The notes below the pieces were generated by a model. It made no database searches. It saw nothing but the letters and a program-made list of their open reading frames with translations, and was not told the origin of the DNA. A DNA stretch of 31,219 nt, taken from IMG/VR virus record IMGVR_UViG_3300024999_001395, positions 1 through 31,219 of that record; one strand, given 5' to 3'. A program made the translations under genes and the position numbers. This document shows, piece after piece, positions 1 to 31,219 of the stretch (positions within the stretch are counted from its first letter, which is position 1; each line of letters opens with the position of its first letter). Origin of the DNA: a virus.

Positions 1-32
1 CATAGCCCCGAACATAACACTTAGTATATGAC

Positions 33-455
33 TCATTTGAGATACCCCCTGTCGTAAAGCTTCTGCCTATGGTCCCTAAGCATCATCTCCATGTCTATCC
101 CATGTTTACTACACAGAGTATGAGCCATTGTTACTGCCGATTGAGCAACGTCAAACGCCTCCATAACCATGTTCATTTCTATATCTTCAACTATCTGCTC
201 TACCGCTTTGTCCGACTCTCCACTTTGCTGATGCCCTTTGCCGATTAGCGCAAGTAATTCGCCTAATTCTTCGATGAGTTTATTGGTGCATCCCTGTACT
301 GTAGGGGTTAGGTTGTTTAAGATGGGGAAGGTAATCCCTCGGCCACATGCAGACTCCCATTTTCCGTAACTCGTACCAGGCCCCTTGCACTCTCGACAGG
401 GTAACTCTCGTAATGAAAAATCTTCGTACTTGCATGTTTTGCACAATTTATCCAT
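33..455 (-). CDS. MazG-like NTP pyrophosphohydrolase with N-terminal Cys motif
   Basis: The 140-residue protein has a short Cys-rich head (CKTC near residue 5, then LPCREC) followed by an all-alpha segment with an EELGEL motif and a second acidic helix (EAFDVAQ), the pattern of the MazG/all-alpha NTP pyrophosphatase superfamily. Such enzymes hydrolyse (d)NTPs to monophosphates and are common in phage nucleotide-metabolism clusters. ATG start with a GGGGAG ribosome site 8 nt upstream. It overlaps the preceding 33-residue Cys-motif gene by 8 nt, and that gene carries the same LPCREC element. The superfamily assignment is by motif only; substrate unknown. Confidence 0.6.
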   Translation of the reverse strand: MDKLCKTCKYEDFSLRELPCRECKGPGTSYGKWESACGRGITFPILNNLTPTVQGCTNKLIEELGELLALIGKGHQQSGESDKAVEQIVEDIEMNMVMEAFDVAQSAVTMAHTLCSKHGIDMEMMLRDHRQKLYDRGYLK

Positions 456-549
456 TCGTCTTCTCCCCTTTTCCTACAGGCTTACACTCACGGCATGGCA
501 ATTCGATCAAATGCTTATACCGATGCTCACAATTTGCACACTTTTTCAT
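448..549 (-). CDS. 33-residue Cys-motif mini-protein
   Basis: A small zinc-knuckle-like protein beginning MKKCANCEHRY and containing LPCRECK, so four cysteines in C-x2-C ... C-x2-C spacing. A longer reading from 675 exists, but the ATG at 549 overlaps the TGA of the upstream HNH gene as ATGA, with an AGGATGG site just before it, so I choose this start. The motif repeats at the N-terminus of the next gene, which suggests a local duplication or a domain that occurs alone and fused. Metal binding is inferred; function unknown. Confidence 0.6.
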   Translation of the reverse strand: MKKCANCEHRYKHLIELPCRECKPVGKGEKTNG

Positions 550-1109
550 ATTACCCATCCTACTACTAAGTTTTTTGCGTTCCATCTCTCGATTAGCCAT
601 TGATCCCGACACCCTGTTACCTTCGCCAACTCCCTCATCATTGCAGAATACTCCGGGTAATATCTCTGCTGCCACGACTCCAAATAGGCCTGTATTTCGC
701 TTTTCCCCTTCTTGGGGTTATGAATCTCAGTATGGTCATCATTGCAAACGAGAGCTACGTTTTCCATTCGCTGAATGTATTCTGGTCTATATCTTGTGCT
801 TTGTTTAATTATGTGGTGGTGAGAATTAGCATTAACCTTTATACCCCTCATACCCATACACACCACACAATATCCTTCATCTCGTTCCTCAGCTTGCCTA
901 TACGCCTTTGCTTTTAGTTTTACTTTTACTGTGTTGTGTGATCCCTTTGGCTTACTTGGCTTTGGTTTTCTATTTGTTGGTTTATGCTTTGGCAAACTCA
1001 ATTCATCCCAAAACAAATCTGTTCTTCTCCGCGTCTCCTCTACCGCATCAAATTTATAGGCTACTCCGTATTTTTTTCTATTCCATTTAGATTTTCGTTG
1101 TAGGGACAT
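546..1109 (-). CDS. HNH endonuclease
   Basis: 187 residues. A basic Arg/Lys/Pro-rich N-terminal half (about residues 1-75) precedes a C-terminal HNH domain: Cys pair YCVVC, then HHHI, then N-x3-L-x-C and DHxxIHN. This is the classical zinc-ribbon-supported HNH nuclease arrangement (PF01844 type). In phages such proteins act as accessory or packaging-associated nucleases; the cleavage target cannot be read from the sequence. The start follows a GGGGG-rich site 10 nt upstream. It ends in an ATGA overlap with the Cys-motif mini-gene, so the two are probably translationally coupled. Confidence 0.8.
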   Translation of the reverse strand: MSLQRKSKWNRKKYGVAYKFDAVEETRRRTDLFWDELSLPKHKPTNRKPKPSKPKGSHNTVKVKLKAKAYRQAEERDEGYCVVCMGMRGIKVNANSHHHIIKQSTRYRPEYIQRMENVALVCNDDHTEIHNPKKGKSEIQAYLESWQQRYYPEYSAMMRELAKVTGCRDQWLIERWNAKNLVVGWVI

Positions 1110-1152
1110 TGAACTATTCCCCCTTTATTAACTTGCTATCTAACCACACACC

Positions 1153-1491
1153 TCACACAATCCTTAATATTAAATCGTACTTACACTCTAATAGTTTACG
1201 TTTAATTAAAAATGACTCTTTTTTTGCCGTTGCAGGGCTTTTTACGTCTTCATACTCGATCCTTCCGTCTGGATACTCAACCTTGAAGTCTGCGAAATAC
1301 TTGATAGCTATGATCTTTTTTCCGTCCTTCCTGCGGTATCCATCTTGAAGAATAAACATTGGTTGACATGAGAAATCCTTAACCCTTCCCATAGCCTTTA
1401 GTATCTTTAATTCACAGTATCTTTTTGACTCTTTTATCGAATCAAATTTTATTCCATCAATTACAGTTTTCTTTGCACCGTATTTACTCAT
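1153..1491 (-). CDS. DUF1064-family PD-(D/E)XK-like nuclease
   Basis: 112 residues that match the DUF1064 phage family from memory: it opens MSKYGAKK, has an early conserved Glu (DSIKESKR), then YFADFKVEYPDG and EYEDVKS. The Asp in ADF and the ExxDxK element fit a PD-(D/E)XK nuclease core. Such proteins are found in phage early regions and are thought to process branched or foreign DNA. The start codon shares ATGA with the stop of the upstream gene (1488-1491), indicating coupling. Confidence 0.75.
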   Translation of the reverse strand: MSKYGAKKTVIDGIKFDSIKESKRYCELKILKAMGRVKDFSCQPMFILQDGYRRKDGKKIIAIKYFADFKVEYPDGRIEYEDVKSPATAKKESFLIKRKLLECKYDLILRIV

Positions 1492-1973
1492 GCTTTATCC
1501 TCCATGGCTAGAAGTGCAGCTAGGCATATGGCGTGAGGTGCTGTTTTTGAATCAACACTAAATAATCTTCCGTCTTCCATCTCGATACCGCACAACCAAG
1601 CTAATGAGTCAGGATATACCATCTGACCACATGGTCCTTTTGGCGTTGTATTTGGTCCGTAATTTCCCCAAAATATTCTTATATCTCCATAACCACGTAT
1701 TTCCTTACGCTTGATCTTCTCGACCACTTCCCACGCTGCCGATATATCTGTTGAAAACGGTTCTGGTTCAACCATTTTCCATGCCGAACAATCTTCCTTT
1801 TTTAAGCCAATTTCATCCAAATCCTCCGCTATTGAGCAATCATGAATATTATTTTCCAAGCAGCAATTTTCCTCAAAACAACCATCAATATGGCACATAT
1901 ATTTAGTTTCAAAAAACTTAGCTCGAATTAATTCGTCCAATTCTCTTCCTGGCTCCAACTCTCTAACGTCCAT
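1488..1973 (-). CDS. Phage ABA-sandwich domain protein
   Basis: 161 residues. The N-terminus (ELDELIRAKFF) and the C-terminal block (FSTDISAAWEVVEKI ... APHAICLAALLAME) match the phage ABA-sandwich family, small proteins widespread in Firmicute phage early regions with unknown function. A Cys-rich insert (about residues 27-46, with CHIDGC, NCC and DC) is an extra here and might bind metal. An AAGAGGG-type ribosome site precedes the ATG. About 90 nt without a gene separate it from the upstream DUF3310 gene; I saw nothing structured there. Confidence 0.7.
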   Translation of the reverse strand: MDVRELEPGRELDELIRAKFFETKYMCHIDGCFEENCCLENNIHDCSIAEDLDEIGLKKEDCSAWKMVEPEPFSTDISAAWEVVEKIKRKEIRGYGDIRIFWGNYGPNTTPKGPCGQMVYPDSLAWLCGIEMEDGRLFSVDSKTAPHAICLAALLAMEDKA

Positions 1974-2063
1974 TCTAGCCCTCTTCCTTTCTCTACCCTT
2001 CCAATTATACCCCTAACTCGTTTGCTCTCGTCCTAGACCCCTTCTAGCCCCTCTAACACGCTA

Positions 2064-2354
2064 TTACATACCCATGTCTCGTAACTCCTCAAAGGTCTTT
2101 TCCTCTTTTTCCTTCTTCAACTTCGAGCCACACAAAATATGTGAGTAGTCTGTTATCTTTTTAAGATCCTCAAGGTTCTGAGTCTTTTTGAATCTCGCTG
2201 CGTATTTGATGATGTTTGCTAGACAAAAGTCCTCGATAAATCCCTTGGCAATAATAAGATCCAATGGTTCCACCTTATCCCCTGCTTTGTAATGTTCAGA
2301 TCCCTCAGTAGCGCAATACTGTTTACCTGCTTCTCTTAGTTCATAAACGCTCAT
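2064..2354 (-). CDS. DUF3310 (SaV-like) protein
   Basis: 96 residues beginning MSVYELREAG. The core HYKAGDKVEPLDLI ... GFIEDFCLANIIKYAARF followed by a Lys/Asp-rich helix is the DUF3310 signature (nucleotide-kinase-like family frequent in phages). An earlier ATG at 2375 is in frame, but the ATG at 2354 overlaps the upstream TGA as ATGA and has GGAGAG 8 nt ahead, so I prefer it. Biochemical role not established. Confidence 0.75.
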   Translation of the reverse strand: MSVYELREAGKQYCATEGSEHYKAGDKVEPLDLIIAKGFIEDFCLANIIKYAARFKKTQNLEDLKKITDYSHILCGSKLKKEKEEKTFEELRDMGM

Positions 2355-2647
2355 ATTACAACTCTCCTCATCCATGGGTTTATTTGCTCTCTCGGTTCCT
2401 TCTTTGGCTCCCTCGATACTATTTCTCTTATGCCCTGATCAATCTCAGCGTTTTTAACATAATGATGCTTTACCCTCTCTACGATTGGTTTTCTTCCGCT
2501 ACTCAACCACTTTTGATGCGTACGCAATGCCCAACGACTAAACCCTATAGCCTCCGAAAAATCCTGCTCTGTTTTATATTCCGCTCTCGCCTTATCGTAT
2601 TGCTTTTGCGTTGGGTACTTCTCCCTGAGTTCCGCCTGTTTGCTCAT
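2351..2647 (-). CDS. Hypothetical protein with HTH-like segment
   Basis: 98 residues, highly charged. The middle (DFSEAIGFSRWALRTHQKW) could form a helix-turn-helix, as in adaptor proteins that bind DNA. The start at 2647 is well supported by AAAGGAGGAGAGC directly before the ATG, although this site lies inside the preceding gene and gives an unusually long 56-nt overlap. No family recognised; it sits with DNA-metabolism genes and may act as a regulator. Confidence 0.6.
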   Translation of the reverse strand: MSKQAELREKYPTQKQYDKARAEYKTEQDFSEAIGFSRWALRTHQKWLSSGRKPIVERVKHHYVKNAEIDQGIREIVSREPKKEPREQINPWMRRVVI

Positions 2648-3158
2648 GCTCTCCTCCTTTTACATACTGCGGACGTTTTTTTCTCGTCGCTATGCCGTAT
2701 TCATTTTTTATTATGTGAGTTATATCAGTCCTGGACATTACCGGGATTGTCGAGGCATCCTCTATGCTCCATCCGTTATAAAGTCTTTGCCTAAAGGTTG
2801 CATAGGCTATACCGTTCTTCTCTGCTTTTTCCAAAGTCTCTATAGGGTATTTCCTGCGGCCCTTTGCGATCCTTGATAGGTTTTTTCTCCTGTCTATCAG
2901 GGGTTGAGTAATAGCTCGCTCTACTTCCCATTCCCATTTGTTGATTCTTTTTCGTAGTGTTTCGTAGCATATGCCGTTTTTCGCTGCTCTTTCTCGCCAC
3001 TCTTTAAGAATGGGTATCTGCTGTCTAGGTGGTTTAGTTGTGGCCGTTTTCATATCCCACGCTAAACCTCTTATGCGCTGCTCTAAGGTTCCTTTGCTTA
3101 TTCCGTTTTGTTCTGCTGTTTTGTAGTCTTCAGGAGAGATATAAAAGCTATAACTCAT
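2592..3158 (-). CDS. Triple-repeat HTH-like protein
   Basis: 188 residues with three tandem repeats of roughly 45 residues. Each follows A-x2-NGI-x3-T-h-x2-R-h ... W-x-h-x2-A-x-T-x-P, for example AEQNGISKGTLEQRI, AAKNGICYETLRKRI and AEKNGIAYATFRQRL. The repeat resembles short DNA-binding HTH units seen in phage regulators and homing nucleases. The basic C-terminal tail overlaps the next gene by 56 nt. GGAGG lies 8 nt before the ATG. Sequence-specific DNA binding through three adjacent HTH units is my inference; target unknown. Confidence 0.65.
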   Translation of the reverse strand: MSYSFYISPEDYKTAEQNGISKGTLEQRIRGLAWDMKTATTKPPRQQIPILKEWRERAAKNGICYETLRKRINKWEWEVERAITQPLIDRRKNLSRIAKGRRKYPIETLEKAEKNGIAYATFRQRLYNGWSIEDASTIPVMSRTDITHIIKNEYGIATRKKRPQYVKGGEHEQTGGTQGEVPNAKAIR

Positions 3159-3501
3159 CCGATTCCCTCCGTAACCTCACGCCGCAAAAATCCATCATCC
3201 TTTTGCATATCGGGCAAGGTGTAGGGTCCGGGTCTTTATCGCATACTAGATATAGTTCAGCCTCTTGATATGTTTCCATCCTTGTCAGTAGTGCCATTTG
3301 TTCTGCGTGTACGCTCCGGCATTCCGCATAGTCACCAACGTTATGTGCAATACCTTCTCTAGCGCAGGTAGTACATCCCTCTAGGCTCTTGTTGTACCCT
3401 GTTGCTATAATCCTGTTGTCACACACTATTACACAGGCGTAATGGCGTTTTAGACAGTTGCTAAGTGGTAGCATTGTTCTGGCGCAATCCCAGTAATTCA
3501 T
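3148..3501 (-). CDS. Deoxycytidylate deaminase-like protein
   Basis: 117 residues from the ATG at 3501. Zinc-deaminase signature: HAE at residues 65-67 and PCPIC at about 95-99, with supporting cysteines (CTTC, AEC). The family converts dCMP to dUMP, feeding dTTP synthesis; phage versions often sit beside MazG and DNA-replication genes as here. It is shorter than the usual roughly 150 residues, so it is a minimal version. A TTG three bases upstream is possible, but AGGAGAGG is better spaced for the ATG. The start overlaps the stop of a 33-residue ORF (TGATG). Confidence 0.8.
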   Translation of the reverse strand: MNYWDCARTMLPLSNCLKRHYACVIVCDNRIIATGYNKSLEGCTTCAREGIAHNVGDYAECRSVHAEQMALLTRMETYQEAELYLVCDKDPDPTPCPICKRMMDFCGVRLRRESDEL

Positions 3502-3602
3502 CAAACCCTCTCCTTTGCTATCCTTTCGTGTTCTTGCGGATCTCTTGTAGAGATTAGTTTTATTATCTTTTTCACAATCTTTATAAAATCATCGTCTGAC
3601 AT
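3501..3602 (-). CDS. Possible 33-residue ORF
   Basis: A small reading frame (MSDDDFIKIVKKIIKL ... AKERV) fills the gap between the primase-helicase and the deaminase. Its TGA overlaps the deaminase ATG as TGATG. It is acidic at the start, then an amphipathic basic helix. The ribosome site is weak (CGGAA close by, or GAGGGGGTGA 12 nt upstream), so translation is uncertain. Confidence 0.4.
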   Translation of the reverse strand: MSDDDFIKIVKKIIKLISTRDPQEHERIAKERV

Positions 3603-3622
3603 TTCCGTTTCTTGTCACCCCC

Positions 3623-5446
3623 TCAATTCCATGGTAGTTCTTCCTGCGCTGCTTTTTCTCTCTCAATAATTTCTTCCCAGCCATATTTTTTACGCTCGTT
3701 TGTGCTGCCATTAAAAAACCTCAATGTCTTCTGGCTAAAGTAGAACTTGAATACTTTGCGCTGCCCCACTTCCCGATCTTTTAGACTTGTTATGAGCGCA
3801 TCACACCCACCTTCGGTCCACACTCTTTCTACCGCAATTATGTTGTCTGCTTTATTTGGGATATTATTACTGCCGGATATGTCCGTTTTTTCGAGGTTCC
3901 CTTCTTCCCCGGTGAGTTCGCCTTTTATCTTGTTCGGATGGCATACCAGGACTATGTGTACTTTGTTATTAATAGCGAAAAACTTACACCTCTGAACGAA
4001 GTTCGCCTGATCGCTGTTTAGGCTATCCGCTTTCTCCTCAAGTTTTGACATTAGGTTATCAATGATGAATAGCTTTACTCCGTACTTTCTTGCAGCCAAC
4101 TCCATCAACTCAAAGAACTTGTCCAAGTCGTTTGCGACGTTTTCCTCTTTCCTGTCGAATAGGTAAAATAGTCCTTCGTGCCATTCCTTTATCCGCTTAA
4201 TGATCTCCGGCTTAATCACTTCAATGATTTTGTACTTGGTTTGTACTTGGTCCATGTACTCTTTTTTATTGCCTACTATTTGCTTATAAAGCCAATCTTG
4301 TATCTTGTATTCGCTCATTTCCCCTGAATAGAGGAACGTTTTAACTTGTCTCTCTATGCAATGGGCTATAACCTGACTAATAAAGGTTGTCTTACCTTCC
4401 CCATTCCTGCCGAATACAACGGTTAAATCTTTCTCTTTCCAATCCCCCACATAGCTGTCATAACCGTAAAAACCTGTCTCAATTCCATCATCTGCCGTTG
4501 CTGCGTACTCAACATGAGCCATATCTAACATTCCACTTGGCATTTCGTTTATTGCTCTCTGTATAGTTTCAAGAACCTTTTCTGGACCATGCTTATAAAG
4601 TACTTCGTTTGCATCTTTAAGTTTATCTGCCACAATCACTTTTACGTTTTTAAGTCGCGTCCTGATATTCTCTGCAAACTCTAGCCCCGGCTTATCATTG
4701 TCAGCCCAAACTATGATCTCTCGGCCCTTTAACCATTCCCAACAGGTTTCTATCCAGGTAAGGTTATTTGCTCCGCTTGGTGCGCTTACTACGTTGTGAT
4801 AGCCAGATTGCCATATTGCCATAGCATCGGGTTGGCCTTCCGTAATTAAAAGTGGTTTCCCCTTTTCAATATGGTCCATCCCCCATAGTAAAGGTTCTGT
4901 GTTTTTCTCACACCCTCCCTTGAATCCCCTCGCCCTAATCTCCCTATAGGTAACGTGTATTAATTCAGTGTCTTGTTCTCTGTAATATGGGAAAACATAG
5001 ACATTAGCTCCGTTCCACGTTGATTCCCTAACTCCCCACGCATCCAACGTATCCTTCGTTATCTTCCGTACTGCCATTAGATCAATTGCTTCCTGCGATA
5101 AGTCTCTGTACTTTATTTTAGGTAAGTCATATGCTTTCTTAACCGCTCGGTTACTCGGTGCGAATACGTTCAACTCTGTTTGTCCTGTTAAATCCATGAC
5201 TTTCTCCTTCGCTTGAATAAAACTCATGCCCTCAAATTCTGTGTAGTAGCGATAGATGTCGATCTTCTCTCCGCAAGCGTGACATCTCCACATAAGACCA
5301 TTCTTAAACCATGACATTGAAGGTGTTTTCTCTGAATGCAGAGGACAAAGGATCATGCCGGATTTATTAGGGCTAAGATTTAAGCCTGTTGATATGATCT
5401 CCCTTGCGCTCTGGCCTAGCAGTTCTTTTAGGTCCTTGCTTTCCAT
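3623..5446 (-). CDS. Bifunctional primase-helicase (T7 gp4 type)
   Basis: 607 residues. Order of domains: zinc-binding primase element (C34, H37, C55, C58), TOPRIM core (ITEGQPDA with E203, and WADND with D249 and D251), then a DnaB-like RecA fold with Walker A GRNGEGKT at 346-353, a Walker B-like LFIIDN and the H4-like VLVCHPNK. It should unwind the fork 5'-3' and lay lagging-strand primers, so no separate primase is needed. All key residues appear present. It directly follows the replisome organizer gene (stop TAG abuts the ATG). Together they form the lytic replication unit. Confidence 0.92.
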   Translation of the reverse strand: MESKDLKELLGQSAREIISTGLNLSPNKSGMILCPLHSEKTPSMSWFKNGLMWRCHACGEKIDIYRYYTEFEGMSFIQAKEKVMDLTGQTELNVFAPSNRAVKKAYDLPKIKYRDLSQEAIDLMAVRKITKDTLDAWGVRESTWNGANVYVFPYYREQDTELIHVTYREIRARGFKGGCEKNTEPLLWGMDHIEKGKPLLITEGQPDAMAIWQSGYHNVVSAPSGANNLTWIETCWEWLKGREIIVWADNDKPGLEFAENIRTRLKNVKVIVADKLKDANEVLYKHGPEKVLETIQRAINEMPSGMLDMAHVEYAATADDGIETGFYGYDSYVGDWKEKDLTVVFGRNGEGKTTFISQVIAHCIERQVKTFLYSGEMSEYKIQDWLYKQIVGNKKEYMDQVQTKYKIIEVIKPEIIKRIKEWHEGLFYLFDRKEENVANDLDKFFELMELAARKYGVKLFIIDNLMSKLEEKADSLNSDQANFVQRCKFFAINNKVHIVLVCHPNKIKGELTGEEGNLEKTDISGSNNIPNKADNIIAVERVWTEGGCDALITSLKDREVGQRKVFKFYFSQKTLRFFNGSTNERKKYGWEEIIEREKAAQEELPWN

Positions 5447-6238
5447 CTACATATCATCCCTTCTTATTCCGGCTCCCTCACCCTCCGTTACTCCGATTCT
5501 TCCTCTTAATGGCCTATCCAATGTTTTTTCATTTAAATACCCTTCAAACTTTGTGCCGAATAGCGTCTCTGGTCTGAGGAATTTACCCATATCTGTATTC
5601 GACCAACTTGCTACTTTTTTATCAATCACGCTTTTAAAATCGTCAATTCGGAATCCTTCGTTCCATCTTGCTTTTATTAAGTCTCTTGTCTTTGCTGTTG
5701 TTGACTTGTACTTAGATGCTGTCTCAAGGTTTAAGTAGGTAACTATTTCAGCGTATGGTATATGTTCTATATCTTTATCTAGTTCTTTATCTAGTTCTGT
5801 TGCGTTACCTTGCGTTACCGTAACGTTACATGTAGCGTTACCCCCTGCTAGTTGTTTTTGTTTCTCCCTGTGAGCTGAAACCCTAGCTCTAGTCTGTTCC
5901 CTGATCTTCTCTAACCCATCAATATTTTGATATTCACCCCAGTTCTTTATATAGATAACTTCGTCAAATACTTCAATCATGGAGAATTTTTGAAGAGTTA
6001 TAATCGCTAACCTAATAACCGATACCTCGAAATCAAATTCTACCGCTAAGTCTTCTGCCTTAAATGGTATCGTGTCGGTTAAATATAAGGCTCCGTTTTT
6101 ATTGCTCTCTCCGGCCTGTGCTAGAAGGAAAACCCATATTAAGATGATGCTGTTTCCCTCTGGAAGAGTGCGTATACGCTTTATTTTCTTATTACTGACC
6201 ATGTTTGTGTAAATCTTTATCCACTTAACATCTGCCAT
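5447..6238 (-). CDS. Phage replisome organizer / replication initiator
   Basis: 263 residues. The N-terminus (WIKIYTNMVSNKKIKRIRTLPEG) is the phage replisome organizer winged-helix domain; the C-terminal part (about 165-240: YLN ... TRDLIKARWNEGF ... FLRPETLFGTKFEGYLN) matches the conserved phage replication C-terminal domain (TIGR02220 type). Such proteins bind origin repeats, often inside their own gene, and load the helicase. Here the linker region carries clustered CGTTAC elements (see repeat entry). The ATG lies within the end of the upstream HNH gene, with only a weak GGAAATGAG site, suggesting coupling. Confidence 0.88.
   Translation of the reverse strand: MADVKWIKIYTNMVSNKKIKRIRTLPEGNSIILIWVFLLAQAGESNKNGALYLTDTIPFKAEDLAVEFDFEVSVIRLAIITLQKFSMIEVFDEVIYIKNWGEYQNIDGLEKIREQTRARVSAHREKQKQLAGGNATCNVTVTQGNATELDKELDKDIEHIPYAEIVTYLNLETASKYKSTTAKTRDLIKARWNEGFRIDDFKSVIDKKVASWSNTDMGKFLRPETLFGTKFEGYLNEKTLDRPLRGRIGVTEGEGAGIRRDDM
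5772..5842. repeat. Origin-like repeat cluster inside replisome organizer gene
   Basis: Plus-strand reading: two perfect tandem copies of TCTTTATCTAGT (5772-5783, 5784-5795), then CGTTAC at 5803, 5813, 5824 and 5836, plus the inverted GTAACG at 5820. GTAACGTTAC (5820-5829) is a perfect 10-bp palindrome. That is five copies of a hexamer in about 40 bp, in the variable linker between the two protein domains. Initiators of this family commonly bind repeats in their own gene, so this is the likely lytic origin; binding is inferred. Confidence 0.55.
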
Positions 6239-6758
6239 TTGAAACGCTCATTTCCATCGCCTCAAGCGAACCCGGCATATTAAAGGCTCTTGCAAATCTC
6301 GAAGCTTCAATGGCATCCTCAAGTAATGCGTAACGACCGAAATACATTTGCTGTCCATTTACCGTGAAATACACAGCCCATTTTCCGTCTTGCCATCCAA
6401 CATTCCTTGCTCCGCTTGTATTATTAGAACTTAGTTGTTTGCGGTTTTGCATATTTTCGGCATTAGTTACTATCCTGAGGTTTTCTCTCCTGTTGTCCAA
6501 ACTGTCATGGTTTATATGATCTATTTTGATTTCCCCTCGTGCTCCTGCTATCCAACGGTGTAAATAAATCTTCTTGTACCTGAAGCCCTTGACGTAATAT
6601 TGATTTACCTCATCAGTAAAGTTTGCGTACCATGTATTAGGAAACTCTTTAACTCGTTCTAGGTCGCTTGTGCTAATTAGCGTTTGCAAAGGTTCCTTAT
6701 CTCGTCTAGGCAAGTAAATTACAGTGGTATCACCAATTGTTTCATAGTGATTTTTCAT
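6225..6758 (-). CDS. HNH-AP2 homing endonuclease (copy 1)
   Basis: 177 residues. HNH core: H67 (LHRWI), DHINH at 80-84, then DNR-x3-NLR and N-x2-N. It is followed by an AP2-type DNA-binding domain at about 115-160 (GARNVGWQDGKWAVYF ... FGRYALLEDAIEA). Free-standing enzymes of this kind cut alleles lacking them and spread by repair. It is wedged between an RHH gene (17-nt overlap) and the replisome organizer (14-nt overlap), and has its own good ribosome site (GGAGGGG). Same architecture as the gene at 10634-11152. Confidence 0.88.
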   Translation of the reverse strand: MKNHYETIGDTTVIYLPRRDKEPLQTLISTSDLERVKEFPNTWYANFTDEVNQYYVKGFRYKKIYLHRWIAGARGEIKIDHINHDSLDNRRENLRIVTNAENMQNRKQLSSNNTSGARNVGWQDGKWAVYFTVNGQQMYFGRYALLEDAIEASRFARAFNMPGSLEAMEMSVSNGRC

Positions 6759-6933
6759 TAAACCCCTCCGTTTCCATTACTCCTTTTTCTGTCTGTAACT
6801 TTTCTAATTCCCTTCCCTTCCTCGCAAGGTAAACAACTTGATTAGAAAACGATCTCTGTTGCTCTTTAGATAAGTTTATTAATTCCTTGTGAAGCTCTTC
6901 GTCTATAGTGATTGTGGTTCTAACTGTTGCCAT
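6742..6933 (-). CDS. RHH (Arc/CopG-like) repressor, leftward
   Basis: 63 residues. N-terminal RTTITIDEELHKELINLS is a ribbon-helix-helix strand plus helix; QRSFSNQVVYLARKG forms the second helix. First gene of the replication operon, with a GGAG site. By my count it is identical at about 22 of the first 40 residues to the divergent 52-residue RHH protein at 7087-7245. A 20-bp sequence inside its promoter recurs 41 bp away, so it probably represses itself and its partner. C-terminal residues overlap the HNH start. Confidence 0.8.
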   Translation of the reverse strand: MATVRTTITIDEELHKELINLSKEQQRSFSNQVVYLARKGRELEKLQTEKGVMETEGFNEKSL

Positions 6934-6968
6934 CGTTAGGCTCCTTTCTACAACTTGTCCATGTGATA

Positions 6969-6997
6969 ATTATATCATCATTCTGCATACTTTTCAA
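6969..6997 (-). promoter_or_regulatory. Promoter of the replication operon
   Basis: On the minus strand, TTGAAA (-35, at 6997-6992) and TATAAT (-10, at 6974-6969) are separated by 17 bp, a strong sigma-A-type promoter reading toward the RHH gene at 6933. The spacer coincides with the first direct-repeat operator (6973-6992). Confidence 0.7.
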
Positions 6998-7033
6998 TAA
7001 TTTTGTTCTAATTTATCATCGTTGTGCATACTT
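6973..7033. promoter_or_regulatory. Paired direct-repeat operators for the RHH switch
   Basis: TATCATCATTCTGCATACTT (6973-6992) and TATCATCGTTGTGCATACTT (7014-7033) match at 18 of 20 bases and are 41 bp apart, about four helical turns. The first sits between the -10 and -35 of the leftward promoter; the second abuts the rightward promoter. Binding by one or both RHH proteins is inferred from position. Confidence 0.6.
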
Positions 7034-7035
7034 AC

Positions 7036-7064
7036 TTAGTTTAATGGTTATACTATGTTATAAT
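7036..7064 (+). promoter_or_regulatory. Promoter of the rightward RHH gene
   Basis: TATAAT at 7059-7064 preceded by TG one base earlier (extended -10). The -35 region (TTAGTT, 7036-7041) is poor, so activity may rest on the extended -10. It lies directly beside the second operator repeat. Confidence 0.6.
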
Positions 7065-7086
7065 CAGTGAATTGGAGGTGTTAAGC

Positions 7087-7245
7087 GTGGCTAAAGTAAG
7101 AACTACGATTACTCTTGATGATGAATTATTAAAGGCTGTAACTGAACTATCTGAAGAAGAAGAACGCTCCATCTCTCAGCAGATCGTTTATTTCATCAAA
7201 CTAGGCTTAGAAACACATAAGAAGAAGGATCGTAGGGAGGATTAA
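7087..7245 (+). CDS. RHH (Arc/CopG-like) repressor, rightward
   Basis: 52 residues, GTG start with GGAGGTG 4-5 nt upstream. It begins MAKVRTTITLDDELLKAV and has a second helix around SISQQIVYFIKLG, so it is a short ribbon-helix-helix protein and a close paralogue of the oppositely oriented 63-residue protein. It is alone on the plus strand inside the leftward early region, with its own promoter and terminator, which fits a regulatory insert that controls when replication genes are expressed. Too short for many gene finders. Confidence 0.75.
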   Translation: MAKVRTTITLDDELLKAVTELSEEEERSISQQIVYFIKLGLETHKKKDRRED

Positions 7246-7261
7246 CTCCCTACTTTTTTTT
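7232..7261 (+). terminator. Intrinsic terminator after rightward RHH gene
   Basis: Stem GTAGGGAG (7232-7239) / CTCCCTAC (7246-7253) with a 6-nt loop, followed by eight T residues. It overlaps the last codons of the RHH gene. Confidence 0.85.
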
Positions 7262-7346
7262 ATCAAATTTAGTTCTATCCCTCTTACTCTCTACATAGGA
7301 TGTAGGTTAGGGTAGTTTTTGGAGAGGGTAAAAAATAAAAAGGTTA

Positions 7347-7685
7347 TCATGCAAAGCCTGTTCCTTTCTTGTAAAGCACCCAATGATCTTCACCTTGACG
7401 TTGATAATGTCGTTCGGATAATGGCGCGATAAGATGAATGCGCCAATCATTGTCGGGGTCTTTCCTTGCTTCATCCTCTGACTTCTGACATGTCCAATAC
7501 ACTTCTTCTGTTGCATCGCCTGGTAAATCGTTTTCATCATAGATAACTTTGTCATTTTTAGTAACAGTAGCGATTCCGAATCCAACCGCTACGAGCGCAT
7601 TCATTGGTAAAATATCGTGTTGGTATCCACAATTTAGGCATCCACCATGACCGCCTTTGATCGGTTCTAGTTTCGTGAAACTCAC
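7347..7685 (-). CDS. Hypothetical protein with CxxC motif
   Basis: 112 residues, GTG start with AAGGAGTGATCTT upstream. One Cys pair near the N-terminus (GGCLNCGYQHDI) and a third Cys in WTCQKSEDEA suggest a small metal-stabilised fold; Trp/His-rich end. It is the last gene of the SSB operon, separated from SSB by a hairpin. I do not recognise the family. Confidence 0.6.
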   Translation of the reverse strand: MSFTKLEPIKGGHGGCLNCGYQHDILPMNALVAVGFGIATVTKNDKVIYDENDLPGDATEEVYWTCQKSEDEARKDPDNDWRIHLIAPLSERHYQRQGEDHWVLYKKGTGFA

Positions 7686-7741
7686 AAGATCACTCCTTAA
7701 TTATTATTTTCTCAAACTTGTCCAATCGTTAGGCAAAATAG

Positions 7742-7757
7742 GAGGGGTTTTACCCCC
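7742..7757 (-). terminator. Weak hairpin after SSB gene
   Basis: Read on the minus strand, GGGG, a short TAAAA loop and CCCC, then CCTATTTTG. The stem is short and the T run poor, so at best it is a partial terminator between SSB and the 112-residue gene. Confidence 0.35.
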
Positions 7758-7763
7758 ATGAGA

Positions 7764-8135
7764 TTAAAAAGGATCTTCGATGTCTACTTCTCGCCCTAGT
7801 GGGTTGTCCCTTGGACTTAGGAAAACAACTTTTTCAGCGCATATTTCCGTGACATAGCGTTTCTGTCCATCCTTATCTGTGTAGCTTCTTACTTGGATCG
7901 ACCCCTCTACCGAAGCTAACTTACCGCGGTCTAGATATTCGGCGCACAGTTCAGCTAACTTTCCCCTGAAGGGTGGCACATTAACATTTAGGAAGTCTGC
8001 CTCTTTTTCTCCTTGAGCATTTTTCATTTGACGATCACAGGCTAGAGTAAAAGAGCAAGTTGCGTTACCATTCGGCGTATACCTAAGTTCCGGCGATTTC
8101 GTGAGCCTCCCGATTAAAATACATTTATTTAGCAA
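7764..8135 (-). CDS. ssb: Single-stranded DNA-binding protein
   Basis: 123 residues, TTG start with GGAGG 7 nt ahead. The OB-fold pattern is clear (MLNKCILIGRLTKSPELRYTPNG ... FTLACDR ... GKLASVEGSIQVRSY) and the C-terminus ends in the acidic tip DIEDPF that recruits replication and repair partners. It coats single strands during phage replication and annealing. Slightly shorter than typical bacterial SSB because the linker is reduced. It lies next to the predicted annealing protein and the Gam-like gene, a standard recombination set. Confidence 0.95.
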   Translation of the reverse strand: MLNKCILIGRLTKSPELRYTPNGNATCSFTLACDRQMKNAQGEKEADFLNVNVPPFRGKLAELCAEYLDRGKLASVEGSIQVRSYTDKDGQKRYVTEICAEKVVFLSPRDNPLGREVDIEDPF

Positions 8136-8156
8136 TGTGATTCCTCCATCTATTAT

Positions 8157-8213
8157 TTAATTTAGGTTCAGTGAATAGCTCGCGTCTTTGGCCCGATCAA
8201 GTCCATAAATCAC
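8157..8213 (-). CDS. Possible 18-residue coupled ORF
   Basis: GTG start overlapping the TGA of the annealing-protein gene (GTGA), encoding MIYGLDRAKDASYSLNLN. It could be a real micro-ORF, a remnant of a longer gene, or chance. The overlap is the only support. Confidence 0.2.
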   Translation of the reverse strand: MIYGLDRAKDASYSLNLN

Positions 8214-8821
8214 GCTCCCTTTTGTTGTTGTTTTTTCTGGCAAGTCATGCATAACGCCTTGCCGAATTGCTTTTCTGAAAATGCCTTAACTGCCTGATTT
8301 ATTGTGTTGCCACAATCTGCACACTTAATATCACTTGCTGTTGTGTTGCTTTTGTGTTGTGGTTCTTGCTTATTAGGCATAACCTGCGGTTTGTTGTACT
8401 TCGTTGAATCGCTTTGCCAATATATATCTGCTGCAAAACCCAATGCCTTACAAGATACTGAGATTGCATCAGTTAAGGCCATTTTGAAACATTCGTCTGA
8501 GGTATAAAGTCCGTTTCTCTCATTTGCCACAAATGAACTTCCCCCGGTCCCTGGTATTGCATCCGACCATTGCCCATCCACCTTAATAAATAATTCAATA
8601 TTGACAAAGGCTGCTACTTCGCTATTTCCTCCATGCTCAAGCCATTGCTTTGTTATGGCGTATTTCCAACCGATACCACACAGCCCAAATTGCTCCGTAA
8701 GGGCTTTTAGTCTCCACATGGGATTAATGTCTGTCTTACCCTTTAAGCGTCCTGCTTGAATATCTTTAAGGGCCTCCTTGGGTGGTTGGCGTACTGCGTT
8801 ATAGAGAGTTAAGTTATCCAT
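8210..8821 (-). CDS. Predicted Rad52-like single-strand annealing protein
   Basis: 203 residues from the ATG at 8821 (GGAGG 7 nt before; a GTG two codons earlier is too close to it). The conserved block DINPMWRLKALTEQFG ... GIGWKYAI ... GGSSFVAN and CFKMALTDAISVSCKALGF resembles a phage recombinase family that I recall as distantly Rad52-like. The C-terminus carries a zinc-ribbon-like pair (CADC ... CMTC). Its neighbours, Gam-like inhibitor and SSB, support a role in strand annealing. The Rad52 relationship is from memory and would need a profile search. Confidence 0.65.
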   Translation of the reverse strand: MDNLTLYNAVRQPPKEALKDIQAGRLKGKTDINPMWRLKALTEQFGLCGIGWKYAITKQWLEHGGNSEVAAFVNIELFIKVDGQWSDAIPGTGGSSFVANERNGLYTSDECFKMALTDAISVSCKALGFAADIYWQSDSTKYNKPQVMPNKQEPQHKSNTTASDIKCADCGNTINQAVKAFSEKQFGKALCMTCQKKQQQKGA

Positions 8822-8823
8822 GC

Positions 8824-9393
8824 TCACACCTCCAACTTAATTGATAATAAAGGTTCCTGCTCATCCACGGTTATTTGAGGTATTACCTCCCCGGTCCTTG
8901 GATTAACCGCGATCCCATCCTTAACTATAAGGAGCTTCTTTAAATCAGCCTTAATAGGTTTTTTCTCGATTTTCACCAAATCATCAAGGCCGTTTTCTTC
9001 CATGAAATCTACTAGCTTATCTTCATCGCCATAGTTCCACTTAGGCTGCTGCTTTCTGAATCCCACCACACCATACGGTGTTTTTTTGCTTTTCCATTTA
9101 GGGTCAATTACCCTCTGTTCCTTTGCGTACTCGCCTATAAGCCCTTCCAGGAAGTTCTTGCTCTGCTGAAATGATTGATCCTGCTTATCAAACCATGCCC
9201 TTATTCGTGCAATCTCAATTGTTGCAAGCTCAGATTCTTCGGCATGGCTTTTCTCTAATGCGGATAGCTTGCGTAATGCCCAATTGAGAGAGGAGAGGTC
9301 TTTTATCTTAAAACGCTCTTTTAATTGATCCTCGTTTTCCTCGGTGAACATAGTTTCTAATTCCTCAAGCTCAATGTTTTCTAACCAATTCAT
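8824..9393 (-). CDS. Gam-like host-nuclease inhibitor
   Basis: 189 residues from the ATG at 9393. Long helices with IARIRAWFDKQ and the C-terminal KSKKTPYGVVGFRKQQPKW element are typical of the Mu Gam-like family, which binds DNA ends and blocks RecBCD/AddAB-type nucleases. The position directly upstream of the annealing protein is standard. A TTG at 9396 is possible, but the ATG forms a TGATG overlap with the preceding 53-residue gene. Confidence 0.8.
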   Translation of the reverse strand: MNWLENIELEELETMFTEENEDQLKERFKIKDLSSLNWALRKLSALEKSHAEESELATIEIARIRAWFDKQDQSFQQSKNFLEGLIGEYAKEQRVIDPKWKSKKTPYGVVGFRKQQPKWNYGDEDKLVDFMEENGLDDLVKIEKKPIKADLKKLLIVKDGIAVNPRTGEVIPQITVDEQEPLLSIKLEV

Positions 9394-9554
9394 CAAGCAC
9401 TCACCCTTTCATAATCGTTATTCAATTCCCTGAGCTCATCTCTAGGCTCATGAAATTCGTAATATTCCTCATTGCTCGCTACCTTGCGTTCTTTTTGAGG
9501 TATGCGGAATGTTCCGTCTATGATGGATTGAAAGATGGGGTGGAGGTTATTCAT
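9393..9554 (-). CDS. 53-residue hypothetical protein
   Basis: Encodes a small charged protein (MNNLHPIFQSIIDGTFRIPQ ... NNDYERVSA). Support comes from a strong ribosome site (AAAGGAGGTACACCCA before the ATG), an 8-nt overlap with the preceding gene and a TGATG overlap with the Gam-like gene. No family recognised. The pattern of coupling makes it a genuine operon member. Confidence 0.7.
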   Translation of the reverse strand: MNNLHPIFQSIIDGTFRIPQKERKVASNEEYYEFHEPRDELRELNNDYERVSA

Positions 9555-9783
9555 TGGGTGTACCTCCTTTGAGTAGTTCGATTTCGTGCACCACTACTTC
9601 TGTGAATTTATACCAATACAACTCTCCGATGTCATCTGATATTAACACCCAATCTGTACCAGTGTGATCAACCCCTATGACAGTGTACGGTTTAGCAGGA
9701 GTTAGGTGCTGTGTTTTTTCGGGGGAGTGGGTTTCGAAATATTTAGGCGATATAGTAACTGAAAATCTAGAAATAATACTCAT
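9547..9783 (-). CDS. Hypothetical small beta-rich protein
   Basis: 78 residues. The segment KPYTVIGVDHTGTDWVLISDDIGELYWY has alternating beta strands that look like an SH3-like barrel, as in many small phage early proteins. The ATG overlaps the upstream stop as ATGA (9780-9783). Role unknown. Confidence 0.6.
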   Translation of the reverse strand: MSIISRFSVTISPKYFETHSPEKTQHLTPAKPYTVIGVDHTGTDWVLISDDIGELYWYKFTEVVVHEIELLKGGTPNE

Positions 9784-9989
9784 GCCACACCCTCCACTCT
9801 CACTGATGTTCTAGCAATCTCAACATCCTTAATTGATCCCCAATTCTCCCTGATATACCTATGCTTTGCTGCTTGCTCCACAACTCTCCGATCTGAGGTG
9901 TTAGTGCAACGAGTGACAACTGGATAGACAATATATTCAAGTCCTGCTTGCTCAATTGTTACCTTGAGCGTTATTTCGTATCTATACAA
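9780..9989 (-). CDS. Hypothetical protein
   Basis: 69 residues, TTG start with GAGGTGA 7 nt upstream. Two beta strands flank a basic helix (RRVVEQAAKHRYIREN). It overlaps its neighbours on both sides by a few bases, so it is translated as part of the early operon. No recognised family. Confidence 0.6.
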   Translation of the reverse strand: MYRYEITLKVTIEQAGLEYIVYPVVTRCTNTSDRRVVEQAAKHRYIRENWGSIKDVEIARTSVRVEGVA

Positions 9990-10359
9990 TTGCTCTCACC
10001 TCTTCTTCGGTGGTATAGTTGAGTGGAGTTATTTCCTTTTCGCTCTCCGTGTCCGCGGAGGGCGTTTCTTCTTGCCCAGGTGCTTTGTTGATGTACAGGG
10101 TTAAGCCGTCCTTAAATCTATGGTGTTCGCAATATGTCCCATCGTCATGATCGAATTCATCCATGGTGTCATATTCAATGCCGGGAAAAATGAGGTATAT
10201 GTCGTAAAGGAATTGGTGAAGTGAGGTGTTTTCCACAGCGTGAATATCCAGTGAGTAGCCGAATGAAGACGTCATAATTGATGCTGCCTTGAATAATTCG
10301 GGCCTTTTCTCGGTTAGTGATAAAACAGATAAGATTTGCTCGTTGGTTAGATTTTTCAT
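9982..10359 (-). CDS. Hypothetical acidic protein
   Basis: 125 residues, ATG with GGAGAG upstream. An N-terminal helical part (LTNEQILSVLSLTEKRPELFKAA) is followed by an Asp/His-rich centre (DEFDHDDGTYCEHHRF) and an acidic low-complexity tail. The His/Asp cluster could bind a metal, but no catalytic signature is certain. Early operon context only. Confidence 0.6.
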   Translation of the reverse strand: MKNLTNEQILSVLSLTEKRPELFKAASIMTSSFGYSLDIHAVENTSLHQFLYDIYLIFPGIEYDTMDEFDHDDGTYCEHHRFKDGLTLYINKAPGQEETPSADTESEKEITPLNYTTEEEVRAIV

Positions 10360-10361
10360 GG

Positions 10362-10616
10362 TTATCTCTCCTTTACTTCTTCTTCCTTAACGAATGTAAT
10401 CTCAAAAGTGTCACCATCTATGGTTTTGTTTCCCCTTGGTAGGTTGTATTTTCCGTTTACATACTCCCACCAATCAGACCTTCTAGTTTCAAGCTCAGAA
10501 ATAGATGGGCCTATAATGGCTAGGGTTTGCTTGAGTCCCTCTATCCCTCGTTTGATGCTGAGTAGTTCATCAAATTCGCTTCTCGTTATAGTTGCCAAAA
10601 TATCTTCCTTATCCAT
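10362..10616 (-). CDS. Hypothetical coiled-coil protein
   Basis: 84 residues. Residues 10-50 are predicted helical by heptad-like spacing (FDELLSIKRGIEGLKQTL), ending with a basic and Trp-rich stretch and an acidic tail. The start follows AAGGGGA. Two bases separate it from the next gene. Function not recognised. Confidence 0.55.
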   Translation of the reverse strand: MDKEDILATITRSEFDELLSIKRGIEGLKQTLAIIGPSISELETRRSDWWEYVNGKYNLPRGNKTIDGDTFEITFVKEEEVKER

Positions 10617-10633
10617 TCCCCTTACCCTCTCCT

Positions 10634-11152
10634 TTACTTGCTAGTTTTGGGTCTGAATTCTCCAAAGTACTTTATTTCGGCATCCTTGCGTGCTTTAATG
10701 GCACCTTCGATGGTTGAAAATGTTCCTAGATGAACATACTTCATATCTACCCCTATCCCAGCTGTCCACTTACTGCCATTTCTCCTTACCCCTGATATGC
10801 CTGACTTATTCCTAGGGCTTAGCTTCTTGTTGCGTGTATTTTCGGCACTTGTGCAAACTCTTAAATTGCATCTCCGATTATCAAACGTGTCGTGGTTAAT
10901 ATGGTCCACCACTAATCCGATTGGTGGCTCCATTATCCATCTGTGGATCATCCCTACTCCTGCCGGTCCGTATACATATGGATTGTTTTTAGTGTTCGCC
11001 ATCCAGTATCCTGTGATTTCCATAACTCTATCGAGGTCGGAAAGATCAATTATCGCTTCGCGGTATGATGTTACAGTTTTCCTTCCTGACTTGGTATGCG
11101 TTTCTATGCGTATGATCACTGTGTCCCCACTAATCTTGAAACTGTTTCTCAT
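10634..11152 (-). CDS. HNH-AP2 homing endonuclease (copy 2)
   Basis: 172 residues with H70 (MIHRWI), DHINHD at 83-88, DNR-x3-NLR and N-x2-N of the HNH core, then an AP2-like domain at about 115-165 (SGISGVRRNGSKWTAGI ... LGTFSTIEGAIKARKDA). Same architecture as the gene at 6225-6758 but diverged. It lies second in the early operon directly behind the cro-like gene and has its own GGAG-type site. Probably a mobile intruder tolerated between essential early genes. Confidence 0.88.
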   Translation of the reverse strand: MRNSFKISGDTVIIRIETHTKSGRKTVTSYREAIIDLSDLDRVMEITGYWMANTKNNPYVYGPAGVGMIHRWIMEPPIGLVVDHINHDTFDNRRCNLRVCTSAENTRNKKLSPRNKSGISGVRRNGSKWTAGIGVDMKYVHLGTFSTIEGAIKARKDAEIKYFGEFRPKTSK

Positions 11153-11160
11153 AATTCCCC

Positions 11161-11355
11161 CTACTCCTGAATCAAATCAGCTACCGAACATCTAAGTGCA
11201 TGAGCTATCTTGCTCACTACCCCGATTGATGGATTTCTTTTCCCCATCTCAATGTTGCTGATGGTTGGGTTTGCCACTCCGACGATTAGGGCCAGTTCCC
11301 ATTGCCTTAATCCTTGCTTCATTCGGTACTTCTTCACGTTCTTCCCGAGACTCAT
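11161..11355 (-). CDS. Cro-like XRE-family repressor
   Basis: 64 residues, a single helix-turn-helix domain (KYRMKQGLRQWELALIVGVANPTISNIEMGKRNPS), matching a minimal XRE/Cro protein. It is the first gene of the leftward early operon, divergent from the CI-like gene at 11595, the usual place of Cro. GGAGGTG lies 12 nt before the ATG. It probably binds the same four operators as the CI-like protein, favouring lytic growth. Confidence 0.85.
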   Translation of the reverse strand: MSLGKNVKKYRMKQGLRQWELALIVGVANPTISNIEMGKRNPSIGVVSKIAHALRCSVADLIQE

Positions 11356-11377
11356 TTGTTTAAGTTCACCTCCTAAG

Positions 11378-11392
11378 TTATCATATAGCTAA
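11378..11392. promoter_or_regulatory. Switch operator 1
   Basis: TTATCATATAGCTAA, imperfect palindrome, in the leader of the cro-like gene. One of four 15-bp sites fitting TTATCnnnnnGnTAA in the cI/cro gap. Confidence 0.55.
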
Positions 11393-11437
11393 CTTACTGA
11401 TTAAAAAAATATGCGCTTGTTTTCTGCTGTTGTACTT

Positions 11438-11466
11438 AGTTTATTATCTGACAGCTAAAATGTCAA
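11438..11466 (-). promoter_or_regulatory. Early leftward promoter (cro side)
   Basis: Minus strand: perfect TTGACA at 11466-11461, 17-bp spacer, TAAACT at 11443-11438 (4 of 6 to consensus). The spacer contains operator 2 almost exactly, so bound repressor would block RNA polymerase. Confidence 0.65.
11444..11458. promoter_or_regulatory. Switch operator 2
   Basis: TTATCTGACAGCTAA, placed between the -35 and -10 of the leftward early promoter. Probably the main repression site. Confidence 0.6.
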
Positions 11467-11484
11467 GCTTTTATTTTTAATAAT

Positions 11485-11499
11485 TTATCAAATAGTTAA
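11485..11499. promoter_or_regulatory. Switch operator 3
   Basis: TTATCAAATAGTTAA, upstream of both promoters, centred 41 bp from operator 2. It could allow cooperative binding. Confidence 0.55.
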
Positions 11500-11538
11500 A
11501 AGAGATATATTGGAGCGTTATTGCATCATTACTTAGAG

Positions 11539-11544
11539 TATAAT
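11539..11544 (+). promoter_or_regulatory. Probable -10 box of the CI-like gene
   Basis: Perfect TATAAT about 50 nt before the TTG start. No good -35 lies 17 bp upstream (CGTTAT), so it may depend on activation or on another element. Confidence 0.45.
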
Positions 11545-11563
11545 AGTATGGTTATTGAGCATG

Positions 11564-11578
11564 TTATCTATATGGTAA
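11564..11578. promoter_or_regulatory. Switch operator 4
   Basis: TTATCTATATGGTAA, just before the ribosome site of the CI-like gene and downstream of its -10. Occupation would repress the CI-like gene itself (negative autoregulation). Confidence 0.55.
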
Positions 11579-11594
11579 ATTGGAGGTGTTATGA

Positions 11595-11981
11595 TTGAAT
11601 TATGGAGAAAAGTTCAAATACGTTAGAGAGCTAAGACAAATGACACTCTCTGATTTATCTAAAAAGTGCAAGCTATCCATTCCCTATTTAAGTGATATAG
11701 AAAATAATAAAAAACGGCCTGCCATGAAATCCTTGGAGAGGATTGCCAAGGCTCTGTCAGTGGACCCGTGGTTCTTTATGGACGAAACAGCCGTTACATT
11801 TACTGAACTAGCCAAAATCTCTAACTATGAACCACCTCCTGACATCCTAGAATTTGTTACAAACCAAGAAAAGCTCCCCTATATTATGTTAGCCAAAAAG
11901 ATGAGCGAAGACGGAATTTCATCCGAAGCATGGGGAGTTCTTATTGATAATATCAAGCAAATGCTAAAGACAGATAAATAA
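11595..11981 (+). CDS. CI-like XRE-family repressor
   Basis: 128 residues. The N-terminal XRE helix-turn-helix (LRQMTLSDLSKKCKLSIPYLSDIENNKKRPAMKSLERIAKAL) is followed by a short C-terminal region with no visible LexA-type peptidase motif, so induction would not be by self-cleavage. TTG start: TGA precedes it in frame and GGAGGTG is 6 nt away; an out-of-frame ATG at 11591 opens only a short frame. It should maintain lysogeny by blocking the leftward early promoter. Confidence 0.85.
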   Translation: MNYGEKFKYVRELRQMTLSDLSKKCKLSIPYLSDIENNKKRPAMKSLERIAKALSVDPWFFMDETAVTFTELAKISNYEPPPDILEFVTNQEKLPYIMLAKKMSEDGISSEAWGVLIDNIKQMLKTDK

Positions 11982-11989
11982 ATAAGATA

Positions 11990-12041
11990 AAAGCGCGAAC
12001 AAACGACTGTGTGTAATATAACTGTCGAATGTTTGCGCTTT
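11990..12041. terminator. Hairpin terminator after the CI-like gene
   Basis: Imperfect 18-bp stem: AAAGCGCGAACAAACGAC (11990-12007) pairs with GTCGAATGTTTGCGCTTT (12024-12041). Only a short T run follows, but placement directly after the stop codon favours termination. Confidence 0.6.
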
Positions 12042-12058
12042 CTGTATTATTATTACAT

Positions 12059-12087
12059 TTTACAGAGACTTGGATAGTTGCTAGAAT
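12059..12087 (+). promoter_or_regulatory. Promoter of the plasmid replication genes
   Basis: TTTACA (12059-12064), 17-bp spacer, TAGAAT (12082-12087). A small hairpin GTTTCC-AGAA-GGAAAC follows at 12098-12113 in the leader. Confidence 0.5.
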
Positions 12088-12138
12088 AGAAACAAGAGTT
12101 TCCAGAAGGAAACATTTGTTCTCATAAAGGTAGCAACG

Positions 12139-12336
12139 ATGGGAGATGGGTTGATGAAGGAAGTAATTGCTTGTGAGTTTATGGAGGTTAGAGGAATGGT
12201 AATTGGAGACTCAATACTCGTTGATAAACGCTATCTTGGGGAATTAAGAGAAAGATTGAGGGCGATGGGATGTGCGGAGCAGAGGAAATATAAAGTGAAT
12301 GTATTGAAGGATAAAAGGATAACCCTGTCGAAATAG
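12139..12336 (+). CDS. Hypothetical protein upstream of RepO-like gene
   Basis: 65 residues (60 if it begins at the ATG at 12154, which has GGGAG 8 nt upstream; the ATG at 12139 has AAAGG 8 nt upstream). Mixed alpha/beta, with LGELRERLRAMGC as a basic helix. It is the first gene after the CI-like repressor, sharing a transcript with the replication initiator, so a copy-control or initiation-related role is possible. No family recognised. Confidence 0.55.
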   Translation: MGDGLMKEVIACEFMEVRGMVIGDSILVDKRYLGELRERLRAMGCAEQRKYKVNVLKDKRITLSK

Positions 12337-12351
12337 GAATGAACAAGGAGA

Positions 12352-12469
12352 AACCCCCTGAGCCTTCTCACCTGCAAGTGATCTCAAGGGGTTCAATTAA
12401 GACGGGGTTATTATGTTGTATTCATAGTGTAATACATATTTTTGCCCCTGTCTAGCATTTAGATGGGGG
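12352..12469 (+). promoter_or_regulatory. Structured leader before RepO-like gene
   Basis: AACCCCCTGAG (12352-12362) can pair with CTCAAGGGGTT (12383-12393) around an inner TCAC/GTGA stem. Downstream, GACGGGG can pair with CCCCTGTC around a TGTATT/AATACA hairpin. The GGGGGTT that forms the initiator ribosome site (12465 on) is complementary to the AACCCCC strand, so alternative folds could open or hide the site. This is a candidate copy-number control element; no experiment is implied. Confidence 0.4.
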
Positions 12470-12477
12470 TTTTATTT

Positions 12478-12864
12478 ATGTTCAGATTGCCAAGGCCGGA
12501 GAAAAACTACACAGAAATACCTAACATAGTATTTGATGAGATTATTCCTAGTATAACTAATTTGGCAGCCCTAAAGTGTTACCTGCTGCTGATCCGCAAG
12601 ACTTGGGGGTGGGAGAAGATTGGAGATTGGTTGTCGCTATCTCAACTCATTAAATTAACAAAACTATCTAGGCCGAGTGTAATAGCCGGAATGAGATGGC
12701 TTGATGAGCGCGGATACATTTGGACAGCTAGAGCAGGAAAGCCCGGTAAAGAGAAGTTGATGTATTTCCCCTGCACAGAGGAAACTGAACAACTTGAGCG
12801 ATCAGTTAAGGAAGGTTTATTAAGCGGAGATACTCTCTTTAAGCTGATGATGAGGGAGAGATAA
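12478..12864 (+). CDS. RepO-like plasmid replication initiator
   Basis: 128 residues from the ATG at 12478 (GGGGG 8 nt upstream; an ATG at 12463 has no site). The whole protein is a winged-helix domain of the phage replication protein O type (YTEIPNIVFDEIIPSI ... RKTWGWEKIGDWLSLSQLIKLTKLSRPSVIAGMRWLDERGYI). The C-terminal partner-binding domain of lambda O is absent, leaving only about 35 further residues, so it is a compact initiator. Three iterons and DnaA-box-like sites follow immediately, which fits binding to its adjacent origin. Confidence 0.8.
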   Translation: MFRLPRPEKNYTEIPNIVFDEIIPSITNLAALKCYLLLIRKTWGWEKIGDWLSLSQLIKLTKLSRPSVIAGMRWLDERGYIWTARAGKPGKEKLMYFPCTEETEQLERSVKEGLLSGDTLFKLMMRER

Positions 12865-12865
12865 T

Positions 12866-13009
12866 CTGTCCACATAATCCACAATCCACAACCAGTAAAG
12901 AATCTTTACCAGTAAACAATCTTTACCCGACCAGTAAAGAATCTTTACCCACAAGAAATACTATTACAAGATTTATCTTATTAATTATAAAAAACTAAGG
13001 TTGTCCACA
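12866..13009. other. Probable plasmid origin: iterons, DnaA-like boxes, AT-rich stretch
   Basis: Three 19-bp iterons of the form CCAGTAAAGAATCTTTACC (12892-12910; 12909-12927 with one change; 12931-12949), each with GTAAA/TTTAC dyad symmetry. DnaA-box-like 9-mers: CTGTCCACA (12866), TAATCCACA (12875), CAATCCACA (12882) and TTGTCCACA (13001). The interval about 12955-12997 is strongly AT-rich and suits strand opening. The set follows the initiator gene, as in theta plasmids. Confidence 0.75.
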
Positions 13010-13021
13010 GGGAGGAGTAAC

Positions 13022-13528
13022 ATGCTAACACTAAAACAAATAGCTGAAAGATCAGGCATAGGCCCAAGCCTTGCGGCTTTCTATCGAGATAAATATGAAG
13101 AGTACCTAAAATACTCAGGAGAGGGCAGACACCGCAAATATGATGAGTCTAATGCAGATCTGTTTAGATTAATAGCGCAACGATACAAAGCAGGTATGGA
13201 TTATGAGCAAATAAAACAAGAGCTTGATAATGAATACGGCGTTCTCGTTGGGAACGATAACAAACCAAAAGTAGTAAAACAGGATTTAATGGAGAGCATT
13301 AGGAGTGTGTTTATCGAAGAACTCAATAAGAGAGATAGTTTAATCCTTGAGTTGAGAGAAGAACTTGAGAGTATAAAGGAAACACTTATAAGGCATGATG
13401 AGAGAGATGAGGATAGGGATAAGAGGCTAGAGGAGAGAGATAGAGATATAATGCAAAGGTTAAGGGAGATAGCAGAAGAGAAGCGTCCCTGGTGGAAGAG
13501 GATATTTAAAATACCCCCACTCGTTTGA
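13022..13528 (+). CDS. MerR-like / DUF3967-like plasmid protein
   Basis: 168 residues from the ATG at 13022, which has GGAGGAG just upstream; a TTG at 13001 is less likely and lies in a DnaA-like box. N-terminal MerR-type helix-turn-helix (LTLKQIAERSGIGPSLAAFYRDKYEEYL), then a long charged coiled coil (about 100-155, rich in Arg/Asp/Glu repeats) ending in WWKRIFKIPPLV. This layout matches DUF3967 proteins of Bacillus-group plasmids and recalls RacA-like DNA-anchoring proteins. It may hold or segregate the plasmid; function inferred. Confidence 0.7.
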   Translation: MLTLKQIAERSGIGPSLAAFYRDKYEEYLKYSGEGRHRKYDESNADLFRLIAQRYKAGMDYEQIKQELDNEYGVLVGNDNKPKVVKQDLMESIRSVFIEELNKRDSLILELREELESIKETLIRHDERDEDRDKRLEERDRDIMQRLREIAEEKRPWWKRIFKIPPLV

Positions 13529-13548
13529 GTAGAGGGTATTTTTTTATT
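13510..13548 (+). terminator. Terminator after the MerR-like gene
   Basis: Imperfect stem from AATACCCCCACTC to GAGTAGAGGGTATT with a GTTT loop, followed by a run of seven T residues. It overlaps the end of the coding sequence. Confidence 0.8.
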
Positions 13549-13570
13549 GCTTTGTGTTAAACTTTGATTT

Positions 13571-13789
13571 TTATATTCGCTTAGGGCACCATTTGGGACT
13601 AAACACAGATTCCCTTCGACTCATCGAAACAAAACTTGATGAAGGCGATTGCCATATATAATGGTGGCAACGATACTTGTATCCCTCCGGCTCCATCGGT
13701 TCATACTTGTGGACTTCACACTCTTTACATTTTGGTACACCTACCCTTGGTCGTGCGCTAGCCCTAATCAAATACACCAATCCTATCAT
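13571..13789 (-). CDS. Small Cys-rich phage protein
   Basis: 72 residues from the ATG at 13789 (a TTG at 13801 is also in frame; neither has a strong ribosome site). Cys/His pattern KCKEC ... YRCHHYIW ... SPKWCPKR matches a family of tiny zinc-binding-looking proteins in Gram-positive phages that end in PKWCP. Its start overlaps the end of the next minus-strand gene. Role unknown. Confidence 0.55.
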   Translation of the reverse strand: MIGLVYLIRASARPRVGVPKCKECEVHKYEPMEPEGYKYRCHHYIWQSPSSSFVSMSRRESVFSPKWCPKRI

Positions 13790-13967
13790 TAAGCCATTCA
13801 AATATCTTGAATAAAACAGACACGGTTAAACTAAATGGAAATATGGCCATTGCTAACAGGTCTGCGAATATTGCCCTGATTACTTTTTTTGTCATTACTC
13901 CGAGTTTGTTGAGTTCGGTAAAGGTATAATCCTCTTTATGATGCTCCAGAAAGTGATTAGCCACCAT
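13764..13967 (-). CDS. Hypothetical membrane-associated protein
   Basis: 67 residues. The middle (VIRAIFADLLAMAIFPFSLTVSVLFKIFEWL) is a long hydrophobic stretch that could form one or two membrane helices. There is no clear ribosome site before the ATG. It is on the opposite strand to the surrounding plasmid genes, with the Cys-rich gene downstream. Function unknown. Confidence 0.5.
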   Translation of the reverse strand: MVANHFLEHHKEDYTFTELNKLGVMTKKVIRAIFADLLAMAIFPFSLTVSVLFKIFEWLNDRIGVFD

Positions 13968-14021
13968 GTTTATGTATTTACATTCTTCGATAGTATTTAA
14001 AATATTGAATATATGACTATC

Positions 14022-14069
14022 GTATTGATGCTAAAATTCTAGTCCGCATAACTTGCATTTCCCTTGTCT
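14022..14069 (-). other. Possible micro-ORF with one CxxC knuckle
   Basis: In the 170-nt gap between minus-strand genes, a short frame preceded by GGGGGACGAATGAG encodes MGTRQGKCKLCGLEF. It looks like the first half of a zinc ribbon that stops early, so it may be a remnant. Positions are approximate to a few bases. Confidence 0.2.
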
Positions 14070-14136
14070 TGTGCCCATCTCATTCGTCCCCCTTCTTTCC
14101 AATATCCTTAATACCCAATCCCCTCAACCATGCACT

Positions 14137-14514
14137 TCACTCCCCCTCCTTATATATCCTTGGTTCAAACTCAAGCCCTGACCCTATTGCGCATCTAAGG
14201 CACACTATATTATTATCCATGGGTACAAAATACACTATCTTGTGTATTGGCATTCGACAACGTGGAGTTGCGCAAAAGAAAGGTTCTCCACATACCTGAC
14301 ATTGGGTTGTATAAACTCGCTTGAGAGTTATTGTTTCGGGTAGTTCATTTCCGTCCAAGTCCTTGTAATCGCTCATCTCCTCTACTCCTCCATCCCTTGC
14401 TTCTTCTATGATGATCCTCATCAATTCCGACTTTCCAGACAGACCTAGTTTTTTGGTTCGCTCAACTAGCCATTTTTCTTGATCCTCCGTAACATACAAA
14501 TCAATTCTTTTCAC
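14137..14514 (-). CDS. RHH repressor fused to a zinc-finger-like tail
   Basis: 125 residues. Residues 1-40 (KRIDLYVTEDQEKWLVERTKKLGLSGKSELMRIIIEEA) form a ribbon-helix-helix domain. The rest carries CQVCGEPFFC ... CRMP and a C-x2-C-like VCLRC, suggesting a bound zinc. Its promoter is near consensus with a perfect 8-bp inverted repeat in the spacer, so it very probably regulates itself and perhaps the divergent plasmid operon at 14650. Confidence 0.7.
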   Translation of the reverse strand: MKRIDLYVTEDQEKWLVERTKKLGLSGKSELMRIIIEEARDGGVEEMSDYKDLDGNELPETITLKRVYTTQCQVCGEPFFCATPRCRMPIHKIVYFVPMDNNIVCLRCAIGSGLEFEPRIYKEGE

Positions 14515-14541
14515 CGTATCACCTCACTAACCTATATCTTA

Positions 14542-14570
14542 ATTATACACCAATACGGTGTATATGTCAA
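14542..14570 (-). promoter_or_regulatory. Consensus promoter of the RHH-zinc gene
   Basis: Minus strand: TTGACA (14570-14565), 17-bp spacer, TATAAT (14547-14542), both hexamers perfect. The inverted-repeat operator lies across the spacer. Confidence 0.85.
14544..14564. promoter_or_regulatory. Inverted-repeat operator
   Basis: TATACACC and GGTGTATA, perfect 8-bp arms with a 5-bp centre (AATAC), covering the core of the RHH-zinc promoter. The likely ligand is the RHH-zinc protein itself. Confidence 0.7.
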
Positions 14571-14600
14571 ACATATATTACCATTCATAAAGGACAAACA

Positions 14601-14648
14601 ATGAGTAATACCTTAAACCATGACACATTCATGACAGAGGAGGGGTGA
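14601..14648 (+). other. Possible 15-residue leader ORF
   Basis: AAAGGACAAACA precedes an ATG encoding MSNTLNHDTFMTEEG; the stop lies one base before the ATG of the next gene. Its last codons supply the ribosome site (GAGGAGGGG) of that gene, so translation could be coupled. May be chance. Confidence 0.25.
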
Positions 14649-14649
14649 A

Positions 14650-14838
14650 ATGCAGATCAAGGCATATCTACGAAAAAGGCATGACAGGGACATAAGGGAT
14701 GCTCTAGGACGTTTAAATCCAGAGGAGGGCCAACTGAGTGACATTGTTCGAGAGGGGGCTAGAATTGTCCTTAATAGGCTTGGAGTTATGGAAACAGTAG
14801 ATGATATAGAAACGGCAATTGAAAGGAGTGGTGAGTAA
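14650..14838 (+). CDS. RHH-like small plasmid protein
   Basis: 62 residues. IKAYLRKRHDRDIRDALGRL followed by LSDIVREGARIVLNRLG has the strand-helix-helix layout of ribbon-helix-helix proteins, as in plasmid copy-control or partition proteins. It begins a tightly packed plus-strand operon reaching 17666. The stop overlaps the next start (TAATG). It is a candidate binder of the CGACTAA repeats at 17784-17843; that link is only suggestive. Confidence 0.6.
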   Translation: MQIKAYLRKRHDRDIRDALGRLNPEEGQLSDIVREGARIVLNRLGVMETVDDIETAIERSGE

Positions 14839-15125
14839 TGGCAAACACATTGGGAACGTGTTTATCTGAAGATTGGGAGGTTATTGAGACTGATGTAAGG
14901 CTGCACATCCCTACTTTGTGGGAAATATCGTTAGATGCTAGGGAATTAAATGGAGGAGGAAGAAGGGTCGTCCTTCTAGATATGGGCTATCACAATTATG
15001 TTCTAGTCGGAAACATAGGGGATGATTTTGCGCTTGATGTCTATTATTCCACTGAGGATGAAGCTTACGAAGATATGGTGGGAGTATTCAACTCATTTGA
15101 TAAGGGTAATGTGGTTGAACTATGA
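14838..15125 (+). CDS. Hypothetical acidic protein of the translocase operon
   Basis: 95 residues, acidic, alternating beta strands and helices. The central GGRRVVLLDMGYHNYVLVGNIGDD looks like a beta-hairpin core. Start overlaps the RHH stop and its own stop overlaps the FtsK-like start (ATGA), so it is translated with them. No known family; it may be an adaptor of the translocase. Confidence 0.6.
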   Translation: MANTLGTCLSEDWEVIETDVRLHIPTLWEISLDARELNGGGRRVVLLDMGYHNYVLVGNIGDDFALDVYYSTEDEAYEDMVGVFNSFDKGNVVEL

Positions 15126-16243
15126 AGAAGCAGAATGTCGTTGAAGAGGTTCGGGATCAACTCAAATATCTATTCCTACACAGAAAAGGAAATGACGTTC
15201 ACGCAGCAGTACAGGACGTTATAGATGTACATTGGGCTAAGGACCCTAAACCTAAGATATTGAGGAAAATCAAACTATCGAAAGATGCTTATAAATTCAT
15301 CATAGCTTTGGGGGCCGGACTTGGGTATAAGGATTTCAAGAGCAAAGAACAGTTATTTGCTGATGCTATGGGGGGATGCGCGCAGATTGAAAAGAGAGGC
15401 AAGGTTATTATTATGCAAGCTTCAACTATTGAGATCAAGAAAGAGTACCCCTATTCCTTTGACCCCTCACAATTCAAGGGATACTTACCAGTTCATTTTG
15501 GTCATTCAAGTATTGGAGAGATCGTTAAAGACTTGGCTGATATGCCAAACTTAATTATTGCCGGGCATCCGGGGGCAGGTAAATCCAACTTCATCCATGG
15601 GTTAATCATGGGATTGCTACTTAATGAGAGAACCGACATAAGGACTGTAGTCTTTGATTTTAAAAGACTCGAGTATTCATATCTTCGGGATCATGTTTTA
15701 TTGGTCACACAAGAAGAAGAAGCATTAAAAGTCCTTGCTGCCATTAACAAGAATCTAGACGAACGACTCTATCTATTGGAATCTAGGGGATGTGTAAAGA
15801 TTCAGGATTACCTCGACCAAGGCCATTCCTTGCCATTTCTAGTCGTTGTGATTGATGAGTTGGCAGAAATGCACGATGAGGAATGCCAGACGGCCTTAAA
15901 TCGTATTCTACGCCTTGGGAGGGCAGCAGGGGTATGTGTTGTATGTGCCACTCAAAGACCAAGTTCCACAATGATGAAAGCGTTTGGAGATAGCAAGGCC
16001 ATGTTTAGTGGAACACTCTGTTTCCATGTCCGTGATGGTATCAATAGTCGTATGTTACTCGACAACGAAAACGCTAGTTTAATTCCATCAATCCCAGGTA
16101 GGGGAATTTATCAATGGGATACTGAGCTAGAAACTCAATCTATGTTTTTGCCAATTAAAAAGGCTAGGCAATTGCTCAAAACTATTGGCCGTGTTGAGGT
16201 GATGGTCTATGAACAACCTAGAAAGATGCTCAAGGCGCGATAA
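15122..16243 (+). CDS. FtsK/SpoIIIE-like DNA translocase ATPase
   Basis: 373 residues. Walker A GHPGAGKS at 148-155, Walker B VVVIDE at 241-246, the ATQRP sensor motif at 276-280 and the FtsK-type block FSGTLCFHVRDGINSRMLLD. No transmembrane N-terminus and no gamma (DNA-orienting) domain, so it is a soluble motor core like TcpA/TraB-type transfer ATPases rather than a chromosome segregator. It probably pumps double-stranded DNA, in this phage-plasmid either for transfer or for maintenance. It overlaps the replication-relaxation gene by 35 nt. Confidence 0.9.
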   Translation: MKKQNVVEEVRDQLKYLFLHRKGNDVHAAVQDVIDVHWAKDPKPKILRKIKLSKDAYKFIIALGAGLGYKDFKSKEQLFADAMGGCAQIEKRGKVIIMQASTIEIKKEYPYSFDPSQFKGYLPVHFGHSSIGEIVKDLADMPNLIIAGHPGAGKSNFIHGLIMGLLLNERTDIRTVVFDFKRLEYSYLRDHVLLVTQEEEALKVLAAINKNLDERLYLLESRGCVKIQDYLDQGHSLPFLVVVIDELAEMHDEECQTALNRILRLGRAAGVCVVCATQRPSSTMMKAFGDSKAMFSGTLCFHVRDGINSRMLLDNENASLIPSIPGRGIYQWDTELETQSMFLPIKKARQLLKTIGRVEVMVYEQPRKMLKAR

Positions 16244-16886
16244 AGAACTTTACAATTTACTTGAATCTCAAATAGCCTTAAATACAGATATGATTCAATT
16301 ATTGCTGTTTAAACGTAACTGTTTAAGGATAGTTCAAAGACGTTTAAAGAAGCTTTACGAAGGGGGAAAGATAAGCAGAGACAGGATGAGATTAAGTGAA
16401 CCATATTTTTATTATATGGACCGCAAACCCGGTCAAATAGATCATGTTTTAGGGGTATCGTGGGTTTATACATGGGTTGTCCTGTCGCTTTCTAGCATGG
16501 AAAAGGTACATTGTTTTGATAGGGAAGTGAAGGGATATAAAACGATAAGGCCGGATGCTTTCTTGGGAATTAAGAATCTATGGCAGGATGCTTATTATTT
16601 CTACTTTGTTGAACTGGATATTAGCAGGAGTGGGAATGACTTCGGGAAGAAGGTTAAGAAATACAACGATCTTTTTAATTCTGCCTCATACATGGGGTTG
16701 TGGTGGGTATCTCTTACTAAGAGGTTCCCGGCAATTATCGTGGTCACAACAGGGAGAGTTAAAACGATTAAGGAGAAAATTGAGAAGGAGAACGTAAATG
16801 GGTTGGAGTTTAGAGTGTATTCCTTAGATCAGATAAAGGAGGAATGTTTAAATGGTGCAAGCAGCAAGCGCAGCATTCGGACCTAG
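16209..16886 (+). CDS. Replication-relaxation family protein
   Basis: 225 residues. The N-terminus (RRDKELYNLLESQIALNTDMIQLLLFK ... VQRRLKKLYEGGKISR) is a winged-helix-like region; the middle and C-terminus contain PDAFLGIKN, YYFYFVELDISRSGNDFGKKVKKYNDLF and FPAIIVVTTGR, the pattern of the Replic_Relax family found on Gram-positive plasmids beside FtsK-like genes. PDxF and FVELD resemble a PD-(D/E)XK nuclease core, so it may nick or cleave DNA for the translocase. That catalytic idea is an inference. Confidence 0.7.
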   Translation: MNNLERCSRRDKELYNLLESQIALNTDMIQLLLFKRNCLRIVQRRLKKLYEGGKISRDRMRLSEPYFYYMDRKPGQIDHVLGVSWVYTWVVLSLSSMEKVHCFDREVKGYKTIRPDAFLGIKNLWQDAYYFYFVELDISRSGNDFGKKVKKYNDLFNSASYMGLWWVSLTKRFPAIIVVTTGRVKTIKEKIEKENVNGLEFRVYSLDQIKEECLNGASSKRSIRT

Positions 16887-17088
16887 TTCCCCGGGGTTTG
16901 TTATCTTGGTCTTGGTTATGTTAGGTGTCGGGTCATGGTTAGCGGAAATGATAACAGGTGCAGTTGGTAAGGGGCAGATTTCAGGCATGATTAGAACAGG
17001 CACTACGATTGCAGCTATTCTTTGCGTGATTAAGGTAGCGTGGCAATTACTCGCTAAATTCTTTGACTTTGCGGCAGGTAAATTGTGA
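16852..17088 (+). CDS. Small two-helix membrane protein
   Basis: 78 residues, AGGAGG 9 nt before the ATG. Two hydrophobic stretches (about 15-37, GFVILVLVMLGVGSWLAEMI; about 48-72, TGTTIAAILCVIKVAWQLL) separated by a Gly/Lys loop. It resembles small pore or pilin-like subunits (VirB2/TrbC-like size) or SpoIIIAC-like proteins, but there is no diagnostic motif. It lies between the relaxation gene and the M23 peptidase, consistent with forming a membrane channel. Confidence 0.6.
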   Translation: MVQAASAAFGPSSPGFVILVLVMLGVGSWLAEMITGAVGKGQISGMIRTGTTIAAILCVIKVAWQLLAKFFDFAAGKL

Positions 17089-17666
17089 GCAAATGGATTG
17101 CCGATCTCCTCCTTATTTCTGTTGTGTCGTTTGTTGGATATGTAATATTGGTTGGCTTTGAGCGTGAGCAGATTGCTAAACTGGTTGTTATGGTGGGGGT
17201 TATGTTAGGGTTATTAACTACAATGCAGGACTTAACACCTGTTGTAGAAAGGTGGTCGGCAAGGGTTGATTCTCTGCAAGACACAGCAAATAGAGTAACA
17301 AATATTGGTCAAGGTAGTTTTGAAACGCCAATGAATGGAGAGATAACGCAACTATTCAAAGGCGAACTACATCATGGGATCGACATAGGAGCAAATGAAG
17401 GAACTCCAGTAAAAGCATCTAAAGAAGGTGATGTTTCGTATGTAGGTTGGCATGATATCTATGGAAATATGGTTATCGTAGACCATGGGAAGGGGTTACA
17501 AACGGTTTATGCTCACCTTAAAGGGCTATCAGTTAAAGTTGGATATCCTGTGCTTGAAGGGGGTAAAATAGGGAGTTGTGGAACTACTGGAAGATCATCG
17601 GGTCCACATCTACATTTTGAGATACGGAAAAATGGTATATGCTTGGACCCATTATCATTTTTGTGA
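17085..17666 (+). CDS. Membrane-anchored M23 (LytM-type) peptidase
   Basis: 193 residues, GTG start overlapping the preceding stop. Two hydrophobic helices at about 5-24 and 30-46, a linker helix, then an M23 domain at about 80-190. Zinc ligands and catalytic residues are present: H97 and D100 (HHGID), H144 (AHL), H175 and H177 (PHLHFE). It should cut peptidoglycan cross-bridges from the outer face of the membrane. In this operon it could open a local path for DNA. The N-terminal helices recall SpoIIIAC/AD, and a LytM domain occurs in SpoIIQ. Confidence 0.88.
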   Translation: MSKWIADLLLISVVSFVGYVILVGFEREQIAKLVVMVGVMLGLLTTMQDLTPVVERWSARVDSLQDTANRVTNIGQGSFETPMNGEITQLFKGELHHGIDIGANEGTPVKASKEGDVSYVGWHDIYGNMVIVDHGKGLQTVYAHLKGLSVKVGYPVLEGGKIGSCGTTGRSSGPHLHFEIRKNGICLDPLSFL

Positions 17667-17667
17667 T

Positions 17668-17748
17668 TCCCACCCTTCTTCCCCCCCACCCCTTTGTCCC
17701 TTTGTAATCCCTTAATCCTCTCCCCCTTAACCCCTCTTTTTCTTGAGA
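17668..17748 (-). other. C/T-rich tract with G-quadruplex potential on the minus strand
   Basis: About 80 bases almost free of G on the plus strand, with at least seven runs of three to seven C. The complementary strand therefore has G runs that could fold into G-quadruplexes. It starts right after the M23 gene stop. Confidence 0.5.
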
Positions 17749-17783
17749 AATATCCTGTAGATATAGGCTTTATTGCTTGTACG

Positions 17784-17843
17784 TTAGTCGTTTATAACGA
17801 CTAAGTCAACGACTAAGTAAAGAACGACTAATGTAGCGACTAA
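17784..17843. repeat. CGACTAA repeat array
   Basis: TTAGTCGTT (17784-17792) faces AACGACTAA (17796-17804), a 9-bp inverted repeat. Further direct copies: AACGACTAA at 17808 and 17823, and AGCGACTAA at 17835. Starts are 12, 15 and 12 bp apart. Such arrays are typical of iterons, partition sites or oriT-binding sites. It is in the only gene-free stretch above 300 bases (17667-18146). Confidence 0.65.
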
Positions 17844-17865
17844 TTTGGACAAAATTGTTGAGTAT

Positions 17866-17912
17866 AAAAAAAATAAGCCCTGCCAACTTAAATGACAGGG
17901 CTGAACATTTTT
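17866..17912 (-). terminator. Strong terminator between late genes and plasmid operon
   Basis: AGCCCTG (17876-17882) pairs with CAGGGCT (17896-17902). On the minus strand eight T residues follow, ending the leftward RNA. On the plus strand TTTTT follows after a few bases, so it may also stop the M23 operon. Confidence 0.85.
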
Positions 17913-18109
17913 ATTAAGACCGCCTTTAGCTTTCACCCAAATTTGGTTAATTGTACACTTAACCCATTGGGAATTACTGAAGCACCACTTGGCTACCACT
18001 CACGCCAACTAGATAGTAACACTAGCCTTTTTATTTAGTCTCACGGTAAGCCATGACCGACTAGATAGCATTGTGAGCAGGTTGGAGTCGAACCAACGAT
18101 CATCTATTG
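17868..18109 (-). ncRNA. Candidate 240-nt RNA with permuted tRNA-like elements
   Basis: An extended -10 (TGGTATAAT, minus strand 18123-18115) and the strong terminator at about 17870 bracket a gene-free transcript. Near its 5' end is a perfect T-arm (GTTGG-TTCGACT-CCAAC, 18097-18081) followed by CTGCTCAC (18080-18073). About 70 nt later GTGAGTGG (18003-17996) can pair with that octamer (two G-U pairs) and is followed by TAGCCAAGTGG, a canonical D-arm box. So acceptor, T and D elements are present but in permuted order. A long hairpin (CCCAA, GGTTAA / TTAACC, TTGGG) follows. No anticodon arm could be built. Confidence 0.45.
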
Positions 18110-18114
18110 ATTGT

Positions 18115-18123
18115 ATTATACCA
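18115..18123 (-). promoter_or_regulatory. Extended -10 promoter for the candidate RNA
   Basis: TGGTATAAT on the minus strand. The expected start is near 18109. A -35 element is only T-rich. Confidence 0.5.
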
Positions 18124-18146
18124 TATTTTCAACGTAGAAAAAAGGC

Positions 18147-18326
18147 TTATTTGTTAACTACAGTTCCAACGACTCCACCTGCCGCGAATCCGATCAGGCC
18201 AGTTACTCCCATGTTGATTGTTTCAGTGTCTAACGTATTACCTGTGGCGATGGATGCTCCAATCACTCCTAGTATGATTGCGACAACTCCACCTACTGCT
18301 AATATTGTGGCTGCATTATCTTTCAT
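18147..18326 (-). CDS. Small two-helix holin-like protein
   Basis: 59 residues from the ATG at 18326 with AAGGA about 11 nt upstream (a TTG at 18335 is too close to that site). Two hydrophobic, Gly/Ala/Ile/Val-rich helices (ATILAVGGVVAIILGVIGASIA; GVTGLIGFAAGGVVGTVV) with a short polar turn. Immediately downstream of the amidase, so a second holin or lysis regulator is likely. Last gene of the late operon. Confidence 0.6.
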   Translation of the reverse strand: MKDNAATILAVGGVVAIILGVIGASIATGNTLDTETINMGVTGLIGFAAGGVVGTVVNK

Positions 18327-18327
18327 A

Positions 18328-18972
18328 TTAATCAATTCCTTTCAGTAATTTAATACCCTGTTCAAATAAAGCGATTGCTTGAGCTATCTTGTCTGTCTGA
18401 ACGCTACCAGAGGGCACAGAACGCGATACATGAGGTGTAACGCTCAAACCCTTAGAACTATATCCAAAGTAGTCACACAGCCCCACATAGAGTGCTTGAG
18501 CGATCTGAGGAGCATTGTTCACTATCCATGTTGCATCAGCTTTATTGTCGTGGAAAGCTAATTCAATAAGGCATGATGTTGCCTTTACTGTGTTTCCTAC
18601 TTCAATTAGGGATTTGTCGTACTTCACGCCTCTATCTTTACCGGGGGATAAAGGAGCGATCTTACTGTATAGGGACTTTGCAAGTTTATCGGAGTTTGAA
18701 CCTGCTCCGTAGGCGTAGACCTCTGTCCCTTCTCCCCCACCTGCATTACTGTGAATCGCTACATGGATATCTGATTTAAAGGCGTTTGAGTCATAAGCGC
18801 ATTGATGGGGTGTCATAGAAGGGGAGTTGCGTTTAAGCTCGAATCTGCCATCATCTCCTAGTAGTTGCATGAGGATGTCGGCAATTACGCTCATTTCCGT
18901 TTCTTCCGTAGAGAATGGGGATACGCCTATATTGTGTTCTTGGGTTGATGGTGAAATATAAATTCTTGGCAT
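18328..18972 (-). CDS. N-acetylmuramoyl-L-alanine amidase (endolysin, Amidase_3)
   Basis: 214 residues. Amidase_3 fold: H13 (STQEHN), a following Glu, H74 in HVAIHSNAGGG and E137 in CLIELAFHDN are the zinc ligands and catalytic Glu. It cleaves the bond between muramic acid and the stem peptide at the end of the lytic cycle. The C-terminal 50 residues probably mediate wall binding or dimerisation; no SH3 or LysM repeat is visible. AAAAGGAG precedes the ATG. Flanked by holin-like genes. Confidence 0.92.
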   Translation of the reverse strand: MPRIYISPSTQEHNIGVSPFSTEETEMSVIADILMQLLGDDGRFELKRNSPSMTPHQCAYDSNAFKSDIHVAIHSNAGGGEGTEVYAYGAGSNSDKLAKSLYSKIAPLSPGKDRGVKYDKSLIEVGNTVKATSCLIELAFHDNKADATWIVNNAPQIAQALYVGLCDYFGYSSKGLSVTPHVSRSVPSGSVQTDKIAQAIALFEQGIKLLKGID

Positions 18973-19001
18973 AACTATAGTCTCCTTTTCTTACTTGACC
19001 T

Positions 19002-19232
19002 TTAGTTCCTTACTTCAAGTTTGCGTTCAATCCGCTCGACGGATGTCTTGACATCTTTGACAACTTCTAAGCTGTCGGACAATTTATCAATCGTTGCAAT
19101 ATATCTCGATTCTCGCTCATCATTGGTTTTAAGTATCCATTTTACGAGCCATGTTAGGCCTCCTATTGATAGAACAAACAGTGATAAAAATATAAGGTTG
19201 TTCTCTATTCCGTACTGAATCAATCTATCCAA
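19002..19232 (-). CDS. BhlA/UviB-like holin
   Basis: 76 residues, TTG start with GGGAG upstream. One N-terminal membrane helix (LIFLSLFVLSIGGLTWLVKWIL) then a charged coiled coil (SRYIATIDKLSDSLEVVKDVK ... VERIERKLEVRN), the typical BhlA/UviB layout. It is expected to permeabilise the membrane and release the amidase. It sits directly before the amidase and overlaps nothing. Confidence 0.85.
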   Translation of the reverse strand: MDRLIQYGIENNLIFLSLFVLSIGGLTWLVKWILKTNDERESRYIATIDKLSDSLEVVKDVKTSVERIERKLEVRN

Positions 19233-19233
19233 G

Positions 19234-19512
19234 CTACCACTCCCTTACCACAGCCTTACTCTTGATAGACTCAATGGTGTCTGGTCCTATTCCTTTTACC
19301 TTATCTAATTCATATATGTCACGGTATGGCCTGCCGTCTATTATTCTCCCTGCCAATACTGGCCCTATGTCCGGCAATGAAATTAAAGCCTCCATACTTG
19401 CTGAATTGATGTCTATTTTTTCACATGTTCTTGCATAAAGAATAAGTAATGCTGTAAATAAAAAAACGATAGTCAGTATTCCGATTATTAATGGTGTATA
19501 ATCCTTTTTCAT
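19234..19512 (-). CDS. ComEA-like helix-hairpin-helix membrane protein
   Basis: 92 residues from the ATG at 19512 (GGGGTG 5 nt ahead; an upstream in-frame start at 19551 has no site). N-terminal membrane helix (LIIGILTIVFLFTALLILYA) followed by a tandem helix-hairpin-helix DNA-binding domain (INSASMEALISLPDIGPVLAGRII ... LDKVKGIGPDTIESIKS), as in the competence DNA receptor ComEA. Such a protein should bind DNA at the outer membrane face. Its place in a phage lysis cassette is unusual; a role in DNA entry or superinfection control is conceivable. Confidence 0.75.
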   Translation of the reverse strand: MKKDYTPLIIGILTIVFLFTALLILYARTCEKIDINSASMEALISLPDIGPVLAGRIIDGRPYRDIYELDKVKGIGPDTIESIKSKAVVREW

Positions 19513-19555
19513 AGCGCACCCCTTTTCAGGTAAAAAGAAGAAGAACATCAATTGC

Positions 19556-19680
19556 TCGATGCTCTTCCTTGGATGCGATATGCACCCCTTGTCAGTGGGA
19601 TTGTCCGAAATACTAAGGCCGCCCGGACAAAGAGCGTTTGTCGCTAAGTGATCGGCTTAGCCTAGCCTTAGTAGAAAGAT
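19556..19680 (+). ncRNA. Pseudoknot-forming structured leader
   Basis: TTGTCCG (19601-19607) pairs with CGGACAA (19624-19630); its loop holds TACTAAGGC (19611-19619), which is complementary to GCCTTAGTA (19665-19673), forming a 9-bp pseudoknot. GCTAAG/CTTAGC (19643-19661) is an intervening hairpin, and GCTCT/AGAGC (19561-19565 / 19631-19635) encloses the first stem. It lies between divergent genes, upstream of two small membrane proteins. I cannot match it to a known riboswitch or ribozyme; the strand is inferred. Confidence 0.5.
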
Positions 19681-19694
19681 CGTAACACAAATGA

Positions 19695-19700
19695 TAGAAT
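19695..19700 (+). promoter_or_regulatory. Possible -10 box for the membrane-protein pair
   Basis: TAGAAT about 33 nt before the first ATG, without a clear -35. If used, the pseudoknot would lie upstream of the transcript rather than in it. Confidence 0.25.
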
Positions 19701-19732
19701 ATACAAATGCAGAATTTTACAGGAGGTTGGAA

Positions 19733-19864
19733 ATGCTTTGGTTGATTTGTTTTATTGTGTTGGGATACGTGATTGAGCTTACTGTTTTTCAAGGTGTTGT
19801 ATTGTTGTTGTTTTGTTGTAGCGTGTATTTAACAGGAAGGAATGGAGGTGATAAATCAGTATGA
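19733..19864 (+). CDS. 43-residue membrane protein
   Basis: AGGAGGTTGGAA precedes the ATG. The protein is almost entirely hydrophobic (MLWLICFIVLGYVIELTVFQ, then VVLLLFCC) with a short polar tail, enough for one or two membrane passes. Opposite in strand to all surrounding late genes and coupled by ATGA to the next ORF. Candidate superinfection-exclusion or toxin-like protein; no family recognised. Confidence 0.65.
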   Translation: MLWLICFIVLGYVIELTVFQGVVLLLFCCSVYLTGRNGGDKSV

Positions 19865-20040
19865 AGAGTAAGGAGAAAGAGGTATTGATAACCGGGTTAT
19901 TTATAATCTTCGTCTTGTTTGGTGATATGTTTGGTGGATCTGTCTTTAAGTGGGTATGGATAATAGGCGTGAGCGCATTGTTTTTGTTCTTCGCCATAGT
20001 CAAGGACGATGATAAACCCAAAAAGTTTGAGAGGGAATAA
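19861..20040 (+). CDS. 59-residue two-helix membrane protein
   Basis: Starts in an ATGA overlap with the preceding gene; GGAGGTGA lies 10 nt upstream. Charged N-terminus (MKSKEKE), two hydrophobic helices (VLITGLFIIFVLFGDMF; WVWIIGVSALFLFFAIV) and a Lys/Asp-rich tail. The pair has its own terminator, so it is an independently transcribed cassette (moron-like). Function unknown. Confidence 0.65.
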   Translation: MKSKEKEVLITGLFIIFVLFGDMFGGSVFKWVWIIGVSALFLFFAIVKDDDKPKKFERE

Positions 20041-20055
20041 ACCCTCTCTTTTATT
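20029..20055. terminator. Bidirectional terminator
   Basis: GAGAGGG and CCCTCTC flank AATAAA; a T-rich run follows on the plus strand and the reverse holds for the minus strand. It ends the two-gene cassette and separates the ejection protein gene from it. Confidence 0.75.
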
Positions 20056-23000
20056 TTGCCTTAAATTTATCATTGGTTTCCTTGGCTAGTTTGAGCATTT
20101 GGATTTGATATGCCCTAATTCGTGATTCCTTTTCTTCCCTGGATAAATCGCTTGCTTGAATTCTATCGACTTCCTTGCGAATATCACTCAGTTTATCATT
20201 AGTCTTATTGAATAGCTTTTTGTACTGCTGCCCAACTTCTAACGATTTATCTCCTGTTGCCTTAGAATCACTTGCGCTAGTGTCTATCCTATTCTTGGTG
20301 GTGTAGAAATCGCCTAAAACATCACTTGAGAAAACAGGGTCCGCGGTGACTTGCTTCTTTAATGTTCCTGCTACACTTGCATTTTTGGTTAGTGCCGGGA
20401 TACCAAGTTGAGCAACTCCCCCTAAATAACTCTTTGCTAGGTAATCTATGTTTTGAGGTGATTTATTAATCGCTTTGCCTAACATCTTAGCAGGTTCGCT
20501 CGTTTTCTCGTCAAACTGCAAATAAGGGGATAACCGGGAAACGGAGCCGGAAACAATCGGTCTATCCATGAAATCCTTATTGGAACGAACGTCATTTAAT
20601 GGTGCAAGGATTGATCTCGTAGGGGGCATAAAGTTTGTTTTTACCGTCTCCATGAATCGGTTAAAAGCATCCGGGTCACTGTCTTGCCATTGCCTCATAG
20701 CTCTTTCAACCGAGCTCCCGAATATAACGCCAATCTCTCTAGGCTTAGGTATCTTCAGGAATGTTCCATTACTCTTTGGAATTAAGAAGTTATTATCCTT
20801 GATGTAATCGCTCAATTGTTGATAAGCAGGATTATTGTGGTTGAGTTGATACAACATGATTGAGGGGAATGTCACGGCAGTAAGGGCTTTAGCACTTGCT
20901 TGCACTGGATTATCAAGGAATGTCCTTCTAAACTTATCTATACCTTGCCAAGCTGCATTCAGGTAAGGCATGACGGAGTCCGCTTCTTTAATGATATTCC
21001 CTGTCCTGCTAAAGTTTGTTGTAACATCGTTCGCTTCGTATAGCCCTTTAATCTTACTAGAATAATCTCCGGCCTTAGAAATCCTCTTGAACTCTGCTAA
21101 TCTTGGGGCTGTTTCCACAGTATTGTTGAGTCTCTCCAATCCTCCTAATGCTGTCTTAAAAGGATGTTTTACGGCATAGCCGGGTAATAGTCTTGCTTTG
21201 CTTTCTGCTAGTGTATTGCGACTAGATGAAACTGAACTAGAGGCATAACCCCCACCCATAGCCTTGTAGGACTTATAAAGCTCTTTATTTCCTGCAACGT
21301 CAATGATTGATCCTAATAAGTCTTTACCAAATACAAAGGGATTGTTCGTACTCTTTGAGTTAATGTAGGCCGTTGGTATGTCTCTCCAAATATTACGAGC
21401 TAGGCCAAACATAGGGTTAATCCCGGTTGTTAAGTTCTTCATGACACTTGTTACTCTGCCGAGTGCTGCAATCACTATCTGTTGAGCTTGTGGTTTAAGG
21501 TTCGTTAGGGCATCAAGAAGAAGGGGATCGTTAACTTTTACGTGTACTTTTTCACCATCTATTAACCCGGTGACGATATTACCAAGATCAAGCCTTTGTT
21601 TTTTAGCATTAAAAACATCATCAAACTGTCGATTGAATGATTCTACAACTCCGTCGATACCATCCCTTTCAAGGACCTGGTTAATATCATCCATAAATCC
21701 TTGTCTAAGCTGTTTGTTATCCGGTATTACTTCGGCCCATCCCTTGAATTCTTCGGGGTTCTTCTTGAGATTGCGAATAATCGTTTGCATAACTTCGTTA
21801 CGTTTTGCAACTTTAACATACTGTTCCGTATGCTCCATGATAACTTCTAAAGGGCTTATGATTTGCCTTTGTGATCCGGTTCGAGCCTTAACCGGATTAG
21901 ATTGCCCTGCGAATCCTCTTTTTGTTCCGTTAAATGGAGTCTTTTCTAATTCGCTAAAGAATCTATTGTTGGGTACATAGTGGGGGTTTTCCGTGATCCA
22001 TTTGCCCCACGCTTCCGGCGATACAATTCCAGTATCAACCAACCATGCTTTACTTAATTTATTTTGGTACTCGTAAAGCTTAGTTGATAGCTCTTTGAAT
22101 TCAGGATGTATAGACTCATACTCCCTAACCTTGGCCTCTGACATTCCGGGGGTCATATTCATTTCGTCCGGGAATACCTTCTCGCCTAATTGCATCCTCG
22201 TAATAGCGTGTTTATTGACTAGATAATCATCAAACTCTTTTGCTACCTTTTTGTTTTTCAGCTTCTTTGTGATTGATTTCAATGAATCCCCGATTACCTC
22301 ACCCTTTGAGTTGACTAGATTTTCCTCTAGGATATGACTCGTTATGCTCCCGGTTCCTTTGCTGTTCAAGGCCAACATATAGGACTTATCTTGAGGGGAG
22401 AGTTTTTGTCCGGTTATACCTTCAACATACTTATCAAGTTGATTAAAACGGTGCAGGTTATCCGTTGTCTTGATATATGCGTTTGTCCTAATGGCTTCGG
22501 CATTAATAGGCTGCCTTTCAGTTCTCGTTACTATATGCTTTGCTGTGTCCGGTAACTCCGGGATGCTATTATTGAATGTTTGCAATCTCATGGGTATACG
22601 TGGTTCGATCACTTCATGAGCGAATCCGGCATTGTTCTCTGCTCTAGGCTGTTCTGCCGGAACTTCGCTACGAATAGGCTGTTGTTCTGGAATTTTATCC
22701 TTATTAGTCCACGTTAAACGCCCGGTGTTTTTAGTTTCCCTTGGTTTAAGGGGAACATTCAGTTTAGGTTTTGGTGGAGTGTTAGGGGGAAGTGTGCCGG
22801 ATAGGCTTAATATTTGTTGCTTTGCAACATCTCCACTAGTTAAACCCTGCTTCGTTAATGCCTTGAAGACATCTCCATTAGCTTCTTTGAATGCGGATAC
22901 AGGCATTGACCCTATTAACTTGTCTGCCTTAAACTCTGCCTCTAAACGGTGCGGTCCATCTCCCAAATACTTACCCTTGTAAATTGCTACGTTAGGATGT

Positions 23001-24682
23001 TCCCATCCTTCACGCTTCATCCATTCGATAAGCCTAGGAGCGTCCTTTAATTTAAATCCAGTAATACCGCTATGCGCTTCTGTACCAAGGCCCATATCTA
23101 TGCCTAATGGCCCTGATGGGGTGCTTTTACGCCCAGCTAAATCTTTACTAGGTGTCCGCACTGTTCGTATAAAGTAATCGTCACTCTTTGCCATTTCGTC
23201 GAAGTTTGTCTTAGTCAATGGCTTGGGGGGTAATTCTCTTCGTTTTAGTTTTGGCATAGTATCAAGCGTTCTTTTCCCAGGTAACTCACTCTTCAACATC
23301 TGCAACGTATTATCCAATGCCGAATATTCAGGGTCCCTCAATGCCAAAGCTTCGGCCTCTGCTCGATAATTTTTTGGCTTATAAGCAGAATCACTAATGG
23401 CTGCTAACAATTCGTCACTCGACATACCTAATGTATCGGAAACCTCGTCCAGTGGCCGCCCGGCGCGGTCATTGCGAATCCAATTTGGTATAACCTTGCG
23501 TTCCTCAAATATCCCATCGTTTGCCTGCTTAATGCCGCCCATATCCTTGATCTTCTTGCGAATAGACCCTATAGGCGTTTGCTCATCGGCTTGCTTTATC
23601 ATGGTTTCGATATCGTCAACTTGCTTATTCATCCGGGTAGTAATCTCTTCGATATCGGTATTCTTGCGATAAGACTTAATAGGTTTGCCAAACGCATCTA
23701 AGCCCTCATATTTAGTACGCTTACCAATACCTAAAGAATTATCAATCCCCTCCTGCAATGTTTTGCGTGCCATAGGCGTATCTACAGAGCCTATAGGAAG
23801 GTTTTTAAATACCTTATTTAACTCCGATTGCCTTAATTCATAAGCTCGTTGTTGTGGTGTTGTGGTGCTTTTGATTTTATAGTTTGGACTTGGTTGTTTT
23901 TGAGCTAATAGATTTGTTTGGGCATCCATCTTGGTAATAGGATTTCGGTAAGCGTTTTGAATATCATCAAGGGGATTTGATTTCATTTCTGGTAGTTTTG
24001 TCAGCTTGTTAAATTTAGAATAGTCAATTCCGGTCTTAGCTCCCCTTAAAGCTAATTGTCCTGCGCCATGTAAAACAGTACCACCCAACGCCATTAATGG
24101 GGCTTCTTTGACTCTCTCTGCGAATCCTTCTGCGCCATCCTTATTCATGGCAGTTTCTAATGCGTTGATTGGTAGTCCGTAGGTTGTCCCTGCTCTTACA
24201 CCTGTTCCCAATGCAGGGGTTAATGCTTTTGGCAAAAGTCCTGTTGCCCTAGAGATAGGTGCAGTTTTCGCCAATGCTCCTAGGGGTTTAGCTAGTAGCG
24301 CATCCCCCCCGATCCATAAAGGAAGATCCGCAACCATCCCACTACCAAACGAGAGAGCTTTTTGCCCGAATGTTTCAGGTTCAGGAAGAGTGGAGAGGTC
24401 CACCTTCCTCCCTGTTATCTTCTCGGCTAGTGGCGTTAATGCTCTCCCTGTTAGTGATCCAAGAGTACCTTTAATGAACGCACTTTTGTAGTCTGGTGCG
24501 GATTTCGCAAGAGCATGAGAGGGCATAAGTTGGTTGGTCGAAAATGACATAGGGGGAGATTTAACAGGGGTAGTAAAGACAGGTGCAGGGTTAATATATT
24601 CAATGTTCTCTTTGGCAAGTTTAGCTTTTTCTTCAAATGGGTTTTTATATTTAGATCCACGAGGATTGAGCCACATAGTCAT
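20051..24682 (-). CDS. Giant internal virion / DNA ejection protein
   Basis: 1543 residues. A variable Pro-rich N-terminus, a hydrophobic Gly/Ala/Leu segment (about 100-210), then long helical and mixed regions. A block near residue 1090 (SVMKNLTTGINPMFGLARNIWRDI) looks like the large-polyvalent-protein LPD38 type common in podovirus ejection proteins, and the C-terminus is coiled coil (LSDIRKEVDRIQAS ...). Such proteins leave the capsid with the DNA and form a conduit through the envelope, comparable in role to T7 gp16. GGGGG precedes the ATG. No lytic transglycosylase motif was seen. Confidence 0.75.
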   Translation of the reverse strand: MTMWLNPRGSKYKNPFEEKAKLAKENIEYINPAPVFTTPVKSPPMSFSTNQLMPSHALAKSAPDYKSAFIKGTLGSLTGRALTPLAEKITGRKVDLSTLPEPETFGQKALSFGSGMVADLPLWIGGDALLAKPLGALAKTAPISRATGLLPKALTPALGTGVRAGTTYGLPINALETAMNKDGAEGFAERVKEAPLMALGGTVLHGAGQLALRGAKTGIDYSKFNKLTKLPEMKSNPLDDIQNAYRNPITKMDAQTNLLAQKQPSPNYKIKSTTTPQQRAYELRQSELNKVFKNLPIGSVDTPMARKTLQEGIDNSLGIGKRTKYEGLDAFGKPIKSYRKNTDIEEITTRMNKQVDDIETMIKQADEQTPIGSIRKKIKDMGGIKQANDGIFEERKVIPNWIRNDRAGRPLDEVSDTLGMSSDELLAAISDSAYKPKNYRAEAEALALRDPEYSALDNTLQMLKSELPGKRTLDTMPKLKRRELPPKPLTKTNFDEMAKSDDYFIRTVRTPSKDLAGRKSTPSGPLGIDMGLGTEAHSGITGFKLKDAPRLIEWMKREGWEHPNVAIYKGKYLGDGPHRLEAEFKADKLIGSMPVSAFKEANGDVFKALTKQGLTSGDVAKQQILSLSGTLPPNTPPKPKLNVPLKPRETKNTGRLTWTNKDKIPEQQPIRSEVPAEQPRAENNAGFAHEVIEPRIPMRLQTFNNSIPELPDTAKHIVTRTERQPINAEAIRTNAYIKTTDNLHRFNQLDKYVEGITGQKLSPQDKSYMLALNSKGTGSITSHILEENLVNSKGEVIGDSLKSITKKLKNKKVAKEFDDYLVNKHAITRMQLGEKVFPDEMNMTPGMSEAKVREYESIHPEFKELSTKLYEYQNKLSKAWLVDTGIVSPEAWGKWITENPHYVPNNRFFSELEKTPFNGTKRGFAGQSNPVKARTGSQRQIISPLEVIMEHTEQYVKVAKRNEVMQTIIRNLKKNPEEFKGWAEVIPDNKQLRQGFMDDINQVLERDGIDGVVESFNRQFDDVFNAKKQRLDLGNIVTGLIDGEKVHVKVNDPLLLDALTNLKPQAQQIVIAALGRVTSVMKNLTTGINPMFGLARNIWRDIPTAYINSKSTNNPFVFGKDLLGSIIDVAGNKELYKSYKAMGGGYASSSVSSSRNTLAESKARLLPGYAVKHPFKTALGGLERLNNTVETAPRLAEFKRISKAGDYSSKIKGLYEANDVTTNFSRTGNIIKEADSVMPYLNAAWQGIDKFRRTFLDNPVQASAKALTAVTFPSIMLYQLNHNNPAYQQLSDYIKDNNFLIPKSNGTFLKIPKPREIGVIFGSSVERAMRQWQDSDPDAFNRFMETVKTNFMPPTRSILAPLNDVRSNKDFMDRPIVSGSVSRLSPYLQFDEKTSEPAKMLGKAINKSPQNIDYLAKSYLGGVAQLGIPALTKNASVAGTLKKQVTADPVFSSDVLGDFYTTKNRIDTSASDSKATGDKSLEVGQQYKKLFNKTNDKLSDIRKEVDRIQASDLSREEKESRIRAYQIQMLKLAKETNDKFKAK

Positions 24683-24693
24683 AAGATTCCCCC

Positions 24694-25935
24694 TTACCTG
24701 GGTAGATACTGCCAGTTATCCATCGGGACACTGTTTGTCATATTCTTGAGAAGTTGTACATCGTACTTCTTGGCTGCCGCCGTTCCGTTCTTGACCATTT
24801 CATCTATATCATTGTTTAATTCTGGAACAGTTGCGCCACTTCCTAATGCCGCCGCTAATTGTTCGGCCATAGTCCTTGTTGCAGAGTTGGCATTACTTAG
24901 CTTTTCGTAAGTGCTATATCCTCCACTACTTCCCGAACTACTCTTTGAACTACTCCTACTACCACCCCCTCCTGAACTACCCGACTTTGCCAGTGTTGCA
25001 TATCTATACTTCTCATCTAAAGCTGCCTGTTCTTGTTGGAACTTCATCTGTGCTGCCCTATATGCTTCATCTGCGGTAAAGCCTTTCTCTTGGAATTGTT
25101 GTTGCCACGTCTGAGCCTCTTTTTGTAGTTGTAGACTCTCTATTCTATAGGCTTGATCCTGTTCGGCAGTCCTAGCTTGAAGAGTCTGTTCGCCGTTGTA
25201 CATTCCGGTCAATCCTGCTTGCTGCAGTCCTAGATTGGCGTTGAATTGACTTTCTGATTGATTATATTGCCTATCTAGGTTCATCTGTTGCAGGTAGTTT
25301 TGAAGGTATTGCGCTTGTATTCCCGCCTCTGCTCCCACTAAATCTGATTCATAAGCATTGTTGACATCCGTTACCCTTCGAGCATTATCCGACAGTTCGC
25401 TTGCCTCCGCTTGCCCTAACTCTCCATATTGCCTTTGATAAGCCATATTATTAAGGAGTTGTCCTTGTCCGGCTATGCCTGAACGATTACCCCCACGTTG
25501 TGCCATATATTCATCAAAACTTCGTGCTGTTTGTTTTGCTGTGACTCCTGCTTGCATCTTCTCTTTTTGATAGGTTGGTTCGATTACTGCGCGTTCTGCT
25601 GTTAGGTTAGAGAGAGATGAATTACGTTGTTTGTCGAGTGCAGCCGTTGAAGCTTTTAATTGAGCTCGCTTGAGTGCATTTAATTGGTCTTGATAGGGTG
25701 ATGCACTTCTTGAGGATGAGCCACCACCTCCACCTGATGAGCCGCCACCGTAGGAACTATAGGCTTTATCATAATCAGCTTGCGTTCCTGAGCCTGTTGT
25801 GGTTTTGCCTGTCGCTAAATCTTTAATAGAATATGTCCCTGTATTGGCATTATAGGAGCCGCTTTTTGTTCCGACCGTCATTCCACCCTTGTCTTCCGTG
25901 ACATTACCAACACCTTTTATGGTTTTAACTGCCAT
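24694..25935 (-). CDS. Coiled-coil internal virion protein
   Basis: 413 residues. Gly/Ser-rich linkers (about 60-80 and 318-345) flank a long Gln/Ala-rich helical core (about 80-315) with heptad-like repeats. The composition and position, directly before the giant ejection protein, match the smaller ejection proteins of podoviruses such as T7 gp14/gp15. AAAGGATGG precedes the ATG. No catalytic motif. Confidence 0.65.
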   Translation of the reverse strand: MAVKTIKGVGNVTEDKGGMTVGTKSGSYNANTGTYSIKDLATGKTTTGSGTQADYDKAYSSYGGGSSGGGGGSSSRSASPYQDQLNALKRAQLKASTAALDKQRNSSLSNLTAERAVIEPTYQKEKMQAGVTAKQTARSFDEYMAQRGGNRSGIAGQGQLLNNMAYQRQYGELGQAEASELSDNARRVTDVNNAYESDLVGAEAGIQAQYLQNYLQQMNLDRQYNQSESQFNANLGLQQAGLTGMYNGEQTLQARTAEQDQAYRIESLQLQKEAQTWQQQFQEKGFTADEAYRAAQMKFQQEQAALDEKYRYATLAKSGSSGGGGSRSSSKSSSGSSGGYSTYEKLSNANSATRTMAEQLAAALGSGATVPELNNDIDEMVKNGTAAAKKYDVQLLKNMTNSVPMDNWQYLPR

Positions 25936-25963
25936 AGTTCACCATCCTTTCGAGACATAAGAA

Positions 25964-25984
25964 AAGAGGGTGTTTAGCCCTCTA
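25964..25984 (-). terminator. Terminator inside the late operon
   Basis: AGAGGG (25965-25970) / CCCTCT (25978-25983) followed on the minus strand by TTTTC. It overlaps the stop region of the 55-residue gene, so it may moderate expression of the ejection genes. Confidence 0.6.
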
Positions 25985-26141
25985 TAGGTGCGATTTTATC
26001 CTGAAAACCATCAGCCACTAGCATTGCATCAACCGAATCCTTCAATGTCGTATACCGAGAAATCTTAAAAACTGCTAAATAATCAAGTCTTCCTTCTTCG
26101 ATTCCTTCTGCAAGATATAGAGCCATCTTGTTCACCTCCAT
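25974..26141 (-). CDS. XkdX-like small tail-region protein
   Basis: 55 residues from the ATG at 26141 (AGGAGGAAATACA upstream); a second ATG at 26126 also has GGAGGTG. The core MALYLAEGIEEGRLDYLAVF resembles XkdX-like small proteins encoded after tail fibre genes in Gram-positive phages. Function unknown; presumably structural or assembly-related. Confidence 0.65.
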   Translation of the reverse strand: MEVNKMALYLAEGIEEGRLDYLAVFKISRYTTLKDSVDAMLVADGFQDKIAPIEG

Positions 26142-26152
26142 TGTATTTCCTC

Positions 26153-26437
26153 CTAAAAGTTCATTACGACAAAATCCATAGCTCCTTGGAGCGCGGTGTA
26201 CTTTTCCTGCAATATCTCAAGGTCTGATTTTTGGTCTAGTGGTTCGGATGTGGATATTGGTTCAATGTATTCGATGCTTGTGATTTCTCCATTAACCTCC
26301 GTAAATGAGCATGGAATTACTCCTATAGAATCGTATAATTCCTTTGTTATTTCTCGGTATCCTTCTGGTAACTCAAGAAGGTCTGAAATTTCGTTCTTTG
26401 ACGTTATTTTATTATCACTTGTAGAAATGAAATACAT
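26153..26437 (-). CDS. Small fibre-associated protein (XkdW-like)
   Basis: 94 residues. Beta strand N-terminus, then LLELPEGYREITKELYDSIGVIP, and a C-terminal coiled coil (LDQKSDLEILQEKYTALQGAMDFVVMNF). Similar proteins follow tail fibre genes and may act as chaperones or trimer caps. GGGGG ribosome site. Family similarity is by pattern only. Confidence 0.55.
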   Translation of the reverse strand: MYFISTSDNKITSKNEISDLLELPEGYREITKELYDSIGVIPCSFTEVNGEITSIEYIEPISTSEPLDQKSDLEILQEKYTALQGAMDFVVMNF

Positions 26438-26440
26438 AAT

Positions 26441-27214
26441 TTACCCCCTTGCTATATACTCAAAGGTTTGAGATACACCGTCTATTACCGAACTTGTACT
26501 GTTGTACGCTTTTATAATTAAATTGCTACCAGATATATAAGCATCCGACAATTTAATGCTTGTGCCTGCAAAGAACGTTCCTACATTAGCAATGCCAACA
26601 GGCGTATCGGCTGTTTCGCCAAGCCCTGTATTAACAGGTGTTATCCTTGGAACATAACCCTCCTGACTTGATATGCTGTAATTATTTAAAATGGCGTAAT
26701 TAAGCCCTCTGAATAATTTCATTTGTGCCGACCCAACTTCAATATCAACCTCGTCCATTGATTCTGTTATTGGAATAGTGATGGTTACATAGGTGTAAAC
26801 GTATGGCCCTGCACCAGTTCTTACAGGAAAACTCGCTGTTTGTGTTGACACGCCTCTTATCATTACAGGCATTTGAGCCGTTGGCATTTTTCCTTCTGCA
26901 CCCAAACTAGCAAGTCCGTTTGCTACTCCTTTTGTCGCAATAAACGAAGCAAGTCGTTCCTTAATTTGCCCCGCAACATCTGAAAGTTTGATATCAAGTA
27001 TTGACCCATCTGGAAATTCACCTAAAATAGCATTGACTAAATCTAGTTTTGTTGCAAAATCTAAGTCTAACTGATCGCATAAGGCTATTAAATAAGTTTT
27101 AGCATCTGCCCCTGTTTTATCAAATAACGCCCTTACTGCAAGGGATTGACCCTGAACAATGGTTTCAAGACTTTGAATATTATTAACTGGAAATTCAGGT
27201 CTAATTAGTGTCAT
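26441..27214 (-). CDS. Tail fibre-like protein
   Basis: 257 residues. The N-terminus contains SLAVRALFDKTGADAKTYL, an element common in Gram-positive phage fibre proteins, followed by a short helix and a beta-rich C-terminal half (about 120-257) with many Thr/Ser/Gly residues suitable for receptor binding. The start overlaps the tail hub stop as ATGA. It would form the host-contact fibre of a short tail. Confidence 0.65.
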   Translation of the reverse strand: MTLIRPEFPVNNIQSLETIVQGQSLAVRALFDKTGADAKTYLIALCDQLDLDFATKLDLVNAILGEFPDGSILDIKLSDVAGQIKERLASFIATKGVANGLASLGAEGKMPTAQMPVMIRGVSTQTASFPVRTGAGPYVYTYVTITIPITESMDEVDIEVGSAQMKLFRGLNYAILNNYSISSQEGYVPRITPVNTGLGETADTPVGIANVGTFFAGTSIKLSDAYISGSNLIIKAYNSTSSVIDGVSQTFEYIARG

Positions 27215-28971
27215 TTTGTAGCCCCCTGCTCCTCTGCGCCTACCTTAAAAGCAAGGATAGTGCAGGTTTCACCTAGTTTACCGTTCGTCAATCTAAACTG
27301 AATATAAGTATATTTCTTGGCCCTTATCTTTCTGCGGAATGTTTGAGGGTTTCTGTTTGTCAGGAAAGAGAATTTATCAAAATTGATGTTGTTGAAATCG
27401 AGGAGTCTATACTCGATTAATTTGCTGATGGGTTTCCAATCGTTTTGCCTATTGGTTCTATAGTAGACATTTAGTGATGTTTGGGCATCGGGAAGGATTG
27501 AAGCGAAGATTTCCCTTGAGTTCTTGCGAAGCTCAAGCGATCCCCAATGGTTAAAGCCTGTAATGATATCGTCATTGACTAATACGCCATTATCATCCGT
27601 TCCCTCGAATCGCTCTATTGTACCCTGAGATCCATAGTAAACCTGACCATCTATATCAAGGAAGCACGTACCACTAACATTGTCATAGATATACATGGTG
27701 TTGTTTCCGTAGTTCCAGATATACACCATATCTTCAACATTGCACCAATACTCTTTCTCTCGCTGATAATCGAAGGTTATTGCTTTGGTTAAATCTATTG
27801 CTGATAGGGATTGCCTTAGTCTCTCGCTGATTACTTCGGCGTTTCTCTCGTCTTCTACTGCGGTTGATGTCCATTCCCACCATGATTGTTTTGCAAGGCT
27901 TACAGGGTTGTTTCTGACGATCTGCACAGCATTGTAAGCCTCATTGCCTACCTTCTCATTCAGATCATAAACAGGATAGTCCCAAGCCTCTGCTACCGTG
28001 TTCCACTCTGGATAGCTAAAGTGTGTTCCGTTCTCCTTGAAGATGATTTGTCGAGAATATTGAGGTTTTATATCAGTGATGGCGAATTCATCCGAGCCAA
28101 TATAAGTGTAGTTTATGACAGGGAAGTAATTTGCTTTGAGTGTACCGGACCATGTTCTTCTGTTCTTGTGATCTGGATTTCCCCATAAAAAAATGGCCGT
28201 GTCATTGCCAGGGCCGTTTATCATAGCATATTTATTTTTCTTGACGATGTCTGCATTTCCAGATTCTACTTTAGTCCATCCTATAATCACTTCAACTTCA
28301 TCAGCAGGAGCAGACGAGAAGGTGACCACTCCTGTCGTTCTATTGACTGTGAAATGTGTTACTTCCGTCTTCTCTACTCCATCAATAGTACAGGTTAAGA
28401 GATCAGCGTCTAGTCCTTTTTCTGCTAATTGATAGGCTGTTGCTGTACCATTGGCGAAGAATTCCTGCTTCTTCTTACCTGTGAGAAGGTTAATGGGTTC
28501 ATAGGCTGTGCCTCCACCCTCCGGCGGCGTTCCGATTGATATAGTAGGGGTATATGGTTCAACATCCTTGAAGGTTGTTCCGTCATATTCTTTGTACTCT
28601 ACTCCATTGAGGAAGTAGAGCTTTCCGTCGAAGTAGAAGATGGTTGTTCGTGCATCCGTTAGTGTTCCTATCTCCGTGTTAGTATCTGCGGTGAAATCAT
28701 ACTCATAAACTTTGCCATCATTACAGGAGATGAGGACGCTCTTTCCGCCGATTGTTCCGGCCCACATACCATTGACATCTTTTGTGTTTGCGTAGTCAAT
28801 GAAGGTTTTGTGGCCTAACCTTTTTTGTGGCTTGTAGTTCTGCGTGATTCGCCAGTTAACCTGCGAAGTTGCCTGACCGATTTCGATTTCAGTTTCCCCA
28901 ACTGCTTGATTTATTCCAAGAAAACGAGATATCTCGATAGGATCAGGAGGTCTGCTTGGTGTATATGACAT
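27211..28971 (-). CDS. P22 gp10-like tail hub / stabilisation protein
   Basis: 586 residues. Beta-propeller-like repeats with Asp/Gly-rich turns (for example DGKLYFLNGVEYKEYDGTTF; KSVLISCNDGKVYEYDF) and aromatic-rich strands resemble the packaged-DNA-stabilisation proteins of P22-like phages (gp10) that close the portal and form the tail hub. A middle insert (about 165-230) is probably an additional beta domain. AGGAGG precedes the ATG. The identity rests on layout and repeat style, so moderate certainty. Confidence 0.65.
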   Translation of the reverse strand: MSYTPSRPPDPIEISRFLGINQAVGETEIEIGQATSQVNWRITQNYKPQKRLGHKTFIDYANTKDVNGMWAGTIGGKSVLISCNDGKVYEYDFTADTNTEIGTLTDARTTIFYFDGKLYFLNGVEYKEYDGTTFKDVEPYTPTISIGTPPEGGGTAYEPINLLTGKKKQEFFANGTATAYQLAEKGLDADLLTCTIDGVEKTEVTHFTVNRTTGVVTFSSAPADEVEVIIGWTKVESGNADIVKKNKYAMINGPGNDTAIFLWGNPDHKNRRTWSGTLKANYFPVINYTYIGSDEFAITDIKPQYSRQIIFKENGTHFSYPEWNTVAEAWDYPVYDLNEKVGNEAYNAVQIVRNNPVSLAKQSWWEWTSTAVEDERNAEVISERLRQSLSAIDLTKAITFDYQREKEYWCNVEDMVYIWNYGNNTMYIYDNVSGTCFLDIDGQVYYGSQGTIERFEGTDDNGVLVNDDIITGFNHWGSLELRKNSREIFASILPDAQTSLNVYYRTNRQNDWKPISKLIEYRLLDFNNINFDKFSFLTNRNPQTFRRKIRAKKYTYIQFRLTNGKLGETCTILAFKVGAEEQGATK

Positions 28972-28972
28972 T

Positions 28973-29374
28973 TTATACCTCCTCGACTAATGGTGCATAT
29001 ACGTCTAAGATTTCAGTTTCAGACGCTTTATTCACGCACTTTCGTTTGAGTTGCTCATATTTGTCTTCAAAGAAAACGACTAATTCCTTATTCTCAAAAG
29101 GTGCGAGGCGTGCCGTTACGTAGTAGACAATGGCTTGATCTGCTTTATAGTTCACTTCGGTTAAATCTGTAATGGCTGTGAGCGTGTCGGGCTCCGTTTT
29201 GGTTAAGTCTAGTCTCGATTGTTCATATAACTCTTTGTGTGCCATATCACATAGGAGGATTGATTTACCTTGCATATCAATAACTTCAGCATCAGGGATA
29301 ATAACCCCATCGTCTGAGTATTCATCGAGGAGTGTTCGGGCTTTTAGAAATAGGTTTTGGACCGTTTCGGGCAA
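28973..29374 (-). CDS. Head-tail adaptor-like protein
   Basis: About 133 residues from a TTG at 29374 (GAGGTGA 5 nt before it); a GTG at 29383 has a badly placed site. Mostly helical (ARTLLDEYSDDGVIIPDAEVID ... AHKELYEQSRL ... FFEDKYEQLKRKCV), like adaptor proteins that sit between portal and tail in podoviruses. It stands one base before the hub gene, which supports this role. No firm family. Confidence 0.5.
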   Translation of the reverse strand: MPETVQNLFLKARTLLDEYSDDGVIIPDAEVIDMQGKSILLCDMAHKELYEQSRLDLTKTEPDTLTAITDLTEVNYKADQAIVYYVTARLAPFENKELVVFFEDKYEQLKRKCVNKASETEILDVYAPLVEEV

Positions 29375-29431
29375 TATTATCACCTCTTTCTAGTGAACGT
29401 CGGGTTTTGTATCTTTAGCGAAGGTTTTATG

Positions 29432-29445
29432 GAGTATTTATACTC
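29432..29445. repeat. 14-bp palindrome in the spike-adaptor gap
   Basis: GAGTATTTATACTC, a perfect palindrome in the 100-nt gap between the spike gene and the adaptor gene. May be an operator or a small hairpin; no T run follows. Confidence 0.3.
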
Positions 29446-29475
29446 GTAATGTTATTGGTCATCAGCTGCGAACTA

Positions 29476-30861
29476 CTACACTTCAATCAATCCGAATCTT
29501 TTCCACGTTCCTGGAGTTCCTGTCACAGTACATATTGCGTTAGTATATCCATCTAAATCTGGCTCTGTAAATTTTATCACGTCACCCTTTCGATTAAAGC
29601 CATGTGTCGGGACTGAATTGATAATCTGAAGCAAGCTCCCCGTAAACGCTGAGCCACCATAATTACTATTTAAGTGCAATATTACGTCATTACCTTGTGT
29701 ATATAGCAACTCTTTATTCGGATTACAACTAATCAAATAATTTGAGCTGTTTATTTTTGCTACGCCATCTGTATAAGAAGGAGTAAAAAATAGATTGAAT
29801 AGATTACCACCAAAACTGCTATCAACCGAGGTTAGGATAGTTATTGCATCACCGTTAAATACTCTCAATCCATCGGCCTCTTCAACTGATACATTAATAT
29901 CGAATGATGAGTTATACACTCCACTGCTAATATAAATTAAACCAGCATTAGAACTAGTTGCGAATGTACACATATAACAATCTGATAAAGTTAAACCAGA
30001 CACACTACCGTTCTTTATAATAATAAATGGCACTGTTGCTCGTTTTGACTCAAATTTGCACTGGTTTAGTTTAATGCCATTACTGCCACCAACGAAGTTT
30101 AATGCACCACCTGAAAAGGATTCAAATCTGCATTTAGTGAATAATATCTGGTTGGTTGTTTCTAGCGTATATCCAACAGTTTCGTAACCTTCCTGATCAT
30201 ATGACACAATTTGCGAATTAAAGTTTATTGTAGGCGTGTAGTCGTCAATTGTATCATTTGGTATTTCTACGTTAGCCTTCCACAATCTTCCGGACAGGTC
30301 GAATTCACAGTTCGCTATTCGGGAATCAAAAGTTTCATTGAAATCCATAAAGGACCCGCTACCTGCTATCCAGCAATTCTCCATCAAAAATGCTGTAACA
30401 CATTCACATACTATTGCTGATTTGCTTTCTAAACTATAGGGTTGTTGCCGAGTAATTTTCAAATCCCTAAAGTGTACGTGTTTTAAATGTACATCCCCTT
30501 CGTAGATGCTTTTACCTATTATCTTAAACAACGACCCTATAGTGTAATCTTCGAAAATAGTCGCAACACCATCACCAGTAAAAGTAATATTACTGTTTTT
30601 TATTAATACACCGCCATTAAAATAGTATTTTCCGCTAGGGAAATAAATAACTCCTCCGTTTGCACCAATCATATTTATAATTTCTTGTAACTTTTGACTG
30701 TTAGTAACACTAGTCCCGCTTGTTGCTTTGTTATCTAGCCCATACTCAACCGCGTTTATCCAAGAAAGTTTATACTTCGCTGTTTCCACCTTATGTGCAT
30801 CAAAATCGGTCTTTGGAACTCCTAAATTAATTATACTTGGAGTATCATTGTTAAATCCCAT
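29476..30861 (-). CDS. Pectate-lyase-type tail spike
   Basis: 461 residues. Begins with a short alpha/beta head, then TSVTNSQKLQEIINMIGANGGVIYFPSGKYYFNGG, the entry motif of the pectate_lyase_3 beta-helix family, followed by successive short strands with N, G and hydrophobic stacks, the mark of a right-handed beta-helix. The last 90 residues form a distinct tip. Likely a receptor-binding and polysaccharide-degrading spike. It sits before the adaptor and hub genes, which is unusual. Confidence 0.8.
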   Translation of the reverse strand: MGFNNDTPSIINLGVPKTDFDAHKVETAKYKLSWINAVEYGLDNKATSGTSVTNSQKLQEIINMIGANGGVIYFPSGKYYFNGGVLIKNSNITFTGDGVATIFEDYTIGSLFKIIGKSIYEGDVHLKHVHFRDLKITRQQPYSLESKSAIVCECVTAFLMENCWIAGSGSFMDFNETFDSRIANCEFDLSGRLWKANVEIPNDTIDDYTPTINFNSQIVSYDQEGYETVGYTLETTNQILFTKCRFESFSGGALNFVGGSNGIKLNQCKFESKRATVPFIIIKNGSVSGLTLSDCYMCTFATSSNAGLIYISSGVYNSSFDINVSVEEADGLRVFNGDAITILTSVDSSFGGNLFNLFFTPSYTDGVAKINSSNYLISCNPNKELLYTQGNDVILHLNSNYGGSAFTGSLLQIINSVPTHGFNRKGDVIKFTEPDLDGYTNAICTVTGTPGTWKRFGLIEV

Positions 30862-30874
30862 CCGTCACACCCCC

Positions 30875-31153
30875 CTATACAAACCGATTCAGGATATATG
30901 TTGTTGATCCTGAAACCGTTACCTCTGTACTTGGCGCACCACCAATGGCATCTTTCCACACTCTGGATGGAGGTACTACAATATCAATACCGTTTACGTT
31001 AAATGTGCCTGTGTTTACAGCATCGGAATTATAAATCTCTATACAATCTACTACGGATGAGAATGTCACAACTCCACCGATCGCATCTGCTTCTGTCTTA
31101 GAACTTTCTGCTAAGGTTTGGTTCGCTAAACTCCCAATAACCGAAACTTGCAT
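30875..31153 (-). CDS. Small beta-rich virion protein
   Basis: 92 residues from the ATG at 31153; an upstream ATG at 31162 touches the AGGAG site directly. Mostly beta strands with Gly/Thr/Ser/Val (TFNVNGIDIVVPPSRVWKD), as in head decoration or fibre-tip proteins. It lies after a terminator and before the spike, so a decoration role is possible. No family recognised. Confidence 0.5.
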   Translation of the reverse strand: MQVSVIGSLANQTLAESSKTEADAIGGVVTFSSVVDCIEIYNSDAVNTGTFNVNGIDIVVPPSRVWKDAIGGAPSTEVTVSGSTTYILNRFV

Positions 31154-31171
31154 ATAAATCATCTCCTAAAT

Positions 31172-31205
31172 AAAAAATAGGCAGGAGATGATAAGTCCCC
31201 TGCCT
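31172..31205 (-). terminator. Terminator upstream of the spike region
   Basis: AGGCAGG (31179-31185) / CCTGCCT (31199-31205) with TATTTTTT following on the minus strand. It would end or moderate the preceding late transcript (capsid side, outside the window). Confidence 0.7.
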
Positions 31206-31219
31206 TCATGATGAGAAGT

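Follow-up and report, generated by a model that had tools for sequence, protein, structure and literature searches.

Streptococcal integrative mobilizable elements (IMEs) have a non-canonical relaxase preceded by an FtsK-like TcpA, and their modules are defined through these two components alone (PMC5357655); Table 1 of that work gives PF13814 as the MobC relaxase superfamily. Among MOBC relaxases, TraX reportedly binds oriT at five direct repeats (PMC12857230). TraB-type systems work without a relaxase, and the DNA that they transfer is double-stranded (PMC3218068). For the pair formed by an FtsK-like and a replication-relaxation protein in Bacillota phages and plasmids, we found no assigned role in the literature. 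Here we analyze such a pair in a virus of Desulfosporosinus-like bacteria (IMG/VR record IMGVR_UViG_3300024999_001395, a fragment, positions 1 to 31,219; the whole 31,219-nucleotide stretch is hereafter the window), in a block that looks, from its sequence, like a relaxosome plus motor plus membrane anchor that has an oriT-like site of its own.

The overlapping six-gene operon proposed in the preliminary description of this DNA is confirmed: all six open reading frames were found on the plus strand at 14650-17666 (Table 1), with successive overlaps of 1, 4, 35, 35 and 4 bases. The gene assignments made there also held, since Pfam matches were obtained for FtsK_SpoIIIE (E 6e-20), Replic_Relax (E 5e-7) and Peptidase_M23 (E 1e-33), and the RHH call follows from the motif and from relatives, 47-49% identical, whose genes precede FtsK at the corresponding position.

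Table 1. Features of the operon and its flanks (window coordinates)
Feature	Position	Strand	Remarks
Divergent RHH/CopG-type protein	14137..14514	-	translation; position parallels XRE genes of Bacillus relatives
Palindrome ATACACC-AATAC-GGTGTAT	14545..14563		sequence; divergent promoter region
Sigma-70 promoter, perfect	14570-14542	-	promoter scan, 12/12 match
RHH protein	14650..14838	+	62 aa; no Pfam match
Acidic protein	14838..15125	+	95 aa; no Pfam match
FtsK/SpoIIIE-type ATPase	15122..16243	+	373 aa; Pfam FtsK_SpoIIIE
Replic_Relax (PF13814) protein	16209..16886	+	225 aa; Pfam Replic_Relax
Two-TM protein	16852..17088	+	78 aa; no Pfam match
Two-TM domain fused to M23 peptidase	17085..17666	+	193 aa, GTG start; Pfam Peptidase_M23
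oriT-like noncoding site	17725..17853	+	about 120-129 bp; conserved in 14 loci
CCCCTCTTTTTC box of the site			
GCTTGTAC box of the site	17775-17782		
Inverted repeat of the site	17784-17790 / 17798-17804		TTAGTCG / CGACTAA
Direct repeats of the site (four)	17798, 17810, 17825, 17837		mostly 12 bp apart
Terminator-like hairpin	17876..17902	-	consensus match only

Co-conservation of the gene set on other elements was searched for and found: the order RHH, FtsK-like motor, Replic_Relax, 78-aa protein, two-helix/M23 protein is maintained in phages and chromosomes of Desulfitobacteriia and, because all close relatives share a four-gene order, the operon is not a chance assembly. The acidic protein, previously counted as part of the unit, had no relative in any fetched locus and by this comparison lies outside the conserved block. 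The carriers are mainly temperate phages, with the module between the lysis genes and the integrase/repressor, where phage accessory genes sit; a nucleotide search of phages gave no match. The label of phage-plasmid was not supported, as integrases occur in some relatives and this record is a fragment; no integrase was recognised among the scanned ORFs of the window, which also has repeats at 12891-12949 together with Rep_O-like and MerR-like genes. The pair is also common to the Bacillus and Geobacillus elements GBSV1, SpaA1, 268TH007 and pLW1071, often in a matching position behind the lysis genes and with a small two-helix protein adjoining, but these differ in having no M23 protein and no detected site of the Desulfosporosinus type.

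The window Replic_Relax protein matched PF13814 with 30.3 bits (cut-off, 25.3), and so did, with 28.5 bits, the replication-relaxation protein of pTEF1, a plasmid typed MOBC; the family is thus common to the window protein and the MOBC relaxases (TraX of pAD1 and its pTEF1 counterpart). In sequence, however, the window protein is very distant from them: its profile comparison with the single pTEF1 protein was not significant. A search of solved structures with the Replic_Relax protein returned chance matches only, and two direct collection searches yielded five Geobacillus phage matches and no plasmid match. The possible PD-(D/E)XK core noted in the preliminary description gained ground from residues near-invariant in 32 relatives (E106, D116, E135, K148 and Y152) and from an AlphaFold model (pLDDT 64.5) with an a-b-b-b-a-b core, whose top Foldseek matches were the nicking/restriction endonucleases Nt.BspD6I, EcoT38I and MunI, individually weak (best E 0.055). 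This predicted core would be a second likeness to the MOBC relaxases, from which the module differs in being carried by temperate phages and in the partner protein, FtsK-type here and with a TraM-recognition domain in pTEF1. The arrangement, an FtsK-like ATPase directly upstream of a putative relaxase, is that of TcpA of pCW3 and the streptococcal IME pairs, although the window relaxase would be MOBC-type, whereas RCR-initiator and tyrosine-recombinase types are more common. A role as replication initiator was also considered and kept low: separate initiator, helicase and primase genes are present in the phage, so that the Replic_Relax protein is not needed for this purpose.

New here is the cis site conserved beside the operon, which by its anatomy is oriT-like. 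We found five repeats 12 bp apart beside the traX-type gene of pTEF1, and repeats of this spacing in noncoding DNA next to the operon are a further likeness to the MOBC relaxases, but one of the window repeats is inverted, forming a dyad. Covariation of the dyad arms was suggestive only, a dyad of protein-binding sites accounting equally for the pattern. When a model of the site was run on 83 genomes, two matches outside the model-building set adjoined modules (G022 and G067). One copy of the site has no module beside it, and the model detected none in the Bacillus relatives. The site sits just outside 14650-17666, directly 3' of the operon. A GCTTGTA box near Bacillus modules was left unused, its matches being scattered and several of them within genes.

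The motor carries intact Walker motifs (A, GHPGAGKSN; B, VVVIDELAE), as had been described. Against solved sequences its best match was the pCW3 coupling protein TcpA (E 1e-28), with FtsK about equal (E 9e-28); its AlphaFold model was too poor for use (pLDDT 53.6). Whereas the TcpA type has N-terminal transmembrane segments, hydropathy revealed none in close relatives of the motor and none is apparent in its own sequence, which agrees with the claim that it lacks a membrane domain. The related suggestion that the 78-residue protein could dock it is favored by the Bacillus-type phages and plasmids examined, where FtsK is immediately preceded by a small protein, in nearly all cases with two predicted TM segments. 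The block resembles Streptomyces TraB/AICE conjugation in having a single FtsK-like motor and no recognised T4SS, but it includes a relaxase-family protein, and the motor scored 52.8 bits with the NCBIfam TraB model (cut-off, 800).

Hydropathy on relatives predicted two TM segments each for the 78-aa and M23 proteins. We consider the former a candidate distant SpoIIIAC/AD-like protein, and the two-TM domain of the latter its probable, SpoIIIAC-like paralogue. Window proteins did not match PF06686 (SpoIIIAC/AD) and one relative fell below the cut-off (E 0.004), but profile comparison of the M23 protein N-domain with SpoIIIAC/AD gave P 2.6e-4, and in the plasmid pMU3262 a two-TM protein encoded two genes upstream of the FtsK-RepRelax pair exceeded the PF06686 cut-off (E 4e-13, 49.8 bits). 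The 78-aa protein was also tried as a TrbC/VirB2 pilin and rejected, a PF04956 scan of ten genomes giving no match at any module; an ATP-synthase c control likewise found none at modules, and profile controls gave P 0.28-0.49. The M23 domain keeps all its zinc ligands (H96/D100 and H175xH177), as previously noted. The wall-opening enzyme had been counted in the minimal apparatus, but an essential role was not supported: it is absent in L124, L126, L127 and L139, in L003 and L036 Asn replaces its canonical His, and because of these losses we read it as an add-on, apparently dispensable in relatives. No specific affinity supported an M23 protein orthologous to SpoIIQ (NF053738, 64.2 bits; cut-off, 250). 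Whereas two-helix parts, M23 fold and FtsK/SpoIIIE-type motor recall the SpoIIIAC/AD-SpoIIQ channel, the other SpoIIIA parts were not seen in the window operon.

We believe that there is an even chance that the block works as a compact module for processing and pumping DNA, one that moves element DNA to a neighbouring cell. The winged-helix-like N-terminal part of Replic_Relax and the RHH protein, probably a relaxosome accessory DNA-binding protein, would bind the cis-site repeats, and the PD-(D/E)XK domain would nick near the GCTTGTAC box, like MOBC relaxases; family membership, predicted fold and site anatomy support these steps. An FtsK/TcpA-type hexamer would then receive the DNA and dock on a ring or pore of two-helix proteins, because it has no membrane segment of its own, a step supported by the fixed gene association. 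Finally, we infer that in modules with an M23 domain this would breach the wall locally and that element DNA would exit the lysogen toward a neighbouring cell without lysis. The DNA-transfer apparatus of the preliminary description is strengthened by the oriT-like site and by membership of the MOBC relaxase family, but its completeness is not supported: no VirB4-type ATPase (PF12846) exceeded the cut-off in the window or 11 related records, all fragments, which, unlike TcpA systems, bear no T4SS signature, and a helper pore may be needed. It is doubtful, though worth entertaining, that temperate phages carry a self-sufficient, T4SS-free export machine (MOBC relaxase with its own oriT, TM-less FtsK/TcpA motor, SpoIIIAC/AD-like pore with built-in wall hydrolase) by which prophages spread by cell contact as well as in virions.

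The same lack of a VirB4 match, together with the streptococcal IMEs cited above, would suit a module that is the DNA-processing half only (RHH, coupling motor, MOBC relaxase and oriT), the phage genome being mobilised through the pore of a co-resident conjugative element and the membrane and M23 parts aiding docking to it. We find this unlikely, since two-helix proteins are almost always present, M23 is a wall enzyme of its own, the IME modules described are defined by the two proteins mentioned, and chromosomal modules also lie away from phage genes (L126 and L128). Somewhat less likely still is a segregation device, in which SpoIIIAC/AD-like proteins would anchor a motor that drives DNA of the phage or plasmid through the division septum or into the forespore; lysogeny or plasmid would thereby outlast sporulation, and the cis site would serve for loading and not as an oriT. 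The carriers belong mostly to genera known as spore-formers, partition complexes are likewise built from RHH proteins and repeats, some plasmid FtsK-RepRelax pairs adjoin ParM, and the equal closeness of the motor to FtsK and the SpoIIIAC/AD similarity point the same way. Speaking against the transfer reading, the pair in pLW1071 adjoins a separate MOBQ relaxase and mating apparatus (PLSDB typing), an arrangement that a non-conjugative role of the pair would also fit. However, the module occurs as well in integrated prophages, which need no segregation, and this reading leaves the relaxase-related nuclease unexplained, and the M23 domain is not specifically SpoIIQ-like. A prophage replication, excision or exclusion module (Replic_Relax as replication nickase or cutting incoming DNA, with superinfecting phages opposed at the envelope by the motor and membrane proteins) is improbable, for despite the accessory-gene setting and some PHROG matches named replication initiation, PADLOC defence models gave only generic P-loop ATPase matches and no recognised system, exclusion gives no reason to expect a conserved cis site within the element, and the phage encodes a replisome organizer and primase-helicase of its own.

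MOBC placement, oriT-like site and SpoIIIAC/AD-kind partner make the FtsK-RepRelax pair a testable DNA-translocation system. If lysogens use the transfer module in a contact-dependent manner, many elements now classed as non-mobilizable are mobile, and the line that separates phages from conjugative elements moves.

With respect to the flanks, the divergent RHH/CopG-type protein is, by analogy of position, likely the operon repressor, replacing the XRE repressor of Bacillus relatives. On the other side, the cis site seems to be placed between convergent transcription units, because the terminator-like hairpin beyond it is on the opposite strand.

The six ORFs of the operon were found exactly at the positions assigned to them in the preliminary description, with tight overlaps, and three of them matched Pfam families (FtsK_SpoIIIE, Replic_Relax and Peptidase_M23). 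Relatives of the operon came from IMG/VR contigs as well as from Desulfosporosinus-like genomes. A profile search detected the Replic_Relax protein (RepRelax) in 16 of 83 genomes of the same class, and in nearly all loci from those 16 an FtsK-like motor was encoded directly upstream. The close clade kept the order FtsK, RepRelax, 78-aa protein and second two-helix protein; the RHH gene recurred upstream in relatives, and the acidic 95-aa protein had no relative among the fetched loci. Most modules lay in temperate phages, adjoining lysis genes or an integrase (Table), and phage structural genes were not seen near those of L126 and L128. Several distant modules were followed by a similar-looking secreted protein with N- and C-terminal hydrophobic segments, a possible surface partner.

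The virus record (31,219 bases) is identical to the window and is classed linear, so that it is probably a fragment. Left of the operon, the - strand carries replication genes (primase-helicase, replisome organizer, SSB, Gam-like and resolvase proteins) and, to its right, tail-type proteins, large polyvalent proteins and lysis genes; the window ORFs that were scanned included no recognisable head gene. On the + strand, the operon forms a unit apart from these and has a divergent RHH-type gene of its own; the region between the two contains a palindrome and a perfect sigma-70 promoter. A gene pair similar to the Rep_O-like/MerR-like pair of the window adjoins the module of L084.

Just behind the operon there is a noncoding element, absent from the preliminary description, whose anatomy recurs in 14 loci: a CCCTCTTTTTC box, TTTTAGCTTGTAC (changed in L128), an inverted repeat and a set of four direct repeats, most of them spaced at 12 bp. 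This cis site is 52-66% identical between the window and its relatives despite differing downstream genes; the L036 copy is cut off from the operon by an inserted gene, and the L130 copy is situated upstream of FtsK. A structured scan of shuffled sequence almost never found this anatomy. Within a locus the repeats co-vary (CGACTAA, CGACCAA, CGACCGA or TTGACCA), as would be expected of binding sites that follow their protein. Over the 83 genomes, a sequence model of the site matched the training loci, two further modules and three other places. In plasmid pTEF1, the intergenic region beside its traX-type gene contains five direct repeats with a spacing of exactly 12 bp, and five direct repeats in oriT are reported to be bound by TraX (PMC12857230). 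The strongest new argument for a putative relaxosome comes from this cis site. No FtsK or RepRelax gene was present within the 8.4 kb fetched around an orphan copy in L202; a cell-wall-binding-repeat-like surface protein is encoded about 2 kb from it, and another follows the L124 module.

Both the window RepRelax and the replication-relaxation protein of pTEF1, which we take to be the TraX counterpart, scored above the PF13814 cut-off; compared directly by profile with only the pTEF1 protein, RepRelax gave no significant match. A survey of mobilizable elements in streptococci (PMC5357655) gives PF13814 as the MobC relaxase superfamily, and MOBC relaxases, with TraX of pAD1 as prototype, are described as relatives of PD-(D/E)XK enzymes (PMC12857230). 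The PD-(D/E)XK core suspected earlier gained partial support: the order a-b-b-b-a-b is seen in an AlphaFold model, itself of moderate quality, each of E106, D116, E135, K148 and Y152 is retained by 31 or 32 of 32 diverse relatives, and nicking and restriction endonucleases head the Foldseek list, with individually weak significance. RepRelax would be a candidate for nicking.

Among solved structures, the motor matched FtsK (E 9e-28) and entries 6o1w-6o1z (E 1e-28), whose deposited name is DNA translocase coupling protein and which are presumably TcpA of pCW3; from such sequence matches it cannot be assigned to either over the other. Unlike TcpA and FtsK, which have a TM segment, close relatives of the motor have none, and the motor, which would pump DNA, might dock on the membrane proteins of the operon. 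The membrane domain of the M23 protein resembled SpoIIIAC in profile comparison (P 2.6e-4), the two operon membrane proteins resembled each other (P 1.8e-4), controls gave P 0.28-0.49, and the 78-aa protein matched SpoIIIAC weakly (P 0.037). When ten module-bearing whole genomes were scanned with PF06686, two of the seven below-cut-off matches fell inside the module; TrbC and ATP-synthase c control scans listed no match there. These membrane parts are probably SpoIIIAC/AD-like, the window proteins being without formal membership. The second two-helix protein has an M23 domain in many lineages, stops before it in L124, L126, L127 and L139, and has Asn for the canonical first zinc-binding His in L003 and L036; therefore, the M23 enzyme, which would open the wall, is a favoured add-on outside the core.

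The best explanation for one operon that combines a relaxase-family nuclease, an RHH protein, a repeat site under conservation, a motor of the coupling type and membrane partners is a device for loading element DNA and driving it across the membrane. Its most likely end, with about an even chance, is export to another cell, whether or not a helper pore takes part. What the analysis shows directly is that the genes and the site are conserved, that RepRelax belongs to its family, and that VirB4 had no match over the cut-off in the window and 11 related records, which are fragments; transfer, and the nicking, docking, pumping and wall opening that would lead to it, are inferred. That the device hitch-hikes on a helper T4SS we consider unlikely. 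DNA segregation across the septum or into the forespore, to which the FtsK match and the SpoIIIAC/AD-like parts are relevant, is rather doubtful. A role in replication, excision or exclusion is improbable. The individual parts of the putative DNA-loading device are of known kinds; none of the open-access papers searched described them combined, in temperate phages, with SpoIIIAC/AD-like membrane proteins, an M23 fusion and an oriT-like site.

Phages and plasmids of Bacillus, Geobacillus, Paenibacillus and Priestia also carry the FtsK-RepRelax pair, either behind the lysis cassette or close to genes for integrase or partition. In the Bacillus-type modules examined, a small protein is encoded directly upstream of FtsK, and two TM segments are predicted in almost all of these proteins. 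Thermoanaerobacterium plasmid pMU3262 encodes, two genes upstream of FtsK, a protein with the annotation SpoIIIAC/SpoIIIAD that scored 49.8 bits against PF06686. Plasmid pLW1071 (L182), typed conjugative with MOBQ, also has the pair, adjoining CopG and ParM genes.

Features of the window, related loci (L) and genomes (G)
Feature	Location	Remarks
Three near-identical palindromic repeats, ACCAGTAAAGAATCTTTACC	window 12891-12949	flanked by Rep_O-like and MerR-like genes; possible plasmid-type origin or partition site
Cis site	window 17725-17853	
Small protein, N-terminal TM and ComEA-like helix-hairpin-helix motif	window 19234-19551	by eye; adjoins lysis genes
1543-aa protein, large polyvalent protein domain (LPD38)	window 20051-24682	
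HNH-endonuclease-looking gene	L036 about 1930-2890	between M23 gene and cis site; site retained
Temperate-phage contexts	L048, L125, L130, L136, G005, G007, G008	translations read by eye
Secreted protein	L129 10965-11696	
Secreted protein	L130 6232-6948	
Secreted protein	L135 8494-9015	
Secreted protein	L136 6464-7114	
Further module matched by cis-site model	G022	at FtsK
Further module matched by cis-site model	G067	just behind RepRelax
Orphan cis-site copy	L202 5230-5420 (G046:C40:30292-30370)	E 2.8e-7
Array of ~12-bp repeats matched by cis-site model	L203 about 4820-4960	no module beside
Array of ~12-bp repeats matched by cis-site model	L204 about 1760-1860	no module beside
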